Source: Bedellia somnulentella (Eukaryota > Arthropoda > Insecta > Lepidoptera > Bedelliidae). Taken from it: a stretch of 64,000 nucleotides of DNA. The stretch covers positions 2,666,001 through 2,730,000 of the forward strand of contig OY755198.1 in assembly GCA_963576735.1 (NCBI GenBank), read 5' to 3'. The notes beneath the pieces were generated by a model that made no database searches, was not told the DNA's origin, and saw only the letters and a program-made list of their open reading frames with translations. Every line of letters starts with the position of its first letter. Position 1 is the first letter of the stretch. Positions 1 through 64,000 of this stretch are shown here, piece after piece. The position numbers were made by a program, and so were the translations under genes.

Positions 1-55
1 CTTTAATTAAGCTGAATATTTGAAACTTTTGCCATTGAATGTATTTAAAAAACTA

Positions 56-484
56 ACATAACATAAACGTTCACGCCGTTCATCCCCGAAGGGGTTGGCA
101 CCAATACTTCTGAAGGAATTATTATTTAAATTTTCTTAGTATTGTGTAAGAATGATATGTGAAAATAAATATGTAATGTAGTTGTCCGTTTGCGATACAG
201 GCTGAGCCTAGTGCAAAGGACAAGGTCAATTATTGTTCAAAACATTCTTGACAATTAATAAATATTTTTATCTTATCTTATCTTTTTTGAACTCACATGG
301 CAGCGTCATCTAGTGTCCAGAGAAGGTACCCAAGTTTTGCTTAGACAGTGTACTCACGTGATAGGGGGCAGGCCTATTGCCGTTTGGTACGAATACTCTG
401 TCACATGACTAAGTACAACTCAGCCATGTGGGTTTCCTCACGATGTTTTCCCTCACCGTTAACAACCATGATAAATTAACCACG
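56..484 (-). mobile_element. SINE-A copy, interrupted
   Basis: The minus-strand SINE-A body is present from the tail (AACGTTCACGCC reverse side) to AAATTAACCAC; the tRNA-like head is missing. About 115-290 is an insertion of LINE 3'-end type ending in TTATC repeats. Confidence 0.75.
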
Positions 485-601
485 AAAATTAAAAAACAAA
501 AATTGAAAAGAAGGACTTCACAAAATATATTGCATTATTATTTAAATTTAAAGAGGGTAATCGTATAAATAATATGATTTTAATGAAAACAACATCCAAA
601 A

Positions 602-607
602 TTTATT
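602..607 (-). promoter_or_regulatory. possible poly(A) signal overlapping the CAAP1 stop
   Basis: Stop TAA is followed at once by TAA ATT, so an AATAAA hexamer overlaps the stop codon. If used, the 3' UTR would be only about 20 nt. Confidence 0.4.
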
Positions 608-2434
608 AATCTTTACTAATACTTTCTACAGTTGGAAGAACTTCTTCACTGACAACAGCTTCTGACACCTTTTCACTACTGACAACACTAGTTTTATCTC
701 TTTTCTTCTTCTTTTTCTTTCTATTTGGGTCCTTTTCTTTCTTCTTACCACCATCATTGAATTTCAACAATCGCTTGTACATCTTTAGTAGTTGTTTTGC
801 ATCTTTCTTCATATCTTTAGTTATTTCAACTGGTTGCTCGGCTTCTTTAGATATTTCTGTAACTGGGTCTACATATTTAGTTGACCTTTCTAATGTGTCA
901 TATTGTTCTATACTTCCTTCTTCAAATTTAGATTTTTCTTCTACTTCTACCACTGTTTCTTTAACAACCTCAATTTCTTCGTTACTCTTCATCATTTTCT
1001 TTTTCAACTCTTTATTTTTCTTTCGTAACGCATTTAAAATGCTTGCTGTTGTTAGCACTTTTTTGACTTTGCTACTATCTAAGTAACGATCTTTCCATGA
1101 GACATTTTCTAGCTCTGCTACAGTGCTAGATTCTTTTTCCGTATTGGTTTTCTCATGTTCGGCTATTTCTTGTTCTGTCACTACCTCATCTCTGTCAATT
1201 TCATCAATTTTAGCGCTTAAAGCTATTATCTCTTCTGAAGTTGGTTCTTTTGAAAGTAAACACTCGACTTCACAACAAGAGCTGTCTTCTGATATTTCAA
1301 ATATTTCTGAATCACTTTCTATAGTGATGTCATCTTCGATATGAATTATATCTTTTTTCGATTCATCGTTACCGTTACCAATTTCGTTATTTTTTTCTGT
1401 TACTTCTTCTACATCGACTTTCATGCCTGTATTACTCTCGGGTTCAATGTTTTCTAAAGATATCCGAAGATTACTTTTATCTGAAGTAGTATTTTCAGTA
1501 GCATTAGAATCTTTTATAATCACGCATCGACGTTTTTTGTTCTTTTTGTTACTAGAAGATTCAGGATGTTCTTCGTCTGATATTTGTATCACATTGTTCT
1601 TAATAATATCCTCATCGGATTCTGATATTTCACCATCTTCAGAAGGCTGGCGAGCACTGCTACGTCGTCTTAGTTTTGACTTATTATTTTCATCATCAGT
1701 TTTATCTACGCTTGTATCTATTTGTTCGTCCATTTTCAGGGAACTCTCTCCTAAGTGATCTTTTTGATCTACATTTACTGTAGTTGGATCTTTAATTGGT
1801 ATGTCTTCTATACAACTTATTTCAATGACATTATCTTTACTTGTTTCTTCAATAGATACTTCAATTGTTTTTGGATCTGTTACCTTTGGAGATTCATTAT
1901 TTTCTTTACTTTCGTCATTTTTAGCTTCATTGTTTGATGTTTTTTCAACAGCTTCAATTATTTTAGTCTCTGATTGCTTATTTTTATCATTTTTCGATGT
2001 ATCATTAGTTGAACTCGAACTATCACTGTCCGATTCAGAGTCACTAGACTCACTAACATCGCGTTTGATTTCCATATCATCCAACAAATCCATTTTCTCT
2101 GTCTCAGAAAGTTCCAGGAGTATTTCGTCATCATCTGCTACTTCTTTCACCGATTTCTTTTTTTTCTTTTTAGTCTTCTCTTTTTTGACATCAAGTTCCA
2201 TTTCTGAATCGTTTTGGATTGATGCATTAGGTTTTACGGTAGATTCTACTACTTTATCACCACTGGCATTTTTATTAATAACTCTTTCAGTGGATTTTGG
2301 CAAAGAAACATTATTTAGAGAAGCGTTATTCCGTCTCAATTTGATTTTCCTCTGCATTTTAGTTTGAGGTATCGTCACGGTCAGATTACTTGCGGTTTTT
2401 ACTATTGTTCGATTTTCTGATTGATCTTTTTGTT
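606..2434 (-). CDS. CAAP1: CAAP1 exon 7, long acidic terminal exon
   Basis: Acceptor GTTTCAG ends at 2435. The open frame can be read up to an ATG at 2450, but that ATG is intronic because the acceptor AG falls inside the fifth to sixth codon. The exon codes 608 residues rich in S, E, D and K, with KEKTKKKKKK near its start and RKKKKKKRDK near its end. Many phosphorylation-type SDSESD motifs are present. Confidence 0.82.
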
Positions 2435-5400
2435 CTGAAACATTATTCATTATTATTACTAACTATTTCTCGATTTTTTGGACTCTTGATGAAAGAGAAC
2501 CTTGTTCATAATACACTCGTAGACAACTCTGAGCTCTAATTTGTTTTTGTTGCCATTTAACCTCGGTTTATCCAGGCCCCTATTTCATGACTCTGACAAG
2601 TCAGACAATTGTCAAGAAAAACTATGACTGCGCCGATTTCATTTATTAAATATTCGACACTTGTTTTGCTTATCCGAAATTTTTCCTCCTATGCCTGTCA
2701 TGTTAAGAACTATTTCTACACGAAATATTTTTCAAACTTATCAGTCGTCACTTGTTACTGACATATCTCAGCCGACATATGTCACTGACAATTGTCATGA
2801 TGGTGAAATGGGGACCAGGTGATTGTGTCTCAAAACTTTAAAATTATTAATACATTCTTATTGTCGTTAGTGACTAATAGGAAGTCATTTTCTATGATTT
2901 TGGCTTGAGATTTATATAAAACTATTTAAACATTTTCATACATGCCCAGTAATTTAATTTCATACATACATATACTCACGGCTATAAATCCGTAGAAGGA
3001 GTTGCCAGAGCTAAAAAAATAAAAAATAAATCCTCAGCCACTTCCGAAAATTGAGTAAGGAAAAGGTGGTTAAATAAAGGTTGTTGGTGATGGGTCTCCA
3101 ACCTCATCGCCCAAAAATCCCTTAAAAGCCCCAATACCGTTAGTCGCCTCTTACGTGCACCCACCGGAAGAAACGGGGTAGTGCTATTCTAAGCCGACAC
3201 TACACAGCAATTTAATTAGTAATGATTTTTTTCAGGTATTGGAATAGGTAGTGTGAAAATGAAGCTTTAACTAGCGGTTTTACAGCTCTATATTGATCCT
3301 GCTGCAAAATTTAGGTATTTTCACACTACCTAATTCCGATCCCTGATTATTACACTATTATTAGCAAATAATTATTTCCGGCAAGTGTAGTAACTAAGAA
3401 TAATTGGGATTTTTATATGATAATACAGATTTAACCTACCACCAGATATACTTAAATTTTATCATCTTATTTAAATTAGCTTTTCAAAGTGGCTGAGGGA
3501 TGTCTAATTCAGTCTATTCCTTATTTATACAAACCCATAATTCCTATTACATACATACCTACATATACTCACGGCTATAAATCCCTAGAAGGGGTAGCCA
3601 GAGCTAAGGAATTAGAAATTCCTCAGCCACATTTGGAAATTTCAGTTTGGAAAAGATAGTAAAAATAAAGGTTGTTGGTGATGGGTCTTCAACCGCATCG
3701 CCCAAAAATCCCTTAATAGCCCCAATACCGTTAGTCGCCTCTTACGTACACCCACCGGAAGAAATGGGGTAGTGCTATTCTAAACCGACACTACACGGCA
3801 ATAATAATATAATTCCTATTATTTCTATAAATCATAGACATGAGTATATATGTATGAGTGGTATTATTTAAGTTGAATTATTATACCTGTATCAGTTTTT
3901 TCGTCTGAAAGAACAGTAATTTCAGTTTTGCTGGCAGATGATTCCTTTGAAGTTTCTGTAAAAATACATATTCTTAAATATTATCTTATCATTTACTGCG
4001 TACATGCCCAAAGGGGTAATAGGGGTGCTAACCCTTCTGGAAAAACATATATACAAATGCTCAGACTATTAGGTCCTGTTGGGGTAGGCAGAGCTACTAA
4101 CTAGAAAAAAACTTTATGCATTTAACGACCCTTGGTCAGATAATAATGAAAGAAATTACCATTAGCAACCGTGATAGCCGAGTGGGTAGAACACTCGGTT
4201 ATCGTGCAAACGACTAGTGTTCGAATCCTGGGTCGGGCCTACACCAATTTGTCTTTTCTAAAGACATATGTGTGGTTAATTTATCATGGTTGTTAACGGT
4301 GAGGGAAAACATCGTGAGGAAACCCACATGGCTGAGTTGTACTTAGTCATGTGACAGTGTATTCGTACAAAACGGCGATAGGCCTGCCCCCTATCACGTG
4401 AGTACACTGTCCATGCAAAACGTGGGTACTCTGAACACCAGGTGACAAAGTCACGTGATGTTCTGAAGTATTAGTACCTCTGCCAACCCCTTCGGGGATA
4501 TTCGGCGTGAACGTTTATGTTATGTTTATGTTAAATTACCATTTCCATTGTCGTTATTTTGGTCTGTCCTGTCTATTTGTTTGTGTTTCTTATCTTTCTT
4601 CTTCTTTTTCTTCTTGGGTTTTTCTTTGGCTTCTGAAAGAAAAAAGAAATTCCACTGTATAGATATCATATCATAATAACTTTTGTAATAATTTAATTAG
4701 GAGTAATGTTTTAAGAAAGTAATGTACTATGTGCTGTGTAGTGTCGGCTTAGAATAGCACTACCCCATTTCTTCCGGTGGGTATACGTAAGAGGGATTTC
4801 TGGGCGATGCGGTTGGAGACCCATCACCAACAACCTTTATATTTACACATATTTCCAAAAGTGGCCAAAGAATTTCTAATAACTTAGCTCTGGCTACCCC
4901 TTCTAGGGATTTATAGCCACGAGTATATGTATGTATGTCACAGATCTGTATTTGAATAGATAACGCAAGTGTCATTTCTTGTATAGAAACCAAGCGTGCC
5001 ATTCACAGATCTGTATTTGAATAGATAACGCAAGTGTCATTTCTTGTATAGAAACCAAGCGTGCCATTATTTTTCCACCTACTGTGACGTCACATGAGCA
5101 ATTTAGTGATGGCAACTCCCCGTCAACGCGTAAACGATTCAATCGATTATATTCGAGCGCATCGACAGACGAATGATAAATTGTCAGAAGAATGATAAAT
5201 CTAGAATTATACCTGTTTTTTTATAACGCTATTTTCTCATGGTCTCATTTTTATCCTGAGCAACTCTTCCTACATTATTTTCCTCCACCACTACATCTTC
5301 TCGGAGAAAAACGATCTAAATCAGTGAGTTAATGAATCAGTTAGTCAGTGAGTAGTTCAGTAGCCTTTATTATTATAATAACTTGTCCTTATTGATAACC

Positions 5401-8400
5401 TACCTAATTAACTAGTTTTAATAATTTGTTCTCGGAAAGTTACAAAATGATTTAAAAAACCCCCGAAAAGAAATTTTATCTACAAAAAGGAAAGCCAGTA
5501 GAAGGCGCTATGACAAAATATAATACAACCCAGAACTAATTCGGATTTGAAAAAAAAACAAATAAAATAACTTGTAGAGAAGGAAAAATAATCGAGTATT
5601 TTTTTTTCGTTGTCTGTTTTTCTCCAGGCTGTATCTCATAAACAGTGATAACTAGAAAGCTGAAATTTTCACAAATGACGTATTTCTGTTGCCGCTATAA
5701 CAACAAATACAAGTAAAAAATGGATTTTAAGGGGGGCTCCTTATAATAAACGTGTTTTTTTCCGTATTTACATACATACATACATACATATGCTCACGGC
5801 TGTATTTCCCTAGAAGGGGTAACCAGAGCTAAGGAATTATAAATTCCTCAGCCACTTTTGGAAGTTGCGTGGGGAAAAGATGGTAAATATAAAGGTTTTT
5901 GGTGATGGGTCTCCAACCGCATCGCCCAAAAATCCAATAAAAAGCCCCAATACCCTTAGTCGCCTCTTACGACACCCGTGGGTAGAAAGGGGTAGCGACA
6001 TTCTAAGCCGGCACTACACGGCAATCTAAGCCGGCACTACACGGCAATTTTCCGTATTTGTTTGCTCAATATTAAAACGTTAATAAGTAGATACTTAAAA
6101 TTCTCACAGTATATTTACTTGTATATCACCTTTCAAAATAAATAATTAAATAACAGTAAAGTAAATATCAAAGGGGCTCTCATACAAAACCGTTATTTTC
6201 TATTATAGATGATAATACGGAACTCTTCGTTTATTCAATATTGGAAATAAAAAAAAAACAAAGTAGTGTAACAAACTCTTTAACATTTGCTGAATATGTA
6301 GAATTATTAGAAGCAGTAACAGAATTAAATTTTCTCATTTGTGTAATGAATGATGTCTTTACTAAGGTTTGTAAACCAGTTAAAATCTATGAAGATAATT
6401 CAGCAGCTGTAGCTATTCTAAGTATGGAAACTTTACAAAGAATTCTAAGCATATTAAAGTTCACTATCATTTTGTAAATTAAAATGTTTAGCAGGGAAGT
6501 ATACAAAATAGAGTCAGAAAATAAAATTGCAGATAACTAAATTTAAAGGAGTACAGTTCCCTAATTGATTAACTGTAGTACTTAAGAAGCTTTGATCTTA
6601 AGTAAGGAGGCGTGTTCGTGTATATATGTACATTTATATTGGCAACACTGAGTGAAGGAAGGAAGTAAATAAAGACTGACACATACCACACGTTAAGAAA
6701 TGTAGCTTAGAGAAAAACTTGTAACCAAAATTAAACTGTTCTTTTATTATATAAAAACAAAGTTAAAACAAGAGTATTCCGATTAATTATTTAACAGAAA
6801 CATTGTAGTAATAAAAATATTTTAGATACATTGAACATCCATCGCGAATATTGTCATTTCTCTGTTCCCAAAATCGATTAGAATTAGAATCGAATACAAC
6901 TATCTATGTAGGTACAACACATTTTGCTTAAAATGACAAAAATATGACAATAGCTACCGTACCATGTACCTGATTGACGGGTGAAAATATCGTTCATTTT
7001 GATGTTCATTGCGTGTTTTAATAGACAAGCCATACTAGATAGCTTTGTAACTAAAAGCGGCAATGTATTATAAATTAAGCGATATACACTCGTTTGAAAG
7101 TTTTTCTGTGTAAAACCACAACGAACACGAAATAATTGATTTTGCAATAAAAACCACATAATCTAATAATAAAGTGACCTACCGATGAAAGGAAATCTTT
7201 CTATTAATTAGTCCCGCTTTATTTAGATAGTTTTTGCAACTCAATACGGCACAATTAGGCATTTTTTATATTTAGCTTGACATCTGTCACCGAGAACGTT
7301 CGAGCACGGACTCAATCAAATGGCGATAAACTAAGATAATTTAACTCAGTTTTTACACGCGAAGTATATGCACTTGCGGCATCTATTCAAATACATGTCT
7401 GTGGTGCCATTATTTTTCCACCTACTGTGACGTCACATGAGCAATTTAGTGATGGCAACTCCCCGTCAGCGCGTAAACGATTCAATCGATTATATTCGAA
7501 TGCATCGACAGACAAATGATAAATTGACAGAAGAATGATTAATCTAGAATTATACCTGTTTTTTAATAACGCTATTATTCTCATGGTCTCATTTTTATCC
7601 TGAACAACTCTTCCTACATTATTTTCCTCCACCACTACATCTTCTCGGAGAACAACGATCTAAATCAGTGAGTTAATGAGTCAGTTAGTCAGTGAGTAGT
7701 TCAATAGCCTTTAATATTATATTAACTTGTCCTTATTGATAACCTACCTAATTAACTAGTTTTATTAATTTGTTCTCGGAAAGTTACAAAATGATTTAAA
7801 AAAACCCCGAGAAGAAATTTTATCTACAAAAAGGAAAGTTGTATTTGTTTGCTCAATATTAAAACGTTAATAAGTAGATACTTAAAATTTTCACAGTATA
7901 TTTACTTGTATATCACCTTTCAAAATAAATAATTAAATAACAGTAAAGTAAATATCAAAGGGGCTCCCATACAAAAACGTTATTTTCTATTATAGATGAT
8001 AGTACGGAACTCTTCGTTTGTTCAATATTGGAAATAAAAAAAAACAAAGTAGTGTAACAAACTCTTCAACATTTGCTAAATATGTAGAATTATCAGAAGC
8101 AGTAACAGAATTAAATTTTCTCATTTGTGTAATGAATGATGTCTTTACTAAGGTTTGTAAACCAGTTAAAATTTATGAAGATAATTCAGCAGCTGTAGCT
8201 ATTTCTAAGTATGGAAACTTTACAAAGAACTCTAAGCATATTGAAGTTCACTATCATTTTGTAAATTAAAATGTTTAGCAGGGAAGTATACAAAATAGAG
8301 TCAGAAAATAAAATTGCAGATAACTAAATTTAAAGGAGTATAGTTCCCTAATTGATTATAATTACTGTAGTACTTAAGAAGCTTTGAACTTATGTAAGGA

Positions 8401-11400
8401 GGCGTGTTTGTGTATATATGTACATTTATATTGGCAACACTGAGTGAAGGAAGAAAGTAAATAAAGACTGACACATACCACACGTTAAGAAATGTAGCTT
8501 AGAGAAAAACTTGTAACTAAAATTAAACTGTTCCTTTATTAAATAAATTAAATAAAAACAAAGTTAAAACAAGAGTATTCCAATTAATTATTTAACAAAA
8601 ACATTGTAGTAATAAAAATATTTTAGATACATGGAACATCCATCGCGAATATTATCATTTCTCTGTTCCCAAAATCGATTAGAATTAGAATCGAATACAA
8701 CTATCTGTGTAGGTACAACACATTTTGCTTAAAATGACAGAAATATGACAATAGCTACCGTACCATGTAGCTGATTGACAGGTGAAACTATCGTTCATTT
8801 TGATGTTCATTGCGTGTTTTAATAGATAAGCCATACTAGATAGCTTTGTAACTAAAAGCGGCAATGTAATATAAATTAAGCGATACACACTCGTTTAAAA
8901 GTTTTTCAGTGTAAAACCACAACGAACACGAAATAATTGATTTTGCAATAAAAACCACATAATCTAATAATAAAGTGACCTACCGATGAAAGGAAATCTT
9001 TCTATTAATTAGTCCCGCTTTATTTAGATAGTTTTTGCAACTCAATACGGCACAATTAGCCATTTTTTATATTTAGCTTGACATCTGTCACCGAGAACGT
9101 TCGAGCACGGACTCAATCAAATGGCGATAAACTAAGATAATTTTACTCAGTTTTTACACGCGAAGTACATGCACTTGCGGCATCTATTCAAATACATGTC
9201 TGTGATGTATGTACTACACAAGATAGTAGTCGTCAGTCTGCCAACCCCCCTCTAGACTAGTGTGGTGGAATAATACCAAAACACCCTATAAAGGGTAGAC
9301 TCGAGCCCCTCGCAATGCCTCGTTTGGGACACACAAAACAATAGTTAGAATGTTATTGTTCATGAAAACCTCATGTGGAGATTATTACTATACATACATA
9401 CATACATATACTCACGGCTATAAATCCCTAGATGGGGTAGCCAGAGCTAAGGAATCAGAAATTCCTCAGCCATTTGGAAAGTTAAGTGGGGAAAAGATGG
9501 TAAAATAAAGGTTGTTGGTGATGGGTCTCCAACCGCATCGCCCATAAATCCCTTTAAAGCCCCAATACCGTTAGTTGCCTCTTACGTACACCCGCCGGAA
9601 GAATTGGGGTAGTGCTATTCTAAGCTGACACTACAAAGCATATATAAAATAAAGGATAAATAAAGGAGAGAAATATTTCGACACTAGCGGGAACCGAACC
9701 CTCATTTCAATGACATTTTATTATTATTTAGACGGTGACATGTACCCGGAGGTTGCGGCTTCGATCCTCGCTAGTGTCGAAATTTTTCTTTCCTATATTT
9801 ATCCTTTACATACTCACGGCCATAAATCCTAAAATGGGGTAGCCAAAGCTTTAGAGTTCACTCCTCAGCCACATTTGGCAGTTTATTTATTTAATTATTT
9901 ATTTATTCATACATGATAACCATCATTACAGGCGCAGCCTAATGCAATGGCATCGAAATACATATCAACTTATAAAAAATATTAATATTAATTTATCAAC
10001 ATTATTGAAAAACAACTAATTCTAACTTATATGTAATTTAATAAAGCTTAAAGCTGTGTAGTGTCGGCTTAGAATAGCACTACCCCATTTCTTCCGGTGG
10101 GTGTACGTAAGAGGCGACTAACTGTATTGGGGCTTTTGAGGGATTTTTGGGCGATGCGGTTGGAGACCCATCACCAACAACCTTTATTTCACCATCTTTT
10201 CCCCACACAACTTCCAAAAGTGGCTGAGGAATTTCTGATTCCTTAGCTCTGGCTACCCCTTCTAGGGATTTATAGCCGTGAGTATATGTATGTATGTAAT
10301 TTAATATTTAATTTATTCACTTGATGGGGACACATACATACATATACTCACGGCTATAAATCCCTAGAAGGGGTAGCCAGAGCTAAGGAATTAAAAATTC
10401 CTCAGCCAATTTTGGAAAATTGAGTGGGGAAAAGATGGTAAAGTGAAGATTGTTGGTGATGGGTCTCCAACCGCATCGCCCAAAAATCCCTTAAAAGCCC
10501 CAATACCGTTAGTCGCCTCTTACGTACACCCATCGGTAGAAACGGGATAGTGCTATTCTAAGCCGACACTACACGGCGTATGGGGACACGATGGTAGAAA
10601 TAAAGTATCATTGGTGATGTGTGTCCAACCGCATCGCCCAAAACCTCCATACCCTTAGTCGCCTCTTACGACACCCGTGGGTAGAAAGGTGTAGTGACAT
10701 TCTAAGCCGACACTACACGGAAACAATCCTATATTTAACAATATTAACTATAGATTATACCTTCCTCTTCAGCATTAACTTTAGTACTTTTCTCCAATTC
10801 CTTAACATCAGGTTTTTCATCACTGCTAATCTCTACTATATCTTGTTGTTCTTCTTTGATGAGGACATCTGATGATGATGATGAGTCATCCATCACCGAA
10901 CTAGATTGGACTGGTTCTGAAATGGTCCATTAAATAAATATAAACGGACATATTATACATAGATCAAGTTAGCTCCAATAATAAATAAATATAAGAAAAA
11001 TTTCGACACAGGCGGGGATCGAACCCCCGACCTCGGGTATACGCCCCCGTAGCTCTGCCATTGAGCTACCGTGTCAATGGCTGCCAGCGCGAAATTCTTC
11101 TATACTTTATTTCTAGTAGTGTTTGCGTTCCCTACCTCCGAATTTTTTACAAATTTGGAAGGCCGCTTGTCTACCTTTTCAGATACAATGCAAATGTTGT
11201 CACATAATTTGAATGTTTTTGTTCATGTGAACCTCATGTGGGGATTATTATTACCAATAAATAACGGAAAGAAAAAAATCGACACCGGCGGGGATCGAAC
11301 CTGTGACCTCGGGTAATCGAAATTTTTCTGTTCTTTATTTATTAGTAACTAGCTGACCCGACAGTCTTCGACCTGTCACAAAATTTTAGTTTTCCAAAAT

Positions 11401-14400
11401 ATTCATCCAACCCGGATTCCACTTTTGGAACTTGTTTGGGGAAAAGATGGTAACAATAAATGTTTTTGGTGACGGGTCTCCAACCACATCGCCCAAAAAT
11501 CCCTCAAAAGCCCCAAAATCCTTAGTCGCCTCTTACGATCACCCACGGGTAGAAATGGGGTAGTGTTATTCTAAGCCGACACTACACTAGCTAGTTAGTT
11601 ATATAATATATAAGATATTATAAATCAATTTGCTGTGTAGTGTCGGCTTAGAATAGCACTACCCCATTTCTTCCGGTGGGTGTACGTAAGAGGCGACTGT
11701 ATTGGGGCTTTAAAGGGATTTTTGGGCGATGCGGTTGGAGACCCATCACCAACAACCTTTACTTTACCATCTTTTCCCCACGTAACTTTCCAAAAGTGGC
11801 TGAGGAATTTCTAATTCCTTAGCTCTGGCTACCCCTTTTAGGGATTTACAGCCGTGTGTATATGTATGTATGTATGTATAAATCAATGATAAAATAATAT
11901 CTAACTTACTCTCATCTCCGCACACAGTGAGTCTGGCCCGGATCGCGCGTGCCCGAGCTTGCAACTCGAGAAGCTCGAGAACCGTTTTCCCGGCATCGGC
12001 CCGAGGTGCTGACTCGGGGGACTTTGATTTAGACGACTGGTGGCGTTTTTTCTTTTTTTTGTGCTGTTTTAGTGGCAAAAGTCGAGTTAGAATTGTATTT
12101 GTTAGTTATGGTATTTACTTTAATACCAACATATATACATACATATACTCACGGCTATAAATCCCTAGAAGGGGTTGCCAAAGCCACAGAATTAGAAATT
12201 CTTTAGCCAATTTTGGAAGTTGCGTGGGGAAAATATGGTGAAATAAAGGTTGTTGGTGAAGGGTCTCCAACCGCATCGCCCAAAAATCGCTTAAAAGCCC
12301 CAATACCGTTAGTCGCCTCTTACGTACACCCACCGGACGAAATTGGGTAGTGCTATTCTAAGCCGACACTACACAGCTATACAACAACATATATACTCAC
12401 GCCATTATTAATCATTAGGGGCAGAGACTAGTGATCGCCACTTTGTATGATCCCGGCAAACCTATCTAGCTCTAACTTTATTTCCTTCCATCATAGATTC
12501 ATAAAATTGATTTAGTATTGTGGGGTCTCTTATACAAGAAACATCATGTTTAGCTCTTGTTTTCATTAATAATGAACCCTTTAAACTATATAATTTTTGC
12601 CATTTTAATTATAGAGTCCCTTTTGAGCTGAAATCCAAGTCACACAAGGCCATCTTTTTAATATACATAGCAAGACAAGGTTTTCTTAATTTGAATGTTT
12701 TTGTTCATGAAAACCTCATGTGGGGATATTATTACTAATAAACAAAGGATAAATAAAGGAAAGAACAATTTCGACACAGGCGGGAATCGAACCCGCGATC
12801 TCGAGTATACGCCCCCGTCGCTCTGCCAATTGAGCTACCGAAATTCTTTCCAGATTCAATTCCCGCTTGTGTCGAAATTTGTCTTTCCTTTATTTATTAG
12901 TAAGGTTTTCTTAGTCCAGCTAAGTTTACTATTACAAGTAAAGACAGAAGGAAATGACAAACATACACACATTAAGATCACGCCGAATTCCCCGAAGGTA
13001 CTAATACTTCTGAACATCACGTGACTTTGTTACCTGGTGTTCAGAGTACCCACGTTTTGCTTGGACAGTGTACTCACGTGATAGGGGGCAGGCCTGTCGC
13101 CGTTTTGTACAAATACATTGTCACATGACTAAGTACAACTCAGCCATGTGGGTTTCCTGACGATGTTTTCCCTCACCGTTAACGACCATGATAAATTAAC
13201 CACACATATGTCTTCAGTAAAGACAAATTGGTGTAGGCGCGACCCGGGATTTGAACACTAGCCGCACTGGATTTTGCCGGCTTAGAATAGCACTACCCCA
13301 TTTCTTTCGGTGGGTGTACGTAAGAGGCGACTAACGGTATTAGGGCTTTTAAGGGATTTTTGGGCGATGCGGTTGGAGACCCATCACCTTTATTTCACCA
13401 TCTGTTCCCCACGCAACTTCCAAAAGTGGCTGAGGAATTTCTAATTCCCTAGCTCTGGCTACCCCTTCATGGGATTTATAGCCGTGAGTATATGTATGTA
13501 TGTATGTAACCGGTGTTCTATCCATTGAGCTATCACGGTTGTTCACGGAAATCACTTTCTTTAAGATGGAAAAGAAACTATGTGATATATATGTATGCCA
13601 ACGATCAGTAAATATTTAATACATACATGCATATACTCACGGCTATAAATCCCTATAAGGGGTAGCCAGAGCTAAGGAATTAGAAATTCCTCAGCCACTT
13701 TTGGAAGTTGCGTGGGGAAAAGATGGTGAAATAAAGGTCTTTGGAGAAAGGTTTTTCCAGCCGCATCGCCCGAAAATCCCTTAAAAGTCCCAATACTGTT
13801 AGTCGCCTCTTACGTACACCCGCCGGAAGAAATGGGGTAGTGCTATTCTAAGCCAGCACTACACAGCTATCGAAAAACAATACTTGATATAAAATCAAAC
13901 TGCCAAAACTCAAATTAACATCAACAAACCTTTTTCTTCTTGACTTCCTCATCGGAACTGATGCTTTCGAGCGAGATAGTTTCCAAGGGTTGCTCCTCAT
14001 CAGAGGATTCGGTGTCTGAAGGTGGCTCAGCACCGTCTAGTACTGCACATAACCGCTTTGAACTTATACCTAGGAGCTGAAAATATATATTTATTTATTT
14101 ATTAAGGACAAATAATGGTAATTTTGCTGTGTAGTGTCGGCTTAGAATAGCACTACCCCATTTCTTCCGGTGGGTGTACGTAAGTGGTGACTAACGGTAT
14201 TGGGGCTTTTAAGGGATTTTTGGGCGATGCGGTTGGAGACCCATCACCAACAACCTTTATTTTACCATCTTTTCCCCACGCAACTTCCAAAAGTGGCTGA
14301 GGAATTTCTTATTCCTTAGCTCTGGCTACCCCTTTTAGGGATTTATAGCCGTGAGTATATGTATGTGTGTATGTAAATAATGGTAACAAATTTTATACAT

Positions 14401-16987
14401 ACATTGAAGATAAAAGGCATTAAATGTTATTGTCAATTCGTTACTTTGACGTTCATCACGAGGACATAAAGTGATATTATTATGAAAAAAACGTAAATAA
14501 GAGAAAAGTATCTAAAGTTAACATTCAAATATATATCTAAAAAAAAAACCTAGACAAACATCATATCACTGTCAAATCAGGGTCTCCGCTGCCCGGAGCT
14601 TCAGCTGTCTTAAGGTGCAATTAAAAATGTCAATATCACAGAAGTATTTGTTGTAAGTGCGTCATATTCTTTTTAGTAAAGTCATATTCTTGAGGTGGTT
14701 TGGGCACATCGAGAGGATGGATGATAGGAAATTGGTAAAAGGTATCTATAGAGCTAATGTGGAAGGTAATGTTAGTAGAGGACGGCCACGAAAGACACAC
14801 TTGGACCAAATTGAAAGTGTGCTCAAAAAGGCAGGCGTCCGAAGTATGAAGAATAAAAGAGCATGTATGAAAAGATTGATGGATGTAGACAAAGCCAGAG
14901 AGGTTTGCCAGGATCGTACGAAGTGGCGATCGATAGTCTCTGCCTACCCCAATGGGAATTAACAGCGTGAGTATATGATGATGATGATGATGATATTGTT
15001 AATGTATAATCTTGCATTTTAGCTATTTACTAAAATAATGTAGTGAGAGAGACTTGGCCTAGTTTTAGTAAATATGTCAGTAGATGCTACTATCATCAGG
15101 CCCACTAAGCTAGTATGATAGACTATGTTGAAAGAAGTGGATGCAGACAAAGTAAATAGTTATATACAATACATATACTCACGGCTATAAATCCCTAGAT
15201 GGGGTAGCCAGAGCTAAGGAATGAGAAATTCCTCAGCCACCTTTGGATAATTGAGTGGGGAAAAGATGGTAAAATAAAGGTTGTTGGTGATGGGTCTCCA
15301 ACAGCATCGCCCAAAAATCCCATTAAAGCCCCAATATTGTTAGTCACCTCTTACAAACACCAACCGAAAGAAATGGGGTAGTGCTATTCTAAGCTGACAC
15401 AACTATTTCATAATGTGAATGTAATTTGTTTATTATGAATGAGACCGTATGTCATTTTATTGTCAGGTGCTAACTGAAAATCAGTGTTGTGAGGTTACAC
15501 TCACAACAATACGCTGAGTTAGCAACCCTTTCGTTGCAAGACTGTTTAATTTTTATCTGGATTTACTGTACTTGTTGTTTGTTTTTGTGTTTAAGTGTTT
15601 TAAACTTGTATGCAACAAATAAATATTTTCTTTTCTTTTTATTCTTTTTTTATTTTGTAATAATTTAATAATGTGATTGTAATTGAATGCTTTTGTTTAA
15701 TTAATAAATATTTAATTTTAGAACAATAAAGAATATTTAGTTTGATTTGATTTTGAATTAATAATCAAGCAAAAGAGTGTGGCAAACATATGGCATTTCT
15801 AGGGATTATTTATAATAAATTCCATAAGTGGCTGAAGTATTTCTTATTATGAAGTTCTGGCTATGCCTTTTCAAGGGATTTATCAGATTTATAGCCATTA
15901 CCTACAAATAAATAAATATATCTAAAAAATTTTTAGCCAGAGCTTCAGAATTACAAATGGTTTTTAAAGAAAAATTATGGGTCTTTAACTGTATAGCCCA
16001 AAAGTCACTTCAAAAGCCCTGACTCCCTATGTTGCCTCTTACAACACCCGCAGCAAGAAATAGGGTACTGTTATCCAAAGCGCACACTACACAGCTATTA
16101 GCTACATCATCATGTAGTCCTGTTATCCCTCATCAGGGACATAGGGCATAGGGCATAGGGATATATTGGCTACACACAGATATTATAGCAATTACCTTCA
16201 CATAGTATGAGTTAGAGAGAACTCAATGATCATAGGTAATACAAAAATTATCATGGTGGTTAACACTGAGGGAAAACATGGTGAGGAAACCCACATGGCT
16301 GAGTTTTGCTTAGTCATGTGACAGTGTATTCATACAAAATGGTGATAGGCCTGCCCCTGTTACGTGAGTACACTGCCCGAGCAAAATGTGGGTACTCTAA
16401 ATATCAAGTGACAATGTCACATGAAGCTCAGACAGTTTAGTACCTCTGTTAACACTAGCTGCTGTGTAGTGTTGGCTTAGAATAGCACTACCCTGTTTCT
16501 TCTGGTGGGTGTACTTTTTTATTGGATTTTTGGGTGAATCGGTTAGGGACCCATCATCAAAAACCTTTATGTTACCGCCTTTTCCCCACTTAACTTCCAA
16601 AAGTGGCTGAGGAATTCATGATTCCTTGGCTCTGGCTACCCCTTCTAGGGAATTATAGCCGTGAGTATATGTATATGTATGTATGTATGTACTTCGCGTA
16701 ATTAGGTATCAAATGTCTGAGAATAGTAACTCAGGGTTCAGAAAATTAAATACATAAAAACTTACTTCTTCGAGACAAATCTCCTCCAATTCATCCAAAG
16801 ACATATGCCGTACACATTCCGGCGCAATAGATTTGATATCCTTGTATTTCAGAAGCCCAAATGCATGTCTTAATAGTTCTACTCGATCGTCTATGTAATA
16901 AGCCAAATCGTGCTCTTCAGGGTTGGGGGCTGCTCGGGAAGGCCCTCCTTTTTCATGCTTTATCGTACTGTGATGTCTTCTACTCAT
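606..16987 (-). CDS. CAAP1: CAAP1 homologue, seven coding exons, complete
   Basis: Joining exons 16987-16766, 14076-13930, 12063-11910, 10916-10761, 4632-4540, 3955-3887 and 2434-606 gives 2670 nt, 889 codons plus stop. Every junction is GT/AG and phases agree (0,0,1,1,1,1). Residues 30-89 (YYIDDRVELLRHAFG to LCAVLDG) align with the conserved N-terminal block of human CAAP1 as I recall it, and residues 150-170 (VLELLELQARARAIRARL) match its C-terminal LELLELEMRARAIKAL motif. CAAP1 is known as a modulator of caspase activity in apoptosis. The insect protein is much longer than the roughly 360-aa human one. Residues 175-889 are acidic and serine-rich with lysine runs, suggesting a nuclear, disordered tail. 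Around residue 725 a SWKDRYLDSSKVKKVL segment looks like the only ordered part of the tail. Introns are filled with SINEs. The family call is firm; the tail's function is unknown. Confidence 0.88.
2573..2818. mobile_element. candidate small foldback MITE in CAAP1 intron 6
   Basis: The ends CCAGGCCCCTATTTCATGA and the reverse of TCATGATGGTGAAATGGGG are imperfect inverted repeats, with further inner inverted CAATTGTCA motifs. No clear target duplication. Confidence 0.35.
2961..3208 (-). mobile_element. SINE-B copy
   Basis: Full-length copy from the ATAC tail complement to GACACTACACAGC. Confidence 0.85.
3239..3340. repeat. short foldback element
   Basis: Arms TGGAATAGGTAGTGTGAAAA and its near-exact reverse complement are separated by about 55 bp. 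Looks like a tiny MITE. Confidence 0.5.
3549..3799 (-). mobile_element. SINE-B copy
   Basis: Full-length copy between CAAP1 exons 6 and 7. Confidence 0.85.
3887..3955 (-). CDS. CAAP1: CAAP1 exon 6
   Basis: Acceptor TTACAG, 23 codons ETSKESSASKTEITVLSDEK and onward, donor GTATAA. Too short to appear as an independent ORF; supported by phase and composition. Confidence 0.75.
4164..4532 (+). mobile_element. full-length SINE-A at the CAAP1 exon 5 donor
   Basis: tRNA-like head with A box TAGCCGAGTGGG and B box GTTCGAATCC, then body and TTATG tail. Flanked by an 11-bp duplication AAATTACCATT (4153-4163 and 4533-4543), whose reverse contains the exon 5 splice donor. It lies antisense to CAAP1. Confidence 0.92.
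4540..4632 (-). CDS. CAAP1: CAAP1 exon 5
   Basis: Acceptor TTTCAG, 31 codons EAKEKPKKKKKKDKKHKQ and onward, donor GTAATT. A SINE-A sits directly against the donor and has duplicated it. Confidence 0.8.
4733..4938 (+). mobile_element. SINE-B copy with internal deletion
   Basis: Complete ends, but about 35 bp between TAAGAGG and GGGATTT are missing. Confidence 0.8.
4939..5068. repeat. 65-bp tandem duplication of the TIR end
   Basis: Two identical 65-bp units, each from CACAGATCTG to GTGCCATT. Confidence 0.9.
5770..6048 (-). mobile_element. SINE-B copy, subfamily 2, with target duplication
   Basis: Carries the CTACCCACGGGTGTCGT variant. The 5' end (AAGCCGGCACTACACGGC) is doubled. Flanking TTTCCGTATTT at 5759-5769 and 6049-6059 is an 11-bp target duplication. 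The copy is absent from the second unit of the composite element. Confidence 0.88.
6225..6477 (+). pseudogene. copia-type RNase H fragment, frameshifted
   Basis: Reads EYVELLEAVTELNFL, then VKIYEDNSAAVAI, then breaks frame (LSMETLQRI where the sister copy reads SKYGNFTKNSKHIEV). This matches the C-terminal RNase H part of Ty1/copia polyproteins, where E-DN-(SAA) is conserved. Downstream, about 6600-6760 resembles a retroelement 3' end, but no LTR pair was resolved. Confidence 0.7.
8018..8269 (+). pseudogene. copia-type RNase H fragment, second copy
   Basis: Same fragment in the second unit; here the frame continues through SKYGNFTKNSKHIEVHYHFVN to a stop. KNSKHIEV...HF is the usual copia RNase H terminus. 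No upstream reverse transcriptase or integrase remains. Confidence 0.75.
9218..9345 (-). repeat. fragment of repeat family D
   Basis: GTCGTCAGTCTGCCAACC ... GGGTAGACTCGAGCCCC matches parts of the copies at 61411 and 62583. Confidence 0.55.
9346..9790. mobile_element. family C tRNA-related palindromic element, interrupted by SINE-B
   Basis: TTGTTCATGAAAACCTCATG and the TTTCGACACTAGCGGGAACC arm are followed by an inverted arm CGATCCTCGCTAGTGTCGAA. The SINE-B at 9391-9639 lies inside. Confidence 0.65.
9391..9639 (-). mobile_element. SINE-B copy
   Basis: Full-length, inserted into a family C element. Confidence 0.82.
9806..9886 (-). mobile_element. SINE-B 3' fragment
   Basis: CATACTCACGGCCATAAATC to CAGCCACATTTGG, truncated. 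Confidence 0.6.
10053..10299 (+). mobile_element. SINE-B copy
   Basis: Full-length, close to consensus. Confidence 0.85.
10334..10579 (-). mobile_element. SINE-B copy nested in another SINE-B
   Basis: Flanked by ATGGGGACAC at 10324-10333 and 10580-10589. The flanks belong to an older subfamily 2 copy. Confidence 0.87.
10580..10721 (-). mobile_element. older SINE-B copy split by the nested one
   Basis: GGGACACGATGGTAGAAAT to GACACTACACGG, with GACACCCGTGGGTAGAAA of subfamily 2. Its tail side lies left of 10334. Confidence 0.7.
10761..10916 (-). CDS. CAAP1: CAAP1 exon 4
   Basis: Acceptor TTTCAG, 52 codons including a SSSSSD run and an IKEEQQDIVEISSDE stretch resembling a SUMO-interacting motif. 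Donor GTATAA, phase 1 in and out. Confidence 0.8.
10985..11338. mobile_element. family C element with tRNA-like segment
   Basis: On the minus strand TAGCTCAATGGCAGAGCTAC ... GGGTTCGATCCCCGCCTGTG looks like a tRNA with A and B boxes. A second arm (TCGACACCGGCGGGGATCGA) follows at 11280. A transposon body rather than a tRNA gene, because the unit recurs at least six times. Confidence 0.6.
11348..11400 (+). repeat. family G fragment
   Basis: Starts CTAGCTGACCCGACAGTC, shared with 33003, 43303, 58200 and 63570. Confidence 0.55.
11412..11588 (-). mobile_element. SINE-B copy, tail-truncated
   Basis: From CACTTTTGGAACTTG to GACACTACACTAG. Confidence 0.75.
11630..11877 (+). mobile_element. SINE-B copy with target duplication
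   Basis: ATAAATCAAT at 11620-11629 and 11878-11887. Ends about 30 bp from CAAP1 exon 3. Confidence 0.88.
11910..12063 (-). CDS. CAAP1: CAAP1 exon 3
   Basis: Acceptor AACAG, then HKKKKKRHQSSKSK, then the conserved LELLELQARARAIRARL motif, donor GTAAGT with phase 1. Locally GC-rich compared with its surroundings. Confidence 0.85.
12139..12384 (-). mobile_element. SINE-B copy with target duplication
   Basis: CAACATATATAC at 12127-12138 and 12385-12396. Inserted in the tail of an RTE-like LINE fragment. Confidence 0.87.
12390..12500 (-). mobile_element. RTE-like LINE 3' end
   Basis: ACTCACGCCATTATTAATC ... GGGGCAGAGACTAGTGATCG matches the 3' end seen after the coding fragment at 14690. Confidence 0.7.
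12690..12905. mobile_element. family C palindromic element
   Basis: TTTTTGTTCATGAAAACCTC, TTTCGACACAGGCGGGAATC, a tRNA-like core, then the inverted arm CCCGCTTGTGTCGAAATTT. Confidence 0.65.
12978..13543 (-). mobile_element. SINE-A copy split by SINE-B
   Basis: Body 12978-13272; the head resumes at 13508 (CCGGTGTTCTATCCATTGAG). The SINE-B at 13273-13507 sits in the head. Confidence 0.8.
13273..13507 (+). mobile_element. SINE-B copy nested in SINE-A
   Basis: 5' truncated by about 10 bp, starts TGCCGGCTTAGAATAGC. Confidence 0.82.
13621..13867 (-). mobile_element. SINE-B copy
   Basis: Full-length, ends about 60 bp from CAAP1 exon 2. Confidence 0.84.
13930..14076 (-). CDS. CAAP1: CAAP1 exon 2
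   Basis: Acceptor CAG at 14079-14077, 49 codons LLGISSKRLCAVLDG through EEVKKKK, donor GTTTGT. It completes the CAAP1 domain and starts the acidic linker. Confidence 0.85.
14122..14374 (+). mobile_element. SINE-B copy with target duplication
   Basis: AAATAATGGTAA at 14110-14121 and 14375-14386, a clean 12-bp duplication. Confidence 0.9.
14690..15000 (+). pseudogene. C-terminal fragment and 3' end of an RTE-like LINE
   Basis: Codes RWFGHIERMDDRKLV, then GRPRKTHLDQIE, then DRTKWRSIVSAYPNG, the usual C-terminal tail of RTE-like endonuclease/reverse transcriptase polyproteins. The last codons CTCTGCCTACCCCAATGGGA run straight into GCGTGAGTATATGATGATG, an ATG-repeat tail. 5' truncated. Confidence 0.78.
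15167..15401 (-). mobile_element. SINE-B copy
   Basis: Nearly full length, lacks the last 15 bp of the 5' end. Confidence 0.8.
15817..16098 (-). mobile_element. old SINE-B remnants
   Basis: A degenerate minus copy 15925-16098 ends CACACTACACAGC. Beside it is a plus-strand tail fragment 15817-15900. Confidence 0.55.
16253..16458 (+). mobile_element. degenerate SINE-A fragment
   Basis: TTAACACTGAGGGAAAACATG to AGTACCTCTGTTAACA; head lost. Confidence 0.65.
16461..16690 (+). mobile_element. SINE-B copy
   Basis: Subfamily 2-like with a deletion; ends about 75 bp from CAAP1 exon 1. Confidence 0.8.
16766..16987 (-). CDS. CAAP1: CAAP1 exon 1
   Basis: Starts at ATG and codes 74 residues ending DELEEICLEE, then GTAAGT. 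Phase 0. It carries most of the CAAP1 domain, which continues in the next exon as LLGISSKRLCAVLDG. Confidence 0.88.
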
Positions 16988-17404
16988 TGTTACTTATACT
17001 TAAAAAAATATTTTTTCTAGTTTAAGTACACTATAAGGTTCTTTGACATTTTAGTAAGGATACAAATTCTTTTAGGTTCTTCGAAATCACAACTACTCAG
17101 TGTTATCACTATTACGTTTCGTATCCACTTTCTAAATATGATCACAATATGATCGAATCAAAATTTATGATAGAAATAATAAGTTTTTAGAAAATTGTTT
17201 GGCCTGTGAGATCCGGCACGAAACAAAATGTCAAGATGAAAACAAAACAAAAACATCAAATAAATGTTTTGTCAAGGTAAAACTAAACGCAATACTTGAA
17301 ATTGATGTAATAGGTTACCGGCTATCTATAAAATGCAGGTATTCGCTATAGTACCTAAATGGGTAATGTATAAAATATTAACATATTATAGTACACATAG
17401 TATA

Positions 17405-18540
17405 CTTACCTACTTACTTATACTCACGCCCATTATTCCCATTGGGGTAGGCAGAGACTATTGATCGCCAATTAGTACGATCTTGACTAACATCTCTTGC
17501 TTCCTTTACATTCGTAAGGTTCACAATCTCCTGCAACTCATTTACCGTTGATGCAAGTAACACTTGGTCATCAACGTATAAGAGGCATTTAAAAATGAAC
17601 CCTATCATTTTCAGAGCATCATCACTTTCGCGCAGTTCTTTCAAACAGTCGTCCATTAACAAATTGAAGAGCCTCAGAGAAGCCACACAACCCTGTCGAA
17701 CACCCCAAGAGATCTCGATCCAGTCCGTGTCTTCTCCGTTTACTCTCACACATGCATTGGAATCCTCATAGAGTGACTCCAATGCTCGTATAAGCTGGCC
17801 CCCAAACCGAACTTAGAGAACACCTTCCACAAATATTGTCTTACTACCCTACCGTACGCCTTCTCCAAATCAATGAGCAATACACTTTTTGTTTTTTTGC
17901 CAAAAATCTCTCTGTAATGCATTTTAAGGAGAAGACTTGATTCATACATCCCATTTCCTTCCTAAATCCTGCTTGCACGTCCCAAATTTTTTCATCCGTT
18001 TCTTTCATCACCCTTTCGATCAGATTATTCAGGCTTGAGCAGGCTAATACCACGGTAGTTTTTTGCTTCTTAACGTGACCCTTTCCCTTTATATAGGAGC
18101 ACAATCACGGCTCTACACCAATCTTTCGGTACTTTGCCAAGTGCCCAGCACTTCTGAAAAAGGAAGAACAGCCAAGAAGCCACTAACCCTTTACCAGCCC
18201 TCAGCATTTTGACACATATCCATTCAATTCAGACACGTCAACCATTACCTCGTCAACACAATTAACATCGCTATCAATTGCTAAAGTAATGGGATCATCC
18301 TCTTTTACAAAGAGACCCTCAAAATAATCCTTCCATACTCTATTTATTCTCGTTCCATCATCAGTCATTAGTTCACCTTTTTCATCCTTCATCACACTTG
18401 TACTTTTGTATTCAGAAACGCCCCTTTCACGTCTGATATATTTCCAAAATATTTTTGATTACTTTGGAAATCATGGGAGAGTTTCTCTTCATTCCATTCT
18501 TTCAGATCTCGCTTTTCTGCTCTATTTTATTCTCTTTTAA
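17405..18540 (-). pseudogene. decayed RTE-like LINE reverse transcriptase
   Basis: Frame-shifted fragments in order: WKDYFEGLFVKEDDP, MKETDEKIWDVQAGFRK, LLIDLEKAYGRVVRQYLW, WGVRQGCVASLRLFNLLMDD and LLYVDDQVLLA (YVDD catalytic box), then an internal deletion joins ELQEIVNLTNV to DRTNWRSIVSAYPNGN. This joins the RT and the 3' tail on one element. Confidence 0.75.
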
Positions 18541-18680
18541 TTTATATAGTTTACATATTTTACATTCTTTACCGAGGTAATGCATACAATTCTTAGGGAT
18601 AATATCGAATAACTACTTGGCCATTGGCAATGTGTGGGATACATAGATCTTGGTTTGTATTTGTATATTAAAATTATGTA

Positions 18681-19971
18681 CGAGGGCTGCTATTTATGTA
18701 TCCGGAACTGGCCACTTACAGAACAATAATTTAAAAAGTAATTACATCATTTAAAAATAGAACTCTTTAGCTTTAGAATACATTTATTTTTATGTGACTG
18801 TCAATTGTTTTCACATCGTAGCGTCATTTTGAAAATTGCGTGTCTTCACCACCATGGATTTAACTCGTGAACATTTTCGTGCCATGATTTTTTACGATTT
18901 TCGGCGTGGTCTAACTCAAAAACAGTGCATCGATCAGCTTACTTCAACTTTTGGGGATGAAGCACCCTCAAAGACCACTGTGTATCACTGGTTTAGCGAG
19001 TTTAATCGTGGACGATCTAAGCTTACTGATGAAATTAAAGAAGGTCGCCCTAAAACGGTCGTTGTACCTCAAAACATCGATGCTGTCCGGGAACTAATAA
19101 CTCAAGATCGTCATGTTACATATCGTGAGATAGAGGCATCTCTGGGCATTAGTATGACGAGCATACATAAGATACTTCATGAACATTTAGCTGTAAAAAA
19201 AATTTGCTCCCGTTGGATTCCGCACAACTTGAGTATTGATCAAAAACAGGCTCGTGTCGATTGGTGCAAAGAAATGTTAAAAAAATACAACCGTGGTGCG
19301 TCAAAAGCTGTTTATAATATCTACACAGGTGACGAATCTTGGATCTACGCTTACGACCCCGAAACTAAGCAGCAGTCCACGGTGTGGGTGTTCCAAGATG
19401 AGCCGAACCCAACAAAAGTTATTCGTGCAAAAAGCACATTGAAGCAAATGGTCGCTTGTTTTTTTGGTATAAATGGCCATGTAGCTACAGTGCCTTTAGA
19501 GAATCGTAAAACTGTTAATTCGGAGTGGTATACGACCATTTGTTTGCCGGAAGTCTTTGAACAAATAAGAAAGACTAACCGACAACGTAGAATCATTCTG
19601 CATCACGACAATGCTAGCTGTCACAGGTCGGCCGTCACAACTCAGTTTTTAGAAGCTCAAAAGATCGAATTGACAGGTCATCCGCCGTACAGCCCTGATT
19701 TGGCACCCAATGATTTTTATTTATTTCCAAATGTGAAGAAAAAATTACGTGGTCAACGTTTTTCGAGCCGCGAAGAGGCAGTCGATGCGTTCAAAATGCA
19801 CGTTTTGGAGATACCTCAGTCTGAGTGGAAAAAGTGCTATGAAAATTGGTTTCAACGCATGCAAAAGTGTATAGATCTGAGCGGCGAATATTTTGAGAAG
19901 CAATAAAACCATATTAATTGATATATGTTTGTTTCTTTTTTTTATTCCGGATACATAAATAGCAGCCCTCG
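18681..19971 (+). mobile_element. intact mariner transposon
   Basis: 1291 bp with 27-bp perfect terminal inverted repeats starting CGAGGGCTGCTATTTATG, flanked by TA on each side (18679-18680, 19972-19973). Contains an uninterrupted transposase. It is inserted in LINE-derived DNA and looks young. Confidence 0.95.
18854..19906 (+). CDS. mariner transposase, DD34D, full-length
   Basis: 350 aa from the ATG in CACCATGG context; an in-frame TTG at 18836 is not a credible start in an animal. The N-terminal half has the paired helix-turn-helix DNA-binding region (KTTVYHWFSEF, then YREIEASLGISMTSIHKIL). It has the WVPHNL-type linker as WIPHNL. Catalytic residues are in TGDESW, HHDNASCH and SPDLAPND, with exactly 34 residues between the second and third Asp, as in canonical mariners (DD34D). 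Length matches the family's 340-355 aa. No stop or frameshift. It could be active; the subfamily was not assigned. Confidence 0.95.
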   Translation: MDLTREHFRAMIFYDFRRGLTQKQCIDQLTSTFGDEAPSKTTVYHWFSEFNRGRSKLTDEIKEGRPKTVVVPQNIDAVRELITQDRHVTYREIEASLGISMTSIHKILHEHLAVKKICSRWIPHNLSIDQKQARVDWCKEMLKKYNRGASKAVYNIYTGDESWIYAYDPETKQQSTVWVFQDEPNPTKVIRAKSTLKQMVACFFGINGHVATVPLENRKTVNSEWYTTICLPEVFEQIRKTNRQRRIILHHDNASCHRSAVTTQFLEAQKIELTGHPPYSPDLAPNDFYLFPNVKKKLRGQRFSSREEAVDAFKMHVLEIPQSEWKKCYENWFQRMQKCIDLSGEYFEKQ

Positions 19972-19984
19972 TATGTCAAATCAC

Positions 19985-20160
19985 AAAATATCCCACTCGA
20001 TCACATAACTTGACATTACATATTTTTCTGAGCGACCTCATCCCTACTGCACTCACTCTACTCTCATCACCTAACATTCCATGCCATACATAAACGTAGG
20101 AACAAGAACAGCATCATACACATTCAGGCCTTCGCAACTTTTATTAAAATTATTGATAAA
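19985..20160 (-). pseudogene. decayed LINE fragment
   Basis: The minus strand resembles the region after the RT of RTE-like LINEs (VLVPTFMYG-like stretch, then SAVGMRSL-like), but with stops. Its order relative to 17405-18540 suggests a different copy. Confidence 0.45.
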
Positions 20161-20552
20161 GATGCTTCTCACTCAAACAAAATCTTTATGAAAAGGTTGG
20201 CATTTTTTGCGAAATGACTAAGGATAATTATACATAGGTAAGAACCCTTTATAAGCAGGTAAGATACTGAGCTTTTATATAATTAACCAAAAACAATCCT
20301 TAACAAAATAACTTCAGTAAAAGCATACATAATAAAAATTAACGCGAAACTGAAAATTATTCAAGCTTTAACATATTGTGCAATTTCTTAAATATAATTT
20401 CCTAACAAATATGTATTTTTTTGTACACTATAGAATTAATTACCTTTGCGCATGTCCACCACCCGATCCCTTTCCATCCTTCAACGGTCTCGTCTTACAT
20501 ATACTTTACCTACTGGGTATTATATGGAATACCTAGGCAAGGTATGAAATAA

Positions 20553-20604
<52 letters not shown>
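20553..20604. repeat. (AT)n microsatellite
   Basis: About 25 uninterrupted AT units. Confidence 0.95.
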
Positions 20605-20608
<4 letters not shown>

Positions 20609-20796
20609 TACCTACGCATTTATATATAGTGTATCGGGTTATAGAAATTGTCGGTAACATATACAAACCATTTACGATCAACGGAAAGATAAATAAGAAT
20701 AACTAAACGCAAAACTCACAGAGCATAGAACAGCATAGAATTAGAAAGGAGCAGATTAAAAAAAAATACTAGAGTGGATAGTGGATAGAGATAGAC

Positions 20797-21204
20797 CAGC
20801 GTTGCCAGAATGTTACAAAAGTAACATTTTACGTTACTTTTGACCCTCTCATGTTACTTCCATGTTACATGACTCAATATGTTACTTTTGTGTTACTTTT
20901 CAGATTTTTGAAGCTTTAGCAATAAAAGTTACCTCTCTATTATTGGCTATGTGAATAATAGTACAAAGTAAGTTGAAGTAATAATTTATTGAATGTGAAA
21001 TTGTTCATGAAGAAGTACCGCTCTTGTTTTTCTCAATAAAATAAGGTGATGACCTTTTTTTTTTTTTAGCTCAAGTGTTTTATGTTTTATGCGCGCGCAT
21101 ACTAAATCTACGAGTGTTTCACAGGTCATGTTACTTTCCTCGTGTAAATGTTACTTTTTGAGCTGTGTCGTGTTATATTTGACCATCTGGCACTGGCAAC
21201 ACTG
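20797..21204. mobile_element. hAT-type MITE with 8-bp target duplication
   Basis: Ends CAGCGTTGCCAG and the reverse of CTGGCAACACTG. AGATAGAC at 20789-20796 and 21205-21212. Many subterminal GTTACTTT motifs. A right-end fragment recurs at 48494-48594. Confidence 0.85.
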
Positions 21205-21286
21205 AGATAGACAAAGGAACAAACGGAACAAACGACAAAAAGAGCGAGAAAGAAAGTTAGATGTATCTTATTATGAAAATTAAATA

Positions 21287-21373
21287 ATGGAAGTTTTAAT
21301 AAATAATGATGATTATATTATAGTAAATAAACCATACGATGTGTTTATCAACAGCGAAAAATTATACGAAAAG
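21287..21373 (+). CDS. RPUSD1: RPUSD1-like exon 1
   Basis: 29 codons MEVLINNDDYIIVNK and onward, donor GTAATT, phase 0. The frame stays open past the donor by chance. Confidence 0.82.
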
Positions 21374-24300
21374 GTAATTAAATTTGGTATTTTAAATATG
21401 TATATCCAAAGAGGTTATATTTCGTTTTTTTTGTACACAAACTTTTTTTTTATAACGCCACACAACACGAGTAATAATTTTACCTACTTACAGCCACATA
21501 CGATTACGTCTTTTTCATTCCTCTTTTTAGTTCTATTACTCTATCACGCTGTATTAAATAAGTTAGTTTTAAAGTAAGCTTGTTTTGTCAATCTACCCAG
21601 ATAATTAATTTACCGATCTCCCCTTCCAAAGGTTGTCAGGAAGAGATCGCTTTTAGCGATAAGACCGCCAATGGACCTGACCAACGTTTTTTTATTTTAT
21701 ACGCCAAATAATGCTACAAAATTATATTACGAGAAAAACTGTGTTTTTACTTTTTTCATTTAAAAAATAGCTGAAATATTTAGGTTTAAAGTGTACATTT
21801 TCGTCCGACGGATTTAATTGCGGTTGGCGCGGGAAAGTAGCGATGTGACGTCACAACCCCGGCCATTCGTCGCTCACGCTTACGTACGCATGGAGTTTTT
21901 GTAGTTTTGTGATAAAAAATAGCAAATTAATACTGTAGTGTGCCTCAGTATTTCAACTACATACATACATACATATACTCACGGCTATTAATCGCTAGAA
22001 GGGGTAGCCAGAGATAAAGAATTTAAAAATCCTCAGCCACTTTTGGATGTTAAGTGGGGGAAAGATGGTAAAATAAAGGATATTGGTGATTAAATTTGAA
22101 ATAATTGTATTAAAAAGACGAAACAAACAAACATTCAATTCACATGCTTTGTCAATAAGTTTAAATAATAAAAAGAGGATAATATTAATAAAATGTCATA
22201 TATATTTTATTAAATGTCACAAATAAAGAATTCATCCACTTTATAAAAACAATTTTCAATCAGATAATTAAATAGTCTATTTTTAAATCCTGTCAGCGTT
22301 ATATTTTTCATGTTATCACTTAGGGCATATGAACACGATATTTTAAAGTCGTCCGGAGCATGGTTCGAATATAATAATTACTCAGAAATCGGTAGTCAAA
22401 CATTCTATAATTCAGGTTGAACCGATTTAACGAGCCCTAAACCCTCTGAGGATAAATCTATACAATAAATCTGTAGAGAGGTCAATTCTGTACATGAAAT
22501 ATATTTTCAAAATAACTACTTCCAAAAGTGGCTGAGGAATTTATAATTCTTGAAAAAAAAAAAGTCAAAAAGTTTATTTTTCAAAATTAAGTTAAAAACT
22601 ATCATTTTTTGAACGTCAAATTTTTTAAATTTATCATTAGTGTGTTGCTTCGGAAGTTGTTCGTAAAGAGAAGAAGCAACAAAGAAACTCTTTACATTCA
22701 CATTTTTTCATTTTTTCAAAACATGGTTTGTACAATTTTAGTTTATTAACATGTTTTTACTTTATAAAAAAATTTCTATGCGACAAAACCAACTAGTTTG
22801 ACATATTTAAAATAAATTGTCCATCACAAAAAACCAATCACATAACGTGAGAAGAGCTCTGGTTACCTCTTCTAGGGAAATATAGCCGTGAGTATATGTA
22901 TGTATGTATGTACTAATCGCTGTCTTTAGTGTCAGTTCAGTGAAACAACAGTGAACAACAACAACATCTTTCAATGGCTGCTATACGAGGTGACTAAAGT
23001 AGCGGGGCTTTCAAGTGATTCATGGGCGATCTGGTTTTAAGGTTTTATCATATTATACCCATTCAACTTTTAAAAGTAGTTAAGGAGTTTTTGATTTTAA
23101 AACTATCATTACACCTAATAAATAAAGGAAAGAAAAATTTCGACACATGCGGGAATCGAACCCGCGACCTCGGGTATACGCCCCCGTCGAGGTTGCGGGT
23201 TCGTTTCCCGCCTGTGTCGAAATTTTTCTTTCCTTTATTTATTCTTTATTTATTAGTAATAATCCCCACATGAGGTTTTCATGAACAAAAAGATTTAAAT
23301 TATTATTACACCTTTTTTCGGTTTAAAGCGGTGAATATAGATAAGCATGGTCAGATACGTGAAATCGTATAAACTATCTCACGCCCTCATGATTAAACAA
23401 GTCTGATAACAAAAACATATTGTTAGAATTCTAATATTGTTTCAGAATACCGTACCCCACTACCTATCGATACATCACAAAATAATGAATGCAGATCAAC
23501 TCTACTTTCCCCATCGCCTTGATTACGCTACAAGTGGCGTCCTCTGTTTGGCTCGGAATAAAACAACGGCTGCGGCTGCTGGCAAGCTATTCGAGAAAAG
23601 ATTGGCCAGGAAGTATTACATGGCCGTCGTGAGAGGCCGCGTCGACTTTGAATGCTGTGATATTTCTTTAGATATTGGTAAAGCTACATAATATAATAAC
23701 GTAAACGTTCACGCCGAATATCCCCGAAGGGGTTGGAAGAGGTACTAATACTTCTGAACATCACGTGACGAACGTAACAGCGCCACCTAGTGTCCAAAGT
23801 AGGTACTTACGATACTAGTGATAGGAGGCAGGCCTATCGCCGTTTTGTACGAATACACTGTCACATGACTAAGTACAACTCAGCCATGTGGGTTTCCTCA
23901 CGATTTTTTCCCTCACTGTTAACATCCATGATAAATGCACCACACATATGGTAAAGCTAGTTTTTTTCGAATTCTGCAGTTATAAGAGTTATAGACGTTT
24001 CTAAGTACACAGTTGCCCTAAGCAACATAAATAAAATCACGATTTAATTAAAATTTTGCCAAGGCAAGTGGTACAGGTACAGCCCGCCATATTATGTTGA
24101 ACTTCTGTTGACTGAGCGACAATTGCAATCAAATCTTTGCATTAAGGCTACGTGACGCCTCTGATCCCCTAATTACGTATCTTTTGCGATTCCCGATTGT
24201 GTCTTAAGTTAAGATTAATGTCGCTGTCAAAGCACAAGAAAACTTATGATATTGAGAACGACAATCTAGCAGAATGCACCATACTCTACGGTCACAAATC

Positions 24301-27300
24301 TTGTATCCGCGGTCGTAGCCTTAATGCAAATACTTAAGCACAACGTTGTTGCACCATCAACAGTAGTAATGACAAAATTCAAATTAAATACAAGTGTATG
24401 GCGCTTCGCTGCGTGGATATTTTGCCTCAATTTACCTATAAATACAAAGAAATATGAACTTAGTAGTAGCCTACCAAAATTTTGGGCACTCTAACATACA
24501 TACATACATATACTCACGGCTATATTTCCCTAGAAGGTAGCCAGAGCTAAGGAATTATAAATTCCTCAGCCACTTTTGGAAGTTGAGTGGGGAAAAGATG
24601 TTAAAAATAAAGGTTTTTGGTGATGGGTCTCCAACCGCATCGCCCAAAAATCCAATAAAAAGCCCCAATACCCTTAGTCGCCTGTTACGACACCCGTGGG
24701 TAGAAAGGGGTAGCGACATTCTAAGCCGGCACTACACGGCTAACATTCTCTGGGGTGGCTGGGCACTCTATCTCAACTTCTCACTCACTTCATCTTAACT
24801 ACTTTTGCTTCTACCCCTTATTTATAGAGAGACTGTACCCCTCCAAATTTGTAAGTGAACTACCCAAGAATAGAAATCGACACCTTCGCTTCTTCAACCT
24901 AAAGCTGTAATCGTTACAGGCAGTTAATATAAATAAATAACATAATAAATACATAAATGTTCACGCCGAATATCCCCGAAGGCGTTGGCAGAGGTACTAA
25001 TACTTCTGAACATCACGTGACATTGTCACCTGGTGTTCAGAGTACCCATGTTTTGCATGGACAGGGTACTCACGTGATAGGGGGCGGCCTATCGCTGTTT
25101 TGTACGAATACACTGTCACATGACTAAGTAAAACTCAGCCTTGTGGGTTTCCTCACGATGTTTTCCCTCACCGTTTACAACCTTGATAAATTAACCACAC
25201 GTATGTCTTTAGAAAAGACAAATTGGTGTAGGCCCGACCCGGGATTGGAACACTAGTCGTTTGTACGATAACCGAGTGTTCTACCCACTGGGCTATCACG
25301 GTTGCTATTGTTTTATCATATTATACCCATTCAACTTTTAAAAGTTGTTAAGGAGTTTCTGATTGTAAAACTATCATTACACCTTTTTTGGGTTTAAAGC
25401 GGTAAATATAGGTAAGCATGCTCAGATACGTGAAATCATATAAACTATCTCACGCCCGTTTGTACGATAACCGGTGGTGTTCCACCCGTTGAGCTATCAC
25501 GTCGTCAATATAAGGCAGTTAATATATTTATTTCCTTTTCTACCAGGCGAAGACCCCACAACTCTAGACACAAATCACAAAATGCTAGCAGTGTCAGATC
25601 CGCCCACAAAATCCGCAGCTCTACGGCCGCGGTCGGCCTTGACCAGAATGCTGCGACTGGAAGCCGGCGAGTACGACGGTGATCCAGTTACTGTTTTGCT
25701 CATGAAACCTACCACAGGTAAAACATGATTAATTTCCGTCTGTAAGTGAAATGTGGGAACAGCAAAGATATACTGGCCAGTACACCCTGCTGTGTACCAT
25801 ATTTTTTTGTTTTTTTTTTCGAATCGATTGGTTGCTGCTGGCCCTGTGGTCTGTGCGACTTCACAATGACTATGTGTGCCGGGCAGCTGAGCTAAATCGG
25901 ATAGAGGGAGAAAGGATCCCTAACAAGGTGATCAAGCGGAAGGCTTATGTCATACAGTGCGAACTCTCGCGTCTGTCGGGAGGCCTATGCCAGTGGCACG
26001 CAAAGGGAGGTTCTAAATTGGGGTTCTTCGACCTCGCCGGCGAGGTCGGTGTTTGGAGTGGTGTGTTCTTTGTCCGCGCGCTGATGGCCTCTGAGGCCTT
26101 AAGCTCGCGGGTGATCGGGTCGTCAGGATCCGAGGGCACGCTACGAGGGCGTCTCTCTCCAGCTGTGTACCAACTTATAATTTGTATTTATATTTAGCTA
26201 GATTTAGCGATGCGGTTGGAAACTCATCACCAAAAACCTTGTTTTACCATCTTTTCCCCACTCAACTTTCCAAAAGTGGCTGAGGAATTTCTTATTCCTT
26301 AGCTCTGGCTACCCCTTCTAGGGATTTATAGCCGTGAGTATATGTATGTATGTATTTAGCTAGAAAAACATTTCGATACCGCGATGTAGAATTTTTTGTG
26401 ACGCTGCGCTAGTATGCGAATGATTTTGCTACCTAGAGGTCGCCACGTCCTTATGTCTTGCACGGGTACTATGCTTTTTTATCCTAAATAAATTAGCCTA
26501 CCGTTATTTTTTCTTTTTTATCTATGGAACAATCTTCATTATTGAAAAACCATCATAAAAAAGTGCCTGCTATCTATCAGTGAAAGTTCCGTCGAACTCG
26601 GTCGATTATAATTATTGAAAAAATATCTGTCTGTTTTTAGGCCCAAATTAAATGGGCCTTTCACTGGCACATAACTATAATACTAAAGAGAAGATTTATT
26701 TATTATTTTTTTTGTTCACAAAATTACACTTTTACCATACATACATACATATACTCACGGCTATAAATCCCTAGATGGGGTAGCCAGAGCTAAGGAATTA
26801 GAAATTCCTCAGCCACTTTTGGAAAGTTAAGTGGGGAAAAGATGGTGAAATAAAGGTCTTTGAAGAAAGGTTTTTCCTACCGCATCGCCCAAAAATCCCT
26901 TAAAAGCCCCAATATCGTTAGTCGCCTCTTACGCACACCCACCGGAAGAAATGGGGTAGTGCTATTCTAAGCCGACACTACGCAGCAAATAGAAGTATAA
27001 TAGGTGGCCTTATCACTAAAGGCGATCTCATCCATACAAACCTTAGTCAATGAAGTAAGCTGATGTAGTAAAAAATCAAAAATCAAAATCAATTTTATTT
27101 GCGTAAATGTGGTACAATGAAGATGTTGCATTATTACAATTGGTCCATCACATTTAACTATGTATGCTAGCATGCAAATATTTACATTAAAAAAAAATAC
27201 AATAAATTTATTAGCTATATTTATTTAATTTAAACAGCCGCGAATTTCAAATTATATTATTATTCTGAAAAAAAATCATTGAGTTCATAAAAACATTTCT

Positions 27301-28316
27301 CTATCAGCCATTTTTTTAGCTCACGTTTCTGTAAGATGTAACTAAGACTATTGATATTACGTTGCTGTGTAGTGTCGGCTTACACTACCCCATTTCTTCC
27401 GGTGGGTGTACATAAGAGGCGACTAACGGTATTGGGGCTTTTAAGGTAATTTTGGGCGACGCGGTTGGAGACCCATCACCAATCACCTTTATTTTACTAT
27501 CTATTCCCCACTCAAATTTCCAAAAGTGGTTGAGGGATTTCTAATTCCTTAGCTCTGGCTACCTCTTCTAGGGATTTTATAGCCGTGAGTATACGTATGT
27601 CCACAAGCTAAAATAACATTTCTGCACGACAGGTCGTCGCCATCAACTTCGAGTACACAGCGCCGCCCTCGGTCACGTGATACTTGGCGATTACACGTAC
27701 AGCGACGGCCTCGATCATCTACCTCACAGAATGTACTTGCATGCGAGAAGGTAAACTAAAGATAGCATAGTAGGATAATTGAGTAATTGAGACACATACA
27801 TACATAAACTCACGGCTAGAAAGAGATAGCCAGAGCTTCAGAGCTAGAAACTCTGCAGCCACATTCGGAAGTTGATAGGGGACAAGATGGTAGAAGTAAA
27901 GTATCGGTGGTAATGGGTTGCCAACCATATGCCCTTAGGGGCAAGACACACAGAAAAGACGTAAGACAAGGCCGAGTCGCAAACGCCGTGCTCTTACGAT
28001 CAATTTTCATACGAAATGAATAGAAGCGTCAGTCAGGCGTTAGTAGCAAGTATAAGTAAATGTAAGTAAGTAAGAAATAATAATGCAACGTCTTAAACCA
28101 AATGCTTTCAGGTTGTTCCTGCCACTACAAGCACCATTAGACATAACCACAGCAGAACCATTCTTCGCTAACACCAAGTTCAGCAGCAAATGGATTTCTG
28201 AAACCGCATACCATAGTTATACCAGTGATCAAGAGTTTATAAATGTGTGCGATGTAATTGATAATTACAATGTACGCAGCGATAGATATAAGAAAGTCGA
28301 TTATACAAGTTTGTAA
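21287..28316 (+). CDS. RPUSD1: RluA-family pseudouridine synthase, RPUSD1-like, complete
   Basis: Exons 21287-21373, 23446-23677, 25547-25717, 27633-27750 and 28112-28316 join in phase to 270 codons plus stop. Exon 1 reads YIIVNKPYDVFINS, the RluA start motif. Exon 2 has HRLDYATSG, where the Asp is the catalytic residue of RluA enzymes. Exons 3-4 give VTVLLMKPTTGRRHQLRVHS and GHVILGDYTYS, the family's third motif. Family members isomerise uridine to pseudouridine in RNA; the RNA target here cannot be read. The order of blocks matches human RPUSD1 as I recall it, with a shorter C terminus. Introns hold SINE-A, SINE-B, family C and a LINE fragment. Confidence 0.88.
21574..21956. other. intron DNA with old repeat fragments
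   Basis: 21628-21680 (GATCGCTTTTAGCGATAAG) recurs at 43030 and is a LINE 3'-end-type sequence. Nothing else recognised. Confidence 0.4.
21957..22092 (-). mobile_element. SINE-B copy, 5' truncated
   Basis: Tail to TATTGGTGAT, then unrelated sequence. Confidence 0.78.
22097..22505. other. AT-rich intron DNA
   Basis: No coding signal or recognised repeat. Confidence 0.3.
22506..22911 (+). mobile_element. SINE-B copy split by an unknown insertion
   Basis: SINE-B 22506-22546 resumes at 22851 (GAGCTCTGGTTACCTCTTC). The 22547-22850 insert is AT-rich, starts with an A run and is unclassified. Confidence 0.65.
22985..23112 (+). mobile_element. ancient SINE-B copy, interrupted
   Basis: GAGGTGACTAAAGTAGCGG ... 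TTTAAAAGTAGTTAAGGAG follows SINE-B with many substitutions. A paralogous stretch lies at 25313-25470. Confidence 0.5.
23113..23304. mobile_element. family C palindromic element with an empty-site paralogue
   Basis: TTTCGACACATGCGGGAATC and inverted CCCGCCTGTGTCGAAATTT; ends AATAAATAAAGG and TTCATGAACAAAAAG. Flanks ATTACACC on both sides. The paralogue at 25370-25395 reads straight through (ACTATCATTACACCTTTTTT). Confidence 0.75.
23446..23677 (+). CDS. RPUSD1: RPUSD1-like exon 2, catalytic exon
   Basis: Acceptor TTTCAG, contains FPHRLDYATSGVLCLARN, donor GTAAAG with phase 1. A SINE-A insertion starts 9 bp into the intron and has duplicated the donor. Confidence 0.88.
23687..23948 (-). mobile_element. 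SINE-A, 5' truncated, at the RPUSD1-like exon 2 donor
   Basis: Target duplication TGGTAAAGCTA at 23676-23686 and 23949-23959 includes the last exon bases and the GT donor. Antisense to the gene, tail next to the exon. Confidence 0.9.
24136..24330. mobile_element. candidate MITE
   Basis: 17-bp perfect inverted ends TTTGCATTAAGGCTACG enclosing about 160 bp. No clear target duplication. Confidence 0.5.
24493..24740 (-). mobile_element. SINE-B copy, subfamily 2
   Basis: Full length; short flanking TAACAT on both sides. Confidence 0.83.
24941..25306 (-). mobile_element. full-length SINE-A
   Basis: Tail to head, with GGATTGGAACACTAGTCG and ACCGAGTGTTCTACCCACTG of the tRNA-like head. Confidence 0.88.
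25547..25717 (+). CDS. RPUSD1: RPUSD1-like exon 3
   Basis: Acceptor TACCAG, codes GEDPTTLDTNHKMLAVSDPP to LLMKPTTG, donor GTAAAA, phase 1. Confidence 0.85.
25820..26164 (-). pseudogene. 3' fragment of a jockey-like LINE
   Basis: Codes SDPDDPITRELKASEA, close to the last residues of the jockey-like RT at 49182-50552 (SDPDDDTTRELEASGA), followed by a similar GC-rich 3' UTR. Confidence 0.7.
26203..26353 (+). mobile_element. 5'-truncated SINE-B with target duplication
   Basis: ATTTAGCTAGA at 26192-26202 and 26354-26364. Truncation plus duplication is the mark of target-primed insertion. Confidence 0.87.
26365..26737. other. intron DNA
   Basis: A short ATACCGCGATGTAGA segment matches repeat H (33700 and 57510). 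Nothing else recognised. Confidence 0.3.
26738..26987 (-). mobile_element. SINE-B copy
   Basis: Full length. Confidence 0.84.
27364..27600 (+). mobile_element. SINE-B copy
   Basis: Small deletion near the 5' end; ends about 30 bp before exon 4 of the RPUSD1-like gene. Confidence 0.82.
27633..27750 (+). CDS. RPUSD1: RPUSD1-like exon 4
   Basis: Acceptor CGACAG, codes RRHQLRVHSAALGHVILGD to MYLHAR, donor GTAAAC, phase 2. Carries the most conserved RNA-binding motif. Confidence 0.87.
27793..27930 (-). mobile_element. SINE-B copy, divergent subfamily 3, truncated
   Basis: GAGCTTCAGAGCTAGAAACTC and GATAGGGGACAAGATGGTAG, shared with 29584 and 47408. Confidence 0.7.
28112..28316 (+). CDS. RPUSD1: RPUSD1-like exon 5
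   Basis: Acceptor TTTCAG, codes LFLPLQAPLDITTAEPFF to VDYTSL stop. Confidence 0.85.
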
Positions 28317-28318
28317 AA

Positions 28319-28324
28319 AATAAA
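28319..28324 (+). promoter_or_regulatory. poly(A) signal of the RPUSD1-like gene
   Basis: AATAAA two bases after the stop codon, followed by TGTTTTATTTTT. Confidence 0.6.
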
Positions 28325-28502
28325 TGTTTTATTTTTATTTGTTTATTTAAGAAATCAACGGTTTATTGCTAATACAATGGTAAATAGGACAACAGTTTTT
28401 AAAAGTAAAGCTAATTAAAGATGTCATTATAAAATTAAAAAGTACAATGGTTGTAGCAGTTAGGACGTACTGGAATTATCTGTTCATAAATTACATAAAC
28501 TT

Positions 28503-28752
28503 ACATACATACATACATATACTCAGGCTATAAATCCCTAAAAGAGGTAGCCAGAGCTGAGAAATTGGAAATTCCTCAGCCACTTTTGGAAGATGAGTGG
28601 GGAAAAGATCGTAGAATAAAGGTTGTTGGTGATGGGTCTCCAACCGAATCGCCCAAAAATCCCTTAAAAAGCCCCAAGTCCGTTATTCGCCTCTTACGTA
28701 CACCCACCGGAAGAAATGGGGTAGTGCTATTCTAAGCCGACACTACACAGCA
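28503..28752 (-). mobile_element. SINE-B copy
   Basis: Full length, downstream of the RPUSD1-like gene. Confidence 0.84.
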
Positions 28753-29448
28753 TACATATGAAATAACTCAAATAATATAAACGAGACGTCTATGGTCGAG
28801 TGGATATGTAAGTAGCTTCCGGATCCAGATGTTACGGGTTCGACCCCCGTTGAGGGCAAGGGCTTTAAATAATTAATATATTGTTGAGTAAGTATCCCAT
28901 AATACAAGTTTTACTTAGTTTGGGGCTAACTTGATATGTGTATAATATACATACATACTGGGGCTAACTTGATCTGTGTATAATATACTCACGGCTAAAC
29001 TTATACATATGAAATATATAAATAGATATAGATAGACTATACTATGTGACTTGTGATGATGTTATCTATAGTCTATGGTCTCACAGCCAAAAAGCCAAAA
29101 CAGCGGTAGCAAGTGGTTGGGAATTAGTGAATTAGCAATTCATAGCAAGCACGAGCGCTATTTTATCGACACGATAACGGTTAGAATGAGATGGCAGTAT
29201 ACGATACTAAGTAAGTGCGTAAGAGATGGCTGCTTTATCCCACGCGATAACTAGTTTAAATACGGCTCGTGCTTGCCCTTCGAATCACTTGGCTAGGTAG
29301 CGAGAAGATGGTAATATAAAAGATTGGGGATGATAGATGGATAGACCGATTTCCAGGTACAACACCCACAAATCTAGTAAAGTACCAATACTAGAAACTA
29401 TTCAAACAAGCTATTGACTTCTAGTGCACTTAGATATTCAAATAACAT

Positions 29449-29795
29449 ACCTACATACATACATATACTTAAGGCTTTAACCCAGCAATGAATAAAATTT
29501 CACTGTATTTGATCTCTATTTCAATAATGATAAGGTTGAAAGTTTGGTGGGAAGTATTTTCCCTTTGCCTGCTGAAGGGTTAAATCCCAAGATTGGGTAG
29601 CCAGAGCTTCAGAGCTAGAAACTTCTGAGCCAGATTAGGAAGTTGATAGGGGACAAGATGATAGAAATAAAATAGCGTTCGTAGCTCCAACCGCATCCCC
29701 CAGAACCACTAAAGAAAGCCCCATAACGTTAGTCCCTCTTACGACCCCCGTGGATAGAAAGGGGTAGTGAAATTCTAAGCCGGCACTACACAGCA
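29449..29795 (-). mobile_element. SINE-B copy, subfamily 3, with inserted piggyBac-like MITE
   Basis: Tail 29449-29480, body resumes at 29584 to 29795. Confidence 0.72.
29481..29579. mobile_element. 99-bp piggyBac-like MITE
   Basis: Starts CCCAGCAATG, ends CTGAAGGG, flanked by TTAA at 29477-29480 and 29580-29583, inside a SINE-B. TTAA with CCC...GGG ends is the piggyBac pattern. Confidence 0.75.
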
Positions 29796-30210
29796 TACAT
29801 ATGGAGTAACTCAAATAATATAAACGAGACGTCTGTGGTCGAGTGGATAGGTGAGTAGCTTCTCGATCCGGATGTTGCGGGTTTTCTTAGTCTATATTAA
29901 ATAATTAATGTATTGTTGAGTAAGTATCCCATACTACAAGTTTTACTTAGTTTGGGGCTAACTTGATATGTGTATAATATACATACATACTGGGGCTAAC
30001 TTGATCTGTGTATAATATATTATTCATAATTATCTTATATATTATTAATTTATGTATTTTTAAAAGCTTTTATTTAACTTGCAATGTATGTATATTTGTG
30101 TGTTCGGGTGAAATCTTTGAACTCAATTTTGAAGTAGATATATTCAACCGTTTGTGCTGAAATTTTGTGGACGCATTTTGTTTGGATGACAATATATGAT
30201 AAGATATGTA

Positions 30211-30565
30211 ACGTCATTCTAAATTCAATATGGCGGATCATACAAGATGTCAGAACAGTTATATTTTATCCATTTATACAATATGGGTATCAAATGAAAG
30301 GACTTGTTAAGAGTGACTAGCAAAAGAATATGACGTCATTCTGAATCCAATATGGCGGACCATGCAGGATGGCGGAATAGTTACCTTTAGTCTACTTCTA
30401 CAATATTGGTATCAAATGAAAGGGCTCGTTAAGAGTGACTAGAAAAAGAATATGACGTCATTCTGAATCCAATATGGCGGACCATGCAGCATGGCGGAAT
30501 AGTTACCTTTAGTCTACTTCTACAATATGGGTATCAAATGAGAGGGCATTTTGAGAGTAACAATA
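30211..30565. repeat. about 121-bp tandem repeat, three units
   Basis: Units start at 30211, 30333 and 30454. Each has CGTCATTCTRAATYCAATATGGCGG-like sequence; units 2 and 3 have TATGACGTCATT. Confidence 0.85.
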
Positions 30566-30636
30566 ACTTGAAAAAATGAGATGACCAGACTGAAGAACCT
30601 AGCCAGCGATAACTAAAAAGTAAAAAATAAAAAAAA

Positions 30637-30968
30637 ATTAAGCAAAAAAACTTTTTAAGAAAAAGCTTTTATTTAAACGTTTTAAAAAGAAGAAAATAAA
30701 ATATTCCTTTTGGATTATACTAACAACTCCTCATTATACACAATTTATATATAATAATAAAAGCTTGTCGCTCGATTTACCACAAATTATTATGATATAA
30801 AGGAATGTTGATAGGTATGTAAACCTCGCGACAAGCTTCTATTATTATATATAAATTGTGTATAATGAGGAGTGGTTAGTATAATCCAAAAGGAATATTT
30901 TATTTTCTTCTTTTTAGAGCGGTTAAATAAAAGCTTTTTCTTAAAAAGTTTTTTTTGCTTAATTTTTT
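30637..30968. repeat. long inverted repeat (hairpin element)
   Basis: Arms of about 135 bp (left 30637-30771, right 30831-30968), about 95 percent matched, around a 60-bp loop. CTTTTTAAGAAAAAGCTTTT pairs with AAAAGCTTTTTCTTAAAAAG at the outer side. No coding content. Confidence 0.85.
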
Positions 30969-31029
30969 TTTAACCTTGAAAAGTAAGTATATTATTTAGG
31001 TATATTTTATCATCATAAAACATTGTTAA

Positions 31030-32008
31030 CCCTAGAAAGATAATCATATTTTGATGTGCGGGAAAGATAATCTTACGCCTCTGGAGCGCACGATATAGTG
31101 ACTCCCCTAGTGGTCGTAAATGATTTGCTTATTATAATTATTTCTTTTAATCGTCACTTCCATACTTTATTGAAGAAATAAAAGGCATTTTTTTTTATTT
31201 TTTTTTTATTATTCTAGAAAAAATACTAAAAACTCTAAACCTCTTAGAAAATTAACAAAAAAATCAGACTTCTTTTTAAGTACGCTATAATTATTTTTAA
31301 TCGTTTATAACAATCACAAAACTTTTGTTTTTTTTATAGGAACATAATTACTTATAAAAATAAAAGACTTTGGCACAATATTTACCACATTATATGCAGT
31401 AGATGCAGATATCTTTTTTGTGCTCTCCACAGACACACTTCTTGCACTCAGCGCAAGTCATTTTTGACATCCGCTTTTTTGTCGAGGTGCATATGTCACA
31501 ATATCGCCTTTTCTTGGGCACTGGTTAATTTTGGACATCCTCAGGAACTTCTTCAGTAGAAATTGGCAATGCACTCTGTATAGCGGTCCGGGCTGAACGT
31601 TTCAGGGTCGGTTTGCCCAATCGACTTCTCATCCAGGGTTCTGTGAGTTGACTACTCAACATTTTCATATATTGCCTACGGTCCAAGGGCTTCTCGTTCT
31701 TGACTGACTTATTATTATTATAAAAATATAAGTAAAAACAACATAAAGTTACAAAATAATCAATAAATCGTACATCACATAAAGTGTTAAAAGTTACACA
31801 AAAGATAATCTTGCGCTTCGCGAGCGCATCGGCCTCTAAAAACAGCGAAACTAAAGTACTTACCGACTCCGCACTTCCGTCCCGCTGTCCAACTCGGTGG
31901 CCTAAGAGATTACAAGAAAGAATGGGTTCGGGCGCGCGACTGTTGAAAAGAGACGACGATATTTAGGTTTAGCGTGCGCCTCAGAGGCGCAGATTATCTT
32001 TCTAGGGT
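31030..32008 (-). mobile_element. piggyBac remnant with near-canonical ends
   Basis: Left end CCCTAGAAAGATAATCATAT after TTAA (31026-31029); right end TATCTTTCTAGGG, followed by TAAC rather than TTAA. CCCTAGAAAGATA is the published terminal repeat of the cabbage-looper piggyBac. Internally deleted. Confidence 0.88.
31390..31725 (-). pseudogene. piggyBac transposase C-terminal remnant
   Basis: Reads WMRSRLGKPTLKRSARTAI, then an in-frame stop before PVPKKRRYC, then CDICTSTKKRMSKMTCAECK and CVCGEHKKDICIYC to a stop. The C-x2-C...C-x2-C...C-x-C-x2-H...C-x2-C pattern is the cysteine-rich domain at the end of piggyBac transposases. The catalytic part is gone. Confidence 0.82.
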
Positions 32009-32110
32009 AACATTATTTCCTAAAATCTCTATGCATATTTTGTAATCTTGTAGTGTTTGCTTGGTCTGGTGGGAATGACAATATAATTCATTTAACTTAC
32101 TTAATTTCAT

Positions 32111-32487
32111 GCTAAGCAACCGTGATAGCCCAGTGGGTAGAACACTCGGTTATCGTGCAAACGACTAGTGTTCAAATCCTGGGTCGGGCCTACACCAATT
32201 TGTCTTTTCTAAAGACATATGTGTGGTTAATTTATCATGGTTGTTAACGGTGAGGGAAAACATCGTGAGGAAACCCACATGGCTGAGTTGTACTTAGTCA
32301 TGTGACAGTGTATTCGTACAAAACGGCGATAGGCCTGCCCCCTATCACGTGAGTACACTGTCCATGCAAAACGTGGGTACTCTGAACACCAGGTGACAAA
32401 GTCACGTGATGTTCAGAAGTATTAGTACCTCTGCCAACCCCTTCGGGGATATTCGGCGTGAACGTTTATGTTTATGTTATGTTTATG
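32111..32487 (+). mobile_element. full-length SINE-A with target duplication
   Basis: TTACTTAATTTCAT at 32097-32110 and 32488-32501 (14 bp). Confidence 0.93.
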
Positions 32488-32682
32488 TTACTTAATTTCA
32501 TCTGCATAAGTTATCCATATTACAACAGATGTATAATTGTTTTGTTTTCATTAGTTATTTTAATTTGCGTTTTTCTGTATCGTCTGTATAACAATTGGTA
32601 GAAACTTTATAGGTCAAGAACTTCTCTGTATTTTTATCTTATTTGAAATATTGTGTACCGTTTGTTTCTCAAATAAATAAAT

Positions 32683-32835
32683 AAATATACTCACGGCTAT
32701 AAATCCTATGAAGGGGTAGCCAGAGCTAAGGAATCGGAAATTTCTTAACCACTTGGAAAGTTGAGTGGGGAAAAGATGGTTAAGTAAAGGTTGTTGGTGA
32801 TGGGTCGCCAACCGCATCGCCCAAAAATCTCTTAA
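32683..32835 (-). mobile_element. SINE-B copy, 5' truncated
   Basis: AAATAAATAAATA tail variant, ends in CCCAAAAATCTCTTAA. Confidence 0.75.
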
Positions 32836-33002
32836 ATATGTGTATAATATGTCCTAATAATATACATATTTATATATATGAAATAGCATCATGTATACTC
32901 GTGTTATCCGCGTTTCACATTATCGACCATAATGCATGCATGGAAATTGTTATGAGTAGCTAAGTAATATTCGATACTGAAGTAATATAGTATATGAATA
33001 AA

Positions 33003-33130
33003 CTAGCTGACCCGACAGACTTCGTACTGTCAAAAGTGTAGATTAACTGACCCGTTGAGGATCTCTGTCATGCGATGAGAAAAAAGGTGTTTTTCATAGT
33101 ATCCTCACCATTTTTTTTTACTTTATAAAT
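33003..33130 (+). repeat. family G fragment
   Basis: CTAGCTGACCCGACAGACTT start. Confidence 0.55.
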
Positions 33131-33414
33131 GTTTAGATTAAATTTTTAACATCAATATTTACAGTAAGTAATGAAAAGACCTTTCTTATACCTAAGGACC
33201 TACTTATTTATTTTAACCGAAACTTAACTACCTATTTTTTACCTATTCAAGGTTTCTTTGTACAAAATTATTATTTAAAATGAATCACATAAATTAAATT
33301 TTAAAAATCAATTGTAAACTTGAAACGAAGCGCCGCGCCGCGCCGCACTGAAAATTTTTAATTTGACACAACCATCAACGTTGTCTGCCCTCACGTGTCT
33401 GCCCCATAGAGTAA

Positions 33415-33650
33415 AGTAATACACTGGATATAGAGAGCCAACTTGCTGGATTTTAATGTCACCTAGTTTATAATGCAAACTTATCGCCATCTCGAGGCAT
33501 TCCACCCGAACTTCTGCTACAATTTAATCACCTATATATATATCTATAAGTATATTGCGCCTTAACTTCGATGTACTGTCTGTGTATGGCTAAGAATATA
33601 TAACATTAACAAAAAAAAAACAAAACATGTCGAAGAAGTAGACACAACTC
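33415..33650. repeat. repeat E
   Basis: About 235 bp, also at 48604-48850 in the same orientation and partly at 48215-48375 inverted. On the minus strand it contains an open reading frame with VECLEMAISLHYKLGDIKIQ. Confidence 0.75.
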
Positions 33651-33699
33651 TCTACCGTCTTTCGTAAATTTCCTTATAAAAATATTTCGTAAAATTTCA

Positions 33700-33878
33700 G
33701 GTTTATATACTCTAATAAAGAAGAAATCATACCGCGATGTAGGAATTACCAACAGTGCCATCTATTGATGAACATGCAAATTACGGCGCGCTTTTTTAAT
33801 AAGTTCAGGTGGAACTGCAATAGAGGCGCTGTTAAAAATCACAAAGTGAGGATGTAAGGAAGTTTCCAGCCCCTGGTC
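33700..33878. repeat. repeat H, copy upstream of the zinc-finger gene
   Basis: CATACCGCGATGTAGGAATT through GTAAGGAAGTTTCCAGCCCC, near-identical to 57510-57688. Confidence 0.8.
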
Positions 33879-34046
33879 TGCCCGTTCGGTCGCGCTCGCG
33901 CACCTCAACATGAGCCCACCCCCACCACCGCCGCCGCCGTCGCCGCCGCGCGCCGCCACTCGCCGCCACTGTCGTGCTATGCGGACCGACCGACTGACAC
34001 AACGACGGAACGCAGCCGCCGCCGCCGCCATCTCTGCCCTCGGCAT
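33879..34046. promoter_or_regulatory. GC-rich segment, possible promoter region
   Basis: Abrupt CCG-repeat and CpG-rich stretch in an AT-rich window, 1.1-1.2 kb upstream of the zinc-finger ATG. No initiator or TATA could be assigned. Confidence 0.3.
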
Positions 34047-35091
34047 TGTAAATGCATCTTGTGTATTAATATTAACATAAAAGTGTTATGATATGTATAT
34101 ATTCAGAATCCTCATTTCATCAGCTTTAATTTGATATGCATTTTGTTTTATGTTTATTGGTCTATGTCGGTAGGAACATCGAGTAATTGAAAAATAAGAT
34201 ATTTCGTAAATTAAACTTGAACACCACTAAAATCGTTATTGTGGCTAAACCTTAAAGGATAGACATATGCTATCGCAGACTTTTATATAGAACTTTTTGA
34301 GAAGAACAATTCCCCCATAAATTGTTATTCTGTATTTTGAGTTATTTCAGCAGCGCACGCAATGCAAACCTCCAAAAAGCTCGTTTTTCTTCCGTCCGTC
34401 TGATAACTGTTACGATTACACTAATAATTTCTTAAGTAGGTACACCTAAATTATACACCTATAGAATCCCTGGAATGTCTTCTTTCCATTCAAACCGCAT
34501 AGATATTGATTAGGTAGTTTTCGAGATCCTAGGTAACCAACACATTTTGGGCGCCCTTCGCAACTTCATTTTATACTATGTATAGATTATCAAACCCACA
34601 CTAGTCAAATAGTGTATGGCGACAATATCAAACGTTTCAACACGTACCTATTTGTAACACTTAGGATATTCTCACTATCACTAATGTTTAACATACACAT
34701 CACGTCCAAAACAGCAATATTGACTGACGCGGGCTTCAAATACTTGCATATATTTTATTGTGTATATATATTGGAATAAATGATTTTGGTCGAATATGCG
34801 GTATTCAGTACAACTATTTTGTTTTTAATACTGTGTTATATTTATATCCAAATTTGTATGTTTTTTATTTTAGTCAAAACCAATAAATAAATAAACACAT
34901 TTAACTGACATTGGCAGAAAAGGCTATTGAAGTATTCTACGACACCATACCACAAACAAAAAGTCAAAAGTGTTTTTTTTCTCAACTTTTTCGATCGATT
35001 TGCCGAAAATTGGTTTCCCTGTCTAGTATTTAGACTAAATAAATAGTTTAATTTATGTTATTGAATGAAAGTGTGCTAAGACTATCAAATA
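34047..35091. other. intergenic DNA
   Basis: 34300-34560 resembles old LINE 3' sequence (CAAACCGCATAGATATTGAT); otherwise unrecognised. Confidence 0.3.
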
Positions 35092-35201
35092 ATGTCTTCG
35101 CAAACCTCTTTTGAGGATTGTGAAAACCCTAATTTTTTACCGGAAGTTATTGTTAAAGTGGAAATTGACGAGGCTGAAGACGATACGTTTAATACGACGA
35201 T
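35092..35201 (+). CDS. zinc-finger gene exon 1
   Basis: MSSQTSFEDCENPNFLPEV and onward, donor GTAAGT, phase 2. Confidence 0.75.
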
Positions 35202-38200
35202 GTAAGTTTACTAAAACACTATTTTGTTTTACTGTTTTTGGGTAAATGTTCTTCAAAAGCACATCTATGTCATAGATTCATGTTTTAAACTCCATCACTA
35301 ATTCGTAGAAATTGCTGATGCAGTATTATTTGCAAGTTGCCAGTATTAATGTTACTTGTCATAACCTTCCATTTTATTCGATTTTGTCTTTTGTTCTAAA
35401 AATAAATATTCGAAATTTGTTTATTGTTGTTTTCGGGAATTTGCATTTGGATTTTTTACCAGCAGTATTTTATTTGGTCATTTCCATAAAAATCGCCAAT
35501 TTCGCAAACTCTTGTAAGTCTTGAAATTTTATTTACCTAAATTAAAAATATATTTTGCATCAATAGCAATTTTCTACTGTATGTAATTTTTCATTGAAAC
35601 CTCCATATTGGTTTTATAGAATTCATTGTAGTGAATTTCCATATTAGTAAAAATCATTTTATTTAATCTGACTCTGTAGATATTAAAGCTTTATTTAATT
35701 AGATAATAAATTATGAGGAGTATTTTGAAACAGAAAAAAAAGAAATATGCAATCATTTCATATATTTTTATGAGATCAAATTAACTGAGAAAATATTACC
35801 TTGTTAGATATGACATATCACATCAACTATGCCTATAACATGGCCAGTCAAGAGGAAGTGATAGTTCTCTAAGTCACATGTCTCTTTACCCTGATTTTCA
35901 GAATAGTGTATTAATGCAATAGAGAGTTGGCCTAAAGCTGATATAAATACAATTACACTGTCACATGACTTTGTTCAACTCGGCCATGTGGGTCTTCACT
36001 ATGATAACTCACAATCAATAAATATTTAAATATAGAAACTGCCAAAGGCCTGATTAAGTATTCAAAAAAAAAGTTCATTCTGCTCAGGAAACTGTGATTT
36101 TATTTCTATGCCATCAAGTCTACTAGTAGTAGTAGGAAATGTGGAAAATAATTAGATTTAAATGTAGAACAATAGTTATGTATGTGTGGTGATGTGAGCT
36201 TTTATGTCTGGGCACACAGAGAGGATGGATTAGCAATTGTATGCAGTAAAAAATATATTATAGAACCAATGTGGAAGGTAAAGTGAGTAGAGGATGATCA
36301 CAGAGAACACACCTCGATCAAATAGAGAGTGCTCAAAAATGCAGGCATCCAAAGTATGAGAAATAAAGAGTATGTATGGGAAGATTAATGGATTTAAATA
36401 TAGCTAGAGTGGTTTGCTAGGGTTGTATAAAGTGGCAAGCAATAGTCTCTGCCTACCCCTGTGGGTACTAATGGTGTGAGTGTTTGTATGTATAATGTAC
36501 ATGCAAACACTCACACCATTATAATTGACTACAATATAGTATAATTTGTGAAAAAAACAAGTTTTGGGCACATAGAGATATGGATAAATGATCTATGGCG
36601 CATGATATGCAAATATATGTGTGTACACATATAGTAGATAATATACCTACCTAGAGACCCGTCACCAAAAACCTTTATTTTACCGCCTTTTCCCCACTAC
36701 TTCCAAAAGTGGCTGAGAAATTTATAATTCCTTGGCTCTGGCCACCCCTTCTAGGGAATTATAGCCGTGAGTATATGTATGTATACCTATGCCATTAGGT
36801 CCTATTTGAATAGGCAGAGACTCACCACTTTGAGCAGATTTGGCAAACTACTAAATCTTCCGTTACATTCTGCAGTACTTCTATGCCTGCCCTTTTATTC
36901 AGCACACTTGGGACAACTAGTTTTTGGACCACACAGACTCAAATAAGTTTAAAAAGGAAACAACTGTTTGAACAATTGGCTGTGACGATAGCAGTGGCTG
37001 AGTGGGTAGGTGACTAGCTTCCTTATCTGCAGGTTGCACATTCGATCCTCGCTGACTGCAACATTTATGTGATCAGCATAAATGAGAGTTTAGGTGTCAT
37101 TTGTGTGTGTATTATCTCCTATTAATATTGTTGTGAAAGTTTAGATGTTTGTGTGTTTGAGGCAAAAAAGGCTTCTCAATTACAGATTGTATATGAATGA
37201 CATTTAGCAAAATTACAGATTGTATATGAATGACATTTAGCAAAATGCTAAATAATGACCCAAATTATAACATCGGATACTTTTTATCCCAGAAAAAATT
37301 GACCAATAAAATATTCACGCATGATTGAGTAGAGTAACGGAAAAAAACACCTAAAGTTTGGCATAAGCATATTAACAGTACAAAATATATCGTGTCAGCT
37401 AGTATAATATTAAATATATCATTGAGATAATATCCCATAATACAAGTATAACTTAGTTTATATTGAATATCTTTATTTATAGCAGCCGTGATAGCCTAGT
37501 GGGTAGAACACTCGGTCATCGTGAAAACGACTAGTGTTCAAATCCTGGGTCGGGCCTACACCAATTTGTCTTATCTAAAGACATATGTGTGGTTAATTTA
37601 TCATGGTTGTTAACGGTGAAGGAAAACATCGTGAGGAAACCCACATGGCTGAGTTGTACTTAGTCATGTGACAGTGTATTCGTACAAAACGGCGATAGGC
37701 CTGCCCCCTATCACGTGAGTACACTGTCCATGCAAAACGTGGGTACTCTGAACACCAGGTGACAAAGTCACGTGATGTTCAGAAGTATTAGTACCTCTGC
37801 CAACCCCTTCGGGGATATTCGGCGTGAACGTTTATGTTATGTTTATTTATATATTTATAAGTTCTTTTATTTGGATAATATTGTAAGGAAGATTCTTTAG
37901 TTCATAGCTTTGTAAGAACTATAGTTTTAAAACTATCATGTAGCAATTGTGTTTGTAATGCCCTAACAAAATATATATTTTTAGCTTACTAATTGAACAG
38001 CATAGCCAAATTGATATCTTACTTTAAAATGCTTTCAGCGCAGCGCTTATCAGCTTTCTGAACAAATTGGATTGGTTATTGATTATAAGTATGTATAAAA
38101 GTTTTCGTATATGTCTATTATTAGGAGACTATCAAGACCTACTGAAATATAAAAAAATATAATCATACATACATACACATAATCACGGCTATAAATCTCT

Positions 38201-41200
38201 AGAAAGGGTAGCCAGAGCTGAGGCATTAGAAATTCCACAACCACTCTTGGAAAGTTGAGTGGGGAAAGGATGGTAAAATAAAGGTTAAACTACATAGCCC
38301 AAAAATCCCATAAAAGAACCATTGCCATTAGTCACTTTTTACGTACACCCAACGGAAGAAATGGGGTAGTGCTATTCTAAGCTAACACTACACAGCAATA
38401 CAAATAAAATCACGGATATAAAATTGAAATAAGGGTGGCCAAATCATCAGCATCAAAAATTTGTTAGCTTCTTTTGAAACATGAGTGCTGCTATTATTGC
38501 TTGGTAGTGCTATTCTGTGTCGGTAGTACATGGATAATATAAAACAATCACAACCAACAATAATCCTCTGTAAAATTAATTATTCTGAATTTCTATAAGT
38601 GGTTATAAGCCATTTTTAAGCTTTTACTTCAGCTATCAGGCAGGAAGTTTTTGTTACAACTCAACTCTTAAAACTCAAACGTTCACACAGTTACCCCCGT
38701 AGCGGTTTGCAGAAGTACCTATCATTTATATTACTGTATTATAAACGAGCATATAAAAAGAATAAATTAAGAAACAATCGCACTATTCCCAACGGACCGA
38801 TTTCGCGCAGTGGCAATAACCGGCCGGCTCACGGGTTGTGACGCCAAATTAAATTAAAAAAAATATATTGTAATGCGCATGGTATATACTAAAGTTTCAA
38901 GTGCATTTGGTACAGATATTTTGACCCATTTGTGTTCTTTATTGTCGCAAAAATCCGTATGCAGGGGACCAGTGGGTTAGACACAGCTTAATTAATAAGT
39001 TTTTTTGTTCATGAAAACCTCATGAAGGGATTATTTCTAATAAATAAAGGAAAGAAAAATTTCGACACCAAATTTGTATCGGAAGTAGGGCACGCCAGCA
39101 CAACTTAAAAAGTGTCCAAGGAAACAAAAGAAAGAATGATTTCGCACTAGAAGCCATTTTCACTATAGCCCAATTGGCAGAGCGACGGGGGCGTATACCT
39201 GGAGGTCGTGGTTTCGATCCCCGCTAGTATCGAAAATTTCTTTCCTTTATTTATTAGACACAGCTTATCGAAGCGCGGGTTTGTATAAACCAACCAAACG
39301 AGTAACGGATATGAGGGATGTGTTACGCATTGTGAGGATTTCTGGTGCGGGCCCACCCAGTCACAACGTTACACCCTCAAACGAGACATTTCAGTAGTAT
39401 ATGTACATACCACTATTAGTAGCGTATTCGATTTTTACGTCGCCATCAATAATAATGGTAACACTAAAATACTAAATGGTCATTGACGTTTCATTGTTTA
39501 CAAAGTTATTTTTTCTAATTAATACAGACTATACATACATATACTCACGCCGTTAATTCCCATTGGGGTAGGCAGAGACTATCGATCGCCACTTCGTACG
39601 ATCCTGGCAAACCTCTCTTGCTTCGTCTACACCCATCAATCTTTTCATACATGCTCTTTTATTCTTCATACTTCGGACGCCTGCCTTTTTTAACACACTC
39701 TCAATTTGGTCCAAGTGTGTCTTTCGTGGCCGTCCACTAATAACGAAACGATGATAGTGATCGTGTGAGGAATGACGTGATTCGTGAAAATTTTGGTGTA
39801 AAAGATGATATTGTAAGTAAGGTAGAAAAAGGAATGTTGAGATGGTTTGGGCACATCAAGAGGATGTATTGTAAGTAAGGTAGAAAAAGGAATGTTGAGA
39901 TGGTTTGGGCACATCAAGAGGATGTATGATAGTAAATTGGTAAAAAGTATAGAGCTAATGCGGTATATGTTTGGTGAAATTATATCCGGAAAGGAGTGGA
40001 TGACTCTCAAAAACCCTTATTTTTACAAGACTATTTATTTAGGTGCAATTACAGAACTTAAACTAAAAACATATATTAAATCTAATTACAACATGAAGAT
40101 TCCTAGTCTAAGTTGCAGTTACAACTGCACACAACATTCATTTGTAATATATGCATGCACGACAAAAAGAAAACATTACAGATTGAATATAGTTATATTT
40201 TTTTTTATTTTTTTATTTTATGATCATAGATGAAAATACATGACAAAAACCTATACATAAAATAATAAACGTATGTGGATGGTAATGTCTGTAGAAAACG
40301 ATGATTACAGAAAACAAAATTATATAAAATAAAGTGTAGTGACACAGCTATACAGCTATACTACACATAGGCATAGGCATACACCGGCTTAGAATAGCAC
40401 TACCCCATTTCTTCCGGCGGGTGTACGTAAAAGGCAACTAACGTTATTGGTGCTTTTAATGGATTTTTGGGCGATGCGGTTGGAGACCCATCACCAACAA
40501 CCTTTATTTTACCATCTTTTACCCACACAACTTCACACAAAGTCTTTTTCCCACATTTGCAATTCATAATAATTTCAATTTTTGATTTCAGGGATCTCCT
40601 CCAGTTGGCTCACAATTCAACAACAAAAATGGAGGACCCAATAGAATTTAATGAAACAGAGGCAATGATGAATCCCAGATCGGGTCTCATGGTTTGTCTT
40701 CATTGTTTCTTGGAGATGGACAGTTCTCACCTCCACGACCATATGTTCAACGAACACGGGTACAAACGACTTCTCTTCAAATGTCAGATATGCAGATCTC
40801 TATTCACTAACGGCTACGAACTGTTCGAACACAAAAAAACATGTAAACCACCCGTACCAAGACGCTACAGGAAAAACGTCAATCAGTTGTTTAAGGAAGT
40901 AGAACAGCTCGCTGTTGGAGATTACTTCGAAGTCGTTAAATGTCCTGGATGTCGGGTCGAATATAAAAAATGCGAACTGAAAGAACACTGGCTCACATCA
41001 CACAAACCAGATGAGAGCTTAATCTGTAAGCTTTGTGAACGAAAATTCAAGAATCAAATGACCTTGCGTGAACATATACGCTTGGTTCATGAGGCTCTTC
41101 CTAACTCTGAGGAATGTGAACTGTGCGGTCAGAAATTCAACTCTTTAAAATACTTGTCTAATCACAAACGTAATGTCCATCCGATGGATAACAAGATTCA

Positions 41201-42728
41201 TCGTTGTGAAGAGTGTGATAAAGTGTTCAAGAGCCGTCTGTGTCTCCATCAGCACAAAAAATACGTTCATCCTCCAGAGAGTGCTTCAGTCGAGTGTCCT
41301 AAATGTCCGAAAGTGTTTAAATCGAATATCAATTTGCACCAGCACCTAAGAGTTTCTCATGGATACAGAAAAACTAAGAGTAATGGAAGACCATCTGCTG
41401 ATCCCCTGCCTTTAAGTGAACAGCTTGAACTAGCAGATCGGATAGCCGCTGGGGAGCATATTGCTGTAAATGATCATTTGGGTCTAGGCGACCAATCGCA
41501 GACAGAAAACCCATCGGATGTCAAAGATCAGATGGCAACAGAAGAGCCTGTTAATACTAGTGATAACGTTTCTGTTCATGACGAATCTGGTAGAGATGAG
41601 GAAGCTAACCAAAACGAAATGTCTGTCGGCGACATCACTACTGACGATTTGCCTGGCAGGGATCATTTGGCTATGGCAAATGAAATGGATTTACGGGGTC
41701 AAATGACGGCAAGGGATGAATTAACTGCAAGGGATCAAATGTCTGTGAGAGATAACATTCCTGTCAGGGATCATTTGGCTATGGCAAATGAAATGGATTT
41801 ACGGGGTCAAATGACGGCAAGGGATGAATTAACTGCAAGGGATCAAATGCCTGTGAGAGATAACATTCCTGTCAGGGATCATTTGGCTATGGCAAATGAA
41901 ATGGATTTACGGGGTCAAATGACGGCAAGGGATGAATTAACTGCAAGGGATCAAATGTCTGTGAGAGATAACATCCCTGTCAGGGATCATCTGGCAGTTC
42001 CAAATGAAATGGATATACGAGTCCCAATGACGGCAAGAGATGAATTAGCTGCTAGAGATCAAATTCCTGTGAGAGATAACATACCCGTCAGGAATCATTT
42101 GGCAATGAGGGGGCAAATTCCTATTCAAGACGAAAGAGCTGTCCGGGACCGGATGAATATACCAGAAGGATTGGCTATGAGGGATCATATGGGCATTCGA
42201 AACAGCATTATTGCCAGAGAGCATATGCCTCTAAGAGATGAAATGGAGCTTAGGGATATGGCTCTCAGAGATCCTATGGCCATCAGAAACCATCTGGCTT
42301 TAAGAGGTGAAATGCCTCTCCCTGATCATTTGGCTATGAGAGATTCTCTAGTTAGAGATGAAATGTCGATAAGGGATCAAATGGCAATTCGTGACGAAAT
42401 GGCCGTAAGAGATCACTTGGCAATTAGAAGTCAAATGGCTATAAGAGATCCCATAGCTCTTAGAGACGAAATGTTGATCAGGGATCAAATGGAAATTCGT
42501 AATGAAATGGCAGTTAGAGATCAGATGGCAATTCGTGATGAAATGGTAGTTAGAGATCAAATGGCAATTCGTGACGAAATGGCAGTTAGAGATCAAATGG
42601 CAGTTAGGGATCAAATGCTTATAAGAGATCAAATGGCCATAAGAAACCATATGTCTCTAAGAGATCAAATGGCTCTTAGAGATCAGATGGCCATAGATGA
42701 CCCTATGGCAGTCAGAAATATGTTATAG
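35092..42728 (+). CDS. C2H2 zinc-finger protein with hexapeptide-repeat C terminus
   Basis: Exons 35092-35201 and 40592-42728 join in phase (AT|G) to 748 codons plus stop. The N-terminal exon is acidic (VIVKVEIDEAEDD), as in many insect zinc-finger genes. Residues about 60-290 hold seven zinc-finger-like units: CLHC, CQIC (C2HC form), CPGC, CKLC, CELCGQKF, CEECDKVF and CPKCPKVF, each with a downstream H-x3-5-H. From about residue 390 to the end the protein is a run of six-residue RD-x-M-A-[IV] units, some grouped in four 36-residue blocks. Presumably nuclear and DNA-binding; no orthologue recognised. Further exons in the 5.4-kb intron cannot be excluded. Confidence 0.82.
35525..36200. other. 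intron DNA with a degenerate SINE-A fragment
   Basis: 35938-36012 (ACTGTCACATGACTTTGTTC) is decayed SINE-A; the remainder is unrecognised AT-rich DNA. Confidence 0.4.
36205..36500 (+). mobile_element. RTE-like LINE 3' end, decayed
   Basis: GGGCACACAGAGAGGATGGA ... GTCTCTGCCTACCCCTGTGG, then GGTGTGAGTGTTTG. Confidence 0.65.
36653..36783 (+). mobile_element. SINE-B copy, 5' truncated
   Basis: GAGACCCGTCACCAAAAACC to the ATGT tail. Confidence 0.8.
36785..36920 (-). mobile_element. RTE-like LINE 3' end, decayed
   Basis: ATAGGCAGAGACTCACCACTT and downstream complement of the C-terminal coding tail. Confidence 0.5.
36985..37410 (-). repeat. family G copy next to a tRNA-like segment
   Basis: GTGGCTGAGTGGGTAGGTGA ... 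CATTCGATCCTCGCTGAC is tRNA-like. 37110-37405 is the family G body, with a 34-bp piece doubled at about 37181-37245. Confidence 0.5.
37481..37851 (+). mobile_element. full-length SINE-A
   Basis: Head to tail; flanks share TTTATTTAT. Confidence 0.9.
38163..38395 (-). mobile_element. SINE-B copy
   Basis: Full ends with internal deletion in the middle. Confidence 0.8.
38676..38725 (-). mobile_element. SINE-A tail fragment
   Basis: AAACGTTCACACAGTTACCC then GCAGAAGTACC. Confidence 0.4.
38995..39260. mobile_element. family C element
   Basis: GTTCATGAAAACCTCATG, TTTCGACACC, tRNA-like ATAGCCCAATTGGCAGAGCG ... GGTTTCGATCCCCGC, then the inverted arm. Confidence 0.65.
39536..39960. mobile_element. 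two RTE-like LINE pieces joined tail-out, with a 59-bp tandem duplication
   Basis: 39536-39745 is minus (3' tail first); 39746-39960 is plus (GTGATCGTGTGAGGAATGAC onward). TTGTAAGTAAGGTAGAAAAA ... AGGATGTA occurs twice in a row near 39809 and 39868. Confidence 0.7.
40383..40537 (+). mobile_element. SINE-B copy, 3' truncated
   Basis: Ends in CCACACAACTTC, 55 bp before zinc-finger exon 2. Confidence 0.78.
40592..42728 (+). CDS. zinc-finger gene exon 2
   Basis: Acceptor GATTTCAG, then DLLQLAHNSTTKMEDPIEF. All zinc fingers and repeats lie in this exon. The open frame extends upstream to 40467, but that part is SINE-B and intron. Confidence 0.87.
41661..42092 (+). repeat. 108-bp coding tandem repeat, four units
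   Basis: Units start at 41661, 41769, 41877 and 41985, each coding 36 residues (DHLAMANEMDLRGQMTARDE and onward). The first three are nearly identical, the fourth diverged. Confidence 0.92.
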
Positions 42729-42829
42729 AAATATTTGTTTGTTAAACATATCTTAAGTTGAAAACGTGTATATCTTAAGTTTTATTATTAGATATGGAGT
42801 TTTCTCTTGTGAAGTATGTCAATATTTTT

Positions 42830-42992
42830 ACACATACATACATTTACTCACAACTTCAAATCCCATAATAGGTGTAGCTAGAGTTGCAGTATTGAAAATT
42901 CCTCAGCCAAATTGGGATGTTTAATGGGGAAAATATTGTTAAATAAAGCCAGCAGCCATTTCGCCAAAAAATCACTTAAAAGACCCACAAAT
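42830..42992 (-). mobile_element. degenerate SINE-B
   Basis: ACTCACAACTTCAAATCCC to AAATCACTTAAAAGACCC. Confidence 0.65.
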
Positions 42993-43027
42993 TTATAATA
43001 AAAACATTTTAAGTGATGAAAAAGTAC

Positions 43028-43150
43028 ATTATACGTTGTCTGGAAGTGATCGCTTTTAGCGATAAGACCGCCACGCCAATTCTAACTTACTGTAAACTGT
43101 AATTTCTTTTGTATATTTGTGTTTGATGTGCAATAAAGAGTTATTCTTTT
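43028..43150 (+). repeat. LINE 3'-end-type fragment
   Basis: GATCGCTTTTAGCGATAAGACC ends in GTGCAATAAAGAGTT, a poly(A)-signal-like end. Related to 21628. Confidence 0.55.
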
Positions 43151-43302
43151 CTATTATAAACGAGTAGGGGAATTAAACATTACATAAGGAGGTGGATTCT
43201 AATTTTTAGGGAACTCAGCGCTTTAATGGCTCTTTGTTCACATGTGTCCTACAACTATTTGCAACAGTATTGTAAAAAACAATTTACATAAATATAAACT
43301 AC

Positions 43303-43567
43303 TAGCTGACCCGAGAGACTTCGTTCTGTCAAATTTGCTTACAACAAAGCTTAAGGCGTTTTTTTCGATACTCTTTATTTGAATCAGGCGTGAATATTTT
43401 ATTGGTCACATTTTTCCGGGATAAAAAGTATCCTATGTTATAATTTGGGTCATTATCTTGCATTCTGCCAAAATTCATTCATATACATCATGTACTTGAG
43501 GAGCCTTTTTGCCTCAAACACACCAACATCTAAACTTTCACATTTATAATATTAATAGGATTATCGC
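43303..43567 (+). repeat. family G copy
   Basis: CTAGCTGACCCGAGAGACTT to TTATAATATTAATAGGATT. Confidence 0.65.
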
Positions 43568-44190
43568 AGAAATGTGTAGTTCTAAGTCTCCCAACGGGCA
43601 CTTGATCAGCGTGGTGGGATGAAGTAAAATCACTATATATGGAAGTCTTGAGCCCCTAGGTGGGGACATAAATGGGATATGAGAAAAGATCAAGATTGGA
43701 AAATACAAAATTTGAATGGTATCTTCTATACTGAAATAATAACTCCATGTGTTTTGTTTTTCTATACTATCTTTTTTGAATTTATTGCACCTGTGCGTAT
43801 TGATAAACTAATGGTCACAGTTTGGTAAAATACTGCTTTACATACCTTATTTTATGTGCAATCCAAAGTCACTGATTGATAAAGCGTGTTGAAAGGTCTC
43901 ACGCGAGAGACGAAATAAAGTATATGTTGTATTAATCCACTTATTTTATGTATTAATTTGAAAATTATATTAAGAATTGAGGACCATTGTGCGCCCTATA
44001 CTATTTATAAGAATTAAAATTATAAGAATAATATTAAGAATTATTGTATAATAACTAATGGTTAACTGATCTTAATTTCCTTATGGCAATTATCATAAAC
44101 AAAAATGTTTATAGTAAGAATTAAACACTATGCTCTGACAAAAGTTTTCATTAAGTCCTCTTTTGACACCCTTTTTCGTGGTAGACATGC
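43568..44190. other. intergenic DNA, nothing recognised
   Basis: AT-rich, no credible ORF. Confidence 0.3.
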
Positions 44191-44478
44191 GTGGCTTATT
44201 TATAATGGATATTAACGGTGAGAGAAAACGTCGTTAATCCACATGGATTAATGCACTTAGTCATGTGGCAGTGTATTCGTAGTGTACAACTGGTGACAAT
44301 ACATACATGGTACTCACGGTTATAAAACCCTAGAAGGGGTAGCCAGAGCTGTGGCTGTGGAATAAGGAATTCCTCAGCCAAAGGCTTTTGGTGATGGGTC
44401 TCCAACCGCATTGCCCGTTAATCACTTGAAAGCCCCAATATCGTTAGTCGCCTCTTAGAAACATTCACGAGAAGAAAT
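44191..44478. mobile_element. degenerate SINE-A fragment and SINE-B copy
   Basis: 44191-44301 plus-strand SINE-A (ATATTAACGGTGAGAG); 44302-44478 minus SINE-B with deletions. Confidence 0.65.
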
Positions 44479-44502
44479 TGGGTTCTGTCATACCGTCGGT
44501 AT
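44474..44502. repeat. 29-bp palindrome
   Basis: 14-bp arms GTTCTGTCATACCG around one base. Confidence 0.8.
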
Positions 44503-45129
44503 GACAGAACGGGCAAAAAAATGACTGCTCCGTTCGCCTAAGCTGTCGAACGGACTACGGATAAGTGTCCGTTTTGTTAGATAAGAGATTGTTTCAAGGA
44601 GGTATTCCCCACTAACCAACTAATCCGTACAACTAGTTGTACGGTTGATATATTATTAGAAAAAAAATACTAAATCGTTCCCCACCGACCAACTATTTTT
44701 TTTTTGACAGAAACAAGTAAGTACATGGTTTGTAGTTGTAAAATTTTTGCCAGTACAAAAACATCAATATGTAAAATAACTTAGAATTTTGAATAAATTT
44801 ATACCATTTTTTTATGCTTATTCCGTTTATCCACCCTAAAATAGCCTCCCTAAGTCGGATATTCGGAAACGCATGTCCGTCTCCCACCCCATTCAGGGTG
44901 GATATCTGGAATGCATATAATATGGTTCTTCCGATTTTTTTACCCCAAGTACAGTAATTTACAGAAACATACACAACACAAAATGGGTCCAAGAAACATC
45001 GTGAACATTAAAATACTTAAGATAAACATGCCTACTTTCTTACTTACAGTTTGAATAAAAATATCTTGTATATTATTTTTTATATATATTTTCTGCAGAT
45101 TTCACTAATTTATATTTTAAACTTTAATT

Positions 45130-45385
45130 CAAATGTTCACGCCGTATATCCCCGGAGTTGGCAGAGGTACCAATACTTCGAAACATCACGTGACTGCGCC
45201 ACCTAGTGATCGTGTGAGGAATGATGTTATTCGTCAAAGGTGTGGTGTAAAAGATAATATTGTAGGAAAGATAGAAAAAGGAATGTTGAGATGGTTAGGG
45301 CACACAGAGAGGGTGGATGACAGTAAATTGGTGAAAGAGGTATATAGAGCCAATGTGGAAGGTAATGTTAGTAGAGGAGGAGGTT
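45130..45385. mobile_element. SINE-A tail fragment joined to an RTE-like LINE piece
   Basis: 45130-45204 minus SINE-A tail; 45205-45385 plus LINE (KIEKGMLRWLGHTERVDDSK). Confidence 0.65.
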
Positions 45386-45397
45386 AGTAATGTTTGC

Positions 45398-46034
45398 TGT
45401 GTAGTGTCAGCTTAGAATAGCACTACCCCATTTCTTCCCGTGGGGGTACGTTCTTACGTACGTACGTACGCCTCTTGGCGACTAACGGTATTGGGCTTTT
45501 AACAAATTTTTGGGCGATGCGGTTTGAGACCCTTTGGGAGCGTTCAAGTATTACGTAACGCAATTTGGGGGGGCGGGGGGGTCTCGTAAAACGTTACGAT
45601 GCGTTACACGGGCGGGAGGGGGTCCTTCTTACAACACGTTACGTAACATTATTTCTTTTTTTATATAAAAAAATAGGGAAATAAAACTAAAATTTATAAA
45701 AAAATAAACAAAATACGCAGGTGTTGCGAATTAAAAATCTCTTGTTTTATTATAAGGCAATTAAAACTATACGAAGGATAAAAACTATAACAACTTTTTG
45801 CGACTTCAGGGTAAAAATGATGACTTGAGTGTTACGTAACCTTTAGAGAGGGGGGTGGGGGGGTACAGAAAAACGTTACGGAGCGTTACAGTGGGGGGAG
45901 GGGGGGTCAAAAATCTTCAAAAATTGCGTTACGTAATACTTGAACGCTCCTTTTTTGAAAATCTTTTCCCCACGCAACTTCCAAAAGTTGCTGAGGAATT
46001 TTAATTCCCTAGCTCTGGCTACCCCTTCTAGGAA
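45398..46034 (+). mobile_element. SINE-B copy split by a MITE
   Basis: 45398-45536 and 45951-46034; tail lost. Confidence 0.78.
45537..45950. mobile_element. 414-bp MITE with 30-bp perfect TIRs and G-rich runs
   Basis: Ends GGAGCGTTCAAGTATTACGT and inverted. Inside each end lie AACGTTACG motifs and long G runs on the same strand. Confidence 0.85.
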
Positions 46035-46566
46035 TTTTCTATTCATACTTTACGAGTTTCTGGAAATAAAAAAAATAAGTTTCGAGTACTATGCATGGAT
46101 TTATATCAATACCGACCACATAATGTACCAAATTTCTAAGTTTTTTTACCACTTGATGTTTTTATACTGACGAAAATTTTACTACTTACCCACCCTTTAT
46201 AAAGATTAGTTGGTCCGTAGGTCACTCCCAGTAGTCACCCAGTAGTCAAATTTAATAATTCCCCACCGACCAACTATTCAGTTGGTCAGTGGGGAATAGT
46301 TTAGTTGGTCGGTTTTGAGTTGTAAGGATTTAGTTGGTCGGTGGGGAATACCTCGTTTCAAGTGATGGGTATTTACCAAGGTACAATGAGTAAAATTTTA
46401 CTAAACTTAACGTATACTTATTGTGGTTCCTAAATCTATTATGTTTAAAACGGAAAGGGGTAAAAGACTGATAAACCCCAGCGGTTTCTTATTCGATTCT
46501 ATAAATCTGCAAAACTTTCGCCATGCTTACCTTTTGCAGGATAGTATTCGTTTTTTAGGTGGCCAT

Positions 46567-46812
46567 CATACATACACATATACTCACGGCTATAATTCCC
46601 TAGAAGGGGTAGCCAGAGCCAAGGCATTATAAATTCCTCAGCCACTTTTGGAAGCTGAATGGGAAAAGGCGGTAAAATAAAGGTTTTTGGTGATGGGTCT
46701 CCAACCGCATCGCCCAAAAATCCAATAAAAAGCCCCAATACCCTTAGTCGGCTCTTACGACACCCGTGGGTAGAAAATGGTAGCGATATTCTAAGCCGGC
46801 ACTACACGGCAA
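46567..46812 (-). mobile_element. SINE-B copy, subfamily 2
   Basis: Full length. Confidence 0.84.
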
Positions 46813-46989
46813 ACCAACATGCATTTATAATTTTCTCAGTTCAAAGACAGTCTGGAATTTCGGCCTTATTTAAAAGTTTGCATAATTTACCGGGCATTTT
46901 TCCTCTTCGGGCTTTAGGCTCTGGGTTAGTTTGTAGTCTAGTCTAGTGTAGTTAGGTTGAAACAGATCCACCTATGTTCGGAGCAGCAT

Positions 46990-47270
46990 AGTTCTAATAA
47001 ATAAAGAAAAGAAAAATTTCGACACTAGCGGGGATCGAACCCGCAATCTCCGAGTATACGCCCCGGTCGCTCTGCCAATTGAGCCAATGTCAAGTGGCTA
47101 CGAGTGGGAAATTATTCATTCCTTTGTTTCTTTTACACTTTTTAAGTAGCGTTTGTGTTTCCTACTTCCTATTTTTTTACAAATTCGGAAATCCACTTGT
47201 CTACCTTACTTTAAGACTTACCTTAATTACCCTGAGAACGCTAAAAAATAAATAAAGGAAAGCAGCTTAG
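46990..47270. mobile_element. family C element
   Basis: TTTCGACACTAGCGGGGATC, tRNA-like core, then a body similar to 11080-11190. Confidence 0.6.
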
Positions 47271-47407
47271 TTCCTTGAACCATGTCAGTCAGAAACGAGG
47301 TGTGAGGCCCATGAGCTAATTAGTGTTATATCAACTATGATATGGCCTGTGGTTGTAAACTAAATGAGTTCTGATGCGATATTTGCTATTTTAAAGTTAG
47401 TGGAGTG

Positions 47408-47623
47408 TAACATACATATACTCATGGTCATAAATCCAAAAAAGGGGTAGCCAGAGCTTCACAGCCAGAAACTCCTCAGCCACAGTTTGAAGTTGATAGG
47501 GGATAAGATGGTAGAAATAAAATATCGTTGGTGATGGGTCTCCAACCGCATCGCCCAAAAACCACTTAAAACTGCCATACTCTTAATCGCCTCTTACACA
47601 TTCTAAACCGGCACTTCACGGCA
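47408..47623 (-). mobile_element. SINE-B copy, subfamily 3
   Basis: ATACTCATGGTCATAAATCC to GGCACTTCACGGC. Confidence 0.75.
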
Positions 47624-47985
47624 AGTATGGAGTATAAGTAAGTTGATAATACCTTTCTTCTTGGGCTAGACGTGTGGCAGCCCGATGATGATATTAATTT
47701 GCGTCAGCTCCGATGATGACCTCAGTACCAGACTGCACGTAGTACTGTACCAGTTCCGCCGTTTCTGTTCAGTAGACGCTAGGATCACATTATGGATCCC
47801 TGCCAGCTGTTGCGATCTTGTAAACTTTGAATACATATAGGAAGATAAGGGTATGCTTTTGAGGCACTGAATGGGGTGTCAACTAAAACTTTCCTGCGAT
47901 GTTGTTGAGTCCTCATAAACAATTTGCCCCCTGATATACGGCTTCTGAATCAGGTCAATGTGTAGTTCCCGCGACCTCCGGGTAT
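47624..47985. other. unrecognised DNA
   Basis: More GC-rich than its surroundings and possibly retroelement-derived; no usable frame. Confidence 0.3.
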
Positions 47986-48145
47986 ACGCCCCCGTCGCTC
48001 TAATCAAGGTGACGCCGCATAGGGCGCAGAGTCAGCAGCACCGAACCGGGGGGGTTTTAGTCAGTACAACTCGTTGCTCTCTCGAGTGGCGGGGGATCCT
48101 TTGAGGATTTCCCCCCCAGGATACAAATGAAAAAACAAAACAACA
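47986..48145 (+). mobile_element. jockey-like LINE 3' end
   Basis: GGTTTTAGTCAGTACAACTC ... GGATCCTTTGAGGATTTCCC, then an A-rich tail; matches the complement of 48925-49000. Confidence 0.6.
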
Positions 48146-48214
48146 ATTCTATAAGAAAATTTCTGGCAAATGGTGAAGAAAGGTGACTACTTCACATATA
48201 AACTCAAGACTAGA

Positions 48215-48375
48215 GATTTCAACATGGTTTTGTTAATATTATATTTTCGTAGCCATACAGACAGTACATCTAAGTTAAGGCGCAATATACCTATAGATAG
48301 ATATGTAGGTGATTATATTGTAGTAGAAGTTCGGGTGGAATGCTTCGAGATGGCTTTGAGTTTTCATTTATAATA
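48215..48375. repeat. repeat E, inverted partial copy
   Basis: Codes SHTDSTSKLRRNI ... VRVECFEMAL, matching the minus-strand frame of 48604-48850. Confidence 0.65.
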
Positions 48376-48493
48376 GGGTTGTTGAGGAACTTGTTATGTG
48401 GAAGAGGATGAGGAATCGGGCAGACTAAGAGGAAGAGGATGAGGAAGAGAAAGAAAATAACAAGTAACATTACGCAGATTACGCCAGTATAAA

Positions 48494-48594
48494 TCTACGA
48501 GTGTTTCTCAGTTCATGTTACTTTCCTCGTGTAAATGTTACTTTTTGAGCTGTGTCGTGTTATATTTGACCATCTGGCACTGGCAACACTGATG
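48494..48594. mobile_element. right-end fragment of the 20797 MITE
   Basis: CTACGAGTGTTTCTCAG to CTGGCAACACTGA. Confidence 0.8.
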
Positions 48595-48603
48595 GTCACT
48601 GCA

Positions 48604-48850
48604 TGCCATAGAGTAAAGTAATACACTGGATATAGAGAGCCAACTTGCTGGATTTTAATGTCACCTAGTTTATAATGCAAACTTATCGCCATCTCGAGGC
48701 ATTCCACCCGAACTTCTGCTACAATTAAATCACCTATATATATATCTATAAGTATATTGCGCCTTAATTTCGATGTACTGTCTGTATGGCTAAGAATATT
48801 TAATAATAACAAAAAAAAAAACAAAACATGTCGAAGAAGTAGACACGATT
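48604..48850. repeat. repeat E, full copy
   Basis: Near-identical to 33415-33650. Confidence 0.75.
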
Positions 48851-48884
48851 GTATGCCGTTTTACGTAATTTTCCTTATGACAAT

Positions 48885-50415
48885 ATTATTATTATTTTTT
48901 TTATTTTTTTTTTGTTTACCGGTGGGGAAATCCTCATAGGATCCCCCGTCGCTCGAGAGAGCGACGGGGGTATGTCGGACTTTTACCGACTAAAACCCCA
49001 CCGGTTCGGTGCTGCTGGCCCTGCGGCCTGTGCGGCGTCACCATAACTTGTGTGAAGAAGAAGAAGTGCGGCTGAAGGCCGCCCTGGCGGCGAAAAGGAG
49101 TGTACCTAAGCTAAGTCGGATAGGGTGAGTATAAAAATAAAATAGACTCTAGTTGAGTCTGGTGTGACTCTAAAATTAGTGTTAGGTTCTACGACCTCGC
49201 CGGCGGGGTCGGTGTCTGGAGTGATAGTTGTTGTTGGTGTGACCGCGAGCGCCGGTGGCCCCTGAGGCCTCGAGCTCGCGGGTGGTGTCGTCGTCGGGAT
49301 CCGAGAGCACGCTACGTGGGCGTCGAATCCCGGCGTCCGGGGAAATCGTGTAGTCGAGCGAGGCTCGAAGTAAGGGGTTGGGGTGATCAGGGATCTTATC
49401 AAAGTATCTACGTGAGATTTGTTTGAAATGATCCCTGATAGTATTGAGTCCTAAGTCTCTGTGGAGATCATAGTTCCTAACATACCAAGGCGCCCCTACC
49501 GCCTTGCGCATGAACCTATTCTGTATCACCTGGAGGCGGTGTATCAAGCCCTCTCTGGCGTGTGCGAACGCAACACTACCGTACGAGAGGACCGAGCGTA
49601 TACATGTTTTGTATAGTGTAACTTTGTGACGCAGTGGTAACTTACTGCGAGCACAAAGCATCGGTGATAGCCTATTCAGGACGAATGAGGCTTTGTTGCG
49701 TATGTATTTGATGTGGTGTGACCATGTAAGCCGGGGATCAAAGACAATACCGAGGTATTTGGTCTTTTTCACCCACGGAATAGGTGTACCGAAGAGTTGA
49801 ACAGGCGGAGGCGGATCGTGTGAGGCGCCTCCCTTCCGAAAGAGCATGGCTGCGCTTTTGGAGGGATTAACCTCGATCCGCCACTTCCTGAACCACTCTC
49901 CGAGTTGTGTTACGGCTCGCTGAAGGCGAAGCCGTATGAAGTTGTGGTTGGGGTGACTCGTGTAGAGTAGTGTGTCGTCTGCAAAGAGTGTTAACTCCAC
50001 CAGCGGTGTACGCGGGATGTCGTTAGTGTATATATTGAAGAGTGTGGGTGAGAGCGTAGAGCCCTGTGGGACTCCCGCGTGTATGGGGTGGTGTTGTGAG
50101 TGGGCGTCCTCCACTCTGAAGCGGAATCGGCGATCCGACAAGTAGTCGCGGACTATAGCCACGAGTTTGTCTGGCATACCGATCTGGTATAGCTTGTATA
50201 GCAGACCGTTATGCCAGACTTTGTCAAATGCCTTAGCCACGTCAAAGAAGACGGCGCCCGTCTGTTTGATGTATGTGTCATTGAATCCATCAAGCACATG
50301 CTCGGTAAAGCGATGTGCTTGTTGGACGCATGAGTGTTGAGCCCTGAACCCGAATTGTTCGTGTATCTGAATGCCGCTAGTGTGCAAGTAGTGTCTGATC
50401 CTAGTAGAGGTGTGT
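48885..50415 (-). mobile_element. 5'-truncated jockey-like LINE
   Basis: RT ORF, GC-rich 3' UTR (48925-49181) with the GTCGCTCTCTCGAGCGACGG hairpin, and an A-rich tail at 48885-48920. Confidence 0.8.
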
Positions 50416-50552
50416 AGGTCCGGATGGAGTGGTATCCCCGGAGTGGTATCACTACATTTAACGGATGGATGTACATCCAATGGCAATCGGTTACCATTCC
50501 ATCGGAATGGTATGGATTGGCGGGATTGGCATGGCGGACAACGGTGCGGCAT
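49182..50552 (-). pseudogene. jockey-like LINE reverse transcriptase, N-terminally truncated
   Basis: Recognisable from about residue 35 (TRIRHYLHTSGIQIHEQFGF). RT blocks FFDVAKAFDKVWH, GVPQGSTLSPTLFNIYTNDI and LTLFADDTLLYT (FADD catalytic pair) are intact, followed by KTKYLGIVFD and the C-terminal IRSVLSYGSVAF. No stops through residue 456. The endonuclease domain and 5' end are missing, so it is not autonomous. The first 30-40 residues come from flanking DNA. Confidence 0.85.
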
Positions 50553-51070
50553 CGCGATTTATGCAGCGATTGGTTGATTACATGCTTGCAAGCATGTGTG
50601 CGAAGAAACAAATGAAAGAGATAGAAATAGCGCTTAGATCGGCGGGCGGCACAAGCGATTATGTTATTTATTACATTGCAGTAAAGTTGATTTTGGTTCT
50701 CTTATTGTTGACGTTAGGAATAGTTGATATATTTCTCTTTTGAAATATTCTAATTTTAAATAAAATAAATGAAATATTCTTACAATTTCTTTATTCAAAT
50801 CAAAAGAATCAAATTTCGTTCTTTCGATAATTGTTTGTTAAAGGCAAAAATAAACTAATTGTTTTGTAGTCAGCATGACTTTTTAATAAAAATATTGTCA
50901 TCATACTAATATTGATCATTGAATGAACTCTCCATTGGAGACTGATACATATATGGTTCTGCTTCCTGCGTGTCATATACTGAGGACTGTACTCTCACTC
51001 AACCCAGTACCAGATCCCTTCCAGTTCCACCATTCCTGCATAGGTAAACATTTTTTACCGTTAACAGGAC
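50416..51070. other. DNA flanking the LINE, unclassified
   Basis: 50465-50743 has a short open frame without recognised motifs. Otherwise AT-rich. Confidence 0.3.
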
Positions 51071-51099
51071 CCCGGACTAGTGTTGCCGATCGATAGCCC

Positions 51100-51430
51100 A
51101 CTATCGATAGCCTTTCGATAGCCCACTATCGATAGCCTTTCGATAGACTATCGATACTTTATACAAAAACAATAGTATCGATAGTTATCGATAGTGTCGA
51201 TACTATCGATACTATCGATACAATCGATCTCTCTTTTAGTGCAATACTATCGGTAAACCACAATACTATCGATAGTATCGATAGTATTGATTCTGGGCAA
51301 CGATAAAGTATCGATACTATCGATAGTATCGATAGTATTGTGTTTCAATATTACATGACTATCGATAGTATCGATTCTATCGATACTATCGATAGTTTTG
51401 TTCAATCGATTGTTACTTTTTTATCAATAG
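51100..51430. repeat. left subterminal TATCGATA array
   Basis: At least a dozen TATCGATA or one-off copies, many overlapping as TATCGATAGTATCGATA. Confidence 0.93.
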
Positions 51431-51684
51431 TATTGATTGCATTTATACTAGCAGGTCGGTAGGTTGAACAGGAGTTAGTACCGACAGCTAATTTTAGTTA
51501 TTATACTAGTACTTCTCTACCTGTCGTACACAATCGGATATCTTGTTTATTACATGTGTGTAGTGGGTAGATAAAAAAAGTGTTCAATCTCATTTGGTCG
51601 TTTTATCTGGGTAATATTAGTTGTACGTGTATTCTGGTGATCGGCGTTGTATCAGATTGTGTTTTTTATAAATAAAAATATAAA

Positions 51685-54545
51685 ATGGATTCAATTATTT
51701 CTGAGAGTGAACCAAATAAAAGGAAATCGTTGATGTGGATTTTTTTTGATAGAAAAACCGACGGTGATACTAATAAAGTTATATGTAAATTTTGCAAGGC
51801 TGAATTTAAGTACTGTTATAATACCAGCAACATGAAAGATCATTTAAGGCGCAAACATTCAGATGTTTTAATAAGTTCCCCGCCATCTTCTCACTGCAGT
51901 GAAAATCGTGTAGAAAATGTTAAAAATCAGCAAGAAACATATTCTGTAAATTCAAGTAGGAAAAAAATGCTTGATATGAAATTTGCAAGAATGGTAGCGA
52001 TTGATATGGAGCCTCTGCGTTTTTCCGAGCATGAAGGATTGAAGAAGTTTGTCAAAGCACTTGATAGTAGATATGAAATGCCTGGAAGGACTACCCTGAG
52101 TACCAAACTCTTACCGAAATTATATGCAGAAATGAAAATTAAGTTATTTGATATACTTAAAAATGTAAATCATTTGGCTATCACCACTGACGCATGGACA
52201 TCAACAAGTAATGAGGGGATTCTGGCAGTGACTGCACATTTCATATTCAAAATGCAGCTGCAATCTGTTCTATTAGCGGCAGTAGTGTTACAAGGTCATC
52301 ACAACGCGGAAAACATAGCTACTGTGAGTAATTGTTTTGATATATTTATTAAATAGGTACATCCAACGAATTAGTAATTATATAGAAACATAACTCCGTC
52401 AAAAAATGGTTCATCAAAAAGTAGTACAAATGGGCGGGGCGATAAAAGTAGTACTCAAAAGATCCTGCTCGCACTCGCACAGTTGGACATTGCCGTTTCA
52501 CTCGAACGTTTAACGTTCTAAATAAAGATGTACCTGAAATGAGTATATGTGATAACTGAAATCCGGCTTTGCAATTCTGTCAAGTAATTTGTTTAGTCTT
52601 GTCAGAATTGTCAATTTCATTGCTTGACTTTGGAACCATTTTTCGGTGGACTTTGTATGGGAGTTATGTTTCTATATAATTACTAATTCGTTGGGTACAT
52701 CCAATGATATTATATATAAGCTGAAGTAGATGCGTCTTAGAGCGCTCACCCATGGCAATCGAAAAACAAGGTAATTCCCTTGTTTGTCTTTAGTTGCTTA
52801 CGCATCTGTCATTCATTACGCATGCCAAAATATGTAACTATCCCTTATTCACTTAAATGTTTACTATTGTGCTTGCTCTGTCTTTCGTGCATACTAACCG
52901 ACCACGGCAAGTTGACCAGAGATCTATTATATATAATAGTGTATTACTGTAGTAATGCCAAAAAGGAAATGCGTTTTGTACTGTTAGAACTTGTCTATTA
53001 GTATATGTCATTGGGTACATCTATTTATTTTATTACACTATACAGTATACTCATATTTTATAAAAAAAGTCTACTGTTGAGTTTTTAATATTTCTTCTCA
53101 GCAGATACCATTTAGAAAGTACTGGTAGATTAATTTTTGACGTGTAAGAGCGTCCATTGTGACCTACTTACTGAATAAATAATTTCATTTAAAAGAAATT
53201 ATAAGAAAATTTTATGATGAAATAGCATTTTTAGAAACTGACAAGACAGACGTTTTAGATTTTGTTTCAATGGGTCGTTTTCCAAAGCCGTTCCTCCAGT
53301 AGTATTCTAAACTGTCGACAGATGGCCAGGTGAATCGATAATAAGTGAAAAAAATAATTTCAGGTCATTGCGTCGGTTTTGGATGATTGGCAATGCCGAA
53401 ATAAAGTTGTGATTATGGTAACCGACAACGCTTCAACAATGACAAAAGCGGCAGAGATATTGAAAATAAGACACTTACCATGTTTCGCCCACTCTTTAAA
53501 TTTGGTAATAAAACATACTTTTCTGGACCCACAATGCATTCTTTTAAAAGACTTGGTAGATAAATGTAAGGCAATAATTTCATTTTTTAAGCATAGTACA
53601 TTAGCTACAGACCAATTAAAATCCATACAAAATGATTTGAAAAAGACTCATTTAAAACCTATTCAAAGTGTGGACACAGGGTGGAATAGTACATACAAAA
53701 TGATGAAGCGGATTGGTGAAATCAGAGATGAATTAACACTTACTATATCTAAAAATTTGAATGCGCCAAAAAATCTTACAGATGATGAATACAAATTTTT
53801 AGAGGAAGTGGTAAAAATATTACAGCCATTTCAAGAGTGTACAGAAGCTGTGTCGGGGGACACATACGCAACTATTTCTATGATAATACCTTTGATAAAA
53901 GGTTTATTGTTACGTTTCGCTCAACTGGACAAAGAAGTGTTATTGGAATCCAGCAGAATAGTCCTTGAAACAATAAAAAACCTTATTGTGGCGAGAATAA
54001 AACCTTATGAATGCCGGAATCCTTGCATAATAGCCACACTTCTCAACCCTCATTTTAAAAAACAGGGTTTTAAAACGGATACAGAAATTGAAAGAGCATT
54101 TAACGTGGTACAAAAAGAATATTCTTCTTACTTGATAACAGACAACAGAAACATATCCAAATCAGACCTTGCGGAAGCTGGGACGTCAAAAGGAGTAACA
54201 GTACGGACTAAAAAACCGAAGTTGAATTTACTTTCTTACCTTCAAGACTCACATTCCACGTCCTCTAGTTCCACTGCAGACGCAATCATTGATATCAAAC
54301 AGTACCTTTCTAAACCAATCATAGATACAACAGAATATCCAATAGAATTTTGGTGTCATAGTCGAAACAATTTAAAATACATTGCTTTAAAATATCTGAC
54401 TATCCCTGCAACCTCCGCGCCGGCTGAGAGATTGTTTTCGCAGGCCGGGCAAGTTATAGTTGATCGTCGAAATCGTTTAAGCGGAGAGCGCATAAATGAA
54501 CTGCTTTTTATCAAACAAAATCACACACTGTTGGATCAGGCATAG
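51685..54545 (+). CDS. hAT transposase, ZBED type, two exons
   Basis: Exon 51685-52323 and exon 53364-54545 join at phase 0 (ENIAT|VIASVLDDW) to 606 aa. BED finger at residues 19-60 (WIFFDRK, CKFCKAEF, HLRRKH). The DDE-type core has TTDAW (residue 169) and MVTDNAS; CFAHSLNLVI is the hAT CxxH motif; the C-terminal dimerisation region has TSAPAERLFSQAG. No stop or frameshift was found. Donor GTGAGT and acceptor TTTCAG flank a 1040-bp intron filled by two MITEs. Possibly functional; insertion of the MITEs makes the intron long but does not break coding. Confidence 0.9.
52364..52693. mobile_element. MITE 1 in the transposase intron
   Basis: 330 bp, 34-bp perfect TIRs from CAACGAATTAGTAATTATAT, 8-bp duplication GGTACATC at 52356-52363 and 52694-52701. 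Confidence 0.92.
52702..53013. mobile_element. MITE 2 abutting MITE 1
   Basis: 312 bp, ends CAATGATAT and inverted, and the same GGTACATC at 52694-52701 and 53014-53021. A different family from MITE 1. Confidence 0.82.
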
Positions 54546-55109
54546 AAATTTTTAAACGTCATACATTTTTTCTTATTTTTTTTTTGTGACGAACATTTTA
54601 TAAATCTTTAAATCCTAAGTCAAATCATTTTAACATTATCATGTTAACATGGATGATTCATCCAGGCATGTCATTAACAAAATAAAAAAAAAATGCTGCT
54701 TAAAGTCAAAATTTATGTGAAATTAAAATTCAAAACGCACCACAATTACCTCAAAATGGTGGCGCTTTTCCCTCCATCGTGCGTGATGCCTCATAGTTTT
54801 TACTAAGTCTACACATTTTTTTAATTCTTCAGCTATCCAGTGGTATAAATACATTTTGTGTGGAGATGATAGATGTGTACTGCAACACCAAAATCAGTTT
54901 TTGGGTTGACAACCAGTATGGAACCAATTTCAAAGACGTATTCAAGTCAAGAAAAAAGGATAATAAATCAAAACTAATCGACAAAAAAAAAGTTTTTATC
55001 GTTTATTTGCTCAGTATTGATCAGTAATATTGTTGCGGATAAAAAGGTGGCTAATCAGTAGCGTATTAATTAACATAAAATCAAATCAAAGGGAGACAAA
55101 TTATTAGTT

Positions 55110-56329
55110 TTATTGTTTTTTCACTTGATCACGATGTTTATGTTTCAATGAATCTATATAATTAAGTATGTTGATGTAAGCTTTAGAACGCATACACGGT
55201 GGCAAAAATTGTAGCTCGCCAATTAGAAGATTTCCAAAATAATAATTTCTTTTGTCAAGATCTGTTTCGCAAATACAATCAACACAAATGCTATTTGTTT
55301 TATTTTCTTCCTCTTTGTCACTTGTTATTATTTCATCTTCTTGTTGCTCTATAATGTTATTACACTCTTTATCAGAATCCATAGTGTTATTACACTCTTT
55401 TTCTTCAATTGGGGATATATAATTGCCTTTTCTGGCCCGTGTGCTGCAATCATTTAACTCTGATTCTGATATCGATGAATCTTTTGTAGTTGTTTTGTAA
55501 CGTATCTTTGAGGGCCATAGTATAGATTGAGAGTAATCGTAGTCTTCTTTATCTGATTCAATATATTTTCTTTTTTCTAAAAAAAAATTAAATTTATCTA
55601 TACTAATGTTATAAAGAGATAGATTTGACTGTTTTTTGCATTTAATAGGCTCCAAAACTACTGAACAGGTTGATGCGAAAAAAACAGAGCGATTGTAGGG
55701 AGGAGGGGAAGGTAATAGGAGGAGAAGAGGGGAGGCGTAAGGTGAAGAGACGGGAGAGGGATGAGAGGAAGGGAGGGCGGTAAAGGGAGAGCTTCGAGGA
55801 GGATGGGAGAAGGAAAGGTGATGGGAGAAAGGAGATTGGGGGCAGTAAAAGTTAGATTTTTTTTTATATTGTTAAAAGCGCGGGCGAAACCGCGGTCAAA
55901 CACTAACGCTAGACACTAAACTTTGGACGGCCACGACCACGACCAGTGGCCGCAACCACCAGATTAACTAAAGAAACCATATGAAGTAATATTAACTTCA
56001 CGCACTTGGCCGCAACGGCCAAACTGTACTACTGGTCGTGATTGTGGCTGTCTAGTGCGCTAGGTAACTAAGTCAATGTAACCGAATCGAAGGCCGAAGC
56101 GAGGGCGAATCTCTAAAACATATTTTTTTAAAACTAAAAATGTATTATGAAAACAATCAAGGTAAATATATTAAAACATACGAGACTGCGATTCTACAGC
56201 ATCTTCTGTGAAGAATGGTTGGCTGTCTGATGAATCTGAAAGTATAAATAATTACAAAATATGTATCTGTGTGTTATTTGCCTATTTTAACAAATTAGTT
56301 TAAATAAATAATTCTTTCTACTTACCCAT
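55110..56329 (-). CDS. second gene of the hAT element, three exons, antisense
   Basis: Exons 56329-56326 (ATGG), 56235-56182 and 55576-55110 join in phase to 174 aa: MDSSDSQPFFTEDAVESQSQ, then KRKYIESDKEDYDYS and an acidic middle. Donors GTAAGT and GTATGT, acceptors CTTTCAG and TTTTTTAG. The C-terminal 40 residues (YFGNLLIGELQFLPPCMRSK, then AYINILNYIDSL) resemble a BESS protein-interaction motif; this is a weak motif judgement. A CDCICxxD-like CxxCxC precedes it. It lies wholly inside the transposon and converges on the transposase. Function unknown. Confidence 0.62.
55590..55905. mobile_element. repeat inserted in the second gene's intron
   Basis: GCGGGCGAAACCGCGGTC on one side, CCAAAACTACTGAACAGGTT and TAATGTTATAAAGAG on the other: a common lepidopteran LINE/SINE tail type. 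Confidence 0.5.
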
Positions 56330-56454
56330 TTTGCATATTCGCAAAAAAAATAACTGGATATAAAATTATATTTTTCCACTCATCACCCACCTTTATGCCT
56401 TACTTTCTTAACTAATACTATTGAAATAAATGTAACAATCGATCATTCAAATCT

Positions 56455-56680
56455 ATCGATAGTATCGATAGAATCGATACTATCGATAGTTATGTTATAT
56501 TGAAAAGCGATAGTATCGATACCATCGATAGTTAAGTAATATCGAAAAGTGATAGTATCGATGTATTGTGGTTAACCGATAGTATTGCAATAAAAGACAG
56601 ATCGATAGTATCGATATTATCGATACTATCGATAGGGCTATCGATATTATGGTGTTTTTAGATTAAAACTATCGATAGTT
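56455..56680. repeat. right subterminal TATCGATA array
   Basis: Same motif, roughly ten copies. Confidence 0.92.
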
Positions 56681-56850
56681 TGGCAACACTACCCCGGACC
56701 CATTCCAGTGCAAAAGACTGGGGTCCTGGATGTACATCATTCGAGTCGGACATGCATCCGGATCTGCGTCTTGAAATAAACCGGACCTACACATCTCTAG
56801 ATCCTAGCGAGGATTAGTCGCTCATAGATCTTTCCTAACGAGCTTAGTAG

Positions 56851-57464
56851 TAGACATGTGTAAGTAATGCGAGTAATGCATTACACGTAATATCACCCGA
56901 GCGCGTTGCATTGCATTACACATTACTCGAACATTTCAAACATCACATTTAGCGTAACATCACTTTTCATTTCATTACACTGTTCACTCATCTCATCACT
57001 TCGGCAACGTTCGGTCAGCGTCGTTTCAGTTCGTAATCACGAGCGCCCCGCCCACCGCGCGAATCCGATGTAAAATTTTGCCGGCCCCGTCCAAGTTTGA
57101 AAATTTTTGATAAGAATCAGGCGTTTAAATCATAAATAAATTGTGCGTCGTTAAATCTCATATTTCAATACTTATAGTTAAATGATTTATTTATTCCAAA
57201 ACAATTACAACATTAATATATTTTATGTAAGTATCGGGACAATGACTTGATGAAGCTGGCAATGTGTAACGAAAGAAACATTGCAACATTGCGTCATCAT
57301 ATAAATTTTCACATATCACCTTAAACATTACTCGGTATCGGTAACGGTAATCATTTCATTAAAAATCGATCGGGTAATGTGTGATGTTACGGAGTAATGT
57401 CACTTCCGTGGAAGAGATGCGTGATGTTGCATTACTATTTAACGTACTGTTTTGCGCATGTCTA
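56851..57464. mobile_element. hAT-type MITE upstream of GNL1
   Basis: Ends TAGACATGTG and inverted CGCATGTCTA; CTTAGTAG at 56843-56850 and 57465-57472. Inner GTAATGCATTAC-type repeats at both ends and a GC-box-like core near 57045. Confidence 0.85.
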
Positions 57465-57509
57465 CTTAGTAGGCTGATAGGCCTTTATCTCGTGGGATCG
57501 TAAAATTTT

Positions 57510-57688
57510 ACATTTATATACTCTAGTAAAGAAGAAATCATACCGCGATGTAGGAATTACCAACAGTGCCATCTATTGATGAATAAGCAAATTACGGCGC
57601 GCTTTTTTAATAAGTTCAGGTGGAACTGCAATAGAGGCGCTGTTAAAAATCACAAAGTGAGGATGTAAGGAAGTTTCCAGCCCCTCTG
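57510..57688. repeat. repeat H, copy upstream of GNL1
   Basis: Near-identical to 33700-33878; ends about 400 bp before the GNL1 ATG. Confidence 0.8.
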
Positions 57689-57959
57689 CTCTGCCTGCAC
57701 TGCCGATATGTCAAAACAAAACACGAAAACAGACAAAAATGAGTAAAAAATTATAAACACAAGTAAATTTCTCGAACTTATTAGGCTTACTCGTAAATAA
57801 ATCGTGTACCGAGGAATAAATTTGAATTAAAAATAATTTTCTGTGTACGATCAACGAAGGTATGTAATTTCATAACCTATTATATTATCTGAAAATCTTA
57901 CAAAATTTGTGTTCAATGTTCACACGTGTTGTCTGGTATAAAGATGCCGGTTAGTATAA

Positions 57960-58030
57960 ATAATGGACATACATACATACATATAAATACTCACCCCATT
58001 ATTTCTCATCCATAAAATCTACTCCTTAAT
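57960..58030 (-). mobile_element. short RTE-like LINE tail just upstream of GNL1
   Basis: ACATACATACATATAAATAC then CACCCCATTATTTCTC, within 65 bp of the ATG. Confidence 0.4.
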
Positions 58031-58091
58031 TTGCATTGTATTATCAATTATACTTTAGTATAATCGATGTATTTTCTTTTGAAGCTCCATC

Positions 58092-58185
58092 ATGCCTCAA
58101 GCTCGCCGCAAGACCCCGTTCAGTGGGAAAGCCAAGAAGCAGCAAATGCAATCTAAGAAGCAGAATAAAACTATATTGCTGTCAA
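58092..58185 (+). CDS. GNL1: GNL1 exon 1
   Basis: ATG in CATCATGCC context, 31 codons plus one base, donor GTAAGT. Confidence 0.88.
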
Positions 58186-61100
58186 GTAAGTTAGAATTAC
58201 TAATCCTATTAATATTATAAATGTGAAAGTTCAGATGTTTGTGTGTTTGAGGTGGAAAGGCTTCTCAATCACAGAATGTATATGAATGAAATTTAGCAGA
58301 ATGCTAGATAATGACCCAAATCATAACATAGGATACTTTTTATCCTGGAAAAATTAGAAGTATAAATATTCACGCCTGATTGAACTCAGAGTACCAGAAA
58401 AAACACCTAAAGGTTAGCATAAGCAAATTCACAGTACAAAGTCTGTCGGGTCAGCTAGACATTTATTATTATTGTATGATATTTTTGTCACACATTGTTC
58501 AAAGAACCCATATTTTGCTGGCAATGTTTGGATAGGTGGCAGGCCTATGGCTGCTTGCCTGGCACATGATTTGAGACACCTCAGTTTGTGGATTTTCTGT
58601 CATTTTTATCTGTCATTAATCACCAACTTGATAAATTATCAACACATCTGACTTATGAAGATATTAAGTAGAAAATATACATCATGACCTAAATTTATGA
58701 ATCTCCTGCTTTCACAACTGCTGAACTATCTTTGTTACTTTAATTAATACTGTTAGGTTGTCATACATACATATACTCACAGCTATAAATCCCTGACATG
58801 ATAGTCCAGTGGATAGAACACCCGCCCGAAAACAGAAGGGCGTGAGTTCCAATCCTGGGACGGGCCTACACCAATTTGTCTTTTCTAAAGTCATATGTGT
58901 GGTTAATTTATCATGGTTGCTAACAGTGAGGGAAAACATCGTGAGGAAACCCACATGGCTGAGTTGTACTCAGTCATGTGACAGTGTATTCGTTCAAAAC
59001 GGCGATAGGCCTGCCCCCTATCACGTGAGTACACTGTCTAAGCAAAACGTGGGTACCTTCTCTGGAAACTAGATGGCGCTTGCCATGTGAGTTCAGGAGT
59101 ATTGGTACCTCTGCCAACCCCTTCGGGGATAAACGGCGTGAATGTTTATGTTTATGTTATGTTATAAATCCCTGAACAGGGTAGCCAGAGCTTTGGAATG
59201 AAAAATTCCTCAGCCACTTTTGGAAGTTGATTGGGGAAAAGATGGTAATAATATATGGTTTTAGTGTCAGCTTAGAATAGCACTAAGAGGCAATTAATGG
59301 TATTGGGGCTTTCTAAGGGATTTTTGGGCGATGCAATTGGAGACCCATCACCAACAACCTTTATTTTACAATCTTTTCCCCACGATTTCCAACTTCCAAA
59401 ATTGGCTGAGGAATTTCGAATTCCTTAGCTCTGGTTACCCCTTTTAGGGATTTATAGCCGTGAGTATATGTATGTATGTAGTTACTGAGATTAAGAGTGG
59501 TCAAGTAATTTATATTATTTAGAGAAAAGTCAGCTATTTGATTAAAAGCAATTATAGTTTTCCACTTTTGGTAATATAAATAACAAAATTTTTGTTCCTT
59601 TTTCTTTAATAAAAATAACAGAATTTTGATTCCTTTTTTATATTAATTAAATAATCTGAAGCTCTACCTAGCTATATGTTGTTGTATGTCAAGAAAACCT
59701 TTATGATGATTTAAGGCTCTCCCGGAAACAGTGGTCATGATGTGATAGCAATGAATTACCAGCCCAGTAGAAACAGGGGTGGCAGAGGCGATAGAAACAG
59801 ATATGCGCTCAAATTCTACAGAGAGAGTGAGGCAGAGTTGCATATGAAGAAAGAAAATGCCCTGTAAGTACATACATATACTCACGGCTATAAATCCCTA
59901 GATGGGGTAGCCAGAGCTAAGAAATTTAAATTTCCTCAGCCACTTTCAGAAAGTTGAGTGGGGAAAAGATGGTAAAATAAAGGTTTTTGGTGATATGTCT
60001 CCAACCGCATTGCCCAAGAATCCCTTAAAACCCCAATACCGTTAGTCGCCTCTTACGTACACCCACCGGAAGAAATGAGGTAGTGCTATTCTAAGCCGGC
60101 ACTACACAGCCCTGTAAGTATTATGTTTTTTTTTAATAATTCTATTGTGTTATCAAATTGAGATTTTAGAACTCATCTAGGCTTTTAGGCTATTTTATAT
60201 AAAGAATACAGTAGTTTTGCCTGGATAGATTTTTTGGTTACATACATACCCTCACGCCATTATTTCCCATTGGGGTAAACAGAGACTGTTGACTTTATAC
60301 GATCCTGGCAAACCTCACTAGCTTCATTTACATCCATCAATCTTTTTATACATGCTCTTGTGTTCTTCATACTTCGGACGCTGGCCTTTTTGAGTTGATT
60401 TACAAAAATACAAAAAAATGTTAACAGAATTAAGAAATAAGATTTTACACTGCCAAGATTTCATACATTTACATATTGCTTCTATAAACTCTAAGGATGT
60501 GTTCAGAGCTAACCTCACCTTTACTCCTGAGCCCTGACGTCAGGCGTCCCTTGCTATAATTAAATTTTTAAAGGAAATTTTAGAGGTTTGTCAGGATTGT
60601 ACGAAGTGGCGATCGATGGTCTTTGCCTACCCAAATGGGAACTCATGGCGTGAGAATATGTATGTATGAAATTTTTAAGAGTGTTCAGAGCTGTCCCGAC
60701 CATTCCGTACGCACGTCGGTACATATCGTACATACTGACGGTCAGGACCGACGGTTAGGTTAGCTCTCTCTTCACATCAAAAACGATTTTATTATTGATT
60801 GCTGAAATAAAAGCTGAAAGAAAGATGCCGGTGTCGAACAGAGGTTATGCCGGTAACCTAATCAACTTGCATCTCACAACTTTTATCCCTACATTTATAA
60901 GGCGTCTGGGCCCATAACCTAATAAACTTATTTCTATCCTAATTTGATTATTTAGATAATTATCAGGAAGAAATAAAAAGGCACGACTTTGCTTTCTAGG
61001 CTGTATTGACAAGAAAATAAAATAATGTCTCGTTTCCGAGCGACATGATAGTCCAGTGGGTAGAACACCCGCCCGAAAAACAGAAGGGCATGAGTTCCAA

Positions 61101-63475
61101 TCCTGGGACGGGCCTACACCAATTTGTCTTTTCTAAAGTCATATGTGTGGTTAATTTATCATGGTTGCTAACGGTGAGGGAAAACATCGTGAGGAAACCC
61201 ACATGGCTGAGTTGTACTTAGTCATGTGACAGTGTATTCGTACAAAACGGCGATAGGCCTGCCCCCTATCACGTGAGTACACTGTCTAAGCAAAACGTGG
61301 GTACCTTCTCTGGAAACTAGATGGCGCTTGCCATGTGAGTTCAGGAGTATTGGTACCTCTGCCAACCCCTTCGGGGATAAAACGGCGTGAACGTTTATGT
61401 TATGTCTCGTTTCCCCACAGCCCATATAAGTCCCCACCAAGGGGCTCGAACCTACCCTACATAGGGCGATTTGGCCATAGTCCACCACGCTGGCCAATTA
61501 CGGGTTGGCAGACTAACGACTACTACCTACGGCTTAACGTGCCCTCCGAAGCACGGAATCATCTTAATTTTCCGATAATCAGGGGATTCAAGCCTGCAAT
61601 ATCCTTCCAAGCTGGGTTTAATCTTACAAATTAAATTTGTAAGTTAATAAATAAAGAATAAATAAAGGAAAGAAAAATTTCGACACAGGCGGGGACACAG
61701 GATAACTAAATAAAACTTAAAAACTAACTTAGAACTAAACACACTAAATAACATACACTCGCACAAATATACATATTCATAGCCAATAGCTAATGTACAA
61801 TATGTGGGTATTTACATAATAACATAATATAAACATAAACGTTCACGCCGAATATCCCCGAAGGGGTTGGCAGAGGTACTAATACTTCTGAACATCACGT
61901 GACTTTTGTCACCTGGTGTTCAGAGTACCCACGTTTTGCATGGACAGTGTACTCACGTGATAGGGGGCAGGCCTATCGCCGTTTTGTACGAATACACTGT
62001 CACATGACTAAGTACAACTCAGCCATGTGGGTTTCCTCACGATGTTTTCCCTCACCGTTAACAACCATGATAAATTAACCACACATATGTCTTTAGAAAA
62101 GACAAATTGGTGTAGGCCCGACCGTTTGCACGATAACCGAGTGTTCTACCCACTGGGCTATCACGGTTATTTACATATCATTTTACATATCATAATCCGA
62201 ATATTCGTTGCGTGGGAGAGAGAGAGATAAATGTTAATATGGGTAGAAGGGATAAGTATGTAATTGTTCTCGGCGTGAAGAGCAGACCTTCGGAACACAG
62301 TTTAAAACGAAACTTTTTTCTTGCAGCAAAGGTATAAATCCAGTTCCAGAAACTGACATGGAAGTGAATCCAAACATTTACTTTCCAGAAGATCTGTCTT
62401 TCCCAAAAAGGCCTCCGTGGAATTTTGACATGTCTCCAGCACAACTTGATCAGCAGGAACAGCGGTATTTCAATGTAAGTTTCTATGTTAGAAATATCTG
62501 TGGTATGACAGACGAAACCTCTGAAGTATTGTCTCCGTTTATTAATCTTCTTTACCCGTTTGATTCCCGAGGGGTGGTAACCTTACAAATTTAATTTGTA
62601 AGATTAAAACCAGCTTAGAAGGATATTGTCGGCTTGAATCACCTGATTATCTGAAAATTAAGATGATTCCGTGCTTCGGAGGGCACGTTAACCACGGCAC
62701 CAACGGGTCCCGGCTACTGTTACGGTATTAGTCGTTAGTCTGCCAACCCGCAATAGGGCAGCGTAGGGGACTATGGCCAAATCGCCCTATATAGGGTAGG
62801 CTCGAGCCCCTTGGTGGGACATATATAGGCTGTGGGGATCAACTTTCTTATACATGTCTTTGAATTTTTAACACTTCAGACGCCTGCCTTTTTGAGCACA
62901 TTCTCCATTTGATCTTCATGTTTTCTCTGTTTTTTTATTCTAATGGTATTACCATTGGCTCTATATAACTATTTTACAATTTAATTTGATACTTTCTATA
63001 TCTGTGAGTTACTATTCTAAGTTAAAATTCAATATATATATATATATGGTGGTTAATTTATCACGGTTGTTAACGGTGAGGGAAAACATCGTGAGGAAAC
63101 CCACATGGCTGAGTTGTACTTAGTCATGTGATAGTGTATTCGTACAAAACGGCGATAGCCCTGCCCCCTATCACGTGAGTACACTGTCCATGCAAATCGT
63201 GGGTACTCTGAACACCAGGTGACAATGTCACGTGATGTTCAGAAGTATTAGTACTTCTGCCAACCCCTTCGAGAATATTCGGCGTGAACGTTTATGTTAT
63301 TTTATGTTAAAATTCAATATGTTTTTTTTTTCAGGAATACATAAGCACATTAGAAAAATCCGAATATTGGAAAGAAATGTCCTATTTTGAATTGAATCTA
63401 GAAACTTGGCGGCAATTATGGAGAGTCATGGAAATGTGTGATGTTCTACTGTTAATAACTGATGTTAGATATACG
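58092..63475 (+). CDS. GNL1: GNL1-like circularly permuted GTPase, 5' part
   Basis: Exons 58092-58185, 59716-59863, 62327-62474 and 63335-63475 join in phase (1,2,0,0) to 177 codons; the gene continues past the window. Residues 1-25 (MPQARRKTPFSGKAKKQQ) match the basic GNL1 start. Exon 2 has RNRYALKFYRESEAEL, exon 3 PKRPPWNFDMSPAQL with the hallmark RPPW, exon 4 YFELNLETWRQLWRV and LLLITDVRYT, where GNL1 has DIRHP ahead of its NKxD box. The YlqF/YawG-type GTPases act in ribosome assembly or nucleolar export. The G motifs themselves are outside the window. Confidence 0.92.
58200..58462 (-). repeat. family G copy in GNL1 intron 1
   Basis: Ends GTCTGTCGGGTCAGCTAG, inverted relative to 43303. 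Confidence 0.65.
58484..58660 (-). mobile_element. degenerate SINE-A
   Basis: GATAGGTGGCAGGCCTATGG and TTGATAAATTATCAACACAT. Confidence 0.5.
58762..59250 (-). mobile_element. SINE-B copy split by SINE-A
   Basis: 58762-58796 and 59164-59250. Confidence 0.8.
58797..59163 (+). mobile_element. SINE-A, variant head, with 12-bp duplication
   Basis: ATAAATCCCTGA at 58785-58796 and 59164-59175 defines the ends of the family. Head CATGATAGTCCAGTGG differs from the other copies (anticodon-stem region CCCGCCCG). Confidence 0.95.
59255..59480 (+). mobile_element. SINE-B copy
   Basis: Opposite orientation to its neighbour, small deletion near the 5' end. Confidence 0.8.
59716..59863 (+). CDS. GNL1: GNL1 exon 2
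   Basis: Acceptor GATTTAAG (weak pyrimidine tract), SPGNSGHDVIAMNYQ to MKKENAL, donor GTAAGT at 59864, which is duplicated at 60114 by a SINE-B insertion. Confidence 0.85.
59871..60108 (-). mobile_element. SINE-B at the GNL1 exon 2 donor
   Basis: Duplication GCCCTGTAAGTA at 59859-59870 and 60109-60120 contains exon end and GTAAGT. Antisense to GNL1, tail next to the exon. Confidence 0.93.
60240..60672. mobile_element. two inverted RTE-like LINE 3' pieces
   Basis: 60240-60400 minus and 60587-60672 plus (TGTACGAAGTGGCGATCGAT to GCGTGAGAATATG). Confidence 0.65.
61038..61401 (+). mobile_element. SINE-A, variant head, with 13-bp duplication
   Basis: ATGTCTCGTTTCC at 61025-61037 and 61402-61414. 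Confidence 0.94.
61415..61640 (+). repeat. family D copy
   Basis: CCACCAAGGGGCTCGAACCT to CTTACAAATTAAATTTGTAAG. Confidence 0.7.
61645..61700 (+). mobile_element. family C end fragment
   Basis: AATAAATAAAGGAAAG-type end, TTTCGACACAGGCGGGGACA. Confidence 0.55.
61819..62168 (-). mobile_element. SINE-A with 9-bp duplication
   Basis: ATTTACATA at 61810-61818 and 62169-62177; small deletion at the B box. Confidence 0.88.
62327..62474 (+). CDS. GNL1: GNL1 exon 3
   Basis: Acceptor TTGCAG, KGINPVPETDMEVNPN to QEQRYFN, donor GTAAGT. Confidence 0.9.
62583..62835 (-). repeat. family D copy, inverted
   Basis: CTTACAAATTTAATTTGTAAG to TCGAGCCCCTTGGTGGGAC. Confidence 0.75.
63036..63305 (+). mobile_element. 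SINE-A, 5' truncated, 30 bp before GNL1 exon 4
   Basis: GTTAAAATTCAATAT at 63021-63035 and 63306-63320; an AT run joins the truncation point. Confidence 0.88.
63335..63475 (+). CDS. GNL1: GNL1 exon 4
   Basis: Acceptor after a ten-T tract, EYISTLEKSEYWKEMSYFE to TDVRYT, donor GTAAGA. Confidence 0.9.
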
Positions 63476-63632
63476 GTAAGATACATTCTTTATATACTCT
63501 TGTTTCTTGTAAAAAACGATTTTTATTTTATTTTATATACATTACTAGGTGCAATAAATGATTTGAATTTGACCCGACAGACTTTGTACTGTCAAATTTG
63601 TTTATTACAAAAGTTAAGGCGTTTTTCCGGTA

Positions 63633-63703
63633 CTACATACATACATACGTTATTCACGGCTATAAATCCCTTGAAGGGATAGCCAGAGCTAGGGAATTAT
63701 ACA
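63633..63703 (-). mobile_element. SINE-B tail fragment
   Basis: ACATACATACATACGTTATT, then CACGGCTATAAATCCCTTG. Confidence 0.65.
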
Positions 63704-64000
63704 TTATACATTTAATTATACATTTAATAAAGCAGTAATATATTTCTTCTCGTAGGTATTGTAATAAGTTAGGGTTTTATCTATATATATAACTTATAAT
63801 TAGTTATATATATTATAACTAATTTACATATCTTACAGTATTGCGCCGAGAACGATAATTGGCATACTTATCTCTTCTACCCATATTAACATTTATTTCT
63901 ATCTCCCTCGCACGATCGAATATTCGGCAATTGAAATTTTGATATGTACTACTCTGTGTAACCGAGTAACTGTGTAATCGCCGAGGACTCAAAACTATGA

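Follow-up and report, generated by a model that had tools for sequence, protein, structure and literature searches.

A hAT transposon of Bedellia somnulentella with mirrored TATCGATA arrays as likely docking sites of its predicted transposase

Structure of the element

The window (the whole stretch of DNA that was analysed, 64,000 nucleotides of the Bedellia somnulentella genome) contains a hAT transposon of 5,614 bp, at positions 51078-56691, of which both ends are intact. Its features are listed here in the order in which they lie.

51070..51077, no strand: target-site duplication, left copy, CCCCGGAC, same as 56692-56699
51078..51087, plus strand: left terminal inverted repeat, TAGTGTTGCC
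51089..51410, no strand: left TATCGATA array, 15 exact TATCGATA and 19 ATCGAT
51685..52323, plus strand: predicted transposase exon 1, open frame with GT donor at 52324
51730..51861, plus strand: BED zinc finger, residues 16-59, zinc ligands C34, C37, H53 and H58 (Pfam zf-BED)
52324..53363, plus strand: transposase intron, GT..AG, containing a MITE-like inverted repeat
53364..54545, plus strand: predicted transposase exon 2, running to the stop codon, with the hAT dimerisation region at residues 524-599
55110..55576, minus strand: second gene, predicted exon 3, with the conserved CxxC...YYFGNLLIGELQFLPPCMRS.AY block (from relatives and splicing prediction)
56182..56235, minus strand: second gene, predicted exon 2, encoding DSQPFFTE (from splicing prediction)
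56326..56329, minus strand: second gene, coding part of predicted exon 1, with the start codon (from splice sites and relatives starting MD)
56438..56676, no strand: right TATCGATA array, 9 exact TATCGATA and 14 ATCGAT
56682..56691, minus strand: right terminal inverted repeat, TAGTGTTGCC, 10 bp
56692..56699, no strand: target-site duplication, right copy, CCCCGGAC

As expected of a hAT transposon, the element carries a perfect 8-bp target-site duplication (CCCCGGAC on either flank) and short terminal inverted repeats (TAGTGTTGCC, 10 bp), the length of hAT terminal repeats being given as 10-25 bp in PMC3942097. The first-pass annotation had placed a hAT transposon at 51079..56691; the classification and the right end stand, and the true start is one base earlier, at 51078. 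The window holds another hAT-like element, with near-identical tips and a different end repeat.

The predicted transposase has 606 amino acids encoded in two exons, and its frame is unbroken. Relative P0004 carries extra residues at the position of the intron, as would be expected of an intron left unspliced after exon 1. The N-terminal BED finger matches PF02892 (E = 3.4e-9, 37 bits for a cut-off of 20.6) and the dimerisation region matches PF05699 (E = 2.6e-12, 46.8 bits for a cut-off of 21.4), which bears out the BED-finger hAT transposase predicted in the first-pass annotation. Furthermore, the catalytic residues and the C-x2-H and W positions are recognisable, with D169, D234, E568, C253, H256 and W320 aligning with the transposase of Hermes, the hAT element of the house fly. 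The arginine aligned from Hermes next to W320 is replaced by G319. Since 29 of 32 relatives have an arginine beside this conserved tryptophan where our copy has a glycine, this copy of the transposase may be impaired.

The nearest sequence relatives, hAT-like transposases that carry ZBED1-like or ZBED4-like annotations, come from Lepidoptera and from the spider Araneus and fall into one clade in the tree; the Pectinophora relative matches at 67% over 69% of the query. Hermes shares the hAT core and the dimerisation region of the transposase (E = 5.8e-17), the general fold of the BED finger and the 8-bp target-site duplication, whereas the position of Hermes R70 is occupied here by D52. A Foldseek search with the first exon of the transposase gave a single match at E < 0.001, which was Hermes (2bw3). 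The model of the BED finger resembles, at modest Z, the fingers of Hermes and of ZBED1 and ZBED2, and the first 70 residues match 2ct5 (E = 5.6e-5). ZBED1 and ZBED2 have a BED finger with a similar model but are domesticated hAT genes of vertebrates, whereas the present protein belongs to a transposon.

A second predicted gene, absent from the earlier description of the locus, occupies 55110-56329 on the minus strand, with three exons encoding 174 amino acids. The C-terminal block of its product is strongly conserved across Lepidoptera: the exon 3 block found 10 relatives (E from 2.9e-28 to 5.9e-17), and the DSQPFFTE of exon 2 also opens the Chilo relative P0033. The protein has no Pfam or NCBIfam family match, and none of three C-terminal pieces matched a Pfam family at E of 10 or less in a search in which the HMMER filters drop weak matches. 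Weak Pfam matches, among them NinX and TdeIII, fell below cut-offs, and two capsid proteins found at E of about 0.44 in a profile search of solved structures aligned over a lysine-rich stretch, which we took as chance. In the model of the protein only two helices are predicted confidently (135-146 and 158-180); they bring BESS to mind and prove nothing. Our guess is that the protein serves as an accessory factor binding DNA or the transposase. A second conserved gene, if it is part of the element, would be unusual among known hAT transposons.

Other copies of the element, or ends of its relatives, were sought in several collections. Across 202 kb of host sequence, taken from 21 stretches, blastn at 1e-5 gave no match to the element, and the same 202 kb contained no convincing match at the protein level. 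Viral contigs yielded 4 pattern matches in a protein-based search and 33 candidates in a profile search, and genome contigs yielded 53 candidates in a profile search, none of which was confirmed; nor was any of the 21 candidates that the second protein found in viral contigs. The pattern TATCGATANTATCGATA occurred in 56 stretches of viral contigs, where lone pairs were put down to chance.

The TATCGATA arrays

Both subterminal regions had been described in the first-pass annotation as dense palindromic TATCGATA arrays, and the counts agree with this description. The left end (383 bp) has 15 exact TATCGATA and the right end (272 bp) has 9, with none in the intervening 4,959 bp. The two ends together thus hold 24 exact sites, and the remaining 58.4 kb of the window holds one. 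When each end was shuffled 2,000 times with dinucleotides preserved, TATCGATA occurred on average 0.25 (left) and 0.22 (right) times, with a maximum of 3. For the whole window, the 25 observed copies compare with a mean of 1.23 and a maximum of 6 in 100 shuffles. No other palindromic 8-mer comes close in the ends, the runner-up being present once.

The most frequent 8-mer of any type in the ends is ATCGATAG (33 occurrences, strands merged) and the most frequent 10-mer is ACTATCGATA (23 occurrences), so that the repeat unit somewhat exceeds the 8-mer of DREF in length. The two ends are homologous to each other in inverted orientation (119 nt at 87% and 70 nt at 91%), and the mirrored runs of TATCGATA come within about 10-15 bp of either tip. 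Sites with at most one mismatch form runs with 9-bp spacing, most of them separated by 31-44 bp. Steps of 9 bp are what slippage or unequal exchange would leave, and they make up part of each array, which raises the question of whether the arrays are a functionless by-product of local tandem duplication. We regard this as very unlikely: the arrays are restricted to the two ends, with nothing of the kind in the interval between them, and TATCGATA is also spaced by 10, 14, 27, 33, 35 and 44 bp, beyond what tandem steps account for.

Docking sites and possible promoters

By analogy with the solved structure of Hermes, in which the BED finger docks on repeats beside the hAT tips, the TATCGATA arrays are probably binding sites of the element's own predicted transposase. 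Hermes likewise has short repeats beside its tips, which its BED finger binds. Its repeat is AAGT, where here it is TATCGATA; BED docking in Hermes takes place on the left end only, and the passages of the Hermes paper that were consulted mention no second gene. In the mechanism that we propose, the half-sites TATCG/CGATA at both ends would be occupied by the BED fingers of several transposase subunits. The 10-bp tips would thereby reach the catalytic core, where they would be cut and joined to a new site, as happens in Hermes through its AAGT repeats.

The last exact TATCGATA of the left array lies 290 bp from the ATG of the transposase, and the first exact TATCGATA of the right array lies 125 bp from the ATG of the second gene. 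Since the start codon of an inward-facing predicted gene follows each array at a distance of 125-290 bp, the arrays may double as promoters. In maize MuDR, two convergent genes are each transcribed inwards from one of the terminal repeats, which contain transposase sites as well. The likeness is one of layout only, the MuDR transposase belonging to a different superfamily. In an arrangement of this type, the array sites may drive or autoregulate both genes.

The same layout could mean that host factors of the DREF or BEAF type use the arrays as promoter elements and so activate both genes in dividing cells, while the transposase reads only the 10-bp tips. One predicted gene does face inward downstream of each array, and TATCGATA is the Drosophila Dref site and contains the BEAF-32 word CGATA (PMC7368049). 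In addition, mutation of putative BED sites of Hermes that lie outside the outermost 50 bp is reported to have had only a slight effect, and a host factor was proposed. Yet 24 mirrored sites near both tips exceed what promoters need, they occupy the usual place of hAT subterminal repeats, and the explanation presupposes a DREF or BEAF protein in the host; we consider it rather unlikely.

The boundaries, the arrays, the transposase frame in two exons that match zf-BED and the hAT dimerisation region, and the opposite-strand frame conserved in other Lepidoptera are present in the sequence itself. We describe the locus as a hAT transposon with an 8-bp target-site duplication, in which the mirrored TATCGATA arrays are likely to be docking sites of the predicted BED-finger transposase and would at the same time lie at the 5' side of two predicted genes that face inward, as their upstream regions. 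A broader version is decidedly doubtful: a two-gene hAT element in which TATCGATA would be at once docking array and promoter of both convergent genes, self-regulating movement and expression, with a second protein of a new lepidopteran family aiding the transposase, and with the insect BED regulators that read CGATA or TATCGATA descending from such end-readers.

Relation to DREF and BEAF-32

The Drosophila proteins DREF and BEAF-32 are BED-finger proteins with the sites TATCGATA and CGATA; they differ from the present protein in being cellular regulators. It had been proposed that binding of the transposase to its ends would show directly that the TATCGATA specificity of DREF was inherited from end recognition by hAT transposons of this kind. 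DREF has a BED finger and is considered a domesticated protein (PMC3606216), and the present element combines a BED-finger transposase with TATCGATA ends. The wording was nevertheless too strong, as proven binding would fit convergence equally, and a short palindrome could arise twice independently. Moreover, the motif fails to separate DREF from BEAF-32: TATCGATA alone is not diagnostic of DREF because it includes the BEAF-32 word CGATA and because the repeat unit here exceeds 8 bp. Among the relatives found, the nearest are mainly lepidopteran transposases and none bears the name of DREF; a protein search restricted to the BED region (residues 8-75) gave 5 candidates, none of which scored. 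We hold descent of the DREF specificity from such elements to be very improbable. According to PMC3606216, moreover, ZBED1 is no close relative of DREF, although it bears the name hDREF.

The further suggestion that such elements scatter DREF-type sites found no sign in the small sample of 202 kb of host genome, where TATCGATA occurs 3 times against 4.1 expected from dinucleotides or 7.2 from base composition. A search of the open-licence PMC literature returned no paper joining DREF, a hAT transposase and TATCGATA, none linking TATCGATA to transposon terminal inverted repeats, and none linking DREF, BED and a domesticated transposase.

Many domesticated regulators derive from hAT elements, and little is known of how the DNA word of the BED finger changes between transposon families. 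The clear, dense and palindromic predicted site makes this element a clean test object, with one BED finger, one word and both ends. If TATCGATA is bound, this pair of BED finger and word would be directly comparable with those of DREF and BEAF-32.

Boundaries and repeated ends of the element

The hAT element described in the first-pass annotation is indeed present, but starts at 51078, one base earlier than proposed there. Its hAT identity is borne out by a perfect target-site duplication, by 10-bp terminal inverted repeats (TAGTGTTGCC) and, as shown below, by the predicted transposase.

Features of the element
51070-51077 and 56692-56699: target-site duplication CCCCGGAC, 8 bp, perfect
51078-56691: hAT element, 5,614 bp
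51685-52323: transposase exon 1 (predicted)
53364-54545: transposase exon 2 (predicted)
56329-56326, 56235-56182, 55576-55110, minus strand: second gene, predicted, three exons, 174 aa, with GT..AG upstream extension

The dense palindromic TATCGATA reported for both ends was recovered as 15 exact sites in 383 bp on the left and 9 in 272 bp on the right, with none in the 4,959 bp separating the ends and one in the other 58.4 kb of the window. Dinucleotide-preserving shuffles (2,000 per end) yielded means of 0.25 (left) and 0.22 (right) and a maximum of 3. Among palindromic 8-mers of the ends TATCGATA ranks first with 24 occurrences, the runner-up having 1. The most frequent 10-mer is ACTATCGATA (23, strands merged) and C or G flanks TATCGATA on both sides at 20 of the 24 sites; the repeated unit is therefore larger than the DREF 8-mer. 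When sites with up to one mismatch are included, many lie at 9-bp spacing in runs of two to five, separated by gaps of mostly 31-44 bp. Each end is a copy of the other in inverted orientation, with matches of 119 nt at 87% and of 70 nt at 91%.

TATCGATA is the Dref site and contains the BEAF-32 word CGATA (PMC7368049), and BEAF and DREF are described as domesticated (PMC3606216). It had been proposed that the TATCGATA specificity of DREF was inherited from end recognition by a hAT transposon, an origin that we consider very improbable. In 202 kb of host sequence TATCGATA shows no excess (3 against 4.1 expected), and no additional copy of the element was found there.

The transposase and its relatives

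Joining both exons through GT..AG sites gives a 606-aa open frame. The relative P0004 carries ~29 additional residues where the exons meet, as an unspliced intron would give. Two Pfam models exceed their cut-offs, zf-BED (3.4e-9) and Dimer_Tnp_hAT (2.6e-12), while DUF659 (5.4e-8) falls marginally under its own. C34, C37, H53 and H58 match the BED pattern, upholding the predicted protein as a BED-finger transposase. Among solved structures the best match is Hermes (5.8e-17), followed by the ZBED1 BED finger; catalytic and neighbouring positions of Hermes align with D169, D234, C253, H256, W320 and E568.

A protein search scoring the 7,997 candidates with most words in common returned at least 32 relatives. 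Residue 319 is G here and R in 29 of 32 relatives (the others being one gap, one L and one H), and because of this substitution the copy may be impaired. In a tree of the transposase and 25 relatives (the seven proteins P0025 and P0027-P0032 excluded), it pairs with a Pectinophora protein (100/99) within a lepidopteran group, and a spider (Araneus) protein falls in the wider group around it. A lepidopteran host is accordingly likely.

An inverted-repeat pair in the transposase intron (52340-52717, arms 58 nt, 81%) is probably a nested MITE and has GTACAT repeats on its flanks; the word GGTACATC recurs near 53010.

A predicted second gene inside the element

An unexpected second gene, missed by the first-pass annotation, runs convergently with that of the transposase. 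Its open frame (55110-55655, opposite strand) has 10 relatives among 42 candidates (E 2.9e-28 to 5.9e-17), including proteins of the Lepidoptera Chilo, Helicoverpa, Colias and Euphydryas. The 11-row alignment holds 28 invariant columns, nearly all within a C-terminal block, CxxC...RNYYFGNLLIGELQFLPPCMRS.AY..IL.YID, and the N-terminus gained by the extension, DSQPFFTE, is also present in the Chilo relative. No Pfam or NCBIfam model scores above cut-off, and the structure model is poor apart from two C-terminal helices. The predicted gene represents a conserved lepidopteran protein family without a Pfam or NCBIfam match. The Helicoverpa relative represents five contigs, which suggests mobility; in Euphydryas the relatives of the two proteins lie on contigs that differ in length. 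Within its long intron, the second gene has an inverted repeat (55926-56052, arms 22 nt, 86%) and a purine-rich stretch (~55690-55840).

The transposase start codon is 290 bp downstream of the left array, and that of the second gene 125 bp downstream of the right array. As each array thus precedes one inward-running gene, both may serve as promoters too. That they are used purely as a promoter for host factors seems unlikely to us, if less so than the proposed origin of DREF specificity.

Other elements of the window and end recognition

By eye, an open frame at 18836-19906 (356 aa) resembles a mariner-type transposase, and a 456-aa frame at 49182-50552 (minus strand), close to the left side of the 51078-56691 element, has reverse-transcriptase-like motifs. 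The long similar stretches at 6580-6650 and 8370-8442, ~1.8 kb apart and with TGGCAACACTG near the matching place in each, are a large direct duplication within the window.

The window holds a second hAT-like element:
20797-21204: non-autonomous hAT-like element, 408 bp

A further fragment of its family terminates near 48591. The 408-bp element is flanked by an 8-bp duplication, AGATAGAC, and its tips are CAGCGTTGCCA and CAGTGTTGCCA, the latter differing by one base from the right tip of the 51078-56691 element. In its ends the repeated word is not TATCGATA; GTTAC occurs there 10 times (raw count). Near-identical tips combined with different end words would fit a BED finger that reads the ends in a family-specific manner.
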